A stretch of DNA of 62,600 nucleotides from Pontiellaceae bacterium B12219. GTDB taxonomy: Bacteria; Verrucomicrobiota; Kiritimatiellia; Kiritimatiellales; Pontiellaceae. Of this stretch, positions 1-62,600 are shown piece after piece (within the stretch, counting starts at the first letter, position 1; every line of letters begins with the position of its first letter). The DNA lies in the NCBI GenBank assembly GCA_029432795.1, contig JARNMJ010000023.1, positions 1 through 62,600 of the forward strand, read 5' to 3'. The notes beneath the pieces were generated by a model. It saw only the letters and a program-made list of their open reading frames with translations. It searched no databases and was not told the origin of the DNA. Position numbers and translations under genes: made by a program.

Positions 1-43
1 CGTGATTTCTTATTGATGGGGTTTCCATAGATTGGAAAAATTT

Positions 44-92
44 CCTCACGCCTCACGCCTCACGCCTCACGCCTCACGCCTCACGCCTCACG
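44..92. repeat. Tandem heptamer array CCTCACG x7
   Basis: Seven perfect head-to-tail copies of CCTCACG. The array runs straight into the stop codon of the DUF2721 gene: the next bases, CCTA, continue the unit and include CTA, the reverse complement of TAG. A CGTGATT at 1-7 and a near-palindrome TTCCATAGATTGGAA at 23-37 lie just before it. They may be the opposite arm and loop of a larger inverted structure cut by the window edge. Confidence 0.95.
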
Positions 93-93
93 C

Positions 94-483
94 CTACTGC
101 ATATCACTCAGGTGCAGTTCCAATGCCCGGATGGAAATAAGAATTTCATGAATGGAGGCTCCGAGTGACGCGATCAGAAGCAACAGGGCCGCTCCGAATG
201 TAATTGCTGCGATTCCGTTCCAGTTCACATAGATGAGAAACGTGCAGAGTACGCAAAGCAACAGGCTGCTAACACCCAGGACCTGCATTGCGCGGATCAG
301 ATAGAGCCGTTTGCGCAGATTTTCAATCTGCTGCCGCAGTACTTCTTCCGGATGACTGCGAAACTTTTCATGCAGTTGGCGCACCAGCACCGCGTAGGAA
401 AGAAAGCGATTGGTATAGGCCAGCAGAATTAATGAAATGGCGGAAAAAAGCAGGGCGGGCGTAGTGAGTGTTAAATGATTCAT
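94..483 (-). CDS. DUF2721 family membrane protein
   Basis: 129 aa, the usual size for DUF2721. There are three hydrophobic segments: about residues 8-30 (TTPALLFSAISLILLAYTNR), 66-88, and 90-110. The middle holds the charged NLRKRLYLIRAM region typical of the family. It is probably an inner-membrane protein of unknown function. The start follows a GGATCG-like ribosome site. The stop codon is formed by the edge of the CCTCACG heptamer array. It lies downstream of the lipoprotein hydrolase on the same strand, with a 93-bp gap. Confidence 0.75.
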   Translation of the reverse strand: MNHLTLTTPALLFSAISLILLAYTNRFLSYAVLVRQLHEKFRSHPEEVLRQQIENLRKRLYLIRAMQVLGVSSLLLCVLCTFLIYVNWNGIAAITFGAALLLLIASLGASIHEILISIRALELHLSDMQ

Positions 484-576
484 AAGCGATCCTTATTTGC
501 GAAAGGCGTGGACTCTATCATTCGCATCGGAAACCAGACAATCGTATCTTTCAGGTTGAGCGGATAGTGTGCGGAA

Positions 577-1593
577 TCAGGGTTGGTTTATCGCGCTGAA
601 AACAGCGTGAAAAACCTGCTCACGAAACGAATCGGATTCGTTCAGGAGTTGGTGCCGCGCGCCGGGAATCAGATGAATTTCCGCGTGCGGCATTTTTTTA
701 CTGAGGAAATCGAGGTTGTAGTCCCAGTCAACAATATCGTCGTTATCGCCCTGAATGATACAGAGGGAGCCGGACCATTCCGGGAAATCATGCGTTGTTT
801 TTTCCCACCCGTAAAGATCGCTCAAATAATCAAAGGACAGCATGCTGCTGTGCAGAGGGTCTTGTTTAACAAAAGCAAGGTAGGCTTCGTCGGATGAGTT
901 TTTTTTGTCTCTTCGGCGTACCGTATTCGTGAACGGTCGGGCAATGGTATATCCGAATTTACCCCAGGCCCAGTGCTCGTGCCGAATCAGCGGGGCGAGA
1001 AAAACAAGATGTTTAAAAGGGATGTTGCCCTCATTGGCATAGAGATATTCCAATGCGATGGAGCAGCCTGTGCTGTGGGCGATCAGATTAAACGGCTGAG
1101 GGAGAACCGTGGCCGCCCGTTCAGCAATATCCTGAAACTGCGCGGCACAAAGCGCGAACGCGCCGGTATCGGTCCGGGCTCCGCTCGATAGACCATGTCC
1201 CGGAAGATCCCAGACGACAACGGCATATTTCTGTTTAACGGCTTCCCGAATGAAGCTGGACAGGGTGCCGGTATGATCAAAATAACCGTGCAGTAAAAAG
1301 AGGCTGCTCCGCGCATGCCCCGGTATGAAGAGGTGTACAGCCAGCGTTTCATTTTGGGACTCAACGGTTCCGAAATAATGCGCTGCGTCAGGGACGCTCA
1401 AATCATAATAATCAAAGTATTTTTGAATGGCCTCGGAGGGGATAAAGGAGACATCCGGTTCCAAAGGTTGGATTTCCTCTTCGATCTGTTGCCGGTTAAA
1501 GGCCTGCCAGTTCGGCTGTTCGCTGTTCGAGCGGAAATAGGAGCAGCCCTGAAGCAGGACGCACAACGGCATGAGTTTTAATAGACGCTTCAT
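577..1593 (-). CDS. Lipoprotein alpha/beta hydrolase (lysophospholipase-like)
   Basis: 338 aa from the ATG at 1593; a TTG 12 nt upstream is less likely. The N-terminus is a lipoprotein signal ending LLQGC, so the protein is probably membrane-anchored. The alpha/beta-hydrolase core shows LFLLHGYFDHTG (oxyanion region), the nucleophile elbow IAHSTGCS with Ser as nucleophile, a late acid in GDNDDIVDW, and the catalytic His in PGARHQLLNES. It resembles serine aminopeptidase S33/monoacylglycerol lipase enzymes; the substrate cannot be told. It lies 60 bp downstream of thiH on the same strand and may be co-transcribed, but has no evident thiamine role. A near copy of the dispersed palindrome (TTCCAAAGGTTGGAT, 1459-1473) lies inside it. 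Confidence 0.75.
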   Translation of the reverse strand: MKRLLKLMPLCVLLQGCSYFRSNSEQPNWQAFNRQQIEEEIQPLEPDVSFIPSEAIQKYFDYYDLSVPDAAHYFGTVESQNETLAVHLFIPGHARSSLFLLHGYFDHTGTLSSFIREAVKQKYAVVVWDLPGHGLSSGARTDTGAFALCAAQFQDIAERAATVLPQPFNLIAHSTGCSIALEYLYANEGNIPFKHLVFLAPLIRHEHWAWGKFGYTIARPFTNTVRRRDKKNSSDEAYLAFVKQDPLHSSMLSFDYLSDLYGWEKTTHDFPEWSGSLCIIQGDNDDIVDWDYNLDFLSKKMPHAEIHLIPGARHQLLNESDSFREQVFHAVFSAINQP

Positions 1594-1652
1594 TTTGAAA
1601 TACAACCTGGGATTTTCCGTATTGCTTCGGCTTTCGCCGGAGCGCTGAACAC

Positions 1653-2789
1653 TCAGGCCTTGGCATAGGCCGCCGGCTCGCGGTAGGTTGAGTCCCAGTT
1701 TTTGAAGACCGGCTCCAGTCCTTTGGAGCGGAGCATCTCGCAGAATTCAGGAATGGTGCGTTCATCGCTGATCTCAAACTGCTCGGTTGACTCTTCGGAG
1801 TCTTCGCTGTACCCCCCGACAGTGGTTTTGCTGGCAATGCTCATCTTGGAAATGCCGACACCGGCCATGCCGTCGCGCACACGCGCCGGTTCGCGGGTGG
1901 AGAGCACCAGGGGGACATCCGGCAGGCAGATACGCATAGCGAAAATATATTGCGCCAGCATTTTTTCATCGACGGGAAAGTCGGCCTGAAAGCCGCCCAT
2001 TTGCGGGCGAATACGCGGGAAAGAAATGGAGACACCGGCCTGCCAGTAGGTTTTCAGCAAATATTTTGCGTGGCGATATACACAGAGCATATCAAAGGCC
2101 GGATCGGCCAGTCCAAGCAGGGCACCAATACCAACGGCCCGGAATCCGTTTTTCAGTGCGCGGTCCGGAGCAGTCAGTCGGGCATGGAAATCGCGCTTGT
2201 CGCCCCAGCGGTGCATTTCTTCATAAACCACCTGATCGTAGGTTTCCTGATAAATCGTCACGCCGGTGCAGCCCGCTTCAGCCAGCTCTCCATACTCACT
2301 TCCAGACATTGGAAACACTTCAATGTTCACGTTGTGAATATATTCCGCGGCAATCGAAATGCATTTTTTCAAATAGGGTACATCCGCCTCCGGCATCCGT
2401 TCGCCGGTCAACAGCACCAGTTCTTCAAAATGCATGGTCTGGATGGCTTCCATTTCGTGGCGCAGCTGAGCTTCATTGAGCACGGCGCGCGTGGCCCGCC
2501 GGTCGGCGGCCAATCCGCAATATTGGCATCCGCCATTGCAGAAATTGGAAAGGTAGAGCGGAGTGTAGAGGGAAATTGTTCGTCCGAAATGCCGCTTGGT
2601 AATCGATTGCGCACGCTGCGCCATCAGCTCCAGAAATTCGCCGGCCGCAGGAGAGAGCATCAGCGCCAGTTCCCGTTCGGTCGGATTCTCGGAAAGAATG
2701 GCGGCACGGATGGCCGCTTTGTCCTCGCTTCCGGTCATTGGAAGCCAGCGTGCGGGGTCGAGCCAGTTGGGAAGATCTTTAGTCGTCAT
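1653..2789 (-). CDS. ThiH, 2-iminoacetate synthase (tyrosine lyase)
   Basis: 378 aa, normal for ThiH. Radical-SAM enzyme that cleaves tyrosine to dehydroglycine (2-iminoacetate), the glycine-derived part of the thiazole moiety of thiamine. The CxxxCxxC cluster motif is at residues 84-91 ([11 protein letters not shown]), with the ThiH-type C-terminal extension after the barrel. The start ATG overlaps the end of thiG in ATGACGACTAA (11 nt), which implies translational coupling. Using ThiH rather than the oxygen-dependent ThiO suggests an anaerobic or facultative life. Two palindrome-like copies, TTCCAGACATTGGAA (2300-2314) and TTCCGGTCATTGGAA (2729-2743), lie inside the gene. Confidence 0.93.
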
Positions 2790-3561
2790 TGGATAAAAAA
2801 CTCGTTAGGGGTGAACTGGCAACTGCAACTTCGGAGGTCGGCATGAGACCCGCGAGCCGGGCCGCTCGGCCGGCTTCAACACCGGTCTTAAAGGCACCGC
2901 CCATGGCGGCCGGATTTTCGGCGGCAGCAATGGCGGAGTTGACGAGTACGGCATCGCATCCCATTTCCATGGCGCAGGCCGCCTCGGAAGGTGCGCGGAG
3001 GCCTGCATCCACCACGACCGGCACATTGGCATCGCAAACGATAATCTTGATCATGTCGGCGGTGGATAAGCCTTTTCCGGTTCCGATGGCAGCGCCCAGC
3101 GGCATCACTGCCGCGCAGCCGATGTCTTCGAGGCGCTTGGCCAAAACCGGATCGGCCGGAATGTAGGGGAGCACCAGGAAATCCTGCTTTACCAGTTCAA
3201 TGGCGGCTTCGTAGGTTTCGATCGGATCGGGGAGCAAATGATGTGGGTTCGGGTGAATTTCGAGTTTCACAAACGGGCTTTTGCTCAGCTCTCGGCCAAG
3301 CATTGCGGCGCGGATTGCTTCTTTGGCATTCATGGCACCGGAGGTGTTGGGCATCAGGCGGACGGTTTTCAGTTCCGCGAGCGGGCCGTAGAGATCGTCT
3401 TCCGCCTGTGCGCGGTTAAAACGGCGCAGGGCAACCGTGACCAGTTCTGTGCCGGAAGCCTTGACGGCTTCGATCATAGCCTGCGTGCTGGAAAACTTTC
3501 CGGTTCCGAGAAACAGGCGCGAGCCGAGTTCCTGATCACCTATTTTGAGTGTGTCTGACAT
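2779..3561 (-). CDS. ThiG, thiazole synthase
   Basis: 260 aa, normal length. It condenses deoxyxylulose 5-phosphate, 2-iminoacetate and ThiS thiocarboxylate to form the thiazole phosphate. Typical features are the N-terminal [10 protein letters not shown], the Schiff-base lysine region [16 protein letters not shown], and the phosphate-binding end [18 protein letters not shown]. It is the second gene of the riboswitch-led thiSGH operon, 129 nt after thiS and overlapping thiH. The thiS-thiG spacer is AT-rich and holds loosely 7-nt-periodic sequence (CTAAATG, CTAATTG; later GTTTAGA, GCTTAGG) like the intergenic arrays elsewhere, but more decayed. Confidence 0.95.
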
Positions 3562-3690
3562 ATTCTAGTCCTTTTGGTCGTGAAAATTTCTAAATGCTAA
3601 TTGCTGCATCCTAAACAGGAATCAATCGGTCTCTCTGTTTCGAGTTTAGATTTTTGTGCTTAGGGTTTCTTTGGCGGCCTGCCGACGAAG

Positions 3691-3891
3691 CTAGCCACCT
3701 CCCACAAAGACGAGCATCTCGACTTCGTCATTTTCATTCAGCGCAGTATTTTTCCAATCTTCGGAAGCAATCACATTGCCGTTCACCATTAAAGCGGTGT
3801 GGGCTTTGTTTGCTCCGAGCTCTTCGAGCAGGGCATCGATGGTTCCGTTGCCCGTGTGTTCGTGTGTTTCGCCATTCACAGTTAATTTCAT
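3691..3891 (-). CDS. ThiS, sulfur carrier protein
   Basis: 66 aa from the ATG at 3891, which has TTTGGAG before it; a TTG 12 nt upstream is unlikely. Ubiquitin-fold sulfur carrier for thiazole formation. It begins MKLTVNGE and ends VFVGGG, so the conserved C-terminal Gly-Gly that is adenylated and thiocarboxylated is present, here with one extra Gly. It is the first gene after the TPP riboswitch. No thiF is visible in the window. A one-mismatch palindrome TTCCAATCTTCGGAA lies at 3752-3766. Confidence 0.93.
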   Translation of the reverse strand: MKLTVNGETHEHTGNGTIDALLEELGANKAHTALMVNGNVIASEDWKNTALNENDEVEMLVFVGGG

Positions 3892-3944
3892 AAAGGTCTC
3901 CAAACAAAAAAAGCGTTCCCGGAATACGGAAACGCTTTAAAACT

Positions 3945-4040
3945 CGTTCCACGCTTCCTTGCGCCGGTATGATCCGGATCAGGTTCAACGGGTATTATCT
4001 CAGCGCATTCCAAGCTTTGGAACGGCACCCCGGGTGACTG
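3945..4040 (-). promoter_or_regulatory. TPP riboswitch (THI element)
   Basis: Read on the minus strand, it has the conserved THI-box pieces in order: CCCGGGGTGCC, GCTGAGATAATACCC, GTTGAACCTGATCCGGATC and ATACCGGCGCAAGGAAG. It lies 54 nt upstream of thiS and should repress thiSGH when thiamine pyrophosphate is plentiful. The variable P3 stem between GGGGTGCC and GCTGAGA is an exact copy of the dispersed palindrome, TTCCAAAGCTTGGAA (4008-4022). Ends are approximate because I did not fold P1. Confidence 0.93.
4008..4022. repeat. TTCCAANNNTTGGAA palindrome (in riboswitch P3)
   Basis: Exact copy, central GCT on the plus strand. It forms the optional P3 hairpin of the TPP riboswitch, so the dispersed element has been accommodated inside a structured regulatory RNA. 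Confidence 0.95.
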
Positions 4041-4122
4041 GTTGAAGAGGTTGCCAACGGACGGCTTCAAAGTAAAGCGGGAAGGGCTGAAAAGGCTTTG
4101 GGTAAAAAAAGTATTTTTCTTG

Positions 4123-4150
4123 TTGCCGAGTCGGTCGGTTCTGCTAAATT
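4123..4150 (+). promoter_or_regulatory. Possible sigma70 promoter for the tRNA-Glu pair
   Basis: TTGCCG, a 16-nt spacer, then TAAATT, ending 20 nt before the first tRNA. The position and hexamers suit a housekeeping promoter for the two tRNA genes. This is inferred from sequence alone. Confidence 0.4.
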
Positions 4151-4170
4151 ACGCCCTCGTTTTTACCGAA

Positions 4171-4246
4171 GACCCCTTCGTCTAGTGGCCTAGGACTCCA
4201 GGTTTTCATCCTGGCAACACGGGTTCGAGTCCCGTAGGGGTCGCCA
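4171..4246 (+). tRNA. tRNA-Glu (TTC)
   Basis: Cloverleaf assembled by eye. Acceptor GACCCCT pairs with AGGGGTC; the anticodon stem CCAGG/CCTGG encloses the loop TTTTCAT, anticodon TTC. The T arm is ACGGGTTCGAGTCCCGT, followed by an encoded CCA. It is identical to the copy 106 bp downstream. Confidence 0.96.
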
Positions 4247-4276
4247 TTTTTAAATGGTGTTTCGGAAAAAACTGAA

Positions 4277-4352
4277 GACCCCTTCGTCTAGTGGCCTAGG
4301 ACTCCAGGTTTTCATCCTGGCAACACGGGTTCGAGTCCCGTAGGGGTCGCCA
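4277..4352 (+). tRNA. tRNA-Glu (TTC), second identical copy
   Basis: Same sequence as the tRNA at 4171, including the encoded CCA. The 7 bases before each copy also match nearly (accgaa/actgaa), so this is a recent tandem duplication. A run of eight T follows shortly after CCA and may end the transcript. Confidence 0.96.
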
Positions 4353-4442
4353 CCTCTTTTTTTTACGATCATTCCATGTAATTCATGGGCATTATCCCAT
4401 TGCGTTCAGTTTTCCCGTGTAAATCAGGTTTTTCATTTGCAT

Positions 4443-4457
4443 TTCCAAGGGTTGGAA
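4443..4457. repeat. TTCCAANNNTTGGAA palindrome (intergenic)
   Basis: Exact copy, central GGG, in the 263-bp gap between the tRNA pair and tolQ. The rest of the gap shows two short imperfect hairpins (around 4477-4495 and 4497-4517) and nothing gene-like. Confidence 0.95.
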
Positions 4458-4615
4458 ATATCTTTGGAGGGTCGTCGGAAGGCATCTGCCTTCGTGCCGG
4501 CGATAAACCGTTAGCCGGGATGGACTAACCGGGTGGATTTTCTTCCTTTCCGATCGTTTCCGCAATGGCCCGAATACGGTGATCTGAGAACTTTTTTAAA
4601 CGGAACATATTTACC

Positions 4616-5368
4616 ATGGAAATTTTTGACTCTCTGCTTTTTGCTCTGCCGGTCGCCGATGTCAGTTCTGCTTTCTGGGACAGTACAATGCCCGGAAAAA
4701 TTATTGTGATTCTGCTGTTCATCGGTTCGGCGATGGCCTGGACCATTATGTACACCAAGGGGGTGCAGTTGCGCTTTGCCAGTCGCAGCACTGTTGAGTT
4801 CCTCGAAACGTTCCGGTCGGAACGGAATCCGACCGCTCTTTTTGCCAGCGATGAGGAATTCGCCGGAACACCGCTGAATACCATCTATAATGCGGGCTGC
4901 ATTGCGCTGGGGAATGAGCTGAGTACACACGGGATTGATCCCGATGATGTGCTGCTTGCCGATCAAACGTCCGAAATGCACCGCCGGCTGACGCTGCATC
5001 AATTGGAAACCCTGCGCTCGGTGGTGGACCGCAACGTGGCGGATGAAGCGCTCAATCTGGAAGATCAGATGGGTATGCTGGCCACGGCGGTGAGTGCCGC
5101 GCCTTTTCTGGGACTGCTCGGTACGGTCTGGGGGGTGATGGATGCCTTCAGCGGAATGGCTGCCTCCGGGTCGGCTGCATTGTCGGCGGTGGCGCCGGGG
5201 ATTTCCGGTGCGTTGCTGACCACGATTGTCGGACTGATTGTCGCACTGCCTTCGATGGTGGGCTACAACACGCTTTCCTCTCAAATTCGTCGAATTTCAG
5301 TTCAGATGGATAATTTCGCACAGGAATTTATTTCTGAAATCCAGAATACGTACGTAATCGAGGGTTAA
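4616..5368 (+). CDS. TolQ/ExbB-type proton channel
   Basis: 250 aa. MotA/TolQ/ExbB family inner-membrane subunit that, with TolR, turns proton flow into work for the Tol-Pal envelope machine. There are three membrane segments at about residues 28-46, 157-180 and 196-218. The last two carry the family signature AAPFLGLLGTVWGVMDAF and GISGALLTTIVGLIVALP. It is the first gene of a compact operon: tolR starts 3 nt after its stop. The order tolQ-tolR-tolA-like-tolB-pal makes TolQ more likely than ExbB. Confidence 0.92.
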   Translation: MEIFDSLLFALPVADVSSAFWDSTMPGKIIVILLFIGSAMAWTIMYTKGVQLRFASRSTVEFLETFRSERNPTALFASDEEFAGTPLNTIYNAGCIALGNELSTHGIDPDDVLLADQTSEMHRRLTLHQLETLRSVVDRNVADEALNLEDQMGMLATAVSAAPFLGLLGTVWGVMDAFSGMAASGSAALSAVAPGISGALLTTIVGLIVALPSMVGYNTLSSQIRRISVQMDNFAQEFISEIQNTYVIEG

Positions 5369-5371
5369 GTC

Positions 5372-5779
5372 GTGGCGAGAAGAACTTCTCTAGTTAACCT
5401 GAATCAGATCAGCGACATCAATATGACGCCGCTGATGGATCTGACGTTTATTCTGCTGATCACGTTTATTATCACGTTCCCGCTGATCGAGCAGGGGATT
5501 GCCATCAATCTCCCGAAAGGAAAAGCGGCGGATATGATGGAAGCGGAAACGCGTTCCATCAGCCTCAATGTCGATAAACAGCTTTATTTGGACGATGTTC
5601 CGGTTTCGGCAGATGAGTTGCGTGTTTCCATGTCGGAAATCGGGATCAATAATCCCGATATGACGATTTATGTGCGGGCCGACCGGAAGCTTCCCTATGG
5701 TGAAGTGGTCGAGATTATGAAAATTCTTCACGATGCCAATATCACCAAAATGGCGCTGGTTACCGAAGCGGATCAATAG
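5372..5779 (+). CDS. TolR/ExbD-type protein
   Basis: 135 aa, GTG start with GAGGG just upstream. One membrane helix at about residues 20-40 holds the proton-path aspartate (D23 in INMTPLMDLTFILL), followed by a periplasmic domain with VDKQLYLDDVPV and the ExbD/TolR-like ending DANITKMALVTE. It partners TolQ to energise the Tol-Pal complex. The next gene's start lies about 110 nt downstream. Confidence 0.92.
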   Translation: MARRTSLVNLNQISDINMTPLMDLTFILLITFIITFPLIEQGIAINLPKGKAADMMEAETRSISLNVDKQLYLDDVPVSADELRVSMSEIGINNPDMTIYVRADRKLPYGEVVEIMKILHDANITKMALVTEADQ

Positions 5780-5888
5780 GACCTGGATTGATGAATGTTT
5801 GGCGTGATGGATGGATGGGGAGAGGCCGTTCCTGGAAGGGGAAGCGTTTTGCATTGATCCAGCCATTGGAATTCCGGGAGGTCGTTCT

Positions 5889-6638
5889 ATGACGTCGTTC
5901 CAGCGCAAAGTTGCACTGCGGGTGGTGGGTATTCACCTCGCTGTTATTCTGATGTTGGTTATTCTTTCGGGGCTGAAAGGCTGTTTCCGGCGTAAACCGA
6001 AACCGGAAATTGTTACGTTTATTGAATTCGGGCAGCCCGCGCCCGCGGTGGCGGTCCAGCAGGTTGCGCAGATGGCCGAGCCGGAGCCGGTCGCACCAGC
6101 CCCGGCCCCTGAACCCGAACCGGTGAAGAAAACCATCCCGAAACCGACTCCAACGCCAATACCGAAGCCGACCCCTAAACCGAAGCCGAAGCCCGAACCG
6201 GCAAAGCCGAAATGGAAACCGGTCGATCCGAAGGATATTAAAATCGGCAAGAAAGTGGCTGACCCCAAGCCGGTTAAGCCGGCCGTGGATCCCAGCGAAA
6301 TTTCGAAAGCTCTTTCCAGCGTGCAAACCACGGCCAAGTCCACTCCGGGACCGATTGGAAATCCGAATGCTGATGCTGCTTATATTTCTAGGATAGGAAG
6401 TTTTTTCGATCAGCGATGGACGAAACCGGCGTCGTCGGCGCCGGCAGCCTCGGCGGTGGTTCGGATTTATATTTCGGAATGGGGTACGATTACGCGGCGG
6501 ATAAAAATCCAGGGCTCAGGCGATTCCGAATTCGATGCATCGGTTATGCGTACGGTGGAATCTGTGAGTACGGTTCCCAAACCGCCTTCAGGCTTTCCAT
6601 ATGATTATGTTGAGGTAGAATTCAGAATCAGAAATTAG
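5889..6638 (+). CDS. Short TolA/TonB-like energy transducer
   Basis: 249 aa from the ATG at 5889, which has GGGAGG before it; an in-frame ATG at 5811 would add 26 residues before the membrane anchor and is less likely. There is one N-terminal anchor (about residues 10-29), then a Pro/Lys/Glu-rich stretch (about 65-130) with PKPTP-type repeats, a linker, and a C-terminal TonB/TolA-like domain starting near YISRIGSFFDQRW. Its place between tolR and tolB implies the TolA job of linking the motor to TolB/Pal. It is far shorter than E. coli TolA (over 400 aa), and a proline-rich rod replaces the long helical domain. Confidence 0.8.
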   Translation: MTSFQRKVALRVVGIHLAVILMLVILSGLKGCFRRKPKPEIVTFIEFGQPAPAVAVQQVAQMAEPEPVAPAPAPEPEPVKKTIPKPTPTPIPKPTPKPKPKPEPAKPKWKPVDPKDIKIGKKVADPKPVKPAVDPSEISKALSSVQTTAKSTPGPIGNPNADAAYISRIGSFFDQRWTKPASSAPAASAVVRIYISEWGTITRRIKIQGSGDSEFDASVMRTVESVSTVPKPPSGFPYDYVEVEFRIRN

Positions 6639-6659
6639 AATCTATTGCGGAGTGTTTGT

Positions 6660-7841
6660 ATGATTAGACGACTATTTATTGGGTTCAGCATGCTGTTGGC
6701 GGCCTCTTCCTTTGCACAGCGTGCAGTGGTGGAGCGCGAGGGCAGTGGTAAAATATCCATCAATCTGGCCGGCTATCGCACCGGCAGCGATACGGCATCG
6801 CGCAACTTTCTTTCGGTTTTAAAGTCGGATCTCATCCGGTCGGGCTATTTCACGGTGACGTCGTCGACCGCCTCGATCAATGTGGTGGGTCAGGTTCGTG
6901 CCGGAAGTCAGATGAAGGCCGATGTTCAGGTGTATAATGTGGCAACGCGCGCACGGCTGTTGGGAAAATCCTACGACGGCCCCTCAACGGCTTCTTCCGC
7001 GCTGGCACATCGGGTGGCCGATGAGATTGTTTATGCGGTAACCGGAAAGCCGGGCATGGCTTCTGCCAAAATTGCGGTGGTCGGCACTCGGTCCGGTCGT
7101 AAAGAGCTCTATATTTGCGATATGGATGGCAAAAATATGCGGCAGATCACAAACGACCGCAGCATTGTGGTGGGGCCACGCTGGACGCCCGACGGAAAGA
7201 ATCTGGTGTATACTTCCTATAAACGCGGCTATCCGAATGTGTTCATTACCAGCAGCGGTAAACCGCTGGCGAGCTACGGCGGTCTGAATGCCAGCGGTGC
7301 CATTTCGCCCGATGGAAAAAGTATGGCGGTGATTCTTTCCAAAGACGGGAATCCGGAGCTTTATGTTAAGAATCTGCGCACCGGTTCATTAAAGCGTTTG
7401 AGCAGAACGCAGCGAGGGAATGAGGCGAGTCCGTGCTGGTCGCCGGACGGGAATCATATTGTCTATGTTTCCGATGCGTCGGGGCGCCCGCATGTCTATA
7501 TTATTTCCGCCAATGGGGGTACGCCAAAGCGGATTTCCAGCAGCGGCACGGAGAATGTGGCTCCCGACTGGGGCAAAAATGGTTACATCACCTGGAGCAG
7601 CCGGATTGGCGGGAAATACCGGGTGGTGGTGGCCAATCCGCTGAACCGAACCATGCGTACGCTGGAGACGGACTGGGCGGACTATGAAGATCCTCATTGG
7701 GCACCGGACGGACGGCATATCATCTGCGCCCGCACCTCGAACCACCAATCCGCTATCTACCTCCTTGACACGCTGAAAGATTCTCCTGTAGCTTTGATTT
7801 CAGGGTCGGGCGACTGGTATTCACCGGCGGTGTCTCCTTAA
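6660..7841 (+). CDS. TolB, periplasmic beta-propeller of Tol-Pal
   Basis: 393 aa from the ATG at 6660 (GGAG 8 nt upstream; an in-frame TTG at 6645 is less likely). Signal peptide MIRRLFIGFSMLLAASSFAQ. An N-terminal alpha/beta domain (about 20-140) is followed by a six-bladed propeller whose blades repeat motifs such as PRWTPDGKNLVYTS, GAISPDGKSMAVI and PCWSPDGNHIVYVS. It binds Pal and the TolA-like protein in the periplasm. Confidence 0.93.
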   Translation: MIRRLFIGFSMLLAASSFAQRAVVEREGSGKISINLAGYRTGSDTASRNFLSVLKSDLIRSGYFTVTSSTASINVVGQVRAGSQMKADVQVYNVATRARLLGKSYDGPSTASSALAHRVADEIVYAVTGKPGMASAKIAVVGTRSGRKELYICDMDGKNMRQITNDRSIVVGPRWTPDGKNLVYTSYKRGYPNVFITSSGKPLASYGGLNASGAISPDGKSMAVILSKDGNPELYVKNLRTGSLKRLSRTQRGNEASPCWSPDGNHIVYVSDASGRPHVYIISANGGTPKRISSSGTENVAPDWGKNGYITWSSRIGGKYRVVVANPLNRTMRTLETDWADYEDPHWAPDGRHIICARTSNHQSAIYLLDTLKDSPVALISGSGDWYSPAVSP

Positions 7842-7863
7842 TCCATCAAGTGGAGTTGTTTTA

Positions 7864-8379
7864 ATGAATAAGATATTTTTCAAGATGTTTCTCTTTGTTG
7901 CTGTTGCCGGTTCGCTGGTTTTTCTCGGCGGTTGCCGATCCAATAAAGCAGATGCCGATTTATATGGTTCGGATAATCTCTACGGCGATCCGTTGCTGGG
8001 GGATATGCCTCTTAATGATATCGGCGGACTTCCGGCCGATGGGGACCGCAGCCTCTTCCCTGCCGTGTATTTTGCGTATGACAGTTCGCAGGTGAATCCG
8101 GAAGAAGCCAAAAAGTGCGAAGATGTCGCGAATTACCTTAACAAGGGAAAAGGGCAGGGCGTGATTGTTGAAGGGCATACGGATGAGCGTGGCAGCCGGG
8201 AATATAACCTGGCGCTTGGTGAACGCCGTGCATTGGCCGTTCGCGATTATCTGATCAGCCTCGGGGTCAACCCGGCCATTATTCAGACGAAAAGTTATGG
8301 CGAAGAAATGCCCGATAATATGGGACACGATGAAAGTGCCTGGCGTCAAAACCGCCGTGTAGTATTTGCGATTTATTAA
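7864..8379 (+). CDS. Pal, peptidoglycan-associated lipoprotein
   Basis: 171 aa. Lipoprotein signal with lipobox FLGGC (Cys24), a short linker, then an OmpA-like domain. It has YFAYDSSQVNPEEA and the peptidoglycan-binding EGHTDERGSREYNLALGERR. It anchors the outer membrane to the cell wall and completes the operon. It is followed 14 nt later by a strong intrinsic terminator, so the operon probably ends here. Confidence 0.95.
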   Translation: MNKIFFKMFLFVAVAGSLVFLGGCRSNKADADLYGSDNLYGDPLLGDMPLNDIGGLPADGDRSLFPAVYFAYDSSQVNPEEAKKCEDVANYLNKGKGQGVIVEGHTDERGSREYNLALGERRALAVRDYLISLGVNPAIIQTKSYGEEMPDNMGHDESAWRQNRRVVFAIY

Positions 8380-8393
8380 TCGAGGCTTTTTCA

Positions 8394-8424
8394 AAGGCGC
8401 GGCCTGATGCCGCGCCTTTTTTTT
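8394..8424 (+). terminator. Intrinsic terminator after pal
   Basis: Stem AAGGCGCGGC, loop CTGAT, stem GCCGCGCCTT, then a run of eight T. It ends the tol-pal operon 14 nt after the stop of pal and lies 5 nt before the next start codon. Confidence 0.92.
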
Positions 8425-8429
8425 CTCCC

Positions 8430-9692
8430 ATGTATCTGTTCTCTCCCACGATTGCCGCTCAGCTTGATTTAATTTCGAGTGTATTCGGCATTATTGCAGC
8501 GATTGCTGTCTCGTTCATCACAATTACGTTGGTGGCAAGTTATTACCGCTTTCAGAACATTGTTCAGCAGGCGGAGGAGCTGGATCCCACTGAAATGGGG
8601 GCTGCGCCCAAAGAGATTCTGCGCGTTCAACTGGCCCGCTATCTGGCCGGCTCAGCCCGCCGGGGAACCTCTTTTTCCATCGCGCTGATTCGCATCCCCG
8701 GTTATTTCCACCCGATTCGAATCGATTCACCGGTCATTGCCGGCATCCGCAAGGCGGCGCGGCGCGGCGATATTTCCTGTGTGCTGGATGATGAAACGGC
8801 GGTTTTGCTGATTGAATCGGAGCCTGAAGACGGTGTAACCATTCTCACCCGAATTATCCAATCTTTAGAAGCGGAGATCAGCGATGTCTCTATGGGGCAG
8901 GCCCGCGTTGGAATCGCTTCCTATCCCGGCCATGGATTGAGCGGAAAAGATCTGACGGACGCTGCGTTGGATGCCATCGGGAAAACCACGCCGGAAGAGC
9001 CGATCCATATGCTCGAAATTGTCGACCTGGATGACGATGAGGAAGACGAAGAGGGCGATGAGGCTGCGGAAGAGGCAGTTGACGAGCCTGAGGCAGAGGA
9101 GTCGGACCGCACGTCCAAAGGGTGGAAAGAGCGGCGTAAAAACTCCATTCTGGATGAGGTGACCGGGGTTTTGAAACCCTCTGCGGTTTCCGCCTATATG
9201 CAGCGGACCATGAGTGAAATGCGGCGCAAAAAGCAGACTGCAGCCCTCTTCTGCATCGGGGTGAACAACATGGATCACATTGCCCGTTTTCATGGTGCGG
9301 AAGCGGCCGACGATGTCATGGCCGGTGTCAGCCGCGTGCTTCAGGAGAATATGCGGGCGGATGACCTGATCGGGCGGCATGAAAAATATGCCTTCCTCGT
9401 ACTTTTGCAGTGCTCATTGGATGAAGCTGAAATTATCGGAAAACGAATTACGTCCTGTGTGCAGCAGGCCGAATTTAAATCGGAAAATAAAAAGCTGAAA
9501 ACCACCATTACGCTGGGAGTGGCCACCTATCCGGACCACGGGCGCAACCTGCACCATCTTTATCTGGCCGGCCAGCGGGTGCTGGATCACAGTCGTGCCA
9601 ACGATATCCGGGCATATGCGGTTTACGATCCGGAAATTCATGATAAAGTTCAGACCAAGCCCATTAAAAGCATTAAGGCGATAAACGAGTAA
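8430..9692 (+). CDS. Membrane protein with two degenerate GGDEF domains
   Basis: 420 aa. One membrane helix (about residues 16-37) comes first. Domain A (about 65-185) has the GGDEF fold ending VGIASYPGHG but DDETAV where GGDEF is expected. A very acidic linker follows (about 198-226). Domain B (about 240-390) has ALFCIGVNNMDHI, GRHEKYAFLVLL where GGDEF is expected, and TLGVATYPDHG. Neither active-site motif is intact, so diguanylate cyclase activity is unlikely; c-di-GMP/GTP sensing or a structural role is more likely. The ATG at 8430 lacks a clear ribosome site and sits right against the pal terminator; an internal start cannot be excluded. Confidence 0.75.
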   Translation: MYLFSPTIAAQLDLISSVFGIIAAIAVSFITITLVASYYRFQNIVQQAEELDPTEMGAAPKEILRVQLARYLAGSARRGTSFSIALIRIPGYFHPIRIDSPVIAGIRKAARRGDISCVLDDETAVLLIESEPEDGVTILTRIIQSLEAEISDVSMGQARVGIASYPGHGLSGKDLTDAALDAIGKTTPEEPIHMLEIVDLDDDEEDEEGDEAAEEAVDEPEAEESDRTSKGWKERRKNSILDEVTGVLKPSAVSAYMQRTMSEMRRKKQTAALFCIGVNNMDHIARFHGAEAADDVMAGVSRVLQENMRADDLIGRHEKYAFLVLLQCSLDEAEIIGKRITSCVQQAEFKSENKKLKTTITLGVATYPDHGRNLHHLYLAGQRVLDHSRANDIRAYAVYDPEIHDKVQTKPIKSIKAINE

Positions 9693-9756
9693 CGGTTGCT
9701 CGCAGTTCATCCAACCGAAGCCACCGTTTAATTCGTAATTTTTCAGGAGTAAGACC

Positions 9757-10476
9757 ATGAAATTAGGCGTTAATATTGATCACGTTGCAACCCTTCGTCA
9801 GGCACGCGGAACCGTTTATCCCGATCCGCTCGATGCCGCCATTCTCTGTGCCCGGGCCGGTGCACACGGCATCACGGCGCATTTGCGGGAAGACCGCCGC
9901 CACATTCAGGACGACGACATCTACCGGCTGAAAGAGCTGCAGTCGCTTCCGCTTAATCTGGAAATGGCCAACGTTGAATCAATTGTTGAAATTGCACTGC
10001 GTGTGCGGCCGGCCGAAGTCTGTCTGGTACCGGAAAAACGACAGGAACTGACGACCGAAGGCGGCCTTGATGTGATCGGCCACTTTGATGCGTTGAAAGA
10101 AACGGTTGGATGTCTTTCCGAAGCCGGAATCGAAGTGAGCATGTTTGTTGATGCTGATATCGAAACGTTGGTGGCCTGCAAGGATCTCGGAGCTCCGACC
10201 ATTGAACTGCACACCGGTTCCTATTGCGATGCCGAGCCCAATGCGCGTGCGATTCTGTTGGAAAAACTCATCCGTGCGGCCGACCATGCAAACGATCTCG
10301 GGCTGAAAGTGAATGCCGGGCATGGAATCAATATGGAAAACCTCGGCGGCATTCTGTGCGTCCCGCATCTCAACACCCTGAACATCGGGCACAGCATCAT
10401 CTGCCGCAGTGTATTTATCGGGATGGAGCCGGCCATTAATGAAATGCTCGATGCCATTCAGGACTATGAAGGCTGA
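9757..10476 (+). CDS. PdxJ, pyridoxine 5'-phosphate synthase
   Basis: 239 aa, normal. It joins 1-deoxyxylulose 5-phosphate with the PdxA product to form pyridoxine 5'-phosphate. Conserved stretches are the N-terminal LGVNIDHVATLRQAR, GITAHLREDRRHI, and the C-terminal GHGINMENL and LNIGHSIICRSVFIGME. There is a clear AGGAG ribosome site. The following gene in many genomes is acpS; here it is nnr after a 63-bp inverted heptad array that begins right at the stop. Confidence 0.96.
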   Translation: MKLGVNIDHVATLRQARGTVYPDPLDAAILCARAGAHGITAHLREDRRHIQDDDIYRLKELQSLPLNLEMANVESIVEIALRVRPAEVCLVPEKRQELTTEGGLDVIGHFDALKETVGCLSEAGIEVSMFVDADIETLVACKDLGAPTIELHTGSYCDAEPNARAILLEKLIRAADHANDLGLKVNAGHGINMENLGGILCVPHLNTLNIGHSIICRSVFIGMEPAINEMLDAIQDYEG

Positions 10477-10532
10477 TGAGTGAAACGTGAGTCGTGATGA
10501 ATTGAATCACGCCTCAATCGTCACGCGTCATG
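10477..10532. repeat. Inverted 7-nt-period array between pdxJ and nnr
   Basis: The left arm reads as heptads TGAGTGA AACGTGA GTCGTGA; the right arm as TCACGCC TCAATCG TCACGCG. The arms are roughly complementary. The array starts immediately after the pdxJ stop codon and ends 8 nt before nnr. Confidence 0.8.
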
Positions 10533-10539
10533 TTTAAAT

Positions 10540-12027
10540 ATGAAACTTATCACTCCAGAACAAATGCAGGAACTCGATCGCCGTACCATTGCGTCCGGCA
10601 TTCCCGGAGCAGAGCTGATGCTGACCGCTGGCGAAGGCCTCGCCGACGCCATGCGCACCTTTGCCGGAAATCATCAGCTCGTCGATGCGCCGGTTCTGTT
10701 TATTGCCGGGCCCGGAAACAATGGCGGTGATGCCTTTGTTGCGGCAAAAATCCTGCACGAAGACGGCTGGCCGGTGGAATGCTGGCTGGCCATGCCCGAA
10801 CAGAAAATCAAGGGTGATGCCCTGTCCCATTTCAAAAGCATGAAAAAGGCCGGCGTTCCGTTTGAAGTGCTCGATACTTCCGACCATTGGAACTATGTCA
10901 GCGATCTCGGTATTGATGCGGAAATCATTGTCGACGGTTTGCTGGGCACAGGTGCTTCCGATGAGCCCTATGGGGTGATTGCCGATGCTATCCGCTTTAT
11001 CGATGCCCAGGCCGACCGTGCGTTGGTGGTGGCCATTGATCTGCCGTCCGCCATGGACCTGCGTGCTGATTTAACGGTCACGATGGGGCTTCCAAAGATT
11101 GGAAGTGTGCAACAGGAAGTCATCGACAACGTCGGAACCCTTGAAGTGATTGATATCGGGATTCCGCCGGAATTGATCGACGAGGTTGAAGGCGATTCCG
11201 AACTTGAATTAATTCATCCGTCCGATCTCAGTCCGCTCTTTCCGCGCCGCGCGCGCGATGCACACAAAGGAAGCTTTGGCCACGTGCTTTGCATGGGCGG
11301 AACCAAAGGATTCAGCGGAGCCGTCACCATGGCGTGTCGGGCGGCCCTGCGGTCGGGAGCCGGCCTGGTTTCCGCTCTAGTGCCCGAATCCATTCATGCA
11401 CTCGTTGCGCCGGTCCTTCCGGAGGTGATGGTGCACTCCAGCCTTCCGGACGGATCCTGGACTGCCATTATGGCCGGACCGGGCATGGGGCGTGGTGCAA
11501 CCACGCGGGAGGAGATTCTTCAACTGTTGGAAACCTCCAAAGTCCCGCTGGTGCTGGATGCCGATGCGGTTGCCGTGCTGGCCGACCATATCGATGCCAT
11601 CGCAACGGCTGCAGCGCCGGTTATTCTGACGCCGCATCCCGGCGAATTCGCCGCCCTGTTCGGTTTGAAAGTGGATGAGGTGCAGGAAGATCGCTACGGC
11701 ATGGCCCGTATGGCGGCCGATAAATTAAAAGCAACGGTGGTGCTCAAAGGAGCGGGAACGCTCGTGGCCACACCCGGACTTCCAATCGCTGTAAATATGA
11801 CCGGCAACCCGGGCATGGCTTCCGGCGGCTCCGGTGACGTACTCGCCGGTTTGATTGCCGGACTTGTTGCTCAGGGCATTACTCCGTTCGAAGCGGCCTG
11901 TACCGGCGTTTGGCTGCATGGAAAAGCGGGCGATCTCGCCGCTGCGGATAAATCGCAGGCCTCCGTCATTGCCTCCGATCTGATCGAAAAACTGCCCGAA
12001 GCCTTTCGCGAAATCAGCTGCCGCTAG
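10540..12027 (+). CDS. Nnr, bifunctional NAD(P)H-hydrate epimerase/dehydratase
   Basis: 495 aa, the fused length. It repairs hydrated NADH/NADPH. The N-terminal YjeF epimerase domain (about 1-215) has GPGNNGGDAFVAA. The C-terminal ADP/ATP-dependent dehydratase domain (about 225-495) has KGSFGHVLCMGGTKGFSGAV, ILTPHPGEFA and SGGSGDVLAGLIAG (near 428). An exact TTCCAAAGATTGGAA lies at 11090-11104 (reading L-P-K-I-G) and a near copy TTCCGACCATTGGAA at 10878-10892. Its stop codon abuts another inverted heptad array shared with the convergent phosphofructokinase gene. Confidence 0.95.
   Translation: MKLITPEQMQELDRRTIASGIPGAELMLTAGEGLADAMRTFAGNHQLVDAPVLFIAGPGNNGGDAFVAAKILHEDGWPVECWLAMPEQKIKGDALSHFKSMKKAGVPFEVLDTSDHWNYVSDLGIDAEIIVDGLLGTGASDEPYGVIADAIRFIDAQADRALVVAIDLPSAMDLRADLTVTMGLPKIGSVQQEVIDNVGTLEVIDIGIPPELIDEVEGDSELELIHPSDLSPLFPRRARDAHKGSFGHVLCMGGTKGFSGAVTMACRAALRSGAGLVSALVPESIHALVAPVLPEVMVHSSLPDGSWTAIMAGPGMGRGATTREEILQLLETSKVPLVLDADAVAVLADHIDAIATAAAPVILTPHPGEFAALFGLKVDEVQEDRYGMARMAADKLKATVVLKGAGTLVATPGLPIAVNMTGNPGMASGGSGDVLAGLIAGLVAQGITPFEAACTGVWLHGKAGDLAAADKSQASVIASDLIEKLPEAFREISCR
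11090..11104. repeat. TTCCAANNNTTGGAA palindrome (inside nnr)
   Basis: Exact copy, central AGA, read in frame as cTT CCA AAG ATT GGA A (Leu-Pro-Lys-Ile-Gly). Confidence 0.95.
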
Positions 12028-12111
12028 TGAAACGTGACGATTGAAACGTGATTATTCCTGGCAGGGGTCTTCCCTTTTAAGAAAACCTTCACGCTTCACG
12101 TTTCAGTTCAC
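12028..12111. repeat. Inverted 7-nt-period array between convergent nnr and pfk
   Basis: The left arm (GTGAAAC GTGACGA TTGAAAC GTGATT) begins straight after the nnr TAG. The right arm (CTTCACG CTTCACG TTTCAGT TCAC) runs into the phosphofructokinase gene and includes its stop codon TGA. The arms are about 25 nt with about a 30-nt loop. It could act as a two-way terminator. Confidence 0.8.
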
Positions 12112-13401
12112 CATACTGCGCGGCTGATGTGTGGCCTGCAGTACGGTCTGCCAGAACCAGCTTTTCGGGTCGATCGTCTTGCGGTCGCCGATCATCGAAA
12201 TCGGCAGATGAACCAGCCGGTCATGGTGCAGGCCGACAATCATATTGGTGCATCCGGACATGGCCGCATGAACCGCATTGTTGCCCAGCCGGAGGCAATA
12301 CATGGAATCGTTGGCATTGGCCCGGCGACTGCGAATGTTATAGCTCGGGTCAAAATACTTCACATTAACTTCCATGCCTTTTTTCGCAAAGTGGGCGTTA
12401 ATCTCTTCGTTCATCAGATCGCCGATATCTTCGAGGCGCTTGTTGCCGGATTTGTCGGTGGTCTTCTTTTTATTCCGGAAGTGTTCCTGTCCGGCTCCCT
12501 CGGCCACGACCACCACGGCATGCTCTTTGCGCTTCAGCCGTTTTTCCAGCACTTCAAGAAAACCGTTCGGCCCGTGCAGGTCGAACGGGACTTCCGGAAC
12601 CAGGCAGAAATTAACCGCGCTGTTGGAAAGGGCTGCTGAAGCGGCAATCCAGCCGGATTCGCGCCCCATCAGTTTAACGAGTCCGACGCCGTTGCGATAC
12701 GCACGCGCTTCGTTATGGGCATTGGTGATGATATCCCAGGTGGACTCCACTGCGGTTTCAAAGCCGAACGAACGTTGGATCAGGCTGATGTCGTTATCGA
12801 TTGTTTTGGGAATCCCCACCACGGAAATCGGAAGATTGCGTTCTTTCAGTTTGGCCACAATATCGCGGCAGCCGCGCTGGGTGCCGTCTCCGCCGATGGT
12901 GAAGAGAATATTCACACCGTAATGGAGCAGGGTGTTGATGATTTCATCCTCATCCTGCCGTCCGCGGGAAGATTTCAGAATGGTCCCGCCTTTTTCATGA
13001 ATCTCATCGGTATTGTCGGTCGTGAGCTCAATCGGGTAGTGGTAATACTTTGCCACCAGCCCTTCATAGCCGTATTTGAATCCCAACACGCGTTTCACGC
13101 CGTAACTTTCAAGGCTGCAGAACGTCAGCGCGCGGATGACATCGTTCAGCCCCGGGCAGAGTCCGCCACAGGTCACAATGCCGACCGTGACGTCTTTGGG
13201 ATTGAAAAACAGTTTTTCGCGCGGTCCGGCCAGTTCGAAATATTCAATATCTTCGAGTTTTTCCAGCGCTGCAAAATCTTTGGTACGATCGCCCAGTGCA
13301 ACCGCTTCGTCGTTATAGAAGCGAACAAGCTTATCTTTCAGCGGGGTGTCGAACGTGGCCTTTCCGAGCGTGTCCGCCCGGTGAATTTTCAGCTTTTTCA
13401 T
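12103..13401 (-). CDS. 6-phosphofructokinase, group II (TP0108-like)
   Basis: 432 aa. It phosphorylates fructose 6-phosphate in glycolysis. The nucleotide loop is GGDGTQRG (170-177): Gly in GGDG is the ATP-type residue, while PPi enzymes usually have GGDD. The substrate loop is PKTIDNDI (198-205), where Lys is typical of group II enzymes and bacterial ATP-PFKA has Gly. This pairing resembles trypanosome and spirochaete group II ATP enzymes, so ATP is the more likely donor, not proven. An AGGAG ribosome site precedes it. It is 12 nt downstream of pheS, probably one transcript. Confidence 0.88.
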   Translation of the reverse strand: MKKLKIHRADTLGKATFDTPLKDKLVRFYNDEAVALGDRTKDFAALEKLEDIEYFELAGPREKLFFNPKDVTVGIVTCGGLCPGLNDVIRALTFCSLESYGVKRVLGFKYGYEGLVAKYYHYPIELTTDNTDEIHEKGGTILKSSRGRQDEDEIINTLLHYGVNILFTIGGDGTQRGCRDIVAKLKERNLPISVVGIPKTIDNDISLIQRSFGFETAVESTWDIITNAHNEARAYRNGVGLVKLMGRESGWIAASAALSNSAVNFCLVPEVPFDLHGPNGFLEVLEKRLKRKEHAVVVVAEGAGQEHFRNKKKTTDKSGNKRLEDIGDLMNEEINAHFAKKGMEVNVKYFDPSYNIRSRRANANDSMYCLRLGNNAVHAAMSGCTNMIVGLHHDRLVHLPISMIGDRKTIDPKSWFWQTVLQATHQPRSMVN

Positions 13402-13413
13402 TGGCAGGAACTC

Positions 13414-14427
13414 CTAGAACTGTGAAAGAAACCGTACGTCGTTTTCGTACAGATTCCGAATGTCGGCAATGCCATAAAGAATCATGGTAATGCGTTCAAT
13501 GCCCATCCCGAAGGCGAAGCCGCTGACTTTCGAATTGTCGTAGCCGACATTCTGGAAAACATTCGGGTCCACCATGCCCGCGCCGAGAATTTCAATCCAC
13601 CCGCTGTTTTTACAAACGCGGCAGCCCTTGCCGTTGCAGACATGGCAGGTGAAGTCGACTTCGACGCTCGGTTCCGTGAACGGGAAAAAGTGCGGACGGA
13701 AACGGATCTTCACATTGGGCCCCATCAGCTCGCGGGCGAAATAGGAAAGAGTGCCCTTTAAATCTGCCAGGGAAACATTTTCGTCCACATAGAGTCCTTC
13801 AACCTGGTGAAAGTTGGCCGAGTGGGTGGCATCCGGTGTATCGCGGCGATAGCAGCGGCCCGGAGAAATAATGCGGACCGGCGGCTTGTGCTCCATCATA
13901 TAGCGCACCTGCACCGGCGAAGTGTGGCAACGCATCAGATCGCCGTTGTTCAGGTAAAATGTATCCTGTTCATCGCGCGAAGAATGGTCGGCCGGGGTGT
14001 TGAGCGCATCGAAGTTGTTCCACACGGTTTCCACATCCGGACCATCAGCAACCGTGAATCCCAAGGTCTGGAAAATCTGGGTGATGCGATCCGTGATCTG
14101 GGTGATCGGGTGGCGCGTTCCAAGTCCCTGCCACTGGCCGGGCTGCGTCAGGTCAAACCCCGCTCCAGAAGAAGTGCCGCCGGCGGAAAGGGCGGCCTGT
14201 TTTGTTTTGATCAGCTCCGTCAGTTCGTTTTTAAGTTCATTGACCGTTTTACCGAACATCGGTTTTTCTTCCGGCGAAACATTTTTCAGTTCCTGCATTA
14301 CTTTGGGAAGAAGCCCCTTGCGGGACAGATATTCAATACGCACGGCTTCGAGCGCATCGGCATCCGTGGCGGACTGGGCTTCTCCCAGTGCTTTGGCTTT
14401 CAGTTCAATCAGATCCTGTAAATTCAT
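13414..14427 (-). CDS. PheS, phenylalanyl-tRNA synthetase alpha subunit
   Basis: 337 aa from the ATG at 14427 (MNLQDLIELKAKAL); 7 more in-frame residues upstream are less likely. An N-terminal coiled-coil tRNA-binding arm (1-90) precedes the class II catalytic core with HPITQITDRI, motif 2 HTSPVQVRYM and SPGRCYRRDTPDATHS, and GFAFGMGIERITMI near the end. The Cys cluster CHVCNGKGCRVCKNSGW is usual in bacterial PheS. pheT is not in the window, so the subunits are unlinked or pheT lies elsewhere. It leads the pheS-pfk transcript. Confidence 0.96.
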   Translation of the reverse strand: MNLQDLIELKAKALGEAQSATDADALEAVRIEYLSRKGLLPKVMQELKNVSPEEKPMFGKTVNELKNELTELIKTKQAALSAGGTSSGAGFDLTQPGQWQGLGTRHPITQITDRITQIFQTLGFTVADGPDVETVWNNFDALNTPADHSSRDEQDTFYLNNGDLMRCHTSPVQVRYMMEHKPPVRIISPGRCYRRDTPDATHSANFHQVEGLYVDENVSLADLKGTLSYFARELMGPNVKIRFRPHFFPFTEPSVEVDFTCHVCNGKGCRVCKNSGWIEILGAGMVDPNVFQNVGYDNSKVSGFAFGMGIERITMILYGIADIRNLYENDVRFLSQF

Positions 14428-14442
14428 AGTATTATCCCCGTT

Positions 14443-14457
14443 TTCCAAGGTTTGGAA
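14443..14457. repeat. TTCCAANNNTTGGAA palindrome (upstream of pheS)
   Basis: Exact copy, central GGT, centred 23 nt upstream of the pheS start on the leader side. It could lie in the 5' UTR of pheS. Confidence 0.95.
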
Positions 14458-14562
14458 AAACTGGGACCTATCATCCTAGCTTCGGACCAGATGGCAATCG
14501 ATTTTTTGCGCTTTCTTACAGAAACCGGATCCTTTTCGCTCTATCGCATTCCCGGGGGCACC

Positions 14563-14769
14563 TTATCTTTTGTTCGTTCCGAACTGTTCGTCAAATTGAT
14601 CTAACTGCTGGTCGCGCACCCGGTATTCCGCATAGGGAATTTCCCCTTTGTAATACATTTCACGGTTTTCATGCTGAAGGGTATTTTCAACCAGACTTGC
14701 GCACCCGGACAAAATGCAAAACAGGGCGGATCCAGCTATGAGGTATGCTTTTTTGAGGAATCGTTTCAT
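14563..14769 (-). CDS. Small lipoprotein, unknown
   Basis: 68 aa from the ATG at 14769; the longer in-frame extension lacks a signal sequence. Starts MKRFLKKAYLIAGSALFCIL with lipobox LSGC, then a charged tail with paired Arg, Tyr and Gln residues and no known domain. It is probably an outer-membrane or periplasmic lipoprotein. It stands alone, 136 bp upstream of pheS on the same strand. Confidence 0.65.
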   Translation of the reverse strand: MKRFLKKAYLIAGSALFCILSGCASLVENTLQHENREMYYKGEIPYAEYRVRDQQLDQFDEQFGTNKR

Positions 14770-14998
14770 TTTTAAACCTCTAACCGTTGATCGTTGTTGC
14801 GACCGACGACCATTAAAATTTGATTCAGCTCTCATCATTTCCGATTCCATGATTCGCACTGGTATTGATGGCTGGCAGGCATCTGCTGCCAAATTTTCCC
14901 GAGCTGCTGTATAAAGTATTTGTTTTCAACAGCATCACGTACTCGTTTGCGGGTGGCAAGATATATTGCTGTCGTGAATTGAACCGTTGGATAGACGG
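14770..14998. other. Gene-free spacer upstream of the small lipoprotein
   Basis: I see no convincing gene here. It contains a short hairpin GGCAGGCATCTGCTGCC (about 14872-14888). The wider gene-free stretch 14770-15422 also holds the FG-GAP remnant, a dispersed hairpin and the GGTACC direct repeats listed separately. Confidence 0.6.
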
Positions 14999-15099
14999 AA
15001 GCGCTTATTCTCCGAGATAGATCAGGAGCTTATCGTGGTCGAAGACGACGAGGTCGCCGTTTTCGAAATCGTGGGGTTCGGGATCGCGTGATTTTCATG
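14999..15099 (-). pseudogene. Decayed copy of the 3' end of the FG-GAP gene
   Basis: On the minus strand this translates to SRDPEPHDFENGDLVVF, then DHDKLLIYLGE and a stop. The intact gene at 17036-19219 ends SRGTEPHDLESGDLNGD, GIGDLVVL, AHDKLLIYLGE. The remnant keeps frame but lacks 8 codons, exactly the segment between two GGCGACCTC direct repeats in the parent. Only about 28 codons are recognisable; upstream similarity stops. It is a direct-orientation partial duplicate, separated from its parent by the toxin-antitoxin and Mrr genes. Confidence 0.85.
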
Positions 15100-15226
15100 A
15101 GTTGGAAAACCGCGGTTTGTCTTCCAGTGTCTGGGAAATAGGGCTATTGCTTTTTTACGCTTTCTTCCAAGGATAGGAATTAATTTGGGCGATGGAACAG
15201 GACCTCCTCGCTAGAGCAGGTACGGA

Positions 15227-15251
15227 CGTACCGCCCGCTTCCAGCGGGCTC
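15227..15251 (-). repeat. Dispersed short hairpin, copy 1
   Basis: On the minus strand it reads GAGCCCGCTGGAAGC then GGGCGGTACG, a hairpin GCCCGCTGGAAGCGGGC followed by GGTACG. A close match (GAGCCTGCTGGAAGCAGGC, GGTACG) is at 53182-53206 on the plus strand. Confidence 0.7.
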
Positions 15252-15345
15252 TGCATATCCGCCAAGATCTGCGGTACAGGTGAAGTTCAGCAAAACGTGT
15301 CTGGCCTGTTTTTTCGTGATCTGCCGGGGAGAAATGACGAAAAAA

Positions 15346-15394
15346 TAGGACGGGTACCTTTTGCGGGTACCTTTTGTAGGACGGGTACCTTTTG
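15346..15394. repeat. Contiguous GGTACC direct repeats
   Basis: Units TAGGACGGGTACCTTTTG, CGGGTACCTTTTG and TAGGACGGGTACCTTTTG follow one another without a gap. The stretch resembles the degenerate GGTACC-type short repeats seen around REP-associated transposases, but there is no transposase here. It lies just downstream of the toxin gene. Confidence 0.75.
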
Positions 15395-15422
15395 CCTTTT
15401 GTGGCGAAGGTTCCACTTCTGC

Positions 15423-15716
15423 CTAAATTCTATTTTGCCAGTAGTCGGGTTTTTGACGCTGATTCGAAAAAGCCACAATCCAGATCATTTCATCATGGAT
15501 TGTATAAACGACTTGGCAGGGGAATCGTTTGGTCAGGAGTCTGCGGGTGTGATCATCTCGCTCGGGCTGTCGTAAAGGCGCTTTTTGAATACTGAGAACT
15601 GCTTCCTGCATTTCATTGAGAAAATCAGTTCCCAATCCTAACGACCTGCTCTCATAATACGTTGCTGTGTCCCAAAGTTCGAATTCTGCCTGATGGAGGA
15701 TTTCAACGCTGAGCAT
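15423..15716 (-). CDS. RelE/ParE-family toxin
   Basis: 97 aa. Matches the ParE/RelE fold: N-terminal VEILHQAEFELWDTATYYE, the conserved GLGTDFLNEMQEAV helix, RRLLTKRFPCQVVYTIHDEMIWIVAFSN-like strands, and an ending with HxxRxP-like QRQKPDYW. Such toxins usually poison gyrase (ParE) or cut mRNA (RelE); I cannot tell which. Its ATG overlaps the antitoxin stop by 1 nt (TAATG), the usual coupled arrangement. Confidence 0.85.
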   Translation of the reverse strand: MLSVEILHQAEFELWDTATYYESRSLGLGTDFLNEMQEAVLSIQKAPLRQPERDDHTRRLLTKRFPCQVVYTIHDEMIWIVAFSNQRQKPDYWQNRI

Positions 15717-15931
15717 TAAAGTTTAGTTCGGAGATCATGAAAAACAGTATGTGCGGGTCTGGAAATCGCTTCTCCGGAATGGATCAGAGCAATTCGTTTC
15801 TCGATTTCCTCCTGGGAGACTGACTTCAACGCGTCCCCATTGAGGCTTGAAATCAGATTGTGGGCTAAAGCAGCTCTATCCGCATCGGAAAGGCTTAACG
15901 CTTCGTTATAAATTGTTTGTGCTGAAGTCAT
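15716..15931 (-). CDS. Antitoxin, addiction-module component family
   Basis: 71 aa from the ATG at 15931. An in-frame ATG at 15955 would add 8 residues but lies inside the apparent promoter. The sequence has the ALSLSDADRAALAHNLISSL helix typical of the addiction module component family (TIGR02574-like), normally 65-80 aa, and a C-terminal toxin-binding region with RPAHTVFHDLRTK. It is expressed ahead of the toxin from a promoter with an overlapping palindrome. Confidence 0.82.
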   Translation of the reverse strand: MTSAQTIYNEALSLSDADRAALAHNLISSLNGDALKSVSQEEIEKRIALIHSGEAISRPAHTVFHDLRTKL

Positions 15932-15938
15932 GCCATTT

Positions 15939-15966
15939 ATCTTAGATACATCCATCTGGATGTCAA
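15939..15966 (-). promoter_or_regulatory. Toxin-antitoxin promoter with overlapping operator
   Basis: On the minus strand: TTGACA (15966-15961), a 16-nt spacer, TAAGAT (15944-15939). The inverted repeat ACATCCA-TC-TGGATGT (15963-15948) fills the spacer and touches the -35 box, as expected of an autoregulatory operator. The predicted start site, about 7 nt after the -10 box, falls at or beside the ATG at 15931, so the mRNA may be leaderless. Confidence 0.65.
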
Positions 15967-16056
15967 TTCGAGTTTTTGTACGTTCAGAACGTTATGAGAG
16001 TAAACGTCCGCGACTGGGTGAGCAGGCATTGTTACGGGAGTGATCATGCCAGCCTT

Positions 16057-16974
16057 CTATTCATCAAAGTAGTCTGAATCCAATTTTTTAACTTCATATT
16101 GGCCAACCGTTGATACTCCAACATTATGATCAACCATAAGTGAGGAAAGCAGTTCGCCGTCAATCAGGATGATTTTTAGATCAATCATTGAGACGTATTC
16201 TTTGGCTTCTTTTGTGAAATTGGACGTGGTGATAAATACACCTTTTCGGGCTCTCTGCCCCTGAAGGGCTCCTGCAAATTTTTGAATTTCTGGTCTGCCA
16301 ACAATTCCTTCCCAACGCTTCGCCTGAATATAGATCACATCTAATCCAAGACGATCTTCATTGATAATTCCATCGATTCCACCATCACCACTTTTACCTA
16401 AAGCTTTGCCTGCATCTTTGCGGTTTCCGCCGTATCCCATTTTAACAAGGAGATCGACAACAAGACGTTCGAAGAAGGATGGGGATGATTCTTTTATCGA
16501 TGATATAACTTCAGATTCCAGGGAACTCCTGAGTTTCGAATAGGCGGCTGCCAATGAATCCTCAGGTGTTTGTGAATCATCCTGTTCATTTGTCGGTTCT
16601 GAAATTCCATTTTCTTCAGATTTATCTCTTCTCCGATTTTTGAATTCAATGAAGGCAGGAAACTGCTCAAGAGTGGAATTATCAATTCGTGAAGGATTGG
16701 TTTGAAGTAGTTTCCTGCCAATATCTGTAATTGAGAAATATCCTCTTTTCGGAGAGGCCAATAAGCCCGCTTGTTTTAAATATGAACGTGCCCAACCAAC
16801 CCGATTGTTGAAAACTGCTTGGCTACCACTCGGCAAAAGTTCGTTTTTTTCCTCCGGGGAGAGAGAAAACTCATCAGCTAACTCTTCAACCGCTTGACTG
16901 AATTTGTGTTCAGTTTCATCAGCTGCCAGTTTTAGGACGGGCAACATAAGCGTTTGATAGTCGGGGATAGACAT
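16057..16974 (-). CDS. Mrr-type restriction endonuclease
   Basis: 305 aa, the usual Mrr length. An N-terminal winged-helix domain (about 5-95, with NNRVGWARSYLKQAGLLASP) and an acidic linker (about 112-140) lead to an Mrr catalytic domain (about 162-285). The PD-(D/E)xK-like core shows D201 in GDGGIDG and Q217-A-K219 in IYIQAKRW, then GRPEIQKFAGAL and FITTSNFTKEA. The family is type IV restriction, cutting modified foreign DNA. It lies with a toxin-antitoxin pair in a 2-kb islet bordered by a partial direct duplication of the neighbouring gene. The coding sequence is clearly more AT-rich than its neighbours, which suggests transfer. Confidence 0.9.
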   Translation of the reverse strand: MSIPDYQTLMLPVLKLAADETEHKFSQAVEELADEFSLSPEEKNELLPSGSQAVFNNRVGWARSYLKQAGLLASPKRGYFSITDIGRKLLQTNPSRIDNSTLEQFPAFIEFKNRRRDKSEENGISEPTNEQDDSQTPEDSLAAAYSKLRSSLESEVISSIKESSPSFFERLVVDLLVKMGYGGNRKDAGKALGKSGDGGIDGIINEDRLGLDVIYIQAKRWEGIVGRPEIQKFAGALQGQRARKGVFITTSNFTKEAKEYVSMIDLKIILIDGELLSSLMVDHNVGVSTVGQYEVKKLDSDYFDE

Positions 16975-17035
16975 TGAGTGCTCCCTTATTCGTTATCCAT
17001 GTAGAGCAGCATGATTAGACTGAACCATGAGGCTT

Positions 17036-19219
17036 TTATTCCCCCAGATAGATCAGGAGTTTGTCGTGGGCTAGGACGACGAGGTCGCCGATGCCGTCGC
17101 CGTTGAGGTCGCCGGATTCGAGATCGTGGGGTTCGGTGCCGCGCGATTTTCCGGTGTTGGCGAAATCGGAAGTGAGGAAGACTTCGAAGATCAGCTCGTT
17201 GATGAGTTCCTCATCCTGAAGCGTCACGATTTCGATGGCACGGTTGGAGGGGTCAACCAGGGCAACCATCGGACGGGGCGGGGAACCGAGCTTTATGCGT
17301 TTGGCATAGGACAGCAGGGCATTATCGGACGGGGAAATATATTCAGCCGCGACTTCGACATCGAGTTTGGAGCCGTTTCCGATGACTTCGTTGATGCCGG
17401 TGCGGTCGAGCAGGACAATGATGTCGCGCTCGGGATGCTTGAGCTGCACCATATCGTAGATGGTCTGGTCGGCATCGGGAATGTGGATTTTACCCCAGTC
17501 GCTTCCGTCGGCCGCAAAGCGGACGAGATCGCCGGAATTACGGTCGTAGAAAAAGGTTCCGGTGGTGCCGTCGAGCAGTTGGTAGGGGGCGGAGGCAATC
17601 AGCTCGCCGCGCGGATTCTCGGGATTAAACTGACGGGTGACTTCATAATGATCGTCCTGCCATTCGAATTGGCGGGCAATGGCGCCCTGCGAAACGGTCA
17701 GGGTGGAGCCGTCGCCGGGAGCGGCGAGGCGGATGTTGGAGAGTTCCAGGCGCTGGGTGAGGGCGCGGAACGATTCGCTGGTGAGTTCTTCAATGGCTGC
17801 GCCGTCGAAGAGATACATTTTCGGGGTGTCGTAGGACATAAAGAAGATCAGGCCGGTTTTGCCGTCTGGCAGGCTGAAGGCCAGCAGATCGTTGGGATCG
17901 TTCTGCATTTCGAGGGGAAAAATCTCGTGCGCGTCGGTATCGCGGGACTGCTTCACGAGCATCAGTTCCTTGTCATCGTTTTTACAGATAAACCAGGAGG
18001 TGTTGCCGGATTCGTCGGTACTGGCAGCGAGTACATCGCCGGGCAGTTTCTGAATGGCGGGAAAGCGCTTGAGATCGCCGATGCTGTGTTCGGCGGCAAT
18101 CTTTTCCTTTTTACTGACGACCAGAATATCGCCGTTGGCGAAGCGCGACATACGGACCACATCGGAGAGGGTGTCGATGCGCTCCGGTTCGGGGTCGAGG
18201 CCGGTCGGCGTGCCGGAATAGAGGTGCAGCCGGCTCAGCTCGGGCGCGGCCACGAGCAGGTCGTCGAGGCCGTCCTGATTAAAGTCGCCGCTCACCCAGG
18301 CGGGGGATGCTTTTTTATTGGTTCCTTCCAGGCCGATCCGGCCGGGGGAAACTTCCTGCGCGTCGAGCAGCTGCGGCTGTTCTTTTTCAATAAAGTCGTA
18401 GAGCCGGAAGGCGAGGCGGTTGCGCAAAACCATCCCGATCTGGGGATCGGAGCCGGGGGCCTGCAGAATGTCGACATACTGGCGCGGGGGAAGATCGATC
18501 GGTTGTTCGGTGCCGAAGAGGCCGCCGCCTTTGCCATAGCGGATCTTGAGTGGATTGCGGGTGGAGTTGAAATGGAACGCCAGATCCGGAATGCCGTCTT
18601 TGTTCACATCGGCAATATCGCCGAAGAAACTTTTGTCGCCGGCAAAGGTGAGCGTTTTCTTTTCCTGAAAGGGGCGGTTTTCGCTGTTCCAAAGCAGTTC
18701 GGCTTCATCGTTGTGGCTGACGAGAATATCCTTCCGCCCGTCCTGATTTAAATCACCGATCTGGATGGTGGTGACGGATGCCGGGTTTTTAATGAATACG
18801 CGTTCCGGAGGTTGGAAGGAACCGTCTTCGTTTTGATAGCGAACCTGCAATCCGATGGGATTGCCGAAGGTGACAATGTCGGGACGGTCGTCGCCGTTCA
18901 GATCGGCAACGCGCAGCGCCTTGATGCCCTGATCCACAATAATCCCCTGATCGTCGAACCGGTCTTCAAGTTCCGGCAGGTCCTCCAGTTCTTCCACATC
19001 GGATTTGCGGATCAGGATTTCCAGCCGGGAGACATGGTTGTTGGCAAACAGAATATCGTCGAGGCCGTCTCCGTTGAGGTCGGTCACCAGCAGGCGCGAA
19101 GAACCCATTTTAAATTCATAGATTTCCAGGGGTTGGAAACCGAAGTCGCGGGGCGTTTCTTCTGCAAGGGCCGGAAGGGCCGCAAGAGCGAGGATGATGG
19201 AGGAGGAAAACTTCAACAT
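17036..19219 (-). CDS. Secreted FG-GAP/VCBS repeat protein
   Basis: 727 aa with a signal peptide (LKFSSSIILALAALPALAEE). It carries several calcium-type FG-GAP motifs: DLNGDGLDDILF, DLNGDDRPDIVTF, DLNQDGRKDILVS, DVNKDGIPDLAF, DFNQDGLDDLLVA and DLNGDGIGDLVVL. These predict a beta-propeller-like surface or periplasmic protein, possibly for binding; no catalytic domain is seen. It is the third gene of an operon with the DegP-like protease and an unknown secreted protein. Its last codons are duplicated in decayed form at 14999-15099. A TTCCAGGGGTTGGAA element lies at 19124-19138, just after the signal peptide. Confidence 0.85.
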   Translation of the reverse strand: MLKFSSSIILALAALPALAEETPRDFGFQPLEIYEFKMGSSRLLVTDLNGDGLDDILFANNHVSRLEILIRKSDVEELEDLPELEDRFDDQGIIVDQGIKALRVADLNGDDRPDIVTFGNPIGLQVRYQNEDGSFQPPERVFIKNPASVTTIQIGDLNQDGRKDILVSHNDEAELLWNSENRPFQEKKTLTFAGDKSFFGDIADVNKDGIPDLAFHFNSTRNPLKIRYGKGGGLFGTEQPIDLPPRQYVDILQAPGSDPQIGMVLRNRLAFRLYDFIEKEQPQLLDAQEVSPGRIGLEGTNKKASPAWVSGDFNQDGLDDLLVAAPELSRLHLYSGTPTGLDPEPERIDTLSDVVRMSRFANGDILVVSKKEKIAAEHSIGDLKRFPAIQKLPGDVLAASTDESGNTSWFICKNDDKELMLVKQSRDTDAHEIFPLEMQNDPNDLLAFSLPDGKTGLIFFMSYDTPKMYLFDGAAIEELTSESFRALTQRLELSNIRLAAPGDGSTLTVSQGAIARQFEWQDDHYEVTRQFNPENPRGELIASAPYQLLDGTTGTFFYDRNSGDLVRFAADGSDWGKIHIPDADQTIYDMVQLKHPERDIIVLLDRTGINEVIGNGSKLDVEVAAEYISPSDNALLSYAKRIKLGSPPRPMVALVDPSNRAIEIVTLQDEELINELIFEVFLTSDFANTGKSRGTEPHDLESGDLNGDGIGDLVVLAHDKLLIYLGE

Positions 19220-19266
19220 TCAAAATTCCTTGTTCGGGATTCGATCTTCAAGCGGCAACGCCGCGC

Positions 19267-20913
19267 TTAGTATTTGAGGATGACCTTCTGATGCAGACCG
19301 GATCGGCTGGCTTCGATGTACTGATAGGAGGTATTGAAAAAGGAGGCGATATGATCGGCCGAGGGAAGCTTGCTGAAGTCCGGCGGGGGAAGAGCGGAAC
19401 CGCTCTTGGCCCAGTATTGCTGCACCATCGTGATATATTCCGGTTTGTTCAGCTCAGCCACAATGGAGTCCATATTTTTGGTCCAGTCGACGGCACTGAA
19501 ACCGAATGCGTCCGGCTTGATGTGTTTACGCAGTCCCTGCACCAGCTCTGTCTGTTCAAAGGCCATGTTGGCGGCGGCTTCGCTGGCGACACTGCGAATG
19601 ACCTGCCGCAGTCCTTCGGGATCGCCGTAGAGCAGGTAGTTGTCTGTTACCGCAACGCCCATGGCTTCTTCCGCGGTGGACTGTTTCAGGGTGTAAATGG
19701 AGTAATCGAGGAAGTCGGAAATCTCCAGGGCCGAGGCAACATAGGGGGCCATACTCGGGGCGGTCAACAGGGATTCAAGTCCCTGACGGAAGGCGATGCC
19801 GTCTTTGAGCTCAAGCGCAATGACTGACGATTGCACGTTATCGCGGGGGGTTGCAAAGGCGAGATACTGCGTGCCGAGGTGGGAGAGGAGATCCTGTTCA
19901 AAATTGACGCCGGCCTGTTGTTGAATCATGGCGAGCATCATATCGAATTGCGGTTTGGCCTGCGGATTGGTACCGGAGAGTATGTCGGGGATTTCTTTCC
20001 AGAGACCAAGCAGGTCAAAGCGGCCGACTTCCAGTGAGGATATGTTTTCCGGGATAAAGGTGACTGTCGGAAGGTCGGAGGGATCGGTATCCAGCAGGGC
20101 GAACAAACCGCGCTGCAGATCGGTGATGATCAGGTTGTTGTCCATCACCATTTCGGTATCGAATAATTCAATGTGGCTGGAAAATGTTTCGATGCCAAGG
20201 AGGCCGAGCGCATCAAAGAGGGCGCGGTCTTCATCATTCGGCCCGTCCAGAGAATCCAGGAGAAGAGTTTTCACCGGAATGTTCAGATTCATGGTCGGAT
20301 TTCCAGCGGGTTCGGTGACCGGCTCCTTTTTCAAGCGGACAATGGACTGTTCCACCCATTCGCGGGAATAGCCCATAATGAAGGTCCGCCCGACGTGTGC
20401 CTGCCAGGATAGGGTTTCATCTTCGCTGCCGGGATTATTGATGTGCTGGATAATTTCCACATCCTGAAAAGAGCTTCTGATGACATCAAACGGATCTTCA
20501 GCCACTTTGCGGAGTTGTTCGTCGAGTTCGAGGCCGCGCTTGAAATCGGCCTCGCTCATATCCGCGATAATGTACAGATCTTCTGTTTTGCTGTCGATGG
20601 ACAGAATCAGCTCGCCGGTCAGCATTTTCATCTGTTCCACAAAGACCTCATCCTCTTCCGTTGAATCTCCGTTGAAGAAAAAGGAGTTCCAGGTTTCTGC
20701 GTCCGGATTGCCCAGAAAGTCCTGAAACTGCTGATCCATCCAGAATTTTCCCACGGAGGATTGTTTCAGTTTAGCCCAGAAATCGGTGGTATTTGAAATC
20801 TGAACATAGGTCTGCCCCTGCGGCGGCAGCAGGTCGGTCCGCTGCAATGCAGAGGAGGCGAGCGGCAGGGTGAGGAGCAGGCAAAGGGTGGAGGCTTTAC
20901 GGAATTTAGTCAT
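19267..20913 (-). CDS. Secreted protein of unknown function (DUF3352-like)
   Basis: 548 aa from the ATG at 20913, preceded by AGAGGA; a longer in-frame start would add 34 unlikely residues. Signal peptide FRKASTLCLLLTLPLASSA. The body, with repeated LLxGDPEGLRQVI-like and AVDWTKNMDSIVAEL segments, vaguely resembles bacterial DUF3352-type secreted proteins; I do not recognise it firmly and give it no function. Its ATG overlaps the protease stop (ATGACTAA, 8 nt), so the two are translationally coupled, and the FG-GAP gene follows 47 nt later. The three probably act together in the envelope. Confidence 0.7.
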   Translation of the reverse strand: MTKFRKASTLCLLLTLPLASSALQRTDLLPPQGQTYVQISNTTDFWAKLKQSSVGKFWMDQQFQDFLGNPDAETWNSFFFNGDSTEEDEVFVEQMKMLTGELILSIDSKTEDLYIIADMSEADFKRGLELDEQLRKVAEDPFDVIRSSFQDVEIIQHINNPGSEDETLSWQAHVGRTFIMGYSREWVEQSIVRLKKEPVTEPAGNPTMNLNIPVKTLLLDSLDGPNDEDRALFDALGLLGIETFSSHIELFDTEMVMDNNLIITDLQRGLFALLDTDPSDLPTVTFIPENISSLEVGRFDLLGLWKEIPDILSGTNPQAKPQFDMMLAMIQQQAGVNFEQDLLSHLGTQYLAFATPRDNVQSSVIALELKDGIAFRQGLESLLTAPSMAPYVASALEISDFLDYSIYTLKQSTAEEAMGVAVTDNYLLYGDPEGLRQVIRSVASEAAANMAFEQTELVQGLRKHIKPDAFGFSAVDWTKNMDSIVAELNKPEYITMVQQYWAKSGSALPPPDFSKLPSADHIASFFNTSYQYIEASRSGLHQKVILKY

Positions 20914-21844
20914 GATTTTCCTCTTTCTGTTGGGATGAAAATTTACCGGGTTTGCGCGGTGCATCGGGGTAGACAAACCCGGACTCCGGATTGGTGGCGT
21001 CGTAGGCAAAGGCATCGATATGATCGAGAATGTATTTTGCGTGGCGTGCAGGGATGGCGAAATTCAGGCCTTCCATGGAGGGAACCCCCATATTGATGAT
21101 TCCGATCACCTGCCCGCGGGAGTTAAACAGCGGCCCGCCGGAATTGCCCGGATTCACCGGTGCATCGACCTGCAGATAAAGAATGCCGCCGAAGTTGCGG
21201 TGAGTCTGGCTCAGCACGCCTTCGGTCACTGTTCGTTCGAGCCCCAGCGGGTTGCCAATGGCAAAGACAGGTTCGCCGATATTCAGATCTTCCTGCGGGG
21301 CAAAAATGACCGGTGTAATCTCCGTTTCGAAATTATTCACCTTCAACACGACGAGATCGTGAAAGGGGGCGGTGGCGACAATTTCGACGTTTTTATGAAC
21401 CACACGGCGCAGCACGGTTTTTTCCAGTAAAAACTGGGTGACCGAAATTTTCTTTTCCCCGGCAATGACATGAAAGTTGGTGATGAGGTAGCCCTCGTCA
21501 TTAATGAAAAATCCGGAGCCGAGTCCGGCTGCCGTTTTCACCAGCACTACGGCCGGGGCATAAAGTTTGGCCGCTTCTGCGGTGGTGATGCGGCCCGGCA
21601 CCTGTACGGTATAGAGGCCATCGGTCTCTGCAGCGGCTTCTTCCTCTGCCGCGGAATCGTTGTAGGTGGCGAGAATTTCGTCGTTCGGAATCCGGACCAC
21701 ATCAAAACCCAGATCCAGCACGGTGGCATCGTCGGCCTGTTTCAGGATCGGGGCCTGAATTTTTGCACCGCCTTTGAGGACTACATCTTCCGCAATTCCG
21801 GTGTAAACAAATGAAACGAGAATAAAAGTGAGCCCAACTTTCAT
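20906..21844 (-). CDS. DegP/HtrA-like secreted serine protease without PDZ domain
   Basis: 312 aa from the ATG at 21844 (MKVGLTFILVSFVYTG signal peptide); upstream in-frame codons are unlikely. A small N-terminal domain (20-65, KGGAKIQAPILKQ) resembles the SH3-like modules that precede some proteases. The trypsin-like core has His125 (ITNFHVIAG), Asp163 (FHDLVVLKV) and Ser235 (NPGNSGGPLF), all intact. The chain ends about 55 residues after the core with no PDZ domain, unlike DegP/DegS. It is the first gene of the operon with the DUF3352-like and FG-GAP proteins, which might be substrates or partners. Confidence 0.88.
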   Translation of the reverse strand: MKVGLTFILVSFVYTGIAEDVVLKGGAKIQAPILKQADDATVLDLGFDVVRIPNDEILATYNDSAAEEEAAAETDGLYTVQVPGRITTAEAAKLYAPAVVLVKTAAGLGSGFFINDEGYLITNFHVIAGEKKISVTQFLLEKTVLRRVVHKNVEIVATAPFHDLVVLKVNNFETEITPVIFAPQEDLNIGEPVFAIGNPLGLERTVTEGVLSQTHRNFGGILYLQVDAPVNPGNSGGPLFNSRGQVIGIINMGVPSMEGLNFAIPARHAKYILDHIDAFAYDATNPESGFVYPDAPRKPGKFSSQQKEENHD

Positions 21845-21971
21845 GAAAAATCCTTTGATGCGGTAAGTGAGAAAATATAATTCACGACGTAAAATCGGAT
21901 CGAGTTTAACGGATGCAAAGAGAAGCATCAATAAACACAGCGCAACAAATTCCGCCCAAACGAATTCGGAC

Positions 21972-23228
21972 TTACTTCACTGCGTAAAGCTTCTTCACTT
22001 CATCGGCAATGATCTTCACGCCCTGCTCAACGGTTGCATCTTCCTGTGCAAAGGAGACGCGGATGCACTCGTGTTTATGCCGCCATTCCTCGTTTTCCAA
22101 TCCCGGAAAAAAGTAGGAGCCCGGAACGACCAGGCAGTTTCGCTTTTTCAGCCGTTCATACAGTTCCCGGGCCGTGCAGGGCAGGTCCTGAAACCAGACC
22201 CACAGAAAGAGCGCACCTTCCGGTTTGTGAATCCGATAGGGCAGCCCGCCGAGCTCCTGTCGGAAAAGTTCCAGCGTTTGGAAGGCTTTGCGTTTGTAAA
22301 ACGGTTTAATGATTTCGCGGCTGATCCGGATAATTTCGCCGGTGCGCACCATTTCCATCGCCATTCGGGCTCCGATGCCGCCGGGCGCGAGGTTGATGAC
22401 GCCGTTGATATCGGCGATGGCGGATGCAATTTCTTCGCGCGCAATCACAATGCCGGTCCGCAGGTTGGGCAGGCCGAATTTGGACAGACTCATGCAGACG
22501 ACGGCATTGGAATTGAAGATGGGTTTGGCCTCGGTGTAGATGATGTCGGGGAAGGGCGTGCCGTAGGCCTTGTCGATAATGAATGGAATCCCCCGTTCCC
22601 GGGCAATGGAATCGAGATGCAGCATTTCGGCATCGGTCAGCACATTGCCGGTGGGGTTGGTCGGGCGCGAAACGCAGATGGCCCCGATATCGTCGCCCAC
22701 TTCCAGCTCATCAAAATTCACATGGTATTTAAAGAGTCCGTCATCCAGCATTTCGATGCTCGGGCGGCGTGCGGCAAAAAAATTGTCGCTCAGGCCGGCA
22801 TCGGCATAGCCGATATATTCCGGGGTCAGCGGAAACAGAATCTTCTTTTTTGAACCATCGGCCATTTCGCCGGCAAAGAGATTGAACAGGCAGAAAAAGG
22901 CATTCTGCGATCCATTGGTCAGCGCAATGTTTCTGGCGGTAATGTCCCAGCCGAATTCATTGCGCAACAGATCGGCCAGCGCCTCGACAAACGCCTGGTT
23001 GCCACGCGACCCATCATAATTCCCGATCAGGGTTTCGAAGCCGCTCGGCTCAGCAAGCAGCTGTTCCATGCGTTTTCTGAATAAATTCTGAACTTCCGGA
23101 ATATGCGCCGGATTACCGCCGCCGAGCATCAGCATATCGCCGCCTGCCATCGCCGAACCCAGATCATCCATCAGCTGGGTAATTCCAGCCTTTCGCGTAA
23201 ACTTTTCACCAAATTTTGAGAAATTCAT
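21972..23228 (-). CDS. AvtA, valine-pyruvate aminotransferase
   Basis: 418 aa, same as E. coli AvtA and similar along its length. PLP enzyme making valine (and alanine/2-aminobutyrate exchange) by transamination. Signatures are the start FSKFGEKFTRKAGITQLM, MLGGGNPAHIPE, NIALTNGSQNAFFCLFNLFA, CVSRPTNPTGNV, and the PLP lysine in MSLSKFGLPN. A TTCCAGCGTTTGGAA element lies at 22269-22283. The gene follows the terminator of the first PEP-CTERM gene. Confidence 0.93.
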   Translation of the reverse strand: MNFSKFGEKFTRKAGITQLMDDLGSAMAGGDMLMLGGGNPAHIPEVQNLFRKRMEQLLAEPSGFETLIGNYDGSRGNQAFVEALADLLRNEFGWDITARNIALTNGSQNAFFCLFNLFAGEMADGSKKKILFPLTPEYIGYADAGLSDNFFAARRPSIEMLDDGLFKYHVNFDELEVGDDIGAICVSRPTNPTGNVLTDAEMLHLDSIARERGIPFIIDKAYGTPFPDIIYTEAKPIFNSNAVVCMSLSKFGLPNLRTGIVIAREEIASAIADINGVINLAPGGIGARMAMEMVRTGEIIRISREIIKPFYKRKAFQTLELFRQELGGLPYRIHKPEGALFLWVWFQDLPCTARELYERLKKRNCLVVPGSYFFPGLENEEWRHKHECIRVSFAQEDATVEQGVKIIADEVKKLYAVK

Positions 23229-23230
23229 CC

Positions 23231-23267
23231 AAAGAAGGTAAACACGAAATGGGCGAAAGACACGAAA
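23231..23267. repeat. 9-nt-period sequence upstream of avtA
   Basis: Reads as nonamers AACACGAAA TGGGCGAAA GACACGAAA followed by AAAAGG. It belongs to the second family of periodic intergenic repeats (period 9). It sits directly upstream of the avtA start, just after the terminator of the PEP-CTERM gene. Confidence 0.6.
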
Positions 23268-23289
23268 AAAGGCGGAGGATTGCTCCGCC
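23265..23289 (-). terminator. Intrinsic terminator of PEP-CTERM gene 1
   Basis: On the minus strand: stem GGCGGAG, loop CAATC, stem CTCCGCC, then six T. It follows the gene's stop codon by about 30 nt, with the TTCCAA palindrome in between. Confidence 0.85.
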
Positions 23290-23301
23290 CGCCTTTGCCG
23301 A

Positions 23302-23316
23302 TTCCAAGGATTGGAA
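23302..23316. repeat. TTCCAANNNTTGGAA palindrome (2 nt after PEP-CTERM 1 stop)
   Basis: Exact copy, central GGA. In the direction of the gene it starts exactly 2 nt after the TAG stop and lies just before the terminator hairpin. Confidence 0.95.
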
Positions 23317-23318
23317 GA

Positions 23319-23888
23319 CTAGATCATGAAAATGCGGCGGACAAAGAGGATCCCGGCGCCGAACACACCAGCCAATCCCAACGTAGCCGGTTCGGGTACA
23401 TTAACAGTATAGGTCTCGGTATTTCCATCGGTCGTAAAGGTCCAGACGTAAGACCCTTCATTAAGCCCTAGCGAGTTGAAACTGGCATTGGAAAAGGTCA
23501 TCTCCCGATCAATGGAAGCACCGGAAACATAATCCGAGCCTATTGTTAACGACTGACCATACCAGCCAATTGTAGTTCCTGTATCCGCAGTGCTGGCTCC
23601 CAGATAGCCCCCGGTTCCCATGCTTGATTCCGGTCCGATAAGGGTATCTGCAGTGTAAAAATCATTACCCCCCGTTCCGCCAAAAGTCATTGCACTGCCG
23701 ATGTCCAACCACATATAAGACGACACAGTTCCAGGATTGCTGCTGCCCGTAGGATTAAATGCACTCATATCTAACGAGCCGGTCGCTGTTGCCACAACAT
23801 CGGATCCCTGTTCCACAAGGTTGACGATGATCCCTGCATGCGAATAAAACGCCATCATAAGCGTGATGGCCATTATCGTTTTTTTCAT
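23319..23888 (-). CDS. PEP-CTERM sorting-signal protein 1
   Basis: 189 aa. Short signal peptide (MKKTIMAITLMMAFYSHAG), a low-complexity Gly/Ser/Thr-rich beta body, then the PEP-CTERM tail VPEPATLGLAGVFGAGILF with basic end VRRIF. Such tails are cut by an exosortase/XrtA-type transpeptidase in the inner membrane; no exosortase gene lies in the window. The body matches no domain I can name. It shares its 3' layout (stop, 2 nt, palindrome, terminator) with the second PEP-CTERM gene. Confidence 0.85.
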   Translation of the reverse strand: MKKTIMAITLMMAFYSHAGIIVNLVEQGSDVVATATGSLDMSAFNPTGSSNPGTVSSYMWLDIGSAMTFGGTGGNDFYTADTLIGPESSMGTGGYLGASTADTGTTIGWYGQSLTIGSDYVSGASIDREMTFSNASFNSLGLNEGSYVWTFTTDGNTETYTVNVPEPATLGLAGVFGAGILFVRRIFMI

Positions 23889-24158
23889 GGTATTACTCCT
23901 GATTTATTTTGCTTACGATTTGTTGCGAAAGTCGTTCCGTAACAAATCGGTGCATTTTTTTTTACATGGGCGGTTTGTAGCAATGGGAGGAGCAGTTCCA
24001 CAAGGTTTGGCGGATGAGCTGACGAACTCAGGTGACCAAACTCCCTTTTATGGGGATCAAGTTATTTTTAGAAGTTCGCCTGAATTTGAAGGGATAGCGG
24101 TAACATGTAATGTTATGGGCGCTCAAGTTACTGTTCCGAGTATGCAGGCGCGGTGAAA
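23889..24158. other. Noncoding spacer between PEP-CTERM genes
   Basis: With the terminator and palindrome at its right edge this makes a 328-bp gap. It should contain the promoter of PEP-CTERM gene 1. A plus-strand open frame crosses it but starts inside the other gene's signal peptide and has no ribosome site. I see no gene or clear RNA. Confidence 0.6.
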
Positions 24159-24190
24159 TAAAAAAGGCGAGCGGATTAAATCCGTTCGCC
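24159..24190 (-). terminator. Intrinsic terminator of PEP-CTERM gene 2
   Basis: On the minus strand: GGCGAACGGA, loop TTTAA, TCCGCTCGCC with one internal mismatch, then seven T. It lies just past the palindrome that follows the stop codon. Confidence 0.85.
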
Positions 24191-24199
24191 TCATACGAT

Positions 24200-24214
24200 T
24201 TCCAAGGATTGGAA
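24200..24214. repeat. TTCCAANNNTTGGAA palindrome (2 nt after PEP-CTERM 2 stop)
   Basis: Exact copy, central GGA. It begins exactly 2 nt after the TGA stop in gene direction, the same geometry as at 23302. Confidence 0.95.
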
Positions 24215-24216
24215 AA

Positions 24217-25017
24217 TCAGATGCTGAAAATTCGCCGGACGGTGAGAATTCCGCCGCCAAAAATGAGGCAGAGCGAAATGATGGCAGGTTCCGGAATTGC
24301 GGCAACGGATAGGTTGCTGATTTGCGCATTCATATTGCCGTTAAAGCTTTTGGTGATGCCCACCTTGACCTCGTCAGTCAGATCGATTTGGGCGGAAGCA
24401 TCAACGTGGTCAATGAGGGTTTCCCAGTTTTCTGTTCCGTCGATTTTCCATTCGACCGTAACCAGTTCATTGGTGCCGACTGTGATGCGCACATTGCGGG
24501 TTAGAGCCGTGGCTTCGGTGCCTGCACTGCTGTTATTCATGTAATTCGGCAGACTGCCGGTTCCGGCGATATATGCGTACGAGGAGCTCGCAGATCCACG
24601 CAGGGAAACAGAACTCGGTGTTGAGCCGGCGTTGCCCCCCGTTTTCCCGTCGACCTCGGCAGAGAAATTTCCATGGGCATCGAATCCGATTCCCAATACG
24701 CCGTCAGTCAGGCCTGGTGTACCCGTGCGGTTCGCATAGCCCAGAGAACCTCCTTCTCCTCCGACGGTCGGTGATGCCGTGTTTGCATCAAACAGCGCCA
24801 CGGCGAATCCGTCAGACATATAGTCTGTTTTCCATGTGGCAAAATCGAACTCGATTACAAGGCCATTTGCAGTAGAGAAGCTCTGGTCGACATAATCTAA
24901 GGTTGTTCCTTTGCCGGAAAGGGTCAGTGACCCATCATTAATTACATCAGCTGAAGCTCCCGCAACAAAGGTGGATACGATTGCGACGGTCAGTATTTTA
25001 GGGACCATAATTTTCAT
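24217..25017 (-). CDS. PEP-CTERM sorting-signal protein 2, lectin-like fold
   Basis: 266 aa. Signal peptide ending FVAGASA, then a body with LVIEFDFATWKTDYMSDGFAVALFD, GIGFDAHGNF and VTVEWKIDGTENWETLIDH, which suggests a legume-lectin/concanavalin-like beta-sandwich. The C-terminus is a PEP-CTERM signal, IPEPAIISLCLIFGGGIL then VRRIF. It is probably exported and handled by exosortase. The tail resembles that of the first PEP-CTERM protein (both end RRIF plus M/S-I), but the bodies differ. Confidence 0.85.
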   Translation of the reverse strand: MKIMVPKILTVAIVSTFVAGASADVINDGSLTLSGKGTTLDYVDQSFSTANGLVIEFDFATWKTDYMSDGFAVALFDANTASPTVGGEGGSLGYANRTGTPGLTDGVLGIGFDAHGNFSAEVDGKTGGNAGSTPSSVSLRGSASSSYAYIAGTGSLPNYMNNSSAGTEATALTRNVRITVGTNELVTVEWKIDGTENWETLIDHVDASAQIDLTDEVKVGITKSFNGNMNAQISNLSVAAIPEPAIISLCLIFGGGILTVRRIFSI

Positions 25018-25268
25018 AATTAAAAAGTCTCAATGCAGATTTTGTTTCAACAGTGCGCGGAATAGACCAAAGGAGACTCGGGAGTGCAACTTGAAATGAT
25101 GAGGAAAACAGTTGGTTTTATCCGGTGAAGAATGGGATGCCTGCTCACGATTTTGCGTCAGCTTTTCTAAAGGGCTTACCCCAAGTATATAGTGATAATG
25201 AATTTTGATCCGAATGTGCAGTGGCCGTCATTGTTGGTGAGAAGATGTAATCAGCTTAAAATTTAAGA

Positions 25269-25481
25269 TTAACATGTGGCAATCACTGCGATTTGTTTGA
25301 GGTCGTCTGGTTGCGATTCCAAGGTTATCCCACCGGTGGAGCGCTGTGTTTCGGTGGAGGAGACATTCACATCAATGGTTTTGATGTTTTTCCGCCGCAG
25401 CGTTTCAGCCGGAGTTCCAGGGGTTGGACGGATGGGATGAAGCAGGCATTGCGTATTTTGGCGTAGCGTTCTTGGGGGAAC
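25269..25481 (-). pseudogene. Decayed copy of the 3' end of cmoB
   Basis: On the minus strand part reads ERYAKIRNACFIPSVQPLEL; intact CmoB has RYAKMRNVWFIPSIQTLERW there. It then follows RCG and MSPP..KHSAPPVG, matching RCG...VTSTEEQRSTDW with frame damage. It ends with TTAACATGTGGCAATCAC, like the intact TTAATATGTAGCAACCAC stop region, with about 60 nt deleted between. It lies in direct orientation 54 bp downstream of the intact gene. The rest of the 517-bp gap (25018-25534) holds nothing else I can recognise. Confidence 0.85.
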
Positions 25482-25534
25482 GTTTCAATGAATCCCGCTT
25501 TGACCTCTTGTAGAGCGGTTCATCGGTTTTGATA

Positions 25535-26488
25535 TTAATATGTAGCAACCACAACAGCGCGTTTGGGGGCGGGGTGGCCTTCGATGGTTTTGGTGGAATC
25601 GGAGGGGTCGAGATAGTCGGGCAGCGATTCAAAGGTCATCCAATCGGTGGAGCGCTGTTCTTCGGTGGAGGTGACATTCACATCGACGGTTTTTATGCCT
25701 TTCAGCCCGCAGCGTTTGAGCCAGCGTTCCAGGGTTTGGATGGACGGGATAAACCAGACATTGCGCATTTTGGCGTAGCGGCCTTGAGGAATGAGCGAAT
25801 AGCCTTCCGGTCCGTCGGCAATCAGTGTTTCCAGAACGAGTTCACCACCGGGTTTGAGAAAGGACTTCAACTGCTCAATATGCTCGATGGGGGACTTGCG
25901 ATGATACAAAACGCCCATGGAAAAAACGGTGTCGAATGCGCCGTGGATTTCGGGGACGTCTTCGATGCCCAGCGGCAATACCCAGGCACGGGAATCGCGC
26001 AGGAAGTTTTTCATGGCGAAAAACTGGCAGACAAACATGGCGGATGGATCAACACCAATGACAAGCTTTGCACCTTCGCCGACCATGCGCCAGCAGTGGT
26101 AGCCATTGCCGCAGCCGACATCGAGAATGGTGCGGCCTTCCAGAGGTTGGATATGCGGGACAACACGGTCCCATTTCCAATCGGACCGCCATTCGGTGTT
26201 GATGTCGATTCCATGAATATGAAAAGGGCCTTTACGCCAGGGGTGGAAGGTGCGCAGCATTTCTTCCAATCTCTGGAAACGTTCGCCTTCGGCACGAACT
26301 TCGGATTTAAGTTCAATGGAATTGGCTTCAACCTTCGGAAGGCTGGCAAGGGCTTCCTTCCACTGCGGCATCAGGCCGTGGCGTTCGGGACGGAGTCCGT
26401 GGGTAATGAGATCGGGCAGCACGCCGGTCCAGGATTCCAGATCGGTGCCCTTCAGCTGTTCGTAAAGTTCGGTGTAGTCGATTTTCAT
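25535..26488 (-). CDS. CmoB, tRNA U34 carboxymethyltransferase
   Basis: 317 aa, normal. It transfers a carboxymethyl group from carboxy-SAM to 5-hydroxyuridine at tRNA position 34, giving cmo5U and wider wobble decoding. Signatures are WRKGPFHIHGIDINTEWRSD, WDRVVPHIQPLEGR, the SAM-fold loop ILDVGCGNGYHCWRM (121-135) and GVLYHRKSPIEHI. It is downstream of cmoA, which makes the cofactor. Near copies of the palindrome lie at 25727, 26138 and 26264. A decayed copy of its 3' end follows it. Confidence 0.96.
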   Translation of the reverse strand: MKIDYTELYEQLKGTDLESWTGVLPDLITHGLRPERHGLMPQWKEALASLPKVEANSIELKSEVRAEGERFQRLEEMLRTFHPWRKGPFHIHGIDINTEWRSDWKWDRVVPHIQPLEGRTILDVGCGNGYHCWRMVGEGAKLVIGVDPSAMFVCQFFAMKNFLRDSRAWVLPLGIEDVPEIHGAFDTVFSMGVLYHRKSPIEHIEQLKSFLKPGGELVLETLIADGPEGYSLIPQGRYAKMRNVWFIPSIQTLERWLKRCGLKGIKTVDVNVTSTEEQRSTDWMTFESLPDYLDPSDSTKTIEGHPAPKRAVVVATY

Positions 26489-26560
26489 TTGAGTCCACAG
26501 AGTACGCAGATTTCGCGGATTAGGTCATCTGTGTAATCCGTGAAATCTGTGGATGGGTTA
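26489..26560. repeat. Inverted 9-nt-period array between cmoA and cmoB
   Basis: The left arm reads CACAGAGTA CGCAGATTT CGCGGATTA; the right arm TCTGTGTAA TCCGTGAAA TCTGTGGAT. The arms pair well over about 27 nt with a 5-nt loop. The array fills the gap between the cmoB start and the cmoA stop. Confidence 0.85.
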
Positions 26561-27283
26561 TTTTACGGCGAGCATGGACATGAAATTGAAGCATTGGAAC
26601 CAGACATCGACCGAGGTGAAGCCGGCGTTCAGCAGGCGATTCCGGTGCGTTGGGATGGTTTCGGGGATGAGTACGTTTTCGAGCGCGGAGCGTTTCTGGC
26701 TGATTTCAAGATCGGAATAGCCGTGGGCGCGTTTGAAATCGTGGTGAATATCGAACAGCAGTTCATCGAGGTGCCGGTCTTCGAAGGTCACTTTTTCCGA
26801 AAGAATCAGCACGCCGCCGGGACGCATGCCGGCGGAGATTTTTTCCAATAACTGGACGCGCTCTTCAGGCGGAATAAACTGGAGGGTGAAGTTGAGCACA
26901 ACAACCGAAGCGTCGGCTATGGGAGTGGTAAGAATGTCGCCTTCAATAATTCTCACACTTGCGCAAGTGTGAACCCGGTCCATCGCCTTGCGGCAGCGCT
27001 CGACCATGGCGGCGGAATTGTCGATGGCTATAATTTCGCAGTTTTGAGCGGTTAATCCGCGGGCCATGGAGTGTGTTGCTCCGCCGAGGGAACAACCCAG
27101 ATCGTATAACTTCGAGCCGGGCTGGGCGTAATGCCCGGTCAGTGTTTCAATCATGGTGATGATGGAGCGATAGCCCGGGACCGAGCGCTCGATCATATCG
27201 GTAAACACATCGGCCACTCCGGCATCGAAACGGAAGTCGGCGATGTTTGCCATGGATTTGCTGTAAACTTGGTCTTTGCTCAT
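26558..27283 (-). CDS. CmoA, carboxy-SAM synthase
   Basis: 241 aa from the ATG at 27283 (MSKDQVYSKSMANIADFRFD); the longer open frame upstream is not part of the family. It makes carboxy-S-adenosyl-L-methionine from SAM and prephenate for CmoB. Motifs are the SAM loop KLYDLGCSLGGATHSM, IAIDNSAAMVERCR, and VVVLNFTLQFIPPEER. It is the first gene of the cmoA-cmoB pair. The divergent protease gene starts 131 bp away. Confidence 0.95.
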   Translation of the reverse strand: MSKDQVYSKSMANIADFRFDAGVADVFTDMIERSVPGYRSIITMIETLTGHYAQPGSKLYDLGCSLGGATHSMARGLTAQNCEIIAIDNSAAMVERCRKAMDRVHTCASVRIIEGDILTTPIADASVVVLNFTLQFIPPEERVQLLEKISAGMRPGGVLILSEKVTFEDRHLDELLFDIHHDFKRAHGYSDLEISQKRSALENVLIPETIPTHRNRLLNAGFTSVDVWFQCFNFMSMLAVK

Positions 27284-27414
27284 GACGGCGAAAGATAGCA
27301 GGTTGCGTATAATTCGCCAGCAACTTCCAACAATTGGTCGAAAACCTGCTGCTAATAGCATTTGTTTTCCGTTGGTCGGGATTCGTATTTGAACCATTAT
27401 CTCCTCACTTTACT

Positions 27415-28551
27415 ATGAAAAAAATACACACAGGTTTACTCGTGCTCAGCTTCGCGTTTTTCTGGGGGCCGTATGCGTCGGGTATCGCAACGGCGGATTT
27501 GTCCACGGCGGAAATTGCGCCGACGAATGCGGGGTATTCACTCCTTTGGGATTATGTCTACCCGTACAAGGGGGCTTCTTCGGTTGCGGTGGATCATTAT
27601 TGGATTCTGACCGCGGCGCACGTTGCGGATGATGGCGGGACGGGGGAACTGAATGTTAACGGGCAGTCCTATAGTGCACAGGAGACCGTTTATCACGACA
27701 CGGCCGACCTTGCGCTGGTTCGGTTTGATAAACCGTTTCCCGGATATCATCTGTTGCTTGAAGGTGAAATTTTTCACAGCGAAGGTTCCGGCTGGCGGGA
27801 AAAAACAGTGTATGACGAATTGCTGTTGGTCGGGTTCGGGCGGACCGGACTCGTGACCCAGACGACCTTCGAGAATGGGCCCGCCGGAAATGGGATCAAG
27901 CGGTGGGGGACCAATCAGGGAAATGGAACGGAAACCACCATCTCCACAGAGGTCGGCGGGACGGCCGGGAGTGTTTCCAGTGCCTGCTTTCATATGGATT
28001 TTGACACAACCGACACCGCTTATGAAGCCGGTGCGGCGCAATACGACTCGGGAGGTCCCGTTTTTATTGAATCAGATGGCGACTGGATGGTTGCCGGGAT
28101 CAGCGTGTATTTGAGCGGGTCGGATCCGGATTATACAGGAAACTATGCGGTAAAAATTTCAGATTACCGCGATTGGATCAAATCTGTGATTGCGGATTAC
28201 GACTCGGATATGGACGGGCTGCCGGATTGGTGGGAAACGCGGTATGGGGAGGCTGAGGCCGATGCGGACCCGGATGAAGACTCCTTTTCGAATTATGAGG
28301 AGTGGATTGCGGATACGGATCCAAACCTTGGAAGTTCCTTTCTGCATTTCACTTCGCTTACCAACGGTGAGGATGCGGTTTTCACCAGTTCCTCCAACCG
28401 GATGTATCAGATTGAACAGAACCTGAACCTGACGAATGCGGCCTGGACGGCAGCCACCGGCTGGATCAGAGGATCGCATCCCGCAACCTCGGTCAATCTG
28501 TCTGCGGTGGATAGCAACCTGTTTTACCGTGTACGGGCGAAATTGCCCTGA
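27415..28551 (+). CDS. Secreted trypsin-like serine protease with EF-hand-like tail
   Basis: 378 aa from the ATG at 27415. After a signal peptide (MKKIHTGLLVLSFAFFWGPY), the catalytic triad of the S1 fold is His69 (ILTAAHVAD), Asp98 (TADLALVRFD) and Ser212 (QYDSGGPVF). A calcium-type region follows (DSDMDGLPDWWETRYG, then DADPDEDSFSNYEEW), typical of secreted proteins of this phylum, and a C-terminal beta segment ending NLFYRVRAKLP. The same YxIExxxxL...FYRV module appears in the DM13 protein at 50225. A palindrome variant lies 1-2 nt after the stop (28553-28567). Confidence 0.88.
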   Translation: MKKIHTGLLVLSFAFFWGPYASGIATADLSTAEIAPTNAGYSLLWDYVYPYKGASSVAVDHYWILTAAHVADDGGTGELNVNGQSYSAQETVYHDTADLALVRFDKPFPGYHLLLEGEIFHSEGSGWREKTVYDELLLVGFGRTGLVTQTTFENGPAGNGIKRWGTNQGNGTETTISTEVGGTAGSVSSACFHMDFDTTDTAYEAGAAQYDSGGPVFIESDGDWMVAGISVYLSGSDPDYTGNYAVKISDYRDWIKSVIADYDSDMDGLPDWWETRYGEAEADADPDEDSFSNYEEWIADTDPNLGSSFLHFTSLTNGEDAVFTSSSNRMYQIEQNLNLTNAAWTAATGWIRGSHPATSVNLSAVDSNLFYRVRAKLP

Positions 28552-28644
28552 TTTCCGAACCTTGGAAATAAGTCGCGACTTTTTGTATAATTCGTACAAT
28601 ATTTTTCTGTTCCATCGGTTTGATGGGTTTTGTACGGAGATTCC

Positions 28645-29916
28645 ATGAAGAATAGTTTGTTCCTAACCGCGTTGCTGTCCGCCTCTGGTCTGCTGGCACA
28701 GACCAATCAAATTTTGACCTGGGAACAGTGTCTGCAGCAGACGCATGCGCATAATCCCGATTTGGTTTCAGCCCGGGCCGCAGTGCGCGCATTGGAGTTC
28801 GGTGTGTCATCGGCCACGTCGGTTTTTCTGCCGCAGGTGAGTGCTTCTGCCGGGGCTTCGTTTGGGCAGGTTGAATCGGGGGACAATTTTAACGACACGA
28901 AGAATGCAAGCGGACGGTTGTCGCTGAGTCAGGACCTGTTCAGCGGCGGAGGAAATGTGGCCAAGCGCAGGCGGGCGCTGGCCCAGCTGGATGTGGGATA
29001 TGAGCAGTATCGGAAAACCCTTGCGGATGTGGAATTGCGGACCCGATTGGCCTACATTGATGTGCTTTATGCGCAGGATCTGATTGAATTGACTGAAAAA
29101 ATCGCGCAGCGCCGGGCGGATAACCTGCGCTTAATTCAGCTTCGTTTCGATGGCGGTCGTGAAAATGCCGGTTCTTTGGCGCGCAGTAAGGCGCAGCTTT
29201 CGCAGGCGCAGTACGATGTGCGCGAAGCCAAACGTAATCTGAAGTACACGTTGCGCAACCTGGCCGCCGCGTTGGGCGTATCGGAACCGGTGAGTGGCGC
29301 GGCGGGCGATTTGAAGGCGCAACCGCCGGAATCGCTGGAGGATTTGACCGCGTTGATGATGCAGACCCCGGATTATCTCATTGCAACGACGCAGATTGAA
29401 TCTTCGAAGGAAGGGATGAAAATTACGCGCAGCGCGCGTTTCCCGCAAATTTCGTTTAATGCATCAACCGGACTCAATAGCGGGGATTACGATATTTATA
29501 ACAGCAGCTGGAACGTCGGGCTGAATGCCAGCATTCCGCTTTATACCGGGAATCGATTGAAAAGCGAAGAAGCGGCTGCGAAGGAAGAAATTATTCAGTC
29601 TGAAATGGCTCTGATGGATACGGCCAATACGCTGCTGGCGACCTTGCAGCAACGTTGGAATCTATACACTGATGCGGTTGAAAGCGAAGCGATTCAGCTT
29701 GAACTGATGAAAGCGGAGCAGCTTCGTGCGGAAATTTCCACGGCCAAATACAAGCAGGGACTGCTCTCGTATGAGGACTGGGATATTATTGAAAGCAACC
29801 TGATTGCACAGGAGAAAACCTATTTGACGCGCCGTCGGTCTTCGGAAACGGAACGGGCACGCTGGAGAAATGCGCTGGGTTGGAGTGTTTGGCAGACGAC
29901 GGAGAAGGGCGAGTAA
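28645..29916 (+). CDS. TolC-family outer-membrane efflux protein
   Basis: 423 aa from the ATG at 28645 with CGGAG upstream. Signal peptide MKNSLFLTALLSASGLLAQ. Two OEP repeats: LTWEQCLQQTHAHNPDLVSA opens the first, and the second includes NVGLNASIPLYTGNRLKSEEAAAKEEI. Long helices with RRADNLRLIQLRFDGGRENAGSL follow the family pattern. It probably forms the exit duct for the MacA/MacB-like proteins encoded next (1 nt between its stop and the next start). Confidence 0.9.
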   Translation: MKNSLFLTALLSASGLLAQTNQILTWEQCLQQTHAHNPDLVSARAAVRALEFGVSSATSVFLPQVSASAGASFGQVESGDNFNDTKNASGRLSLSQDLFSGGGNVAKRRRALAQLDVGYEQYRKTLADVELRTRLAYIDVLYAQDLIELTEKIAQRRADNLRLIQLRFDGGRENAGSLARSKAQLSQAQYDVREAKRNLKYTLRNLAAALGVSEPVSGAAGDLKAQPPESLEDLTALMMQTPDYLIATTQIESSKEGMKITRSARFPQISFNASTGLNSGDYDIYNSSWNVGLNASIPLYTGNRLKSEEAAAKEEIIQSEMALMDTANTLLATLQQRWNLYTDAVESEAIQLELMKAEQLRAEISTAKYKQGLLSYEDWDIIESNLIAQEKTYLTRRRSSETERARWRNALGWSVWQTTEKGE

Positions 29917-29917
29917 T

Positions 29918-31084
29918 ATGAAAAAAGCAATGAAATGGATTATCGTGTTGGTGGTGCTTGGAGGCGTTGGCACTCGCTATTTTAAGTTGAAGCTGGACAC
30001 CACGGAAACTGCCAAACCGAGTTATGATGAAGCGGTGGTGGAAGTGCGCGATATCCGGATTGTCGTGGAATCAACCGGCGAAGTGCAACCGCGCAACCGC
30101 CTCGATGTGAAACCGCCGATTGCCGGACGGCTTGAAGAGCTGCTGGTGGATGAAGGCGATAAAGTAACAAAAGGGCAGATTCTCGGGTGGATCAGTTCAA
30201 CGGAACGCGCAACGCTGCTCGATGCCGCGTTGGCAACCAGTAAAGAAGAGCTCGACTACTGGGCGGATTTATATAAGCCCTCCCCGCTGATTTCCCCGTT
30301 GAACGGAACCATTATTGCGCGCAATTTTGAGCCCGGTCAATCGATCGGCGTGAGCGATGCGGTTTTGGTGATTGCGGACGATCTGATCATTGTTGCCAAT
30401 CTGGATGAAACCGATGTGGGCCAGATTAAAAATGATCAGGCGGTGGTGGTTAGTCTGGAAGCCTATCCGGATTCGGAGTTCCCGTGCGTCGTCGAAAAAA
30501 TCGCGTACGATGCCACAACGGTTCAGAACGTCACGATGTATGAAGTGGATGTCCGTCCGGACCGGGTTCCGCGTTTCGCCCGCAGCGGAATGACGGCGAA
30601 TCTGGAATTTGTGGTTGAAGAAAAAGAAAAGGTGCTCACGCTGCCCGCCTCGGCCATTCAGCAGAAAAGCGGTTCGAAATCCGGCGCAAAGTCCGGTTCA
30701 GGAAAGCGCCCGGATTTTTCGAATATGTCTGAAGACGAACGCAAGAAGGCCATGACGGAGCGTATGCGCGAACGCGGAATGTCCGAATCTGAAATTAAAG
30801 AACGTTTGGCTCAGGGTGGTCCGGGCGGCGGAGCTCCGGGAGGAAGCGCCCGTAAATCCGGCGGAAGTGCAAAATCATTTGTGCTGATTGAATCCGGCGA
30901 TCCGGATAATCCGACTGAGGTTGAAGTTCAGGTCGGGGTCAGCGACGGTTCCTATACAGAAATTACAGAAGGTCTTGAAGAGGGGGATACCGTACTGATC
31001 CGTCGTATCAGCCTGGGAAGCAGTGCCAAGAAAGGCGGATCCTCGTTTATGTCGTCCATGACTGGCGGGAGACGTGGCAGATGA
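29918..31084 (+). CDS. MacA/HlyD-like periplasmic adaptor
   Basis: 388 aa from the ATG at 29918. One N-terminal membrane helix (about 6-24). The barrel-sandwich/lipoyl halves include STGEVQPRNRLDVKPPIAGR and SPLNGTIIARNFEPGQSIGV, with only a short hairpin between them (LDAALATSKEELDYW). Around residues 250-320 there is an unusual low-complexity insert rich in Ser, Gly and Lys with DERKKAMTERMRERGMSE, before the last strand domain. It links the ABC pump to the TolC-like duct. Its stop overlaps the macB start (ATGA). Confidence 0.88.
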   Translation: MKKAMKWIIVLVVLGGVGTRYFKLKLDTTETAKPSYDEAVVEVRDIRIVVESTGEVQPRNRLDVKPPIAGRLEELLVDEGDKVTKGQILGWISSTERATLLDAALATSKEELDYWADLYKPSPLISPLNGTIIARNFEPGQSIGVSDAVLVIADDLIIVANLDETDVGQIKNDQAVVVSLEAYPDSEFPCVVEKIAYDATTVQNVTMYEVDVRPDRVPRFARSGMTANLEFVVEEKEKVLTLPASAIQQKSGSKSGAKSGSGKRPDFSNMSEDERKKAMTERMRERGMSESEIKERLAQGGPGGGAPGGSARKSGGSAKSFVLIESGDPDNPTEVEVQVGVSDGSYTEITEGLEEGDTVLIRRISLGSSAKKGGSSFMSSMTGGRRGR

Positions 31085-33042
31085 TGATCAAGGTCGAAAA
31101 TCTCCGCAAGACCTATCAGATGGGCAACGTGGAAGTGCGTGCGCTGGATGGGGTTTCGCTTTCAGTTGCGCATGGCGAATATGTGGCCATTATCGGGCAG
31201 TCCGGTTCCGGAAAATCCACGCTGATGCATATTCTCGGCCTGCTGGATGTTCCGGATGCCGGAACATTTGAAATTGACGGCACCGATGTGACGAAGTTTT
31301 CCGAAAACCAGTTGGCGGCGTTTCGTAACCGGATTATGGGTTTTGTTTTTCAACAGTTCAATCTGCTGAAGCGTACCAGTGCGCTGGAGAATGTCGGTCT
31401 GCCGCTGATCTATGCCCGCAATGGAAAGAAATCGGATATTGCCACGAAAATGCTGAAACTGGTCGGTCTGGGCGAACGTATGTCGCACCATACCAACGAA
31501 CTCTCGGGAGGGCAGCAGCAGCGCGTGGCGATTGCCCGCGCGTTGGTGAACAGCCCTTCCCTCATTTTTGCGGACGAACCGACCGGAAACCTCGATTCAA
31601 AAAGTGCGAAGGAAATTATGCAGGTGCTGAGCGAGCTGCATGCCAGCGGCCTGACCATTATTCTGGTGACGCATGATGCAGAAGTGGCCAACCATGCGCA
31701 GCGCATTATTGAGCTTCGGGACGGTAAAATCATCGCCGACGAACCCAATCCCAATGCTCCGCCCATTCCGAAGGCGCCCAAGGTGGAAACCGTTGAGGAT
31801 GGGGCGGGCGGGTTCAGTCTGCAGTCTATCCGTGAAGGAATTATTCTGGTTAAACAATCCATTCGATCGCTGCTGGCCAATAAGGTGCGCACTGCATTAT
31901 CTGCGTTGGGCATCATGATTGGTGTCGCAGCTGTGATTGCCACGGTGGCTGTGGGTAACGGAGCCAAGGCGGCGGTTCAGGATCAGATGAGCCGATTGGG
32001 TTCCAACCTGCTGATGGTCTATCCGCAGCGCCGATCGCGCGGCGGAGTCAGCCAGGCGCAGGGCTCCACGTCAAGGCTGTCACTCTCGGATGTTTCCGCC
32101 ATCCGCGAGGAGGTGGACCATGTTGTATTCGCGAGTCCCACCATCGATGGCAATGTTCAGTTGAAATATGGAAATAAAAACTGGAGCAGCCGCGTTGAGG
32201 GGGTTGAACCGGATTATGAGTATATGCGCTCCTATGAACCGCAGATCGGTCGCTTTATTACAGACGAAGAGGTGAATGCCAGAGCCCGGGTTGTTGTGCT
32301 GGGACTAACGCCGGTGCGGGAACTGTTCGGAACGGAAAATCCCCTTGGTCAAAAGATTAAAATTGATCGACAGACGTTCACCGTGGTGGGTGTTCTTCCG
32401 GAAAAAGGAAGCAGCGGCTTCAGAGATTATGACGACACCGGTTTTGTTCCGGTATCAACGGCGATGCGTCGCCTGTTCGGGAAAGACTACATTGACCGGA
32501 TTGAAATTCAGATTGATGAGGCTGAAAATATGGAGCGGGCACAGGCCGATATTCTGGCCCTGCTGGCGCAGCGCCATCGGGCGGGCTCTTCTGCAAATCC
32601 GTTTGAAATTCGTAATCTGGCTGAAATTCAGGATGCGGTTTCCGAAACGAGTAATGTGATGTCGCTCCTGCTTTCAAGCATTGCCTCCATTGCGCTGGTG
32701 GTTGGCGGCATCGGCATCATGAATATCATGTTGGTTTCCGTGACCGAACGGACCCGCGAAATCGGCCTGCGCAAAGCACTTGGCGCGCGAGGAAAAGACA
32801 TCCTGCTGCAGTTTCTCATCGAAGCCCTGATTATCAGCTTTTTTGGCGGATGCCTGGGCATTGCGGTTGGTGCCGGCGTGGGCTATCTTGCCGAACGTTT
32901 TGCGGGAATGACTGTTTTGTTTACGAAGGATTCCATTTATATGGCGTTCGGATTTTCCGCGATTATCGGGGTGCTTTTCGGCATTTGGCCCGCACGGAAA
33001 GCGGCCCAGCTGAACCCGATCGAAGCGTTGCGCTACGAATAG
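31081..33042 (+). CDS. MacB-like ABC transporter (ATPase-permease fusion)
   Basis: 653 aa, the MacB length. The ATPase domain (1-230) has Walker A GQSGSGKST (39-47), signature LSGGQQQRVAIARAL (about 141-155) and Walker B SLIFADEPTGNLDS. A membrane helix near 270-295, a periplasmic MacB_PCD domain (about 295-500) and an FtsX-like permease with ERTREIGLRKALGA complete it. With the adaptor and TolC-like gene it forms a tripartite exporter for a peptide, lipid or drug; the substrate is unknown. The symbol macB is by family only. Confidence 0.93.
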   Translation: MMIKVENLRKTYQMGNVEVRALDGVSLSVAHGEYVAIIGQSGSGKSTLMHILGLLDVPDAGTFEIDGTDVTKFSENQLAAFRNRIMGFVFQQFNLLKRTSALENVGLPLIYARNGKKSDIATKMLKLVGLGERMSHHTNELSGGQQQRVAIARALVNSPSLIFADEPTGNLDSKSAKEIMQVLSELHASGLTIILVTHDAEVANHAQRIIELRDGKIIADEPNPNAPPIPKAPKVETVEDGAGGFSLQSIREGIILVKQSIRSLLANKVRTALSALGIMIGVAAVIATVAVGNGAKAAVQDQMSRLGSNLLMVYPQRRSRGGVSQAQGSTSRLSLSDVSAIREEVDHVVFASPTIDGNVQLKYGNKNWSSRVEGVEPDYEYMRSYEPQIGRFITDEEVNARARVVVLGLTPVRELFGTENPLGQKIKIDRQTFTVVGVLPEKGSSGFRDYDDTGFVPVSTAMRRLFGKDYIDRIEIQIDEAENMERAQADILALLAQRHRAGSSANPFEIRNLAEIQDAVSETSNVMSLLLSSIASIALVVGGIGIMNIMLVSVTERTREIGLRKALGARGKDILLQFLIEALIISFFGGCLGIAVGAGVGYLAERFAGMTVLFTKDSIYMAFGFSAIIGVLFGIWPARKAAQLNPIEALRYE

Positions 33043-33048
33043 CGGGGG

Positions 33049-33642
33049 TTATTTGATCCAGCCCGTTTTGTAGATTTCCATGCAGAGGTTTTCAAAAATC
33101 CGGTCCGTGCAGATTTCGATTGCACTCTTCGAGGTTTTGAAGGGTGCCAGCGGAGCAAGCCACAACGCCTGCCGATGGTCCACACTGCTGCTGAGTGAAA
33201 CCTTAACCTGATCCCCCGTATTTGATTTTTTAATAAGGGCCAGCATGCGGAAGTTATCGGTCGTGGTGTAGGGGACAAGAAAGAGGGTCAGTGCCGATAT
33301 CGGCATCTTTGAGCTGTCGACGATTTTATTATCAATGATCGCAACATATAGCTGAAGATCGGTGTTTTCCTTTGAATCGGAAATGGTTGAAAAAAGTCCG
33401 GATTCCTCGAGTTTCTGTATACAGCGATTCCTGAGGTAGTCCTGATTTTGTTTGTCGGTTTCTGTCCAGAGTTTTCCATTGAGTTTCCCGCCAAAAGCAA
33501 GGTCCAGATAGACAGAAGGCTGCTGTTGTACTGCCGGATACGTTGAAATCTCATCCAATTCATCCTTTTGGAAAGAGGAGGCACAGCCGGACAGCACAAT
33601 AAGGGCGGCTAAAGCGGAGAATTGCAGAATCATTTTTTTCAT
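33049..33642 (-). CDS. Lipoprotein of unknown function
   Basis: 197 aa from the ATG at 33642; an in-frame extension lacks a signal. Lipobox VLSGCASS. The body includes VYLDLAFGGKLNGKLW, SGLFSTISDSKENTDLQLYV and LFLVPYTTTDNFRML, the build of periplasmic lipoproteins with an LPS-assembly-like alpha/beta fold, but I do not recognise a family. It ends 6 bp after the convergent macB stop; the gap has no terminator, so the 3' ends may overlap. Confidence 0.65.
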   Translation of the reverse strand: MKKMILQFSALAALIVLSGCASSFQKDELDEISTYPAVQQQPSVYLDLAFGGKLNGKLWTETDKQNQDYLRNRCIQKLEESGLFSTISDSKENTDLQLYVAIIDNKIVDSSKMPISALTLFLVPYTTTDNFRMLALIKKSNTGDQVKVSLSSSVDHRQALWLAPLAPFKTSKSAIEICTDRIFENLCMEIYKTGWIK

Positions 33643-33785
33643 AACAGGTCCCGTTTTCAGGCTTCTTTTTTTAATACGGTTATTTATGGGCTTTGCGATA
33701 GGGCGCAAAAAGAATCTTTACGGTGAAATCCGAACCCGAACGTATCATTTGGTTGAATTAACTAAACCTTAAATTTAACCGATGG

Positions 33786-34679
33786 TTATCCTCGGGTAAG
33801 AATGTTTAAAGCCGCCGGGCAGATTGAAAATGCGGCCGGTGTTGTTCCGAACAGCTCGCCATCCAGATCCAGCGGTACGGGTGGGACACTGCTGATACGG
33901 ATGAAGTTTCCCGTAAAATAGGAAACTTCCGGTTCGTTGATATATGTGCCTTTCGCAATGCTGGAAAACAGTTTGGTAATCAGTTTAAAGATGGAAACGG
34001 AACGGATGATTGAAATATTCAATTTGCCATCATCGGTCCGGGCCCCCGGTGCAATGCGCATGCTTCCGCCGGCCGCGAACTCTGAGTTCCCGGCCATAAC
34101 CAGAAAGGTCCGACCGTGATACTCTTTTCCGTCAACACAGATGACCATTTCGGTTGGTTTGAAAATAAATGCCTGCAGGAGTGTTGATAAATAATAGGCC
34201 CCCGTTGCGCCAAACAGCCGTTTCATCCAGGGTTTCATCATGGGAATGGCGCAGAACCCCGCGTTTGCAAAAAGAAAGGCATGGCGGGTTTCGGTGGCAT
34301 TCACCACGCGAATCAGATCGAATGACTTTTCCGCTCTCCCGCGCAACGCCGCGATGGCTTGTGCAATGGATGAAACGCCGGCCGTTCGGCCAATATCATT
34401 TCCCGTCCCGCATGGAATAATCGCAAGCCTCGGTTTGGCGTCTGGGCGTTCCATGATGCCCGAAATCACTTCGCTGATGGTGCCATCGCCTCCCGCCACT
34501 GCAATGGTATCGTATCCCATGCACTGCGCAGCAATTTGGCGGGCATGACCGGCATGTTCAGTGAAGGATACAGACGCCGAATCAATTTCCTCGGCCCACG
34601 CACGTTTAAACTCCGCCCATACCCGAAGTCCGGCGCCACCGTTCGCGGCGGGATTAATGATATAGTGCGTATTACTCAT
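33786..34679 (-). CDS. Diacylglycerol/lipid kinase family protein
   Basis: 297 aa, YegS/DagK/BmrU family. Nucleotide-binding AVAGGDGTISEVISG (61-75) and IIPCGTGNDIGRTAG, then VANAGFCAIPMM-like FANAGF, and a C-terminal beta domain ending with GELFGTTPAAFSICPAAL, where the family has DGE. It phosphorylates a lipid (diacylglycerol or similar) at the membrane face. It is followed by the lipoprotein gene and preceded by the MFS gene 69 bp upstream on the same strand. Confidence 0.9.
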   Translation of the reverse strand: MSNTHYIINPAANGGAGLRVWAEFKRAWAEEIDSASVSFTEHAGHARQIAAQCMGYDTIAVAGGDGTISEVISGIMERPDAKPRLAIIPCGTGNDIGRTAGVSSIAQAIAALRGRAEKSFDLIRVVNATETRHAFLFANAGFCAIPMMKPWMKRLFGATGAYYLSTLLQAFIFKPTEMVICVDGKEYHGRTFLVMAGNSEFAAGGSMRIAPGARTDDGKLNISIIRSVSIFKLITKLFSSIAKGTYINEPEVSYFTGNFIRISSVPPVPLDLDGELFGTTPAAFSICPAALNILTRG

Positions 34680-34748
34680 GGAGAATCCTCAGTTCAGCGG
34701 AAAGCTTACTATCGAGGCGTTGATTCTCAAGGAATACTCAACGTAAAC

Positions 34749-35927
34749 TCAGTTTCTCAAGGCGATGGTGGGCGGAATGGCCAAGAGACCGAGCAGCGCA
34801 CAGATTTTGTAGGTCATGGCAAGTCCCTGATGATCTGCAAATACGCCGACGAGCAAGGCAATGGTGGAGCCGGCTACAAAGTTGAGCGTCATAAACATGC
34901 CATTGGCCAGCGAGGGGCGGTCTGAATTCAGATCGTGGATCATGGCCATGAAAACCGGGGTTCCGGCAAAAAAGACCAAACCCATTAAAACGAGCAACAC
35001 CCATACCATGATACCGGAGCAAAGGGTGAAGCCATACATCAGTGCTGGAGAAATCAGCATGATGGCCAGCAGCACTTTTTTGCGCCCGGCTCGATCCGAC
35101 CAGGTTCCGGCCAGTAAAGCACCTCCGGCACCTGCCAGTTCCAATACGGCTAATGCGGCGGCGGCAGCTTTGAAGGAGTACCCCGAGGCGACCATGTAGG
35201 ACGGAAGAAAAAGGCTCAGTGCTGTTTTTGAAAAGCCGCGAAAAAGCATGATGGGAAAGATCTGCCCGAAGAAGGGGGCAAATGCACGGAATGATTCTGA
35301 AAGGGGTTGTTTAGAAGGTTTGGCAAAATTGCGTAGCCCTTCTTTATCAATGGTTCGTAGGTTCAGGAACAGCAACAGCGAGGCCACGAGTCCGAACGGA
35401 ATAAGGCGCCAGGTTCCTTCCAATCCCCACCAGGAAACTGCGGCGGTAATCATTAAGGGGCCAACTGTACGCGCCAGTTCCCCGCCAAACATGAAAAAGC
35501 TCATGCCGCGCCCTACTTTATTACCTGAAACGCGCCGCATGAGAACCGGTGCCGTCACGTGATATACGGCGGCGCTAATGCCACAGACAAACAATAGAAT
35601 CGCCAGCATGGCAACCGATGAGGCCCGCCCCATCATACCCATCGCAAGAATGGTGAGGACCGGGGCTAGAATAATGCCCGACCGAATCACCTTTTTATCA
35701 GCCGCGATTCCAATCAGTGGATTAAACAATGCCGGAAGCCGCTGCACGACAGAAAGCAGTCCGGCCATGGCATACGCGAATCCAAGTTTTTCGCTCAGCA
35801 GCGGAAGCAACGGGGCGAAGATGGATGAATAGGCATCGTGCAGTAAATGTGTTGTCGCAACCGATACCACATGCCCGGTTTGGAATTGATTTTCTCTATC
35901 GTTTAAGGTCGAGGATGATTTGATCAT
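34749..35927 (-). CDS. MFS transporter, fosmidomycin-resistance (Fsr) type
   Basis: 392 aa with about 12 hydrophobic segments. The N-terminal HLLHDAYSSIFAPLLPLL matches the Fsr group of the major facilitator superfamily, along with NPLIGIAADKK and AGTWSDRAGRKKVLL at the cytoplasmic loops. It is probably a drug or metabolite exporter; the substrate is unknown. The start codon has only a weak ribosome site. A hairpin at 35956-35995 lies just upstream. Confidence 0.85.
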   Translation of the reverse strand: MIKSSSTLNDRENQFQTGHVVSVATTHLLHDAYSSIFAPLLPLLSEKLGFAYAMAGLLSVVQRLPALFNPLIGIAADKKVIRSGIILAPVLTILAMGMMGRASSVAMLAILLFVCGISAAVYHVTAPVLMRRVSGNKVGRGMSFFMFGGELARTVGPLMITAAVSWWGLEGTWRLIPFGLVASLLLFLNLRTIDKEGLRNFAKPSKQPLSESFRAFAPFFGQIFPIMLFRGFSKTALSLFLPSYMVASGYSFKAAAAALAVLELAGAGGALLAGTWSDRAGRKKVLLAIMLISPALMYGFTLCSGIMVWVLLVLMGLVFFAGTPVFMAMIHDLNSDRPSLANGMFMTLNFVAGSTIALLVGVFADHQGLAMTYKICALLGLLAIPPTIALRN

Positions 35928-35955
35928 GAAATCATTTTTTAAGGGAATTATAAAA

Positions 35956-35995
35956 CACAGCGTACGCCATCTTTGAAGGATGGCGCCACGCTGTG
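35956..35995. terminator. Two-tier hairpin between DUF5320 gene and MFS gene
   Basis: Outer stem CACAGCGT/ACGCTGTG and inner stem CGCCATC/GATGGCG around a TTTGAAG loop. It lies 9 bp after the DUF5320 stop and upstream of the MFS start, so it may terminate or attenuate; it also looks like a short REP-type palindrome. Confidence 0.55.
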
Positions 35996-36004
35996 ACTTT
36001 ATGG

Positions 36005-36295
36005 CTATTCACCCGCGTTGGATGAAAGCATTTGGACTTGTTCACGAACCGCGTTCAGTTGCGATTCGAGTTGTTTCGTTTGTGCTTTGAGTGCGTCTAT
36101 CTGCGGATCGCTAGATTGGGCTACTGCGCCTTGGCGCCCGAAGCCCATACCGCATCCGAATCTCCGGCCGCGTCCGCGCCCTGCACCCGGTCCGGCATTT
36201 GCATTGCCGGGGGTGGCGAACCCGGCACAAACACCGGCTCCGCGTCCTGTCATTGATCCCATTCCGTTGGGACCTGTTCTATCTCCAGCTGGCAT
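36005..36295 (-). CDS. DUF5320-family protein, long form
   Basis: 96 aa from the ATG at 36295 (GGAGG 8 nt upstream). It begins MPAGDRTGPNGMGSMTGRGAG, the signature of DUF5320, continues as a Gly/Arg-rich stretch (GRGRGRRFGCGMGFGR), and ends with a helix DALKAQTKQLESQLNAVREQ that probably forms a coiled coil. Function unknown; DUF5320 genes usually travel with DUF134 and dinitrogenase-cofactor-like proteins. It is the third gene after DUF134. Confidence 0.85.
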   Translation of the reverse strand: MPAGDRTGPNGMGSMTGRGAGVCAGFATPGNANAGPGAGRGRGRRFGCGMGFGRQGAVAQSSDPQIDALKAQTKQLESQLNAVREQVQMLSSNAGE

Positions 36296-36326
36296 TATTT
36301 GCCTCCTTACTGATCTGGTTTGTTTT

Positions 36327-36515
36327 TTATTTACCCTGACGACCGCGTCCTGCGCCGCCGCCTCTTCCGCGTCCGCCACCTTGGCCCATTCCGACCTGGT
36401 CGCCTCCACGGGGGGTACCAACGCCGCGCCCCATCTGATTACCCGATCGTTTTCCGAGTCCTCGTCCAGTTCCTGAGCCTTGGCCTTTCGGTCCGCTTTT
36501 ATCTCCTGCTGGCAT
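36327..36515 (-). CDS. DUF5320-like short Gly/Arg-rich protein
   Basis: 62 aa from the ATG at 36515, chosen because AAGGAGG lies 8 nt before it; a GTG 9 nt upstream is in frame. Starts MPAGDKSGPKGQGSGTGRGL, matching the start of the next protein, then a Gly/Arg tail ending GRGRQGK. It lacks the coiled-coil end. It is a shortened paralogue lying between DUF134 and the long form. Confidence 0.75.
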   Translation of the reverse strand: MPAGDKSGPKGQGSGTGRGLGKRSGNQMGRGVGTPRGGDQVGMGQGGGRGRGGGAGRGRQGK

Positions 36516-36557
36516 GTTGCTCACCTCCTTAGGTGTTGTTTTGCCATTCGTTAAAAA

Positions 36558-36923
36558 TTAATTTTCTGCATGTCCCCGGCCATGGTGTCCGCGCCGTCGG
36601 CCTCCCGGGGCAGAAGCCGGAGGGGTTTGGTAGTTTAGCGGTGCGGAGCCCTGCTGCAACTGCAACGCTTCGCCATGCGCAAGTGCATGTGCTGTTTTAT
36701 TCCGACCGGAGGCCAACAACCGAGCTATGGTCGATTGGGAGATCCCCATACGTTCCGCAGCCTGAGTTTGTTGCAGGCCTTCTGCATCGACCAGCCGCAT
36801 GGCTTCCAATTCATCCAGGAGAATGGTGCTGATGCGTAATCCTTTCATCGGAACTCCAGACGGTTTAAAAAACGTGCTGCCCGGCTGGTGCCCGATCAAT
36901 CGTTCGCTGTGTGGTCTGCCCAT
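36558..36923 (-). CDS. DUF134-family DNA-binding protein
   Basis: 121 aa. Begins MGRPHSERLIG and has FKPSGVPMKGLRISTILLDE, then an HTH of the sigma-factor region 4 type (LEAMRLVDAEGLQQTQAAERMGISQSTIARLLASGR). DUF134 proteins are presumed regulators. Its C-terminus is Gly/Arg/His-rich like the DUF5320 neighbours. First gene of the three-gene set and perhaps its regulator. Confidence 0.88.
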   Translation of the reverse strand: MGRPHSERLIGHQPGSTFFKPSGVPMKGLRISTILLDELEAMRLVDAEGLQQTQAAERMGISQSTIARLLASGRNKTAHALAHGEALQLQQGSAPLNYQTPPASAPGGRRRGHHGRGHAEN

Positions 36924-37111
36924 TTTCTGTTTCCTCTCTCGTTGATCTCTTGCTTTAGTAATGAATATATACCCAAAATAAATTACGTCAATGGATAATA
37001 TTTAATTTAAAATCAGCAGGCAGGCTGACCGGGAGCAGGCAAAAACGACGGAAGTATAGGCGATTGGTCCTGCGGATTATTCAGCCGTCCTTGAATGTGC
37101 GTGATTCGTTC

Positions 37112-37540
37112 TTACGACTGTTTTAAGTCGAGGGAAGGTAGGGCATTTTCCTCAGCCATGTCGGCCAGTGTCATGCTACGCAGCCAACGTTCCAGTGCGA
37201 TGTTGAGTTTACGCCAGTTGGGAGCAATCCGGCAATTCCGCTCGCAACCCCCTTCGCTACAACAGTCGGTAAGGGCCAGCGGTCCTTCGAAGGCGGCAAC
37301 AATGTCTGCCACAGAGATTTTTTCGGCTGGTTTGGTTAATGAATAGCCGCCTCGACTGCCCTGAAAGGAAATCAATATGTTACTTTGCGTTAGCATTTTA
37401 AGTATTTTACTGACGGTCGGGAGTGGCAGTTTTGTTTGTTCCGCCAGTTCTTTTGCCGTATGCAACAGGGACGAATCGCGGGAGGCAATACAGGTTAGAA
37501 TTTGAAAACTATATCCCTCAATTTTAGTAAGTTTTAACAT
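37112..37540 (-). CDS. Rrf2-family regulator, probably Fe-S binding
   Basis: 142 aa from the ATG at 37540 with GGAG 6 nt upstream. N-terminal winged helix with LPLPTVSKILKMLTQSNILIS, then GSRGGYSLTKPAEKISVADIV, and the cluster region CCSEGGCERNC. Four cysteines in C-C-x4-C-x3-C allow a [2Fe-2S] ligand set (as in IscR/SufR/NsrR-type members). It probably senses iron-sulfur status, oxygen or NO. Targets are not evident; hemH lies downstream on the same strand. Confidence 0.85.
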   Translation of the reverse strand: MLKLTKIEGYSFQILTCIASRDSSLLHTAKELAEQTKLPLPTVSKILKMLTQSNILISFQGSRGGYSLTKPAEKISVADIVAAFEGPLALTDCCSEGGCERNCRIAPNWRKLNIALERWLRSMTLADMAEENALPSLDLKQS

Positions 37541-37737
37541 AAACACTCCAGCACCCGGTGGAAAAAATCCGCCGTCCGATTCAGTTGATTCGAGATTTAA
37601 CCCCGAAAATACGAGCTAAATCAAAAAGGTTAAAAACAGTACTTAATTGGTGTTAATCTGCAAGGTATATGTTTAAGGGGTGTGGTTTAAGTCGGGATAA
37701 AGCGCTGGATAAAACGGACCGATCGCTTTGCATTTTA

Positions 37738-38745
37738 TCAGGATTTTATCGGCCAGTCATCCGTGCGGCCCATCAGCGTTTCCAGACATTGGAACGCGGC
37801 GGGACTATCGTTTAAACACGGAATCATCCGGAACGATTCGCCGCCGGCTTCCATGAAAACTTCGCGGCCGCGGATTTCGATCTCTTCCAGCGTTTCCAGG
37901 CAGTCGCAGAAAAAGGCCGGGCAGATGACCGCCAGGTTCTTTTTTCCAAGGGTTGGAAGTTGGCGCAGTGTTTCCTCGGTGTAAGGTTCCAGCCATTGAT
38001 CGCGCCCGAGTCGGGATTGGAAGGAAACGGTGTAGCGCTCTTTTCCAAGGCCTGCTTTTTCAACAATGGCTTTGGTGGTTTCCAGGCATTGGAAGCGGTA
38101 GCAGGTGGCATGCGCAGGCGATGCGATTTCGCAACAGTCGGGAGTCTGCATGCAGTGGCTGCCGGTGGGGTCGGTTTTTTTGAGGTGCCGAACCGGCAGG
38201 CCGTGATAGCTGAACAGAAGGTGTTCTTCCACACCGTTTAGCGATTCCGCAAGCGGCGTAATATAATCCGGCTCCAGATAAAACGGCGGCGCCACGCGCA
38301 ATGCGGCCCGGCCTTTAAGATGTTTTTTAACCACGGCGGTGCAACCGCCGGTGGTGGCCATGGCATAGTGCGGAAACATCGGCAGCAGGCCGATCTCATC
38401 AACGCCTTGCGCCAGCAGGTTTTCGATACCGTGCTGCACGGAGGGGTTCCCATAGGCCATAATCATTTCAACCGGCTCATCAAACCGCTCATTCAGTCCG
38501 TCCGTCAACTGCCGGCAATAGTGAATCAGCGGCGACCCTTTATCGGTCCAGATGGCTTCATAGGCTTCGGCCGACTGCGCCGGGCGTTTCGGGAGAATGG
38601 CCCAGTGCACCAGCGCATAGCGCAGCGGGAACGGCATATCGATCACATACGGATCCATCAGAAATTCTTTCAGGTAAACCCGCAGTGCATCTTCGGTCGG
38701 CGCATCCGGCGAACCGGTATTCATCAGTAAAAATCCACGTTTCAT
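37738..38745 (-). CDS. HemH, ferrochelatase
   Basis: 335 aa from the ATG at 38745 (MKRGFLLMNTGSPDAP); the longer frame upstream crosses the intergenic repeat. It inserts Fe(II) into protoporphyrin IX. Catalytic-region motifs are MFPHYAMATTGGC (His), LLFSYHGLP and SFQSRLGRDQWLEPYT. A Cys-rich stretch between them (CMQTPDCCEIASP, then CYRFQCLETT) has five Cys in about 22 residues and might hold a cluster or metal. Three palindrome copies sit in the gene, at 37780, 37944 (exact) and 38080. It follows hemG. Confidence 0.94.
   Translation of the reverse strand: MKRGFLLMNTGSPDAPTEDALRVYLKEFLMDPYVIDMPFPLRYALVHWAILPKRPAQSAEAYEAIWTDKGSPLIHYCRQLTDGLNERFDEPVEMIMAYGNPSVQHGIENLLAQGVDEIGLLPMFPHYAMATTGGCTAVVKKHLKGRAALRVAPPFYLEPDYITPLAESLNGVEEHLLFSYHGLPVRHLKKTDPTGSHCMQTPDCCEIASPAHATCYRFQCLETTKAIVEKAGLGKERYTVSFQSRLGRDQWLEPYTEETLRQLPTLGKKNLAVICPAFFCDCLETLEEIEIRGREVFMEAGGESFRMIPCLNDSPAAFQCLETLMGRTDDWPIKS
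37944..37958. repeat. TTCCAANNNTTGGAA palindrome (inside hemH)
   Basis: Exact copy, central GGG, encoding Leu-Pro-Thr-Leu-Gly on the minus strand. Variants TTCCAGACATTGGAA (37780-37794) and TTCCAGGCATTGGAA (38080-38094) lie on either side and encode Phe-Gln-Cys-Leu-Glu. Confidence 0.95.
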
Positions 38746-38830
38746 AAAAATCCTGTTAACCACTGAATATACTGAATACACGGAAGGCCTGTTGGATCTG
38801 TTCCGTGTATTCTGTGAATTCCGTGGTTTA
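38746..38830. repeat. Inverted 9-nt-period array between hemG and hemH
   Basis: The left arm CACTGAATATACTGAATACAC (split here for length) continues CGGA; the right arm reads TCCGTGTAT TCTGTGAAT TCCGTGGTT. The right arm runs into the hemG stop codon (TTA, that is TAA). It fills the whole intergenic gap. Confidence 0.85.
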
Positions 38831-40171
38831 CTCCTTTTGTTGAGTAATCTGTTCGGCGACATCGATGCCGGAGCGGATGGAATTTGAAACCGAGATGCCG
38901 TCGCGATAGTGACCCGCAAAATGAATGCCTTTAAACTGCGTTTCGATATCCTGCATCCGGTTCAGAAAACGTTCATAGCCCACGGTATATTGGGGGATCG
39001 CTTTCGGCCAAATACTGATGTGCGAAAAATCCGGTTTGCCGTCCAGTCCCAGCAGCTTGTGAAGATCCTCCAGCACATTCGCAAGCATTTCATCCTGATT
39101 CATCAATGCCCATTCCGGATTTCGTGCCCCGCCCACAAAGACGGTCAGCAGCGTCATGCCGCCCGGCGCGCGTTCGGAAAAGATGGATGAAGGAAAAAGC
39201 GCTCCGAGGGAGAAGCGGCTTTCAACCGCCGGAATCAGCATGCCGAACCCATTCAGCGGATGCGTGAAATCGTTCAGATTGAACCCCAGCGAAACGCTGG
39301 CGACCGGCGGATATTCAATTTCAGAAAACAGATCGAGATCAAAGGGGGTATTGAGGTGCGGGTGTGCATGTGCGGGAATCGCAAGCACGACGTCCGAGAA
39401 TTCCTGACGGTTTACCATCCAGATTCCTTCGTCCAGCATTTGAATGCTTTCGACCGGAGTATTCAGTTGAACGGCATCTCCCAGTTTTCCCGCCAGCTGC
39501 TTCGGCAGGACTTCCATGCCGTCATCAAAAGTAAACATACGGGCATCTTTGGAGGCCGTTTCCGCGCGTTTCTTCCGGGCCTTGGCCCCCTTGACGGCCC
39601 CTTTGATCAGCGAGCCGTATTCCTGTTCCAGCGCATACAGTTTCGGAAAGGCGTGGCAGGTGGAGAGTTTGGCCGGGTCGCCGGCATAAACCCCGCTCAC
39701 AAACGGATTGATGGCATAATCCAGAAATTCCTGACCCAGTCGCCGGACCACAAAATCAGCCAGACTTTCCTGCTCATTCGATTTGGATTTAATGAACGGT
39801 TCTTTCAGCAGACGCCATTTTGCCTTTGCCGAAAAGGCTTTCGAATTCAGCAGGGCCTGAGGGGAGGTCGGCAGCGCAATCGGTTTTCCGTTGCGTACAA
39901 TAAAGCGGTTTTTCGCTTCGGTACCCGGCGTCAGCTTATTGCCGGCCAAACCAAGGCGCGTAACCAGTTTTCCAACGTCTGGATGCGTTTCCAGAATCGA
40001 GTTCGGCCCGCACTCCACCAGAAAGCCGTCCTGTTGAATGGTTTTGATGCAGCCGCCCACCCGGTCCGATGCTTCAAAAACAGTGACATCAATGCCTTTT
40101 TGCTGCAGCTCATATGCCGCTGTCAGTCCGGTAATTCCGGCTCCTATTATTGCGATCTTTTGCATGGGCAT
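38828..40171 (-). CDS. HemG-type protoporphyrinogen oxidase (HemY family)
   Basis: 447 aa. FAD enzyme oxidising protoporphyrinogen (or coproporphyrinogen) for haem synthesis. Dinucleotide loop IAIIGAGITGLTAAYELQ (5-22), VFEASDRVGGCIKT, ECGPNSI, VSGVYAGDPAKLSTCHAFP, and the C-terminal VGYERFLNRM...GIHFAGHYRDGISVSN FAD-binding end. It precedes hemH, giving the last two haem steps in one transcript. Whether it works on proto- or coproporphyrinogen cannot be told. Its stop codon is the edge of the inverted array. Confidence 0.92.
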   Translation of the reverse strand: MPMQKIAIIGAGITGLTAAYELQQKGIDVTVFEASDRVGGCIKTIQQDGFLVECGPNSILETHPDVGKLVTRLGLAGNKLTPGTEAKNRFIVRNGKPIALPTSPQALLNSKAFSAKAKWRLLKEPFIKSKSNEQESLADFVVRRLGQEFLDYAINPFVSGVYAGDPAKLSTCHAFPKLYALEQEYGSLIKGAVKGAKARKKRAETASKDARMFTFDDGMEVLPKQLAGKLGDAVQLNTPVESIQMLDEGIWMVNRQEFSDVVLAIPAHAHPHLNTPFDLDLFSEIEYPPVASVSLGFNLNDFTHPLNGFGMLIPAVESRFSLGALFPSSIFSERAPGGMTLLTVFVGGARNPEWALMNQDEMLANVLEDLHKLLGLDGKPDFSHISIWPKAIPQYTVGYERFLNRMQDIETQFKGIHFAGHYRDGISVSNSIRSGIDVAEQITQQKE

Positions 40172-40437
40172 ATTAAATCACGTTTGACGGGGAATAAAAA
40201 GTTGGAGTTCTGTTTTTAGGGGATTGAAGCTGTTTAAACTGAGAGGAAGATATTTTTAATATGTTTTATTCTGGAATAAAAAATATGCAAATTCATGAGT
40301 TATATCTTGCGTAAATCCATGAACGTTCTTATCCTCCTTCCTTATCAAAGGATACAGCGCTTCATCAGTGCGATATCGAACGAGCGAGTGCCCGTGGCGC
40401 CTGAAGAGCGTAGGAGTCAAAGTTCGAGGGATATGAG

Positions 40438-41262
40438 ATGTATACAAAATGCAAATATCCGATACTTCACACTGCCGCCAAGGGATTACTGGTTGCTACG
40501 GTATTTCTAACCGGTTGCCAAACGGCTAAAAAAGCACCGGCGGAAAGTGACACAACTGCTCAGGTTGGAGCAGAGGAATCGAATGCTTCGGTTGCCCGCG
40601 AAACAAGAACGATAACGGTTGAAGGAGCAACTTCATCGAAGGATGGGCAAACCATCACTCTCGACTATCCGGTACTGCAGGATAAGAATCAGCGCATTCC
40701 CGACTGGGTCATAAACCCGGCCATGGGCGGAGTGGTTGGTGCGGTGGGCGTGGCTTCTGTTAAAGGACTCGGCATGCGTGAACAGCTCGATGAAGCCCGG
40801 TTGTCCGGTCGTCTGGAACTTGCCAGTATGCTTGAAACCCGCCTCCAAACCGTGGGCCGTTCAGCCCTGGAAGAAAATCTGATGGCGAATGCCGACGGCC
40901 GCAGTGAAAACTCGCGGCGGAATACGCTCGGCATCGATCGGGATATTCTCGATATCGTGCTGGCCGGAAGTCGACAGCGTGCGCTGTGGTTCGATCCGGA
41001 AACCGATGAGTGTTTTGTATGGATGGTTCTGGATGGCGGTGTGCTTTCAAAAGCACAGCACTATATCGTGGATGATCTTTCCGTATTCATTGCAAATAAG
41101 CCCATCGCAGAGGAATACAAACCCCAGCGTGCAAAATCCAAAGCTCCGACTGTTGTTGTTGAAGCTTCGGCACCGGCACCTGAAGCACCAAAGGAACCTG
41201 TTGAGCAGCTTGAAGAAAGTCTGAAGCCGATCGAATCTGTTCCGATTAATTCCAAAAGTTGA
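40438..41262 (+). CDS. LPP20-like lipoprotein
   Basis: 274 aa. Lipobox FLTGC (Cys27). The core has RIPDWVINPAMGGVVGAVGVAS then EQLDEARLSGRLELASML, the pattern of LPP20-family lipoproteins (also seen in peptidoglycan/OM-associated proteins). Its C-terminus is a Pro/Ala-rich tail ending EQLEESLKPIESVP. The next gene's tail, KQMEKSLAPLEVVP, is clearly related, so the two may share a partner. A GAGGGATATGAG leader contains the ribosome site. Function unknown. Confidence 0.75.
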   Translation: MYTKCKYPILHTAAKGLLVATVFLTGCQTAKKAPAESDTTAQVGAEESNASVARETRTITVEGATSSKDGQTITLDYPVLQDKNQRIPDWVINPAMGGVVGAVGVASVKGLGMREQLDEARLSGRLELASMLETRLQTVGRSALEENLMANADGRSENSRRNTLGIDRDILDIVLAGSRQRALWFDPETDECFVWMVLDGGVLSKAQHYIVDDLSVFIANKPIAEEYKPQRAKSKAPTVVVEASAPAPEAPKEPVEQLEESLKPIESVPINSKS

Positions 41263-41303
41263 AAATAGAAGGGCTCTTCGTAAGCCAACCGAGGTAACGT
41301 ATT

Positions 41304-41657
41304 ATGAGATTCAAACACAAACCCGATACTGCGTTGTACATCTCCGCGCTGGGAGGGGCGCTGGCATTGCTCATCGCGTCAGGATGTAAAAGCCCGCCTG
41401 CAAAAGACCGTGCAGGGGCAGGCTCAACCCAGGTGGCCCCTGGTTCAGATTCGGAGGTAACTGCCCCGGAAAAAAGCAGTGCTGTTCCGGAAACGCAGCC
41501 GAAGCTGGTCAAAGAAAAGGCAGAAGAGCCGGTAGTCGTTGTGCAGAAGGGGCCCGGTGACGGAGCACCTCCCGCCGAAGAGACCAGCAAGCATATGAAA
41601 CAAATGGAAAAAAGTCTGGCTCCATTGGAGGTGGTTCCGGCGACCCCGCCATCCTGA
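41304..41657 (+). CDS. Small lipoprotein with tail shared with its neighbour
   Basis: 117 aa, GAGG ribosome site. Signal (RFKHKPDTALYISALGGALALL) with lipobox ASGC, then a long disordered Pro/Ser/Glu-rich stretch, and the end KQMEKSLAPLEVVP, like the end of the upstream LPP20-like protein. It has no folded domain I can see. It is 41 bp downstream of that gene in one operon and probably binds the same target. Ends with a terminator 28 nt later. Confidence 0.7.
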   Translation: MRFKHKPDTALYISALGGALALLIASGCKSPPAKDRAGAGSTQVAPGSDSEVTAPEKSSAVPETQPKLVKEKAEEPVVVVQKGPGDGAPPAEETSKHMKQMEKSLAPLEVVPATPPS

Positions 41658-41683
41658 AGTTAACGGGATAGCCCGGCACTCGA

Positions 41684-41715
41684 AAACCCGGCAGGGCGTT
41701 GATGCCGGGTTTTTG
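41684..41715 (+). terminator. Intrinsic terminator after lipoprotein pair
   Basis: AACCCGGCA, loop GGGCGTTGA, TGCCGGGTT, then five T. It ends right at the 3' end of the convergent gene at 41717. Confidence 0.85.
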
Positions 41716-41716
41716 T

Positions 41717-42157
41717 TTATCCGTTACTTGATCGTCCCTGCACGTCACCTTCATAGAGGGTTTCAACCACCGTCCATTCGCCATTCTCCGCAGGTTGAAC
41801 GGTTTCAATCCGGTCAATTCCAACAGTTGGAAGTTCGGTATTGAGCAGCAGTGCAAGCGGCCGTGGATCGGTATGGATTTCAATGCAGGTTTCGTCGTTC
41901 TGACGGTATTCGATTCGGTAGGCCGATTCGGTTTCAGGATCCAGCTTGCGCACACGAAGCGGGGCCGCCTTTTTCGAGGCGGCTTTGCGCTTTTTAGGCT
42001 TTTTCCGCTTCTGGAGCGACGGCAGGGTATCCGGCGGTGCGAGCGGATAGGGCTCGCCGCCAAGGATGCCGTTGATCTGCCGTTCCAGGTCGAATACTTC
42101 GACCAGGCGATCTTCGCGCTCCATGAGCTTCTGATTAATCTGGATCTGGTTGGACAT
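41717..42157 (-). CDS. Conserved-looking protein with basic linker, unknown
   Basis: 146 aa. N-terminal helix QINQKLMEREDRLVEVFDLE, a basic linker (KRKKPKKRKAASKKA), then a beta-rich C-terminal part (YRIEYRQNDETCIEIHTDPR). I know no family. It is the last gene of the minus-strand set after ftsK, the repeat protein and the 126-aa acidic protein. An exact palindrome copy lies in it at 41818-41832 (Leu-Pro-Thr-Val-Gly on the minus strand). Confidence 0.6.
   Translation of the reverse strand: MSNQIQINQKLMEREDRLVEVFDLERQINGILGGEPYPLAPPDTLPSLQKRKKPKKRKAASKKAAPLRVRKLDPETESAYRIEYRQNDETCIEIHTDPRPLALLLNTELPTVGIDRIETVQPAENGEWTVVETLYEGDVQGRSSNG
41818..41832. repeat. TTCCAANNNTTGGAA palindrome (inside the 146-aa gene)
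   Basis: Exact copy, central CAG. Confidence 0.95.
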
Positions 42158-42275
42158 TTTTAATGAGTAATGCGTAATTTTGCTTTGCGCCGGGTTCTCG
42201 TCCGGGCATCGCTGTTTACGAATTACGAATTACGAATTACGAATTACGAATTACGAATTACGAATTACGAATTAC
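42158..42275. repeat. AATTACG tandem heptamer array, with a partial opposite arm
   Basis: Seven perfect AATTACG units at 42221-42269, followed by AATTACT. The stop codon of the 126-aa gene (TTA at 42272-42274) is inside the last unit. The opposite side (ATGAGTA ATGCGTA ATT, 42168-42184) is the start of a complementary arm next to the 146-aa gene's start. The array occupies the gap between the two genes. Confidence 0.93.
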
Positions 42276-42652
42276 TTTTTTTCGTCGTCGGTGGTTTTTT
42301 CGTCTGCAACTTCGGTTTCGGTTTCAGCCTCTTCAACCACGTCCTCTTCGACGTTTTTTTCCTCTACCGGTTCGGGCTTCGGTTTTTCAACCTTCGGTTT
42401 CGGGCGGGAGGCGGGAACGGGTTTGCTGAAGCCGGCAACGGGAACAGGCGGCTCCGGATAAACAAATGCGCCCTCTTCGCCAACCAGCTCTTCCACCTGC
42501 AGTTCGATTTCCTCGATCTGACGATAGGCTTCTTCGCGTTTAACGAGCAGCTCATCGATCTTTACGCGTGCTTCAAACGCTTCGCGGATCGTCTCGGCAT
42601 CGGCCTGCAGAATAATATCGCGGGCGGTCAGTTGTATGAGTTTTTTTGCCAT
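42272..42652 (-). CDS. Acidic helical protein, unknown
   Basis: 126 aa. Starts MAKKLIQLTARDIILQADAE, with a predicted helix REAFEARVKIDELLVKREEAYRQIEEIELQ, a Pro-rich stretch and a very acidic Glu/Asp tail. There is a good ribosome site (AGAGGTAAG). I do not recognise it. It lies between the HEAT-like repeat gene and the 146-aa gene and probably belongs with them; the stop codon comes from the AATTACG array. Confidence 0.6.
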   Translation of the reverse strand: MAKKLIQLTARDIILQADAETIREAFEARVKIDELLVKREEAYRQIEEIELQVEELVGEEGAFVYPEPPVPVAGFSKPVPASRPKPKVEKPKPEPVEEKNVEEDVVEEAETETEVADEKTTDDEKK

Positions 42653-42683
42653 TTTTCTTACCTCTGGTTCGAAATAAAGATTT

Positions 42684-42788
42684 AAGAATTATGAATGTAG
42701 AATGGAGGGCGGGAGATTTCCGCACTCTTTCTCTTCGAAAGTGTCGTAGACCGACCATTCTTCATTCTCAAATCTTCATTCTTCATTA
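42684..42788. repeat. Inverted 7-nt-period array between two genes
   Basis: The left arm AAGAATT ATGAATG TAGAATG pairs with the right arm CCATTCT TCATTCT CAAATCT TCATTCT. The right arm ends in TTCATTA, whose TTA is the stop codon of the repeat protein gene. The loop holds about 50 nt with a short GAAAGTG-type hairpin. Confidence 0.85.
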
Positions 42789-44240
42789 TTTAAAAAAGTT
42801 CACAATTTTGGAGACGAGGCCCTGGTCCTCATCGCCGTCGTCTAAATGGGGGGCTTCCGTCGGTTCATCCATCGGCATGGTTTCCAGTCGTTTCTGTGTT
42901 TTATCGGAGACCGACTTGTTCCAGTCTTTGGAAAGTTCTTCCATCGCCATGCGCGTGAGAATCGGATTATCGCAAAGGGCCAGGCGAACAGAAGGGGCGT
43001 TGTCGCGCATCAGTTTGCGCACCTGCGCGTGGGTCAGCTGCGCCGCTCCGGCAGCAAACGCATGGAGCGAAGGCCGTTTTTTTGCGAATAACCGGTCCAG
43101 CAGTTCCGGTTTGGTGCCTGAAAAGACGATGCCGCGTATGGCCAGATGGCCGATCAGATTCAGGTCTTCATTCTGATTCACCAGAATGTCGAGCAGCTCA
43201 TCCGTCAGATCGTCACGATAGGCCATGTTCAGGCGAACCGAATCCGATTCGTGATGACACAGCTCGACTTTTACAGCGTCCGGAAGGTTTGGATTTCCCG
43301 CCAAAGCTTCGCATGCGGGGGTATCGTTTGAAGCCGCAATTCGCAGCGCAACCTCTTCGTCGATATCCGGGTTGGCGGCCAGTGCCACGCGGACTTCTGC
43401 AACGGCATCGCTGGCCAGCACATGCTGGATTTCAGCGGGAAGGTCTTTGCGTTTTGCGGTTTCCAATCGTTGGAACTCGTCGTCCGATTCCGCGCGGGCC
43501 AGCAGGTCCGCTTCAGTCGGTTCATATAAATCTTTGATGGCTTCCTGGACCTGGAAGTCAGGACTCAGACGAAGGGCTTTAACTATTTCCGGTTTGGGGT
43601 TGGTGCGGGTTAAAAGCAGTCGCTGTGCTTCCACATCGTCCGAGCCCGCCCAGCTCAGCAGCATTTCCGGCGACACTTTTCCGTAGCCGTATAAATTGGC
43701 GCGAACAACTGCACTGTGATCCGCCGAAAGAGCATGCACCACCTCATCAGACAGTTTTGCCGTTCCGGCCAGCGCGGTGCGAACGCCCGGTTCGGGATCG
43801 AGGGCCAGGGCCGTGCGATACGAATCGTTGATCGATCCATTACCGGCCAGAGCAATGCGGACAAACAGATTGGAGTCGTTCATCAGCTCGGCGGTGATTT
43901 TGGAATTCAGCAGTTTGTTGGCCGCCAGTGCGGCGCGGACCGGCGCTCCGCCTTCGCGGGCCATACGAATCAGAAGCAGGTGCGTGCAACGCGGATTCGT
44001 TGCGGCAGCCGCCTGAATTTCCGGATCAACGACCGCTTCGGCCAAATCTTCAAGCACCTGGCTGGGTACGGTGGGATAGAGTGCCAGGAAAAGCAGTACG
44101 TCCCGCTCGGGATGTTCGCTGTAGAGATCAATGAGAACACGGCTCGGCAATAAGTTGTGGCGATATTGCTGCACAACCTTGCGCGGCCCATCCTTCCGGA
44201 TGGCTTCGAGCAGTTCTTCTAATTTAATTTCTGCGGGCAT
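42786..44240 (-). CDS. HEAT/leucine-rich-variant repeat protein
   Basis: 484 aa made of about 13 repeats of roughly 27-33 residues, such as VRAALAANKLLNSKITAELM and VRIALAGNGSINDSYRTALA, with ALAANPDIDEEVALRIAASN and similar. The pattern matches bacterial armadillo/HEAT-like (LRV) repeats, a protein-binding solenoid. No catalytic part. It follows ftsK, so a link to chromosome partition is possible but not shown. The start codon lies straight after an inverted heptad array and lacks a clear ribosome site. Exact palindrome at 43461-43475 (Phe-Gln-Arg-Leu-Glu) and TTCCAGTCTTTGGAA at 42919-42933. Confidence 0.7.
   Translation of the reverse strand: MPAEIKLEELLEAIRKDGPRKVVQQYRHNLLPSRVLIDLYSEHPERDVLLFLALYPTVPSQVLEDLAEAVVDPEIQAAAATNPRCTHLLLIRMAREGGAPVRAALAANKLLNSKITAELMNDSNLFVRIALAGNGSINDSYRTALALDPEPGVRTALAGTAKLSDEVVHALSADHSAVVRANLYGYGKVSPEMLLSWAGSDDVEAQRLLLTRTNPKPEIVKALRLSPDFQVQEAIKDLYEPTEADLLARAESDDEFQRLETAKRKDLPAEIQHVLASDAVAEVRVALAANPDIDEEVALRIAASNDTPACEALAGNPNLPDAVKVELCHHESDSVRLNMAYRDDLTDELLDILVNQNEDLNLIGHLAIRGIVFSGTKPELLDRLFAKKRPSLHAFAAGAAQLTHAQVRKLMRDNAPSVRLALCDNPILTRMAMEELSKDWNKSVSDKTQKRLETMPMDEPTEAPHLDDGDEDQGLVSKIVNFFK
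43461..43475. repeat. TTCCAANNNTTGGAA palindrome (inside HEAT-like gene)
   Basis: Exact copy, central TCG; on the minus strand it reads TTC CAA CGA TTG GAA in frame (Phe-Gln-Arg-Leu-Glu). Confidence 0.95.
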
Positions 44241-44244
44241 GGGG

Positions 44245-44311
44245 TGAGTGATGAGTGACGATTGAGACGTGAGCTTTTAAATCACGGCTCACGTTTCACT
44301 CGTCACACTCT
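44245..44311. repeat. Inverted 7-nt-period array between ftsK and the HEAT-like gene
   Basis: The left arm GTGAGTG ATGAGTG ACGATTG AGACGTG pairs with the right arm TCACGGC TCACGTT TCACTCG TCACACT. It begins 5 nt from the start codon of the HEAT-like gene; its RNA would be close to that ribosome site. Confidence 0.85.
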
Positions 44312-44334
44312 CTGTTTCTCATTTCATACATTGT

Positions 44335-46230
44335 TTAATACGAATCGATCAATATTTCGCGTGGCGTACTTCCAATCTGAGGTCCGACAATACCCTTGGC
44401 TTCCATCTCTTCAATCAGATTCGCCGCGCGGTTATAGCCGACGCGCAGGCAGCGCTGGAGATAGGAGGTGGACGCGCGCTGATCGCGCAGGATAATTTCA
44501 ATGGCCTGGTCGAGCAGGGGATCGGCGTCCTCGGCATTGCGCAGGGCAAAGCTCTCGTCGCCTTCACAGGGGGAAAGATCGGTGATGGAAGTCTTGAAAT
44601 TCTGTTCGCGCTGTTCGGCGCAATATTCAACGACCCGGTTAATTTCCGCATCGTTCACCCACGGTCCTTGTACGCGCTGGAGAATTCCGATGCCCGGAGG
44701 GCTGAACAGCATATCGCCCTGACCGCGCAGCGCTTCCGCGCCGCGCCCGTCGAGGATGGTACGCGAATCGATCTGCGACGAAACCTTGAAGGCGACGCGC
44801 GTCGGGAAGTTGGCTTTGATCATTCCGGTGATCACATTCACACTCGGACGCTGGGTGGCGATGATGGTATGGATGCCGACGGCGCGCGAAAGCTGGGCAA
44901 TGCGGGCGAGGGCGGTTTCCACATCGGCCCCGGTGGTGAGCATAATGTCGGCGAGCTCGTCGATAATCAGCACGAGGAACGGCATCCGTTTCATACCCAG
45001 CTCATCCATCTTTTCGTTGTAGCCGGCTATGTTGCGCGCGCCGACCTGCGCCATGGTTTTATAACGCTGTTCCATTTCGCGAACGGCCCATTGCAAAGCC
45101 GGCACCACCAGTTTGGCTTCGGTGATGACCGGGCGGACGAGATGCGGCAGTTTTTCATAGGCCCCGAATTCAACGCGTTTCGGGTCGATCAGAATCAGCT
45201 CCAACTCATCCGGCGAGAAGTGGTTCATCAGGCACATTAGAATGGTGTTCATGCAAACTGACTTGCCGCTTCCGGTTGCGCCGGCAATCAGCATGTGCGG
45301 CGCGGCGGCGAGGTCGGTGATGCAGAGGCTGCCGCCCAGTTCCATGCCCATCATCAGCGGAATGGCGGCTTTGGTGTTTTTCCAATCCTTGGAACGCATC
45401 AGCAGACCGAGGTTCAGCGGGGCGGAGTTGCCGTTTGGAATTTCGAGGCCGACGTAGGGCTTGCCGGGAATCGGCGCCTGAATACGAATGCTTTCTGCGG
45501 CGAGCGCGAGCGCCAGATTATTGCTCAGCGAACTGATCGATTCCACGCGCACGCCGAGGCCGGGCTTCAGGCGCAGCTGGGTCACGCGCGGACCGACAAC
45601 GGCATCCCAGACGGTGGCGTCGACCGCAAAGTTGTCGAGCGTATCCTGTACCGCCTTTTTCTGGCGCTCCAGTTCTTCGGGATCGATAAAGATGAATTCG
45701 GTGCTTTCGGGCTGATCGTAGAGATCGGGGCCGGGCCGGTTGTAGTCGTCTTCAACGGCGGCAATCTGCTCGTGAATTTCGTGTTCCGGCTCAGCGAGTT
45801 CGATCGGTTCGGGTTCAATGATCGGTTCGGCAGAAACGGGCTCGTTACTGGTTTGATCCAGTTTCTGGCGGATGTCTTCCGCCTGCTTTTTCACGCGTTC
45901 AATGGCCGCGGCTTTGGTGACCATGAAACGTTCCTGCGCCGCTTTACGTTTTTCCAATACCTGGAAATGTTCCGTGCGTAATTCTTCGAGCAGTTGTTCG
46001 CGGCGAATGCGCTCAGTTTCAGCGGCTTCCTCGGCGGGGTCGAAATATTCCTCAACAACGTCCTCTTCCTCATCGTCTTCAACCCGCTCAAAGCCGGATG
46101 CGGCGAGCAGTCCGCTGCCGATTTTGGACATGAAAGAGCGCACCGCACGAACGGAAAAAGGGTCTGATCCCTTGGCGTTCAACGCGTTGTGATTTTCGGT
46201 CTTGAGGTCTTCTGAGGTGGCTTGCGACAT
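44335..46230 (-). CDS. FtsK/SpoIIIE-type DNA translocase without membrane domain
   Basis: 631 aa from the ATG at 46230; a TTG 21 nt upstream is possible. FtsK enzymes pump DNA at division and resolve dimers. Present are Walker A GATGSGKSV (about 315-323), the ELILIDPKRVEF region, Walker B LVLIIDELADIM, IIATQRPSVNVITG, and the C-terminal gamma winged helix with DQRASTSYLQRCLRVGYNRA. The first about 190 residues contain no membrane helices: instead an acidic, Glu-rich coiled region (DDEEEDVVEEYFDP, ERIRREQLLEEL). So it is a soluble translocase. An AAGGGTCTGATCCCTT REP-like motif is coded near the start. Exact palindrome at 45380-45394. Confidence 0.9.
   Translation of the reverse strand: MSQATSEDLKTENHNALNAKGSDPFSVRAVRSFMSKIGSGLLAASGFERVEDDEEEDVVEEYFDPAEEAAETERIRREQLLEELRTEHFQVLEKRKAAQERFMVTKAAAIERVKKQAEDIRQKLDQTSNEPVSAEPIIEPEPIELAEPEHEIHEQIAAVEDDYNRPGPDLYDQPESTEFIFIDPEELERQKKAVQDTLDNFAVDATVWDAVVGPRVTQLRLKPGLGVRVESISSLSNNLALALAAESIRIQAPIPGKPYVGLEIPNGNSAPLNLGLLMRSKDWKNTKAAIPLMMGMELGGSLCITDLAAAPHMLIAGATGSGKSVCMNTILMCLMNHFSPDELELILIDPKRVEFGAYEKLPHLVRPVITEAKLVVPALQWAVREMEQRYKTMAQVGARNIAGYNEKMDELGMKRMPFLVLIIDELADIMLTTGADVETALARIAQLSRAVGIHTIIATQRPSVNVITGMIKANFPTRVAFKVSSQIDSRTILDGRGAEALRGQGDMLFSPPGIGILQRVQGPWVNDAEINRVVEYCAEQREQNFKTSITDLSPCEGDESFALRNAEDADPLLDQAIEIILRDQRASTSYLQRCLRVGYNRAANLIEEMEAKGIVGPQIGSTPREILIDSY
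45380..45394. repeat. TTCCAANNNTTGGAA palindrome (inside ftsK)
   Basis: Exact copy, central TCC; on the minus strand the frame is T TCC AAG GAT TGG AA (Ser-Lys-Asp-Trp-Lys), the third possible frame. A one-mismatch copy TTCCAATACCTGGAA lies at 45952-45966. Confidence 0.95.
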
Positions 46231-46404
46231 TCGTTCTTTCGGGTGGTTCAAAAACGTATATCTTTACTGAAAACCGTGGCGCGCGGCGAGCTAAATCCGT
46301 GATGAGTGCATCGTGAAATATGATTTTCCAAGGTTCGGAAAACGCTTTATTCCTTTCCTGAAAATGCAGTAGGATTCGCGCCTTATAACTTCAGAGGATT
46401 AGAT

Positions 46405-47106
46405 ATGAATCAATATGCTCAAAATTTAGCCGTGGCGGATGCCGCACCTTCCGAACGTGCAACCTTTATTCGCCGAACCTATGCCCATCTTGCCGGTGCG
46501 GTGCTGCTGTTTATTGCCCTCACGGCCTATATGGTGAATTCGCCCATTGCAAACATGCTGTTGAATGTGATGCAGGGCAGATTCGGTTGGCTGCTGATTC
46601 TCGGTGGCTTCATTATTGTCGGTCGATTGGCCAGCGGGTTGGCGATGAGCCCGGCCAATCAGAATATGCAATATCTCGGGCTTACGCTGTATGTGCTGAT
46701 TGAATCGGTCATCTTTACGCCGCTTCTCTATATTGCCGCGCACTACAGTTCGCCGGAAGTGATTCCAACAGCAGGCATTCTGACGCTGGGCATTTTCGGC
46801 GGTCTGTCGTTGATTGTCTTTACCACGAAGAAAGATTTTTCCTTTCTCGGCGGTATTCTTAAAATCGGTTTCATGGTGGCGCTCGGGCTGATTGTCTGCG
46901 CGGTGCTGTTCGGTTTTAATCTGGGACTGGTTTTTTCGTTTGCGATGGTGCTGCTGGCCAGCGGGGCGATCCTTTACGACACCTCACGCATCATGAATCA
47001 TTATCAGCCGAATCAATATGTCGGAGCCTCGCTTCAGCTCTTTGCCTCTGTGGCGCTGCTTTTCTGGTATGTGCTGCAGATTGTCATGAGTTTTAACCGG
47101 CGTTGA
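46405..47106 (+). CDS. Bax inhibitor-1/YccA family membrane protein
   Basis: 233 aa with seven hydrophobic segments (about 28-230). BI-1/YccA (UPF0005) proteins are inner-membrane proteins, some leaking calcium or inhibiting FtsH; the exact role here is unknown. Typical pieces are FIRRTYAHLAGAVLLFIALTAY and the last helices ILYDTSRIMNHYQPNQYVGAS and LLFWYVLQIVMSFNRR. AGAGGA ribosome site. Its stop is followed after exactly 2 nt by the palindrome, then by a second palindrome within a hairpin terminator. Confidence 0.9.
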   Translation: MNQYAQNLAVADAAPSERATFIRRTYAHLAGAVLLFIALTAYMVNSPIANMLLNVMQGRFGWLLILGGFIIVGRLASGLAMSPANQNMQYLGLTLYVLIESVIFTPLLYIAAHYSSPEVIPTAGILTLGIFGGLSLIVFTTKKDFSFLGGILKIGFMVALGLIVCAVLFGFNLGLVFSFAMVLLASGAILYDTSRIMNHYQPNQYVGASLQLFASVALLFWYVLQIVMSFNRR

Positions 47107-47108
47107 TT

Positions 47109-47123
47109 TTCCAATCATTGGAA
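47109..47123. repeat. TTCCAANNNTTGGAA palindrome (2 nt after BI-1 stop)
   Basis: Exact copy, central TCA, flanked by AT pairs so the full palindrome is TTTTCCAATCATTGGAAAA. It lies 2 nt beyond the TGA stop. Confidence 0.95.
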
Positions 47124-47127
47124 AATG

Positions 47128-47162
47128 AAAAGGCGTTTCCAAGGGTTGGAAACGCCTTTTTT
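47128..47162. terminator. Two-way terminator built on the TTCCAA palindrome
   Basis: Stem AAAAGGCGTTTCCAA, loop GGG, stem TTGGAAACGCCTTTT, then more T; the left side is A-rich, so it works in both directions for the BI-1 gene and the convergent satP. The palindrome TTCCAAGGGTTGGAA (47137-47151, exact) is the top half of the hairpin. Confidence 0.92.
47137..47151. repeat. TTCCAANNNTTGGAA palindrome (terminator core)
   Basis: Exact copy, central GGG. It forms the apex of the terminator hairpin; only 14 nt separate it from the copy at 47109-47123. Confidence 0.95.
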
Positions 47163-47181
47163 GCTGTTGAGCGGTCGATAT

Positions 47182-47757
47182 TTATTCGCCGATCGGGAGA
47201 AGCGTTTTGCCATGCGCCTCGTTAATGACTTCGGCCATAGCCAGATAGATCGCGCTGGCTCCGCAGAAAATGCCTTCAAAACCGGCAATTTTACCAATCA
47301 GATGGGCCGCGTGTTCCGGCACCCAGTGTTCGATGGCGAGCAGGATGAAGAGAATTGTGAGCGATCCGAAAATTACCTGCAGTGCTTTGTTCTTTTTAAG
47401 GGTGCCGACAAACATCAGGCCGGTGAAGATGCCCCACATCAGCAGATAGCAACCCACAAATTCGCGCGGCGGCGCGGTGGCGATTTCAAGCTTTGGAAGA
47501 ATCCACATTGCCACCAGCGTCAGCCAGAATGAGCCGTAGGAGACGAAGGCGGTCATGCCGAAGGTATTGGCTTTTTTATATTCCAGAATGCCGGCGATGA
47601 TCTGGGCGATCCCGCCGAAGAAGATGCCCATGCCCATAATCATGCTTCCGGCGTCTGGAAAAAAGCCGGCGTTGTGAATGTTCAAGAGTACCGTTGTCAT
47701 GCCGAATCCCATCAGCCCCAACGGAGCCGGATTCGCTAATGCGTTTTGCTCTGCCAT
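47182..47757 (-). CDS. SatP/YaaH-type acetate/succinate transporter
   Basis: 191 aa from the ATG at 47757; an in-frame extension to 47841 is not family-like. GPR1/FUN34/YaaH family, six membrane segments. Begins with NPAPLGLMGFGMTTVLLNIHNAG (the family NPAPLGL signature) and has the AILEYKKANTFG-like and SYGSFWL loops. It takes up acetate or succinate with protons. Its position next to the sodium:solute symporter pair suggests a small set of carboxylate transporters. Confidence 0.92.
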   Translation of the reverse strand: MAEQNALANPAPLGLMGFGMTTVLLNIHNAGFFPDAGSMIMGMGIFFGGIAQIIAGILEYKKANTFGMTAFVSYGSFWLTLVAMWILPKLEIATAPPREFVGCYLLMWGIFTGLMFVGTLKKNKALQVIFGSLTILFILLAIEHWVPEHAAHLIGKIAGFEGIFCGASAIYLAMAEVINEAHGKTLLPIGE

Positions 47758-47928
47758 AAAAAATTCCCCTGATTCGATGTTAAAATATGTATTGCGAGTG
47801 GGGGTTTTAGGAGGGCTTCCATCGGAAGCCAAGCTTTCCATTCAAAATAATGCGGTGGCGGGAAGGTCGAAAAAGATTCGGTGAGCAACCTTTGATTTCT
47901 TATTTAGATTTTGTATACCTACTGCGCT

Positions 47929-48207
47929 ATGGATCCTAAAAATGCGGAACACTATCATCGGGCCAGCTTACGCGTGGTTTTCAGTCTGCTCACCATCTGG
48001 TTTATGATCAGTTTCGGTTGCGGCATACTTTTCAGAGATTGGCTGGATGCAAACTTTCCAACCATTGGAACCGCGCCTTTCGGGTTCTGGATGGCGCAGC
48101 AGGGATCGATTTTCTGTTTTGTTGTGCTCCTGATTGTTTATGCGCTGCTGATGGGCCGGCTGGATTCAACGTACGGCTACAACGAAGAAAAGGAGCCGAC
48201 TCAATGA
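47929..48207 (+). CDS. DUF4212 small subunit of sodium:solute symporter
   Basis: 92 aa from the ATG at 47929; a TTG 18 nt upstream is in frame. Two membrane segments: about 14-37 ([22 protein letters not shown]) and 58-79. It is the small partner (TIGR03647/DUF4212) of the VC_2705-type symporter encoded next; stop and start overlap as ATGA. An exact palindrome TTCCAACCATTGGAA at 48056-48070 codes Phe-Pro-Thr-Ile-Gly in its loop. Confidence 0.9.
48056..48070. repeat. TTCCAANNNTTGGAA palindrome (inside the DUF4212 gene)
   Basis: Exact copy, central CCA, read as tT TCC-shifted frame: TTT CCA ACC ATT GGA A (Phe-Pro-Thr-Ile-Gly). Confidence 0.95.
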
Positions 48208-50024
48208 GCCAGGATACGCTGAACTTTATCTTCATCGGGCTTTCGTTTGTGCTCTACATCACGATTGCGATTCGGTCCCGTGCGGGCTCCACGAAGGAAT
48301 ATTACACGGCGGGCGGCGGGGTTTCCGCATTTGCCAACGGCATGGCGACGGCGGCGGACTGGATGTCGGCCGCCACGTTCATTTCGATGGCGGGAACCGT
48401 GGCGATCAGCGGCTACGACGGCGCGCGCTTTCTGATGGGCTGGACCGGCGGGTTTGTGCTGCTGACGGTTTTGATGGTTCCGTATCTGCGCAAATTCGGG
48501 AAAGCGACGGTGCCGGACTTTATCGGCGACCGCTACTATTCCAAATGGGCGCGCGGTGTGGCGGTGATTTGCGCCATCTTTATCTGCATGACCTATATCA
48601 TGGGCCAGATGCGCGGCGTCGGCGTTGTTTTTTCGCAGTTATTCGGCATCAGTATTCCGGCGGGTGTGCTGATCGGCGCGGCGATTGTTTTTTTCTATGC
48701 GGGGCTCGGCGGCATGAAGGGCATCACCTACACGCAGGTGGCGCAATATTGCGTGATGGCCTTTTCCTATACGATTCCGGCGATCTTTATTGCGATGGCG
48801 TTGACGGGAAATGTGATTCCGCAACTGGGGCTGATTGGAAACTATACCGCGGGCGGCGAGGCGGTTCCTTTATTGGAGAAGCTGAACCAGATCAATACCG
48901 AACTGGGCTTCAGCGAGTTCACTTCGGGTAAGCTCTCTAAAATCAATATGTTCTGCATCACCGCCGCGCTGATGTGCGGAACGGCCGGACTGCCGCACGT
49001 GATTGTCCGCTTTTTCACCGTGAAAAATGTTTCAGCCGTGCGCAAATCCGCGGCTTGGACGCTGGCTTTTATTGCTGTCATTTATCTGACCGCCCCGGCG
49101 ATCGGTGCCTTTTCGCGGATTAATCTGACGCAGACGCTGCACGGTACGGCCTATGCCGAAGCGCCGGACTGGCTTAAAGAATTCGAAGCAACCGGGCAGA
49201 TGGCCTGGGTGGATAAAAACGGCGATGGCAACATTCAATATTTCGGCCCGGATCGATCCCCCGTAAAAACCAGTTCGGTCTTTCTGGGGAAAGCCCCGGA
49301 ATATCCGGACTACGACACACCCGAGCGCCAGCGCATCGGTGCTTCCGGCGAACGGCTGCTGGCGAATAAAGCCGACGATTCCAACCCGAACGAACTCTGG
49401 TTCGGCAACGATATTATGGTGATGGCCAACCCGCATATGGCCGGGCTGCCGATGTGGGTGATTGCGCTGCTGATGGCCGGCTGCATTGCGGCGGCGCTTT
49501 CTACGGCCGCCGGTTTATTGCTCGTTTTATCCACTTCAATCTCACACGACCTGATGAAGAAAATCGTAAAGCCCGATCTGACGGATAAAGAGGAGGTGGG
49601 CTACGCCCGCTTCACCTCGTTTGCCGCGTTGGTGGTTGCGGCCTATTTCGGGATCAACCCGCCGTCGGCCTTTATTGCAAAAACGGTGGCCTTTGCCTTC
49701 GGGCTTGCCGCATCCTCGTTTTTCCCGACGCTGCTGATCGGCATCTTTTCAAAACGCATGAATAAAGAAGGGGCCATTGCCGGGATGCTCTGCGGCATCA
49801 CCTTCACCATCGGCTATATTGTGTATTTTCAATTCCTGGGCGGGAAAAAAGAAAACTATCTTTTCGGTATCACCCCCGAAGGAATCGGCTTTGTGGGCAT
49901 GCTGATTAACTTTGCAGTGGCCTTTGCCGTCAGCAAATTCACGCCTGCTCCACCGCAGGAGGTGCAGGAGATGGTAGCCACCATTCACATTCCCTCCGGG
50001 GCCGGCGAAGCCTCGAATCATTAA
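48204..50024 (+). CDS. Sodium:solute symporter large subunit, VC_2705 subfamily
   Basis: 606 aa from the ATG at 48204 (overlaps the small subunit stop). SSS family with about 13 membrane segments, related to ActP. It includes [49 protein letters not shown], and [12 protein letters not shown]-type regions. Between helices (about 315-410) there is a soluble loop with an EF-hand-like [11 protein letters not shown]. Transports a carboxylate such as acetate with sodium, by family; the substrate is not certain. Confidence 0.93.
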
Positions 50025-50224
50025 GATCTTTTTTCAGGAAAAACATATGCTGGTAAGCCTGTCGCCTGCTCTTTGCGTATACGTTTGAGAAGCGCTTTGC
50101 CATAGAGAGCGCTGCGGAGTGCGAAAATATTAAGATTAATAGGATGTTATTGGTGCTGTATATCCATTGACATCTATCAGGCTCGCATTCAGGTTGAACG
50201 CACAGGACATAACCGGGAGCAGTC

Positions 50225-50875
50225 ATGAATTTAAGAAGCCTTAGATTTTATATGAATCGTAAAAACACCCTTGCTGTGATGGCGCTGATATCCGGTGCAC
50301 TGGCTTCCGTCCATGCGGATGAGCCGATCCCGCATTTCTACGGAATTTCAACGGTCTCCAATACGGTAGAGTTGGCGATTTCAAACGTGAGCACCGGCGG
50401 AACGTATTATATTGAACGAACTTCCAGCCTGATGGAAACCAACTGGACCGAAGTGGGGTCGTTCGAAGGAATGGTTGGAGCAACGAACTGGAATGAAATG
50501 ATCAGTGGTTCGGCAACCTCGAGTTTTTACCGCGTAGTCCGCGATCCCTACCATTCAAAAGTGGGTCAGGTTGCTATGCTCTCCGAACTTTTTCATGACG
50601 TTGCCGGCACCGTCCATATTGTGAACAATCGGACGATTGAGCTTAGGAACTTTTACTACGATGGAACCGGGCTTGAAGTGGTGGTGTTTTTATCGCCGAA
50701 TTCAGACTTCTATCCCGGAATTTCGGTCAGTGAAAATCTGCTGCGCGCGACGCCGTATGTGAATGAAACGCTGAGCATCACGCTGCCGGAGGGAATCGAC
50801 TTGGATTCGGTCTCCTATGTCAGCATCTGGTGTATCGATATACCGGTCAGTTTCGGGGACGGCATGTTTCAGTAA
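50225..50875 (+). CDS. Secreted DM13-domain protein
   Basis: 216 aa, GGGAG 7 nt upstream of the ATG; an internal ATG 27 nt later is closer to the signal peptide (MNRKNTLAVMALISGALASV HA). The middle (about 40-110) is a beta module, YYIERTSSLMETNWTEVG...SFYRVV, seen in other secreted proteins of this genome. The C-terminal half (about 125-216) is a DM13 domain: HDVAGTVHIVNNRTIELRNF, YDGTGLEVVVFLSP, and VSYVSIWCIDIPVSFGDG with the conserved WC. DM13 is thought to serve redox or electron transfer; role here unknown. Confidence 0.82.
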   Translation: MNLRSLRFYMNRKNTLAVMALISGALASVHADEPIPHFYGISTVSNTVELAISNVSTGGTYYIERTSSLMETNWTEVGSFEGMVGATNWNEMISGSATSSFYRVVRDPYHSKVGQVAMLSELFHDVAGTVHIVNNRTIELRNFYYDGTGLEVVVFLSPNSDFYPGISVSENLLRATPYVNETLSITLPEGIDLDSVSYVSIWCIDIPVSFGDGMFQ

Positions 50876-51032
50876 TAATTTGAAACTGTTCATTCTGCAA
50901 CTTGATCCGCATTAGCTCTGGCTTTCCGCAATTCTTCGTCCGATTCCATTGGTCTCTATCGTCTTGTGATGGACGGCGCGAATAAGTTTGCTAGGCTGTC
51001 ATTCTTTTTGAGGCTAACCGGAGTGAGGGCGA

Positions 51033-51548
51033 ATGAAATTTTTACGTGGTTTTTTCATGGTTCTAGGCGTGGCGGCTCTGACGGCTGCGCTTGTGATTGG
51101 AATTTCTTTTTTGGTGAAACCGAGTGAGGTTCCAATGACGGAAGGGGCCGGGGCCATCAGTCCGGAAATGGTAGAGCAGGCCCGTGTGGTTGCGCAGCGG
51201 GTCGGTCAGCGGATGGCCTGGACCATGGTGCTGATTTCGGCAGTCTTGCAAATTTTTGCCTGGGTGGCAGCCCTCACGAAAACGAAGGCGGTTAAAAATG
51301 CCGGTTTTGATGCCGCGAAAACACTGGAACTGCTCGAAGCGATCGACATCTACTACGACCTCCCGCTCTATTTCGGGCTTTTAGGTTCGGTCGGCAGTTT
51401 CATTGTGATCACCTTCTATCCCGATGCAGGGCTCATGTTTGCGTATGCGTCCACCGCCATGGGCATCGTGGTTTCGGTGATTCTGCGGTTGGGCTATCAC
51501 ACGCCGCTTAAACAGGAACTGTTGATCAGCCAGACCGTAACGAAATAG
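51033..51548 (+). CDS. Four-helix membrane protein, unknown
   Basis: 171 aa, GGAGTGAGG ribosome site. Hydrophobic segments at about 5-28, 62-84, 112-132 and 136-155. No family recognised. The next gene (coiled-coil protein) starts 10 nt later, so the two are one transcript and probably form a complex. Confidence 0.65.
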   Translation: MKFLRGFFMVLGVAALTAALVIGISFLVKPSEVPMTEGAGAISPEMVEQARVVAQRVGQRMAWTMVLISAVLQIFAWVAALTKTKAVKNAGFDAAKTLELLEAIDIYYDLPLYFGLLGSVGSFIVITFYPDAGLMFAYASTAMGIVVSVILRLGYHTPLKQELLISQTVTK

Positions 51549-51558
51549 GGAACCGACG

Positions 51559-53139
51559 ATGCGACGATCAATTTTAGTCGTGATGCTCGACGTCATGGTG
51601 CTCTCTGTATTGGCCCTCACCTCGCGAAATCTGCGGGGAGCCGACTCGAATATTCCGGTTCCGGCGAGCGGGCTTTCCCGTGTGGTGGAAGAAGGGCTTC
51701 GGAATGAGGCGGGCTATAAAAACGAAATAGCCCGGCTGGAAGCGCAGCTTCAGGAATCGTCCGAACTTGCGCGCAAAGCTATTGAGCAGGCGGCGCTGGC
51801 TGATGCCAAGGCGGAGCGCGAACGGGCTGAGAGTGTGGAGGCTCTCGCGAAACTTCGCGAAGCGGAACTGGCGGAAGAGCGTGCAAAATCCCAGGCGCTC
51901 CTTGCCGCACGGGAAGCCGAACTGGTGAATCAGCAGGCCGAAGAGGCCAAAGCGCGTACCCGTGAACTCGAACAACGTGAAATGGAAGCCAAAGCGCGGG
52001 CCGATGCCGCGCATGCCCGGGTTAAACTCGCGGAACAAAAAGCCGCAGAGGCCGAGCGGCTCGCCCGCGAAGCGGAACGGTCGGCCGGCGAACGCGATTC
52101 CGAAATCCTCGCACTGAAAGAAGTTGCCATGCAGGCCCGGGTTGAAAAGCAATTGGCTGAAGAACGTGCTGCAGAGTTATCCTCAACGTTGGCGGATCAG
52201 GCGGCGGAATTACGTGCTGCCAAATCGGCGGAAGCTGTCGCCGCGGCCAAAGCCGAAGTGGCTTTGAGTGAGCGGGAGCGGTTGGAAGTTAAAACGGAGC
52301 TGGTTGCCGAAGAGCTGGTGGAAGCGCGCGTGTCGGTTGCAACGCTGGAAGAGCGTAAAGCGGCCGATGCTGAAAAGCTTGCTCAGCTCGAACGGGAGCA
52401 AAAAGCAGCGGCTGAAGCGCGGAATCAGTCGGTCTGGGTGCGGCGCGATGAAGCGATGCGCCGTCTGATGATCAGCTACACCGAATATGCGGCAAACGGA
52501 AGAGCGTACCGCACCGACAAACAGCTGGCGATGCCGCTGGTGAATATTGGAGGATTCAATGTGGTTCCGGCGGAATTTGAAGCGCTGGGTTTGAAGAAAT
52601 CCTTTTTCGGGGGGCTGTCCGACCGGATTGCCGATGTTCGCGGCATTGCCGCTCCGATGGTGGGCGAGGCAAAGGCCGACTCGCTGCGGGCGCTCATTGT
52701 TCCGGCAAGCGAACCGCAGGTGTGCCTGGCCCATGTGATCGGGCCCACCGAGGGTGCGCTGGAACCGATCACCATGCAGGGGCTGAAAGACCGTCGCCTG
52801 CGCACGGCCATGCTTTTCAGCCCTTCCGATGTGAATTCGTACGGTCTCGTTGAAGTGGTTCCAATGATTGGAAAAGATTATCTGAGTGTTCGTGTGTTGA
52901 GCAAAGCCAAACCCAAAGTCGGCGATTACCTGCTGACCGATCGCGGCGAGTTTGTCGGGGTGATGGTTAAATCGGATATTTGCTACGTGTTACCCGGGCA
53001 ATTGAGTTCAACGCCTAAACCGGTCATTATTCCGTTGCGGGCATACGGGAAACGGGATGCCTATTTGAGCGATTTTGTGGACAACCTCAATCTTGCGCGC
53101 GACCTGTTTAAACAAGGCCGGAATTCGCGCGGATTTTAG
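51559..53139 (+). CDS. Membrane-anchored Ala/Glu coiled-coil protein with degenerate protease-like end
   Basis: 526 aa. Short N-terminal hydrophobic segment (5-24), then about 260 residues of Ala/Glu/Lys/Arg heptads (such as REAELAEERAKSQALLAARE) forming a long coiled coil, then a beta-rich C-terminal domain (about 315-526). That domain has IVPASEPQVCLAHVIGPTEG and GDYLLTDRGEFVGVMVKSD, which recalls the GSPLLNSRGEVVGI strand of trypsin-like proteases, but no triad is visible. Unknown function. Exact palindrome at 52859-52873. A short terminator follows. Confidence 0.65.
   Translation: MRRSILVVMLDVMVLSVLALTSRNLRGADSNIPVPASGLSRVVEEGLRNEAGYKNEIARLEAQLQESSELARKAIEQAALADAKAERERAESVEALAKLREAELAEERAKSQALLAAREAELVNQQAEEAKARTRELEQREMEAKARADAAHARVKLAEQKAAEAERLAREAERSAGERDSEILALKEVAMQARVEKQLAEERAAELSSTLADQAAELRAAKSAEAVAAAKAEVALSERERLEVKTELVAEELVEARVSVATLEERKAADAEKLAQLEREQKAAAEARNQSVWVRRDEAMRRLMISYTEYAANGRAYRTDKQLAMPLVNIGGFNVVPAEFEALGLKKSFFGGLSDRIADVRGIAAPMVGEAKADSLRALIVPASEPQVCLAHVIGPTEGALEPITMQGLKDRRLRTAMLFSPSDVNSYGLVEVVPMIGKDYLSVRVLSKAKPKVGDYLLTDRGEFVGVMVKSDICYVLPGQLSSTPKPVIIPLRAYGKRDAYLSDFVDNLNLARDLFKQGRNSRGF
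52859..52873. repeat. TTCCAANNNTTGGAA palindrome (inside the coiled-coil gene)
   Basis: Exact copy, central TGA, coding Val-Pro-Met-Ile-Gly. Confidence 0.95.
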
Positions 53140-53153
53140 TGCAAAGCCGTATC

Positions 53154-53173
53154 GCCGCCATCTTGGCGGTTTT
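53154..53173 (+). terminator. Probable terminator after the coiled-coil gene
   Basis: CCGCCA, loop TCT, TGGCGG and TTTT, 16 nt after the stop codon. Short stem and only four T, so it may be weak. Confidence 0.55.
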
Positions 53174-53181
53174 GTGTGTGG

Positions 53182-53206
53182 GAGCCTGCTGGAAGCAGGC
53201 GGTACG
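53182..53206 (+). repeat. Dispersed short hairpin, copy 2
   Basis: GAGCCTGCTGGAAGCAGGC followed by GGTACG, related to the copy at 15227-15251 with two differences that both keep the hairpin (C/T paired with G/A). Confidence 0.7.
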
Positions 53207-53230
53207 GGTTGGTCCCTCACGCTGCTCGTT

Positions 53231-53662
53231 TTACGTAACCTTTTCCAGACGGATGTCGAAGATGAGGGCGGCGTAAGGGCCGATTTTTTCGCCGGCACCG
53301 CGTTTCCCCCAGGCGAGATCCGGCGGTACGACGAAGCGGAACTTGCCGCCTTCTTTCATCAGGGGCAGGCCTTCCTTTAACCCATCGATGGCTTCTTCCA
53401 TCGTGAAGACATCGGTTTGCGTGCCATGGTAGGTATCTTTAATGACCGTGCCATTTACCAGCAGAATGCGCTGATTGACTTCGACCGTGCTCCATTCGTC
53501 CGGACTTTTTCCATCTCCAGGATCTTTGATGGTGTACTGCAGGCCGCTGGCGGTTTCGATGACGTCCGGTTTGGAGCGGTTCTTTTTCAGATACGCTTCC
53601 GTTTCAGCGCGGTTCTGCCCCGCGCTGCCTTTCGTCTTATTGCTGTATTTTTTGCGTCCCAT
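53231..53662 (-). CDS. FKBP-type peptidyl-prolyl isomerase
   Basis: 143 aa. Basic N-terminal part (GRKKYSNKTKGSAGQ; about 1-30), then an FKBP core with ASGLQYTIKDPGDGKSPDE, VEVNQRILLVNGTVIKDTYH, ALDGLKEGLPLMKEGGKFRF-like and VPPDLAWGKRGAGEKIGPYAALIFDI. No signal peptide is seen, so it is probably cytosolic. It follows pgm on the same strand across an inverted heptad array. Confidence 0.92.
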   Translation of the reverse strand: MGRKKYSNKTKGSAGQNRAETEAYLKKNRSKPDVIETASGLQYTIKDPGDGKSPDEWSTVEVNQRILLVNGTVIKDTYHGTQTDVFTMEEAIDGLKEGLPLMKEGGKFRFVVPPDLAWGKRGAGEKIGPYAALIFDIRLEKVT

Positions 53663-53673
53663 GGGGATGAAAA

Positions 53674-53733
53674 GTGATGAGTGAGTCGTGAAACGTGACC
53701 AAAATCACGCCTCACGTTTCAATCGTCACACTC
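53674..53733. repeat. Inverted 7-nt-period array between FKBP and pgm
   Basis: The left arm GTGATGA GTGAGTC GTGAAAC GTGACC pairs with the right arm TCACGCC TCACGTT TCAATCG TCACACT. The same design as at 44245-44311, with the right-arm units TCACGTT and TCACACT shared, so the two arrays are related copies. Confidence 0.88.
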
Positions 53734-53736
53734 TTG

Positions 53737-55377
53737 TTATGCGAGGGCTTGGTTCACAATTTCTCTCGCTTCACTTTGAATCTGGTGAAGGTGCTCCTCG
53801 CCTTTGAAACTTTCGGCGTAGATTTTGTAGACGTCTTCGGTACCGGACGGACGGGCGGCAAACCAGCCGTTTTCGGTGCAGACTTTCAAGCCGCCGATGG
53901 CCGCACCGTTGGCGGGGGCGTGGGTGAGTTTGGCAGTGATCGGCTCGCCGGCGAGGGTTTCAGCGGTGACCTGTTCGGGCGAGAGGGCGGCCAGTTTGGC
54001 TTTTTCCTCGCGATTGGCCGGAGCATCGACACGGGCATAAACCGGGGCACCGAATTTGGCGGTCAGTTCGGCATAGTGTTCGCCCGGATCTTTGCCGGTG
54101 ACGGCCAGAATTTCGCAGGCGAGCAGGCAGAGGATAATACCGTCTTTATCGGTGCTCCAAACGGTGCCGTCTTTGCGGAGGAAGGAGGCGCCGGCGGACT
54201 CTTCGCCGCCGAAGCCGTAGGAGCCGTCAACGAGGCCGTTCACAAACCATTTGAATCCAACGGGCACTTCCTGCAGGTCGCGGCCGAGGTCGGCGGCAAC
54301 GCGGTCGATCATGGAGGAGGAGACCAGCGTTTTTCCAACGGCGGCATCTTTGCGCCATCCGGTGCGGTTGGCGTAGAGGTAGTTGATGGCCACGGCGAGA
54401 TAGTGGTTCGGGTTGAGCAGTCCGGCGGATTTCGTGACGATGCCGTGTCGGTCGTAGTCGGGGTCGTTGCCGAAGGCGATATCGAAATCGTCTTTCAGCG
54501 CAACGAGACTGGCCATGGCGTAGGGCGAGGAGCAGTCCATGCGGACTTTTCCGTCGCCGTCGACGGTCATGAAGCTGAAGGTGTAATCAACTGTATTATT
54601 ACGGATGGTGATATCGAGGCCGTATTTTTCGGCGATCGGTTTCCAATAGCGCAGGCCGGAACCGCCCATGGCGTCGGCACAGATTTTAAGGCCGGCTTTT
54701 TTGATGGCTTCCATATCGACCACGTTTCCAAGGTCTGAAACATAGGGGGTGATAAAGTCGTAGGCGACGGTGGTGTCGGCGGCAAGGGCGTCGGGGTAGT
54801 AGAGGCTTTCGACGTCGACGTTCCCTGCGGCCATCAGCTCGTTGGCGCGATCGGCAATCCAACCGGTGGCATCGGTGTCGGCGGGGCCGCCGTTGGGCGG
54901 ATTGTATTTGAAGCCGCCGTTGTCGGGCGGATTGTGCGAAGGGGTGATGACGACGCCGTCGGCGAGGCCTTCGGTGCGGTCTTTATTGTAGGCGAGAATC
55001 GCGTGGGAGATGACAGGCGTCGGCGTGTAGCCGCCGTCCTGATCGATCATCACGGTGACGCCGTTGGCGGCGAACACCTGAAGTGCGGTCTTTTCGGCGG
55101 GGATGGAAAGGGCGTGCGTGTCTTTACCCATGAAGAGCGGGCCGGTGGTGCCCTGCGCGGCACGGTATTCGCAGATCGCCTGGGCAATCGCCATGATGTG
55201 GTCTTCGGTGAAACTCTTCTTCAGCGAGGAGCCACGATGGCCGGAGGTGCCGAAGGCGACTTTTTCATCGGGATTGGAGGCGTCGGGCTGTGTTTCATAA
55301 TAGAGGCTGACGAGTTCCGCGATGTCGGCGAGATCTTCTTTTGTAACAGGTTTTCCTGCATTTGGATGAATGGCCAT
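53737..55377 (-). CDS. Pgm, alpha-phosphoglucomutase
   Basis: 546 aa, E. coli Pgm type. Interconverts glucose 1- and 6-phosphate. Features are [17 protein letters not shown], the phosphoserine loop [17 protein letters not shown], the metal loop [10 protein letters not shown], the sugar loop in [15 protein letters not shown], and the C-terminal phosphate loop [20 protein letters not shown] ribosome site. Divergent from the SPFH pair. Confidence 0.96.
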
Positions 55378-55550
55378 AATTTATCTCCGTTAAATACCTA
55401 CGTTTAAAAGGAAGGGTACTGATTAACAAAGGAGCTCTTTTTGCTCAACGCTTTCCATGCATTATAATTTTAAAGCGAATGAGTAGTAGCCGTTATTCTA
55501 TGGCGTGCTACCTTTTTTCCATTCCTTGGAAAACGAACAGGAGGTGGGGA

Positions 55551-57065
55551 ATGAGTGAAGCGATGGATTTTAAACCGCCGAACGTGAAGCTGAATATTCC
55601 GCTGCTCACGTCGATCCCGGTCTTGATTATCGGTGGCGTGATTGCAGTGGTGGTCTTCTTTTGGTTTTTCTGCCGGATTGAACCGGGGGCTGGAGAGATT
55701 GCGGTGCTGATCCGCAAGACGGGCGACAATTTGCCGGCTGGCCAGGTGATTGCGTTGGAGCCGGGGCAGAAGGGTATTCAATTGGAGGTGCTTTCCGAAG
55801 GGCGCTATTTCCGGAACCCCTATACCTGGAGCTGGAAGAAGCATCGGATTCTTGATGTGCCCGCCGGCAAGCTGGGTGTGATGACCCGCCTCTATGGAAC
55901 CGACCTTGCTCCCAGCAGCATCATTGCGAGCGATGGCGAAAAGGGCATTGTGGAGGAAATTCTTCGGCCCGGTAAATACCGCATTAATCCCTATGCCTAT
56001 CACGTGGCTCTTTTTGACGCGATCAACATCAGTCCCGGTCATGTGGGTGTGGTGACCGCGCTCACGGGGCGGGATGTGCTGAACTATCCGCTGCCTCCTG
56101 AAAAGCGGAATACGTTCATGGTGGATGCGGGCCTGAAAGGGGTGGACGGTATGCTGCTTGATCCCGGAACACATTATCTGAATCCCTATATTTTTAACAC
56201 CGTAGAGGTTAATCTCCAGAGTCAGCGGTTTGAGATGTCCGGCAAGGATGTCATTAATTTCCTGACGCTGGACGGGTTCACCGTGACGGTCGAGGGCACC
56301 ATTGAGTTTGGTATCCAGCGGAACGAAGCGGCGTATCTGACGCATCGCGTCGGCGATATGGATGATATTATCAAAAAGATGATTCTGCCCCGGGCGCGTG
56401 GATTCAGCCGTATTGAAGGAAGCAAATATCCCGCTGTAAATTTCATTGTGGGAGAAACCCGCCAGAAGTTTCAGAATGAACTGGAAAACCATCTGCGCAC
56501 CAAATCCATGGGCTGGGGGGTTGATATTAAATCGGTGCTGGTTCGCAAGATTATCGTGCCGGATGAAATTGCCAGTATTAACCGTGACCGCGAGCTTGCC
56601 GTGCAGGATGCCGCAAAATACGAACAGCAGATTGTTCAGGCCCAATCAAAAGCCGAGCTGACTAAGCAGGAAATGCTGGCCATTCAGAACCGGGAAAAAG
56701 TGGAGGCCGATACCAAGCGTATCCGTGCCGTGATTGATGCCGAGCAGGACCAAAGCGTTCGGCTTATTTCCGCGCAGAAAGAGTTGGATGTGGCTCAGGT
56801 GGAATACGAAGCCGCACTGTTTCAGGCGGAGGCGATTCTGTTGACGGCGGATGGGCAGAAGGATGCCATCACCGCGCAGAATGTGGCCGAAGCTTCGGTG
56901 CTGCAAAACCGGGTGACGGCCCTCGGGACGGGCGAAAATTATGCCCGTTACACGCTTTATGAACGCCTGGCCCCGAATATTCTGTCGGTGCTGAGTTCAG
57001 ATTCCGAAGGAGGCATCGGCAGCATTTTCAGCACGTATGCTCCGGTTGAAGGAGGTGCAGAATGA
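55551..57065 (+). CDS. SPFH/Band 7 protein 1
   Basis: 504 aa from the ATG at 55551 (GGAGGTGGGGA just upstream); a longer in-frame start is unlikely. One N-terminal membrane segment (about 20-45). Before the SPFH domain (about 235-390) come three related units of about 65-70 residues, each with a GxxGVxT start, a PGxxKGI-like turn and an LxPGxYxxNPY end (for instance EEILRPGKYRINPYAYHV). A coiled-coil end follows (about 395-480). Overlaps SPFH protein 2 (ATGA). Probably a flotillin-like membrane-scaffold pair. Upstream palindrome variant TTCCATTCCTTGGAA at 55517-55531. Confidence 0.82.
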   Translation: MSEAMDFKPPNVKLNIPLLTSIPVLIIGGVIAVVVFFWFFCRIEPGAGEIAVLIRKTGDNLPAGQVIALEPGQKGIQLEVLSEGRYFRNPYTWSWKKHRILDVPAGKLGVMTRLYGTDLAPSSIIASDGEKGIVEEILRPGKYRINPYAYHVALFDAINISPGHVGVVTALTGRDVLNYPLPPEKRNTFMVDAGLKGVDGMLLDPGTHYLNPYIFNTVEVNLQSQRFEMSGKDVINFLTLDGFTVTVEGTIEFGIQRNEAAYLTHRVGDMDDIIKKMILPRARGFSRIEGSKYPAVNFIVGETRQKFQNELENHLRTKSMGWGVDIKSVLVRKIIVPDEIASINRDRELAVQDAAKYEQQIVQAQSKAELTKQEMLAIQNREKVEADTKRIRAVIDAEQDQSVRLISAQKELDVAQVEYEAALFQAEAILLTADGQKDAITAQNVAEASVLQNRVTALGTGENYARYTLYERLAPNILSVLSSDSEGGIGSIFSTYAPVEGGAE

Positions 57066-58774
57066 AACATTCATCAAAATCGATAGTTGGTCTGGTGATA
57101 AGTGCGGTCGTTATTGGCGGCGGACTTTATGTGATGTGGATGTGGGGTTTTTGTCGTTTTTATGTCGGCCCCAACGAAATGGCGATCATCACGGCGAAAA
57201 ACGGAGCGCCGCTCGATCCGGGGCAGATTCTTGCCCGTGAAGGCCAGAAGGGTATTCGGGAAGAACCGCTGGGAGAAGGCCGGCATTTCCTGAGCCCGAT
57301 TTTCTATGAACGCCGTATCGAACCGATCATCATGATTGAACCGGGCAAAGTCGGCGTTGTGACGTCCAAAGTGGGAGCCAAACTGCCGACCGGGGAATTC
57401 ATTGCCGAACGGGGCCAGAAAGGGATCTGGCGTGAGGTGCTCGGGCCGGGTAAATACCGGATGAATCCGTATGGCTATAACATCGAAATTATCGACGCCA
57501 TCAGTATTCCGATCGGTTATGCCGGGGTAATCACGTCGCGTTCCGGGGAGCAGGCACCGGATGGGCAGTTTGCCAACGATGAGCAGAAAGGCGTCCGCAA
57601 GGATGTGCTGCAGCCGGGGCTCTACTATGTGAATCCGCAGGCCTATAAAGTGGATGTGCTTGAAGTTGGTATTAATCAGGTTTCATTGCTCGGGCAGGAG
57701 GGCAGCAAGGTCGTCACGAAAGCGCGTCAGTTGGGCCAGAGTCAGGCGCTGAATGTGCTGCAGAATAATATGCTCGAAAAGCAGGAAGCCAAACGGGCGG
57801 ACTATTTCAGCAAGCGGTCGTCCTCTTTTGCTCCTCCGTCACGTCGGGGTCAGCAGGTGGATTTTGCAGCAGGAAAGAAACTGAACGATATTGCACCGGC
57901 CTCGTTGGAAGAAGGGGAAATGAATCTGATGGAATTGGTCAGCTTCCCGTCGCGCGACGGGTTTCAGATCAGTCTGGATATGACACTGGAATTTGAGCTG
58001 AATCCGGGGGACATCGCCGGCATCTATCGTCGTTATGGTGATCTTCCGGCGGTGGTCGATAAAATCATCATGCCGCAGATTACGTCCATATCCCGAAATA
58101 AAGGATCTGAATATCGCGCCAAGGATTTCATTGTGGGCGAGGGCCGTGAAAAATTTCAGGAAGATCTGACTGAATCGCTTGAACTGGAGCTCAGCGAAAA
58201 GGATATCCGGGTGTATAATGCGCTGATTCGCCATGTGGAAGTGCCGAATGAAATTCGGGTTCCGATTCAGCAGGCCAGTATTGCGGTCGAGCAGGATCTG
58301 ACGAATAAAGAGCGGCAGAATACCGCACGGAAAGAAGCGCAGCTCAATACCGAGCTGTCGCTGATTGCGCAGCGCGGGGAGCAGGTGATGCAGGAAACGG
58401 AAAAGCTGAAGGCGGAAATTGCGGCGGACCTCGCCAAACAGGTTGCCACGATTCAGGCGGAAACCCTGAAGAAAGAAGCTGAGGTTCGCAGTGCCACCGC
58501 CGCAATCAATGCGGACAAAGTGCGTGTGATCGGCGAGGCCGATGCTTCCGCGCTTGAAAAAGTTGAAGGCGAACGGGCCAAAGGGCTGCAGCTGAAAACG
58601 GCCGCCTTTGGCGATCCGGCGGCCTATGCCAAATGGATCTTTGCTGAAAATCTGAATCCGCGGGTGAAACTGAATATTATTCATGCCGGTGAAGGCACAC
58701 TCTGGACCGATCTCGAAAAAACGGGTTTTGCAGAACTCGGCGGTGCCAAGCAACTGAAAGCCGGACAGAGGTAG
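57062..58774 (+). CDS. SPFH/Band 7 protein 2
   Basis: 570 aa, paralogue of protein 1, GGAGG ribosome site. Membrane segment at about 12-30, the same repeated units (KVGVVTSKVGAKLPTGEF then QKGIWREVLGPGKYRMNPYG), a spacer insert with KQEAKRADYFSKRSSSF (about 240-275), the SPFH domain (about 300-400) and a Glu/Ala/Lys coiled coil. It probably forms a hetero-oligomer with protein 1. Function at the membrane not known. A two-way terminator follows at 58848. Confidence 0.82.
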   Translation: MKHSSKSIVGLVISAVVIGGGLYVMWMWGFCRFYVGPNEMAIITAKNGAPLDPGQILAREGQKGIREEPLGEGRHFLSPIFYERRIEPIIMIEPGKVGVVTSKVGAKLPTGEFIAERGQKGIWREVLGPGKYRMNPYGYNIEIIDAISIPIGYAGVITSRSGEQAPDGQFANDEQKGVRKDVLQPGLYYVNPQAYKVDVLEVGINQVSLLGQEGSKVVTKARQLGQSQALNVLQNNMLEKQEAKRADYFSKRSSSFAPPSRRGQQVDFAAGKKLNDIAPASLEEGEMNLMELVSFPSRDGFQISLDMTLEFELNPGDIAGIYRRYGDLPAVVDKIIMPQITSISRNKGSEYRAKDFIVGEGREKFQEDLTESLELELSEKDIRVYNALIRHVEVPNEIRVPIQQASIAVEQDLTNKERQNTARKEAQLNTELSLIAQRGEQVMQETEKLKAEIAADLAKQVATIQAETLKKEAEVRSATAAINADKVRVIGEADASALEKVEGERAKGLQLKTAAFGDPAAYAKWIFAENLNPRVKLNIIHAGEGTLWTDLEKTGFAELGGAKQLKAGQR

Positions 58775-58847
58775 GAACAGGGAGACCGTAATGGGCGACG
58801 TTCCGCAGATGTAAAAACGAATCCCATCGTCATGATACTTTTAAAAA

Positions 58848-58879
58848 AAGATACCCCCGGGATATGTCGGGGGTATCTG
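58848..58879. terminator. Two-way terminator between SPFH 2 and ilvA
   Basis: Stem GATACCCCCG, loop GGATATGT, stem CGGGGGTATC, with A7 before it. It is a strong terminator for ilvA on the minus strand (seven T follow) and may serve the SPFH operon. Confidence 0.88.
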
Positions 58880-58973
58880 TCGCCCGAAATTAATGCATTG
58901 CTCGTTATGGGCGGATCAGATGGTTGTGAGATGGTTGTGATGTATAAAGCGGCCGCGATGAGCATCCCGTTTT

Positions 58974-60491
58974 TTAACTCAGAAAAAGCTGATAAGCCGG
59001 ATTATCTGTTTCTTCATAAAACTCGTAACCCAGCTTATCGAGAAAGTCTTTGAGCTGCCTGCGTTCAGCTGCGGGTACCTGAATGCCCACCAGCACACGC
59101 CCGAATGCTGCACCATGATTGCGGTAATGAAACATCGAAATGTTCCAGCCCTGTCCCAGAGAGGCGAGAAACTTCGCCAATGCGCCGGGGCGCTCGGGAA
59201 ATTCAAAACGATAAAGTAATTCATCAGTAAACGCTGCCGAAGCCCGGCCGCCCACCATATGGCGGATATGCATCTTGGCCATTTCATTATCCGTCAGGTC
59301 GACCACCGGGTAGCCTTTGCTGCGCAGTCCGGTCACGAGCTCTTCCCGATCGTTATGTTCGGGCGAAACCTGTACCCCGACGAATATCTTCGCCGCTTTT
59401 GCATCGGCGTACCGGTAATTGAATTCGGTAATATTGCGCCGTGCCAGCGCTGCACAGAATTTTTTAAAACTACCGGGGCGCTCGGGAATGGTTACGCTGA
59501 TAATGGCTTCGCGCTTTTCCCCAATTTCAGTGCGTTCCGAAATATAACGCAGGCGATCAAAATTGGTGTTGGCGCCGCTGTCGATAGCGATCAGCGTTTT
59601 GCCGGCACAACTGTTTTGGTCGACATATTTTTTCAGCCCGGCAAGGGCCAGGGCGCCGGCGGGCTCAGCTATCGAGCGGGTATCATCGAAAATATCTTTA
59701 ATCGCCGCGCACATTTCATCCGTGCTTACCGTGATGACGGCATCCACGGTTTTACGGATCACCCGGAATGTTTCCTTTCCGATTTGGGCCACGGCAACTC
59801 CGTCGGCAAAAAGATCGACGCTGGGTAAAGTAACCCGTCGACCTTTTTCCATCGCCGCTTGCAGGCAGGCTGCTCCCTCGGGCTCAACCCCGATCACTTT
59901 GATCTCCGGGCGCACATATTTAATATAAGCCGCCACACCCGCCAGCAATCCGCCGCCGCCAACCGGCACAAACACGGCCTCAATCGGCCCCGTGTGCTGA
60001 CGCAGGATTTCCATGCTGATAGTGCCCTGACCCGCGATCACCTCAGGATCGTCATACGGGTGGATATATACCATGCCCTTTTCGAGCACCAATTTTTGTG
60101 CGAGGGAGGAGGCTTCATCAAAGGTATCTCCCTGCAATATCACCTTGGCACCGCGACTGCGTACAGCATCCACCTTGATTTTGGGGGTGGTTCGGGGCAT
60201 CACAATCGTCGCTTTAACACCCAGTTTTAATGCCGCCAACGCCAGCCCCTGCGCGTGATTGCCTGCCGATGCGGCCACCACTCCTTTGGCCAAATCTTCT
60301 TCGCTGAGATGGGCCATTTTGTTATATGCACCGCGAATCTTGAAGGAAAATACCGGCTGTAAGTCTTCACGTTTGAGTAAAATCTCATTGTTGAACCGGC
60401 GCGACAACAACGGAAGGTGGTCGAGCGGCGTTTCAATCGCTACATCATAAACGCGGGCATCGAGAATTTTTCTGATATATTTCTGAGGCAT
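58974..60491 (-). CDS. IlvA, threonine ammonia-lyase (biosynthetic)
   Basis: 505 aa from the ATG at 60491; a longer in-frame start is unlikely. PLP enzyme making 2-oxobutanoate, first step of isoleucine synthesis. PLP-lysine motif VFSFKIRGAYNK, SAGNHAQGLA, VPVGGGGLLAG, and two C-terminal ACT-like regulatory domains (about 330-505; for instance ERPGSFKKFCAALARR and ERPGALAKFLASLGQ), so feedback control by isoleucine is expected. Confidence 0.94.
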   Translation of the reverse strand: MPQKYIRKILDARVYDVAIETPLDHLPLLSRRFNNEILLKREDLQPVFSFKIRGAYNKMAHLSEEDLAKGVVAASAGNHAQGLALAALKLGVKATIVMPRTTPKIKVDAVRSRGAKVILQGDTFDEASSLAQKLVLEKGMVYIHPYDDPEVIAGQGTISMEILRQHTGPIEAVFVPVGGGGLLAGVAAYIKYVRPEIKVIGVEPEGAACLQAAMEKGRRVTLPSVDLFADGVAVAQIGKETFRVIRKTVDAVITVSTDEMCAAIKDIFDDTRSIAEPAGALALAGLKKYVDQNSCAGKTLIAIDSGANTNFDRLRYISERTEIGEKREAIISVTIPERPGSFKKFCAALARRNITEFNYRYADAKAAKIFVGVQVSPEHNDREELVTGLRSKGYPVVDLTDNEMAKMHIRHMVGGRASAAFTDELLYRFEFPERPGALAKFLASLGQGWNISMFHYRNHGAAFGRVLVGIQVPAAERRQLKDFLDKLGYEFYEETDNPAYQLFLS

Positions 60492-60631
60492 AGTACTTTT
60501 ACTCTTTGATCGGATAACGCCTGCAAACCACTCTAACTGATAACGGCCCATTTTAGAGTCTGCGCAGGCGGTTAAAAACAATATTTTTCAGCCAGCTGCC
60601 ATGGGCAGGGACGCGTTGGGGAAAATAAAGA

Positions 60632-60660
60632 GGGGTCAGTCCTCGTTGAAGGCTGACCCC
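60632..60660. repeat. REP-like hairpin GGGGTCAGTC
   Basis: GGGGTCAGTCC, loop TCGTTGA, AGGCTGACCCC; the stem is nearly perfect. It is the kind of short GGGTCAGACC-type palindrome linked with REP-associated tyrosine transposases, but no transposase gene is in the window. Lies between ilvA and the zinc-ribbon gene. Confidence 0.7.
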
Positions 60661-60704
60661 TGAGTCCCGGCACTGAAATTGTGACGAGTTCTATGGGCTT
60701 ATTT

Positions 60705-61544
60705 TTAGTCTTCGAGATGTTTGGCTTTTTTGGCCGTTTTGATTTCGGGCAGCTCGAATCCGGTTTCCGCCGCCTGCGTGGCGACCGGAACATCGCGCAC
60801 TTCGGTAATATAGCGCTTAAGCATTTTTTTCTGTTCTCCACTGATGCGGGGGAAGTGGTAGACGCCATCCTGATCCCACGATTTTGTGCCTTCAATGATG
60901 CTCAGTCGGCTGATGAAGGTTTGCAGCAGCTGGTCATGGGGATAGCGGTAGGTGGTGTCGTCTTCGGTGAAGGTGACCCATACGTCATACCCGAGCCACT
61001 CTTTTTTAAAGATCATGCGGGTTGAAAACTGATCGGACTCAATGATGTCATTTTCGTGGGAGGCTTCCCACTCGGCTTTGACATCCTGAAAAACAGCTTT
61101 TGATTTTCCGCAATGCGGGCAGGAACGAACGCCTTTGTTCAGGAATCCGGAAATCAGATAGGCCTTGTTGCAATGGGGGCACATGACGGCGGCATTGTTT
61201 CCGTGGCAGTCGGCCACTTCCACTTTCGGAGAAGCTGTAGCACTTTGCTCTTCTTCCGGCCGGCCTTTGAATTCTTTGATGGCCGCGAGAAGGAGTTTGC
61301 TTTTACCGATAATTTCTTCGGAGGCCATCAGATCGGGGTGCATTTCGGCCGGTTTGTATCCATCCGGCAGTCCGGTCTTTTTATTAACCACCCACGAGGT
61401 GTATTGGCGGGGTGGGCCCAGAATTTCCTGCCAGTCCACTTTGTCGAACGGGCCGAAACCCAGATAGCTCTGCACGGCGGAATAGGTGGCCCGTACCTGG
61501 TTTGCGTTCAGATAATCCAATGCTTTTCGAATGTCGCCTTTCAT
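60705..61544 (-). CDS. Zinc-ribbon protein, unknown
   Basis: 279 aa, AGGAG ribosome site. N-terminal domain (about 1-85) with KALDYLNANQVRATYSAVQSYLGFGP and PRQYTSWVVNKKTGLPDGYK, of a kind I have seen in small uncharacterised proteins. Then a zinc ribbon: CPHCNKAYLISGFLNKG then CPHCGKSKAVF (about residues 122-146). The remaining part (about 165-260) is rich in charged residues. No catalytic motif. A nucleic-acid role is possible only by the ribbon. Confidence 0.6.
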   Translation of the reverse strand: MKGDIRKALDYLNANQVRATYSAVQSYLGFGPFDKVDWQEILGPPRQYTSWVVNKKTGLPDGYKPAEMHPDLMASEEIIGKSKLLLAAIKEFKGRPEEEQSATASPKVEVADCHGNNAAVMCPHCNKAYLISGFLNKGVRSCPHCGKSKAVFQDVKAEWEASHENDIIESDQFSTRMIFKKEWLGYDVWVTFTEDDTTYRYPHDQLLQTFISRLSIIEGTKSWDQDGVYHFPRISGEQKKMLKRYITEVRDVPVATQAAETGFELPEIKTAKKAKHLED

Positions 61545-62098
61545 AATAAAATCTCCTGTGTCATGCTAATAAACACTATGTCGTACTAGTATGACAGACA
61601 AAAATACGGATGAATTTGACGGCCGCCCGCTGAATATCGCCTTTTTCGGAAACGCCAGATCCGTTGGAGGTCAGGCGATCGAATCCGCGGGGCGGCAAGC
61701 GGAGGAACAAATAGCCCGATGCTCTTGCAGGAATAATGGTATCTCACAGAGAATGGATTGCTGTGCCTTCGTGTCCTTGGGGGCTTTGTGAGAGGATGGT
61801 TTGGGTAGGGCTGGTTCGACGAACCCGCCTCTCGGAGAATCCGCTTTGCCGGAAAATCCCTCCAATCATGCGGACGGTTTATCGAACGGTCCCTGTCCTT
61901 GGAGCACTTCCGGCGGGGCGCGCCGTTCGTCCGCAGGGGGATTAGCCGCGAGAGATCACAGGGAAACGCATAGCTTCCAAAGCTCTTGTCACGTCGTAGC
62001 TGTTGCGAAGGCGGATGGAAACTTTTTCGACTTGTGCCCGCTTCTGCAAAGCGACAGTCTGTTCAACTGAATTTTAATATAAACCAAGGAGAGATACG
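61545..62098. other. Gene-poor 554-bp region with fragments
   Basis: No full gene. A plus-strand 66-codon frame starting at 61591 opens with DEFDGRPLNIAFFGNARSVG, which distantly resembles the end of an RNA-binding (RRM) protein, then runs into nonsense, so it may be a gene remnant. The sequence 61761-61795 (GTGCCTTCG TGTCCTTGG GGGCTTTGT) is a period-9 repeat. The rest shows nothing recognisable. Confidence 0.5.
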
Positions 62099-62377
62099 AT
62101 GGCCTCAGCAGCACGACACATTCTGGTTGCATCCGAAGCGGATTGCGCAACATTGAAAAAGCAGATTGAAGAAGGCGGCGATTTTGCGGAACTCGCAAAA
62201 GCGCATTCCAAATGCCCATCGGGTGCAGAGGGCGGGGCCCTTGGCACCTTCGGCCCGGGCCAGATGGTAAAGGAATTCGACGAAGTCGTATTCAGCGCGC
62301 CGGTGGGTGAAGTGCAGGGACCGGTGAAAACCCAGTTCGGCTACCACCTCGTGGAAGTCAGAAATCGCGTGGACTAA
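62099..62377 (+). CDS. Parvulin-type peptidyl-prolyl isomerase
   Basis: 92 aa, AAGGAGAG ribosome site. A stand-alone PpiC-like parvulin domain: ASAARHILVASEADCATLKK, FAELAKAHSKCPSGAEGGAL, GTFGPGQMVKEFDEVVF, and VKTQFGYHLVEVRNR. No signal peptide, so cytosolic. The FKBP at 53231 also appears cytosolic. Confidence 0.95.
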   Translation: MASAARHILVASEADCATLKKQIEEGGDFAELAKAHSKCPSGAEGGALGTFGPGQMVKEFDEVVFSAPVGEVQGPVKTQFGYHLVEVRNRVD

Positions 62378-62405
62378 TACCTAAAAATCTAACCGGTATT
62401 TATTG

Positions 62406-62500
62406 GCCACGAAAAGGCACATGGCGCCGCCGAAAAGAAGGCGGCTGCACAAAGACCCGAACAGCAGAGTTTTCGTGCCTCTTGCGCTTCTTTGTGGCTA
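62406..62500. repeat. Inverted 9-nt-period sequence near the right edge
   Basis: The left arm (GCCACGAAA AGGCACATG) and right arm (TTTTCGTGC CTCTTGCGC TTCTTTGTG GCTA) are partly complementary. Same type as at 23231. Confidence 0.6.
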
Positions 62501-62508
62501 TCCTCACA

Positions 62509-62600
62509 CTAGTGTCCTGATTCATAAATAGGTTTATTTAACTTCGTTCTGGCCCGATTGATTTTTTCCAAGATGTCTTTGCCTTTGGCAACCCAGCGAT
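62509..62600 (-). CDS. 3' end of a probable IS630-type transposase (partial)
   Basis: Minus-strand frame open to the window edge, ending RWVAKGKDILEKINRARTKL then NKPIYESGH and a TAG. The pattern recalls the C-terminal end of IS630/Tc1-type transposases. It ends in CTAGTGTCCTGATTCATAAA, which may be the terminal inverted repeat region. The rest of the element is outside the window, so the family is tentative. Confidence 0.45.
   Translation of the reverse strand, partial: RWVAKGKDILEKINRARTKLNKPIYESGH

Follow-up and report, generated by a model that had tools for sequence, protein, structure and literature searches.

A decayed copy of the cmoB 3' end downstream of the intact gene in a Pontiellaceae bacterium, probably a local partial duplicate

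Integrative elements insert in the 3' ends of genes, for example tRNA genes or icd, and truncated tandem (partial) gene duplicates occur among bacterial pseudogene fragments. In Pontiellaceae bacterium B12219, the gene cmoB is followed by a decayed copy of its own 3' end (hereafter the remnant), which can be compared with both. As at the insertion sites of 3'-end integrative elements, the repeated stretch is the 3' end of a gene, stop codon included; the cmoB locus differs in that neither an element nor an integrase was found there, intact cmoB has no foreign 3' end, and the two copies lie 53 bp apart. With truncated tandem duplicates the remnant has in common that it is adjacent to its source, in the same orientation, headless, frameshifted, unconstrained, and lineage specific, and it departs from them by an eroded duplication junction and an unexplained 53-bp spacer. 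A literature search found nothing specific. We consider that the remnant is very probably a local, tandem-type partial duplicate of cmoB, restricted to this lineage and persisting as a decaying pseudogene fragment.

The cmoB Locus and the Anatomy of the Remnant

The stretch of DNA analyzed (the window) is one whole contig of 62.6 kb, from a genome of 4.75 Mb in 273 contigs (G000) that was compared with the congeners G001, G016, G021, G024, and G040; its relatives include Pontiellaceae bacterium B12227 and Pontiella desulfatans, which places it in the Pontiellaceae (order Kiritimatiellales). The intact cmoB, the source copy, encodes tRNA uridine 5-oxyacetic acid(34) synthase and occupies positions 25535..26488 of the minus strand, with matches to TIGR00452 (CmoB, 462 bits) and PF08003. 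Its conserved upstream neighbor is cmoA (26558..27397, minus strand; TIGR00740), and the order cmoA-cmoB is kept, along with a downstream aminotransferase gene, in G001, G016, G040, and G021. The downstream neighbor in the window (24217..25017, minus strand) gave no Pfam match, and its C-terminus was assigned by eye as PEP-CTERM-like; synteny is found at locus L039 of G001, in which a PEP-CTERM-like gene likewise lies downstream of cmoB, with no remnant between the two. In the same part of the window, two adjoining PEP-CTERM-type genes repeat their C-terminal codons and the terminator-like DNA downstream of them (23265-23363 vs. 24160-24261; 74.5% over 102 bp).

The remnant has the same orientation as cmoB, and its matched part corresponds to cmoB codons ~233-317. 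The core (25299..25477, minus strand) is a copy of cmoB nucleotides 700-879, recovered by self-comparison of the window at 82.2% identity over 180 columns with a single 1-nt gap (E = 1e-44); this 1-nt deletion breaks the reading frame of the remnant. A lax local alignment of cmoB with the DNA downstream of it scored 118, whereas the best of 200 shuffles reached 35. The tail (25269..25298, minus strand) corresponds to the final 30 nt of cmoB, TAA stop codon included, and is identical at 20 of the 30 positions, a match equaled by only 3 of the 125,200 30-mers of the window. The junction between core and tail is marked by a 45-nt deletion relative to cmoB. When the remnant stretch was searched against the whole genome (4.75 Mb), no match besides cmoB, and hence no third copy, was found. 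These results bear out the initial annotation, which had described 25269-25481 as a degraded direct copy of the cmoB 3' end: its coordinates are accurate, and the identity is neither too low nor too short to be significant. The broader range that it gave, 25269-25805, holds for the remnant up to 25481, but the end at 25805 runs into the intact gene.

Between the stop codon of intact cmoB and the remnant lies a spacer of 53 bp (25482..25534, minus strand). Taken as 53-57 bp, it displays no significant similarity to the part of cmoB upstream of the core or to the sequence that follows the remnant (best p about 0.1), nor to the DNA downstream of cmoB in G001, G016, or G024 (best p again about 0.1). 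In a tandem-junction test, which supposes a head-to-tail unit, the spacer resembled neither cmoB nor the post-remnant sequence, and the breakpoints are eroded.

Phylogenetic Placement and Decay

We addressed the relationship of the remnant to the intact gene by phylogenetic analyses in which it was aligned with the cmoB genes of congeneric genomes, using core-only and full alignments. With both alignments the remnant and the intact cmoB of the same genome formed a sister pair (UFBoot 97, SH-aLRT 86-89), and this grouping was the best tree in the AU test. Placing the remnant beside either of the sister genomes G001 and G016 was rejected (p 0.001), as was placing it outside the group formed by G000 and its sisters (p 0.03); a position beside G024 or G040 was 6.8 log units worse and not rejected at 5% (AU p 0.06). 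Identity at third codon positions is 77% between the remnant and intact cmoB and no more than 58% between the remnant and any congener, and six states are common to the remnant and intact cmoB while being absent from three sisters. The initial annotation had posed a choice between gene replacement, with the remnant clustering with sister species, and duplication, with the remnant clustering with the intact copy; the tree falls on the side of duplication. The remnant was searched in 27 congeners and found in none of them. A second cmoB 3'-end piece (112 bp, 86.6% identical to G000 cmoB) is present in another genome, G007, at a contig end (C2; L037:3066-3177); G007 has a complete cmoB elsewhere, and this fragment could come from another strain or from contamination.

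The changes that are private to the remnant are spread evenly over the codon: the 20 that could be polarized fall 7/6/7 at first, second, and third positions. Over the same stretch, the differences between the functional cmoB genes of G000 and G024 are distributed 2/2/19, and the two patterns are significantly different (Fisher p 0.002); in intact cmoB itself, the core region carries five private changes, of which three are at third positions. The evenness of the private changes indicates that the remnant has decayed without coding constraint since the two copies split. It was thus dead from the start, or almost so.

Weighing the Possible Origins

From what is generally known of duplications in bacteria, we infer that the remnant arose through an illegitimate (recA-independent) duplication of tandem type or through templated insertion over a short range, which would have taken place in the G000 lineage after its separation from the known congeners. 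The duplicated stretch would have run from inside cmoB, at about codon 233, to the stop codon or just past it, and would have been placed locally in the same orientation. If one breakpoint lies within the gene and the second past its 3' end, the gene itself stays whole while a headless 3' copy comes to stand behind it, and selection need not be invoked; the headless copy, having no start and no function, has since decayed through point substitutions, a frameshift, and a 45-nt deletion. Against a simple tandem unit, the spacer is not recognizably a second copy of anything and the exact junction is eroded. With a spacer that is no longer recognizable, the copy may have arisen by slippage, by unequal exchange, or as a templated insertion. 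That ordinary short local duplications do occur at the cmoB locus is shown by an independent and comparable event in G001, where the intact aminotransferase gene is preceded, ~0.9 kb upstream, by a 162-bp copy of its own 5' end (95% identical; L039, 6525-6686 vs. 7557-7717). The G001 copy (L039:6525-6686) stands upstream of a second PEP-CTERM gene, and the PEP-CTERM tails are repeated there too (71%); it is probably a lineage-specific duplication of a PEP-CTERM gene together with the start of the next gene.

Other origins would produce a similar arrangement. The initial annotation had suggested that a horizontally acquired cmoB homolog took over, with the remnant as the surviving 3' end of the former resident; the anatomy, an intact gene and then an old 3' end, would fit, as would the position beside G024 or G040 that the AU test did not reject at 5%. 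However, a replaced gene should cluster with sister species and the intact gene elsewhere, and the two copies are sisters, while synteny and similarity indicate that the intact cmoB was inherited vertically. A former resident gene would also have passed through a period of constraint, of which the private changes bear no trace: if half of them had arisen under constraint, finding at least 13 of the 20 at first and second positions would have p 0.03, which disfavors a constrained share of half or more. The sister relationship of the two copies and the decay of the remnant without coding constraint thus disfavor gene replacement, which we regard as very unlikely.

The annotation had also put forward integration and excision at gene 3' ends, in which an element would have integrated at the cmoB 3' end, bringing a replacement 3' end, and would later have been lost. 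Like attachment-site repeats at the 3' ends of genes, the remnant does extend to the stop codon, and the spacer, which resembles none of the sequences compared with it, would fit such a history. Nevertheless, only the spacer separates the copies, with no element between them, and no element or recombinase family was detected among the neighboring ORFs scanned with Pfam. Nor does the intact 3' end look imported: the third-position identity of this block to relatives is not below that of the rest of cmoB, it has derived states in common with the remnant, and nothing alike is seen at cmoB in congeners. Such a scar is highly improbable. A mosaic or foreign origin of the intact 3' end was tried separately and rejected, the slight extra similarity of the 3' third of cmoB to G024 and G040 coming mostly from codon positions 1 and 2; this excess reflects replacement changes in G001 and G016, and not third positions. 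A retained functional element derived from the cmoB 3' end, either a regulatory RNA or a terminator, has a negligible chance of being the explanation. Its support consists of the position of the remnant, immediately downstream of cmoB on the coding strand, and of a modest hairpin into which the spacer folds (z -1.1), whereas the remnant is kept in no relative and has decayed evenly. As a candidate terminator, the hairpin was rejected, since the spacer folds no better than shuffled sequences. Local partial duplication of cmoB is accordingly the explanation that we retain.

Other Duplicated Gene Ends and Repeats

A second decayed 3'-end copy in the window belongs to an FG-GAP gene. At 15005-15105, ~100 nt of the 3' end of this gene are repeated, with a deletion, up to the stop codon. 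Both remnants are therefore decayed 3'-end copies that end at a stop codon, but the FG-GAP remnant lies ~1.9 kb from its gene, as against 53 bp at cmoB, and it is too short for phylogenetic placement. An Mrr-type endonuclease gene (PF04471/PF14338) and an ORF resembling a ParE toxin, whose match is weak and below the Pfam cut-off, lie between the FG-GAP gene and its remnant; tblastn searches for these ORFs (from the stretch 15005-17035) in G016, G001, and G021 did not find them at the equivalent position. Self-comparison of four contigs (445 kb, about 9% of the genome) yielded the cmoB and FG-GAP remnants as the only such cases, along with tandem and intragenic repeats, PEP-CTERM tails, and one weak gene-end pair. 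A process shared by the two remnants, as the initial annotation had suggested, is not supported, because the duplicate at the same locus in G001 is of a 5' end and because the anatomy of the FG-GAP case is different; two cases that differ in this way give no support for a common 3'-end mechanism. It is exceedingly unlikely that a lineage-specific process repeatedly copies gene ends up to the stop codon and left the decaying 3' ends at cmoB and FG-GAP.

Two further kinds of repeat were noticed. Copies of a dispersed repeat, each about 60-70 bp long, occur in both orientations, at 80-81% identity, at 44247-44316, 53673-53738, and 10474-10530 of the window. Elsewhere in the genome, L063 (G000:C77:67249-70539) consists of ~3.3 kb of repeats with a period of 66-67 bp and resembles a CRISPR array.

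The cmoB remnant is an ordinary feature, to which we attach no wider significance. It is a small, clear-cut case of partial duplication producing a headless 3' copy behind an intact gene, and it shows that remnants of this kind are evidence of horizontal replacement only when phylogeny and codon-position tests say so.

What the first reader, a model, noticed from the sequence alone, without database searches (positions are those of the whole stretch)
55551..58774. Paired SPFH proteins with a triple repeated module before the SPFH domain
Both proteins carry three units of about 65-70 residues (GxxGVVT...KGI..E.LxPGxYxxNPY) between the membrane helix and the SPFH domain. Ordinary flotillins and stomatins lack this. 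The pair overlaps (ATGA), so they are likely made in equal amounts as a large hetero-oligomer.
Basis: partly seen in the sequence, partly recalled or inferred. Interest (0 to 1): 0.55.

Follow-up and report, generated by a model that had tools for sequence, protein, structure and literature searches.

The report
Bacterial membrane cages with vault-like walls
Two overlapping bacterial genes encode membrane-anchored cage proteins whose wall module is repeated three times, much as in the large eukaryotic "vault" particle, and relatives with up to seven modules suggest the wall lengthens by copying its middle piece.

Summary
The repeats are real. P0001 (504 aa) and P0002 (570 aa) each carry three units of 55-62 residues; all 15 unit pairs beat 1000 of 1000 shuffles. 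In AlphaFold models each unit is a three-stranded sheet, and the best Foldseek matches of both proteins are major vault protein (MVP): repeats, SPFH shoulder, long helix, in that order. Sequence profiles do not link the units to MVP. The pair is conserved in Kiritimatiellia and has moved to Desulfobulbales; relatives have 3, 4, 5 or 7 units. Units sort by position, and every interior unit of the longer proteins is of the 'middle' type. Best explanation: a membrane-anchored A/B half-cage with a raised, vault-like wall whose height is set by middle-module copies. Assembly, topology and cargo are inferred. A 2026 paper calls such repeats unique to the vault. New variant of a known kind.

The parts
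55539..55546 (+). ribosome-binding site of gene A (AGGAGGTG)
   Evidence: read in the sequence, six bases between AGGAGG and ATG
55551..57065 (+). gene A (P0001, 504 aa): membrane helix, three SPFH1-like units, SPFH2, long helix
55602..55670 (+). gene A membrane helix (aa 18-40)
   Evidence: AlphaFold helix 18-40; most hydrophobic stretch
55677..55856 (+). gene A unit 1 ('first' type)
55857..56027 (+). gene A unit 2 ('middle' type)
56028..56213 (+). gene A unit 3 ('last' type) = SPFH1 half of the Band_7 domain
56214..56561 (+). gene A SPFH2 half (aa 222-337)
   Evidence: Band_7 160-366; model strands and helices
56562..56924 (+). gene A long helical region (aa 338-458), low confidence near 387-399
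57050..57057 (+). ribosome-binding site of gene B (AGGAGGTG)
   Evidence: read in the sequence, same spacing as gene A
57062..57065 (+). ATGA stop/start overlap of A and B
   Evidence: -4 overlap in 33 of 41 pair loci
57062..58774 (+). gene B (P0002, 570 aa): same architecture plus insert
57074..57154 (+). gene B membrane helix (aa 5-31)
   Evidence: AlphaFold helix 5-31
57161..57334 (+). gene B unit 1 ('first' type)
57335..57505 (+). gene B unit 2 ('middle' type)
57506..57670 (+). gene B unit 3 ('last' type) = SPFH1 half of the Band_7 domain
57671..57925 (+). gene B-specific insert between unit 3 and SPFH2 (aa 204-288)
   Evidence: low pLDDT 203-231 and 244-290; in 13 of 13 B rows and 0 of 12 A rows of alignment A1
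57926..58240 (+). gene B SPFH2 half (aa 289-393)
58247..58588 (+). gene B long helix (aa 396-509), low confidence at its C-terminal end

Best explanation
The two genes make the A and B subunits of a membrane-anchored SPFH half-cage. Each chain has an N-terminal membrane helix, a stack of three SPFH1-type three-stranded modules forming a wall, the SPFH2 module, and a long helix that closes the dome. Canonical SPFH cages have one wall module; here two more raise the SPFH2 ring and the dome further from the membrane, as nine repeats do in half a vault. The wall is polar: a 'first' module faces the membrane, a 'last' module is fused to SPFH2, and interchangeable 'middle' modules set the height (one in this pair; two, three or five in relatives). 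A and B probably alternate in one ring and fence off a patch of inner membrane under a tall chamber, more likely on the periplasmic side. Shown: repeats, their place, predicted fold, structural resemblance to MVP, module types, conservation of the pair. Inferred: ring assembly, A/B alternation, topology, corralling function, chamber height.
For: Unit 3 coincides with the start of Band_7 in both proteins. AlphaFold models show three strands per unit, then SPFH2 and a long helix. Foldseek ranks MVP first for both (E 5.6e-11 and 4.8e-11). In VIA-align rows for P0001, 17 of 18 full-length canonical SPFH entries align only from residue 155-157 (unit 3 on), while 10 of 10 full-length MVP entries align from residue 10-42. 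MVP fragments R1-R7, which lack an SPFH domain, match units 1-3 (3gnf Z 8.9, 3.9 A, 137 residues; 3gf5_A Z 9.7, 4.9 A, 149 residues; Foldseek 3gf5_B E 1.0e-4). Units cluster by position: 5 label changes against a shuffled mean of 37.5. Profiles trained on three-unit proteins label 26 of 26 units of five longer proteins first / middle... / last, and 40 of 40 interior units of 14 further longer proteins as middle. Pair and overlap are conserved. No recurrent partner gene except Pgm in close relatives, which fits a self-sufficient two-gene complex.
Against: No oligomer was modelled. Overall model confidence is moderate (pLDDT 73.8 and 66.2, pTM 0.49 and 0.34). The tool warns that Z below about 13 for repeats may reflect a common arrangement. 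Whole-chain superpositions have very large rmsd. Some relatives are single genes (L045; L091-L094), so an A/B pair is not needed for the architecture. Topology signals are weak in the window's own proteins. There is no functional evidence.
Confidence: 0.68

Rival explanations
1. The extra units do not lengthen the cage wall; they are binding modules (for lipid, peptidoglycan or a partner protein) hanging from a cage of ordinary height.
For: No assembly was modelled; unit sequences are divergent outside the glycine and L-x-P-G-x-Y positions. That SPFH proteins can carry added domains is recalled knowledge.
Against: The units are of the SPFH1 type, stacked in line with the real SPFH1, and match consecutive MVP wall repeats in order. 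Longer proteins add only middle units and keep the end units, as expected of an in-line stack with two special ends.
Confidence: 0.17
2. A and B each form homo-oligomeric cages, or the ratio varies, and the overlap only reflects co-transcription.
For: Single-gene relatives with the same architecture exist (L045; L091-L094).
Against: Pair kept in order with a short overlap in Kiritimatiellia and after transfer to Desulfobulbales; identical ribosome-binding sites; known two-gene SPFH complexes alternate (HflK/C, prohibitin, erlin, flotillin; PMC12624060 section 12).
Confidence: 0.12
3. An ordinary SPFH pair of the HflK/C type: a regulator of an FtsH-like protease, with the repeats a neutral elaboration.
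For: Two adjacent genes, membrane helix, periplasmic orientation weakly favoured.
Against: No partner gene recurs next to the pair in 28 loci compared. The triple architecture is retained across three phyla and unit counts change only in the middle, which suggests selection on the wall. Separate one-unit SPFH proteins of about 309-514 aa exist in near relatives.
Confidence: 0.1

Closest known systems
Major vault protein (MVP), the shell of the eukaryotic vault
   Same: Order of parts: stacked three-stranded repeats, SPFH shoulder, long helix; best Foldseek match of both models; MVP residues 323-707 align in order with P0001 42-397, Z 11.1, rmsd 6.7, 296 residues (9mxj).
   Different: Has an N-terminal membrane helix; three units, not nine; two different subunits; no sequence similarity found to MVP repeats.
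HflK/HflC (Hinderhofer SPFH3a/b)
   Same: Adjacent gene pair, membrane helix, SPFH domain, long helix.
   Different: Two extra wall units per subunit; no recurrent partner gene seen.
Flotillin, stomatin, prohibitin, erlin, QmcA
   Same: SPFH1-SPFH2-coiled-coil fold; unit 3 to helix aligns.
   Different: Together with HflK/C they align only from unit 3 onward (17 of 18 full-length entries).
SPFH11a/b of Hinderhofer 2009 (PMC2636767)
   Same: A rare pair always adjacent in one operon, reported in Chloroflexi, Acidobacteria, Planctomycetes and Deltaproteobacteria.
   Different: SPFH11b is said to lack the coiled coil; here both subunits have a long helix. The passages read mention no repeats. The supplement with the sequences could not be read, so identity was not tested.
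Bacterial MVP homologues in Planctomycetota (L100, L101, L103-L105)
   Same: MVP_shoulder domain and, in the three real MVPs scanned, an MVP repeat domain.
   Different: The unit profile does not match them.

Membership tests
SPFH / Band_7 superfamily | Band_7 (PF01145) match above the gathering score | tested here: met
   82.8 and 66.5 bits against 23.6
SPFH / Band_7 superfamily | SPFH1-SPFH2 fold followed by a long helix | tested here: met
   models and PDB matches
SPFH / Band_7 superfamily | assembly into a domed ring or cage | not testable with these tools
   only single chains could be predicted
HflK/C | one SPFH1 and one SPFH2 module per subunit | tested here: not met
   three SPFH1-type units per subunit
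HflK/C | complex with FtsH protease | not testable with these tools
   absence of a recurrent neighbour neither shows nor excludes it
Stomatin / flotillin type with NfeD partner | NfeD-like gene next to the SPFH gene | tested here: inconclusive
   no neighbour cluster other than SPFH recurs in more than 4 of 28 loci, but neighbours were clustered, not each annotated
Major vault protein | MVP_shoulder or Vault Pfam domain | tested here: not met
   only Band_7 passes its cut-off in the pair and in five relatives with 3, 4 or 7 units
Major vault protein | N-terminal three-stranded repeats leading in line to an SPFH shoulder and a cap helix | tested here: met
   Foldseek and VIA alignments; predicted models only
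Major vault protein | repeat sequence related to MVP repeats | tested here: inconclusive
   hhalign unit profile against bacterial MVPs P 0.092; no MVP match in PDB sequences
Major vault protein | soluble, without a membrane helix | tested here: not met
   N-terminal hydrophobic helix in both proteins
SPFH11a/b (Hinderhofer 2009) | match to the published subgroup profiles | not tested
   profiles are in supplementary files that could not be opened

The most novel reading that the evidence does not exclude
Vault walls are stacked SPFH1 modules. These bacterial membrane half-vaults, with 3, 4, 5 or 7 modules and growth by copying of the middle module, preserve the intermediate steps between one-module SPFH cages and the nine-repeat MVP; the vault would then be an SPFH cage that lengthened its wall, lost its membrane helix and closed by pairing two halves.
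Probability: 0.33. Interest if true: 0.85.

Novelty: new variant of a known kind. Interest (0 to 1): 0.62.

Why it matters
[quoted passage not shown] Here are membrane-anchored bacterial SPFH proteins with vault-like stacked walls whose number of modules varies. They give a natural height series (1, 3, 4, 5, 7 modules), make the origin of the vault wall testable, and offer a two-gene bacterial system in which to ask what a tall membrane cage is for.

Tried and rejected
Sequence link to MVP: Pfam scans, unit profile against PDB sequences (best weak match prohibitin-1 SPFH1, E 0.64), PF01505 in 145 Verrucomicrobiota genomes (0 of 145 over the cut-off, listed hits look like chance), hhalign of the whole pair (probability 14%, SPFH2/helix only) and of the unit (P 0.092), and unit HMM on five bacterial MVPs. 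None supports homology by sequence, so the MVP claim stays structural. The unit profile against one canonical SPFH protein was also not significant by hhalign (P 0.078, aligned at the expected place), so the identity of unit and SPFH1 rests on Band_7 covering unit 3, the relation of units 1 and 2 to unit 3 and the fold.

A first MVP alignment (A4) included L102, which was the wrong frame (Pfam found nothing in it); it was dropped and A5 made from the other five.

Membership in SPFH11a/b could not be tested. Conserved neighbours as a clue to function: none recurs; Pgm lies next to the pair only in close relatives. The promoter and terminator scan gave nothing above shuffles. Subunit number: the published regression on helix length (y = 0.1782x + 10.22; PMC12624060) gives about 30-32 subunits for helices of 114-121 residues, but the helix of P0001 breaks near 392 in the model and confidence there is low, so this is only a guess. 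Alignment A6 was made and not used. The unit tree has few columns (58) and many open forks; the held-out profile test carries the weight. In one search two of 14 longer proteins had a last unit labelled middle (L162, L175) and two a first unit labelled middle (L184, L188); L165/L173 is split over two ORFs. Several of these proteins are about 92% identical, so the 40 interior units are not 40 independent events. In one search, 14 loci were kept out of the training set by hand (L056, L061, L067, L068, L070-L072, L074, L075, L082, L089, L090, L095, L099), mostly duplicates, partial units or odd cases.

Full report
WHAT IS THERE. Two genes on the + strand, 55551-57065 (A, P0001, 504 aa) and 57062-58774 (B, P0002, 570 aa), overlap by ATGA. 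Both have the ribosome-binding site AGGAGGTG with six bases between AGGAGG and ATG. Upstream lies a divergent phosphoglucomutase-like gene and downstream a converging threonine-dehydratase-like gene (names recalled from reading the translations; not scanned).

THE REPEATS. Units are A1 43-102, A2 103-159, A3 160-221 and B1 34-91, B2 92-148, B3 149-203, of 55-62 residues. All 15 pairs score above every one of 1000 shuffles. Pfam Band_7 starts at 160 in A and 148 in B, at profile positions 3 and 2, so the third unit is the N-terminal SPFH1 half of the SPFH domain and two units are extra. As a control, a unit profile finds exactly three units in each of the 87 hit ORFs among 1034 ORFs of loci L001-L045 (these include copies of the window and repeated genomes). 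At 28 of 29 Band_7 loci from the window's genome and near relatives, only the three that belong to this family (L144, L145, L156) give three units and no other ORF gives more than one, at i-E 0.008 or weaker (L129 gave no ORF across its midpoint).

FOLD. AlphaFold models (26-row alignments of A and B orthologues and L045) have mean pLDDT 73.8 for A and 66.2 for B. In A each unit shows three main strands (49-55, 75-81, 93-99; 107-113, 132-138, 150-156; 164-170, 197-203, 215-221), followed by SPFH2 and a long helical region; B is alike with a low-confidence insert at about 203-290. Foldseek against the PDB ranks MVP first for both: A, ranks 1-4, best E 5.6e-11; B, ranks 1-8, best E 4.8e-11. Prohibitin, erlin, HflK/C, stomatin and flotillin follow closely. 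The difference lies in coverage: in the VIA-align table for A, 17 of 18 full-length canonical SPFH entries begin at model residue 155-157 and one (9oh9) at 121, whereas 10 of 10 full-length MVP entries begin at 10-42. MVP fragments with repeats R1-R7 only also match the three units: 3gnf with A (Z 8.9, rmsd 3.9, 137 residues, model 42-223), and 3gf5_A and 3gnf with B (Z 9.7, rmsd 4.9, 149 residues; Z 8.6, rmsd 4.4, 154 residues); Foldseek gives 3gf5_B E 1.0e-4 for B. MVP has nine N-terminal three-stranded repeat domains, an SPFH shoulder and a cap helix (PMC13347060, introduction passages). These Z values are moderate and the tool warns about repeats.

NO SEQUENCE LINK TO MVP. PDB sequence search with the unit profile gave only prohibitin-1 SPFH1 (E 0.64) and chance hits. 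Bacterial MVPs occur in 6 of 294 Planctomycetota genomes by MVP_shoulder; three of these genomes (G307, G323, G376) also have the tandem-unit proteins. Profile comparison with five of these MVPs was not significant.

DISTRIBUTION. The window's genome has one pair and one other Band_7 protein. In 240 genomes of the phylum, 77 have a match and 52 have one at E <= 1e-100. In 13 loci from genome contigs, relatives are Pontiellaceae and other Kiritimatiellales, Desulfobulbales-type bacteria at 75-80% identity, and one Phycisphaerales single-gene relative, L045, also with three units. In a tree of 39 A proteins the Desulfobulbales-type sequences fall in a fully supported 14-row group with Pontiellales, deep inside Kiritimatiellia: horizontal transfer, most simply from Kiritimatiellia. 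In Planctomycetota 29 of 149 genomes and in the phylum of L041 9 of 148 match the family profile at E <= 1e-30. The -4 overlap is present in 33 of 41 pair loci, -1 in 2, and 6 could not be judged because the longest ORF of B starts further upstream; several species are counted in both locus sets.

UNIT NUMBER AND WALL GROWTH. Relatives have 3 units in most cases, but also 4, 5 and 7. In a tree of 80 units, first, middle and last units separate with 5 changes of label (least possible 2; shuffled mean 37.5, 0 of 200 as low), though support is low because there are only 58 columns. So the triple arrangement appears older than the split of A from B and than the spread over phyla. Profiles of the three types, trained on three-unit proteins only, label all 26 units of five longer proteins first / middle ... 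/ last. In a further search with the seven-unit protein (12 of 395 and 34 of 392 genomes), 14 new longer proteins have 40 of 40 interior units of the middle type, 12 of 14 first units and 12 of 14 last units as expected. The wall therefore seems to lengthen by copying the middle module while both end modules stay.

CONTEXT. In 28 loci compared, no gene other than the SPFH genes recurs in more than four. The phosphoglucomutase gene is a neighbour only in close relatives. Neighbours were clustered and not each annotated, so an NfeD or protease partner is not formally excluded.

MECHANISM. Known SPFH complexes are domed rings, the two-gene ones alternating (PMC12624060, section 12 read). With three stacked wall modules the SPFH2 ring and dome should stand further from the membrane than in HflK/C, enclosing a taller chamber over a fenced membrane patch. 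Charges next to the membrane helix weakly favour an extracytoplasmic cage; this is clearest in the Desulfobulbales relatives (+5 to +7 before the helix of A). Ring formation, alternation, side and cargo are inferences.

NOVELTY. [quoted passage not shown] abstract and passages read). The 2009 classification of prokaryotic SPFH proteins (PMC2636767; abstract, sections 9-11 and passages read) mentions no such repeats in what I read; its SPFH11a/b pair remains a possible, untested earlier record of this family. Searches for a description of tandem SPFH1 repeats in bacteria found none within an open-access library that lacks most subscription papers.

Noticed in passing
L100, L101, L103-L105 (Planctomycetota): Bacterial major vault protein homologues with MVP_shoulder domains in 6 of 294 Planctomycetota genomes sampled, some in genomes that also carry tandem-unit SPFH proteins.
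   Followed up: partly
L039-L042, L044: A and B proteins 75-80% identical to the window's in Desulfobulbales-type bacteria (Thermodesulfobacteriota), with the A proteins of L039-L042 nested inside Kiritimatiellia in the tree: horizontal transfer between phyla.
   Followed up: partly
L091:1348-3906 and L092:457-2973: Seven-unit SPFH proteins of 838-852 aa, several of whose middle units are very alike, suggesting recent internal duplication.
   Followed up: partly
window 57671-57925: An insert found only in B, between unit 3 and SPFH2, predicted with low confidence and conserved in parts across B orthologues.
   Followed up: no
window 55668-55676 and 57149-57157: A conserved F-C-R motif where both membrane helices leave the membrane; it could be a membrane-interface or disulfide site.
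   Followed up: no
window 51033-53139: A small membrane protein followed by a 526-aa coiled-coil protein; neither has a Pfam match over a cut-off.
   Followed up: no
window 58849-58878: Terminator-like hairpin on the minus strand just past the converging threonine-dehydratase-like gene.
   Followed up: no
window 4171-4352: Two tRNA-Glu genes with the same anticodon (ttc) in tandem.
   Followed up: no
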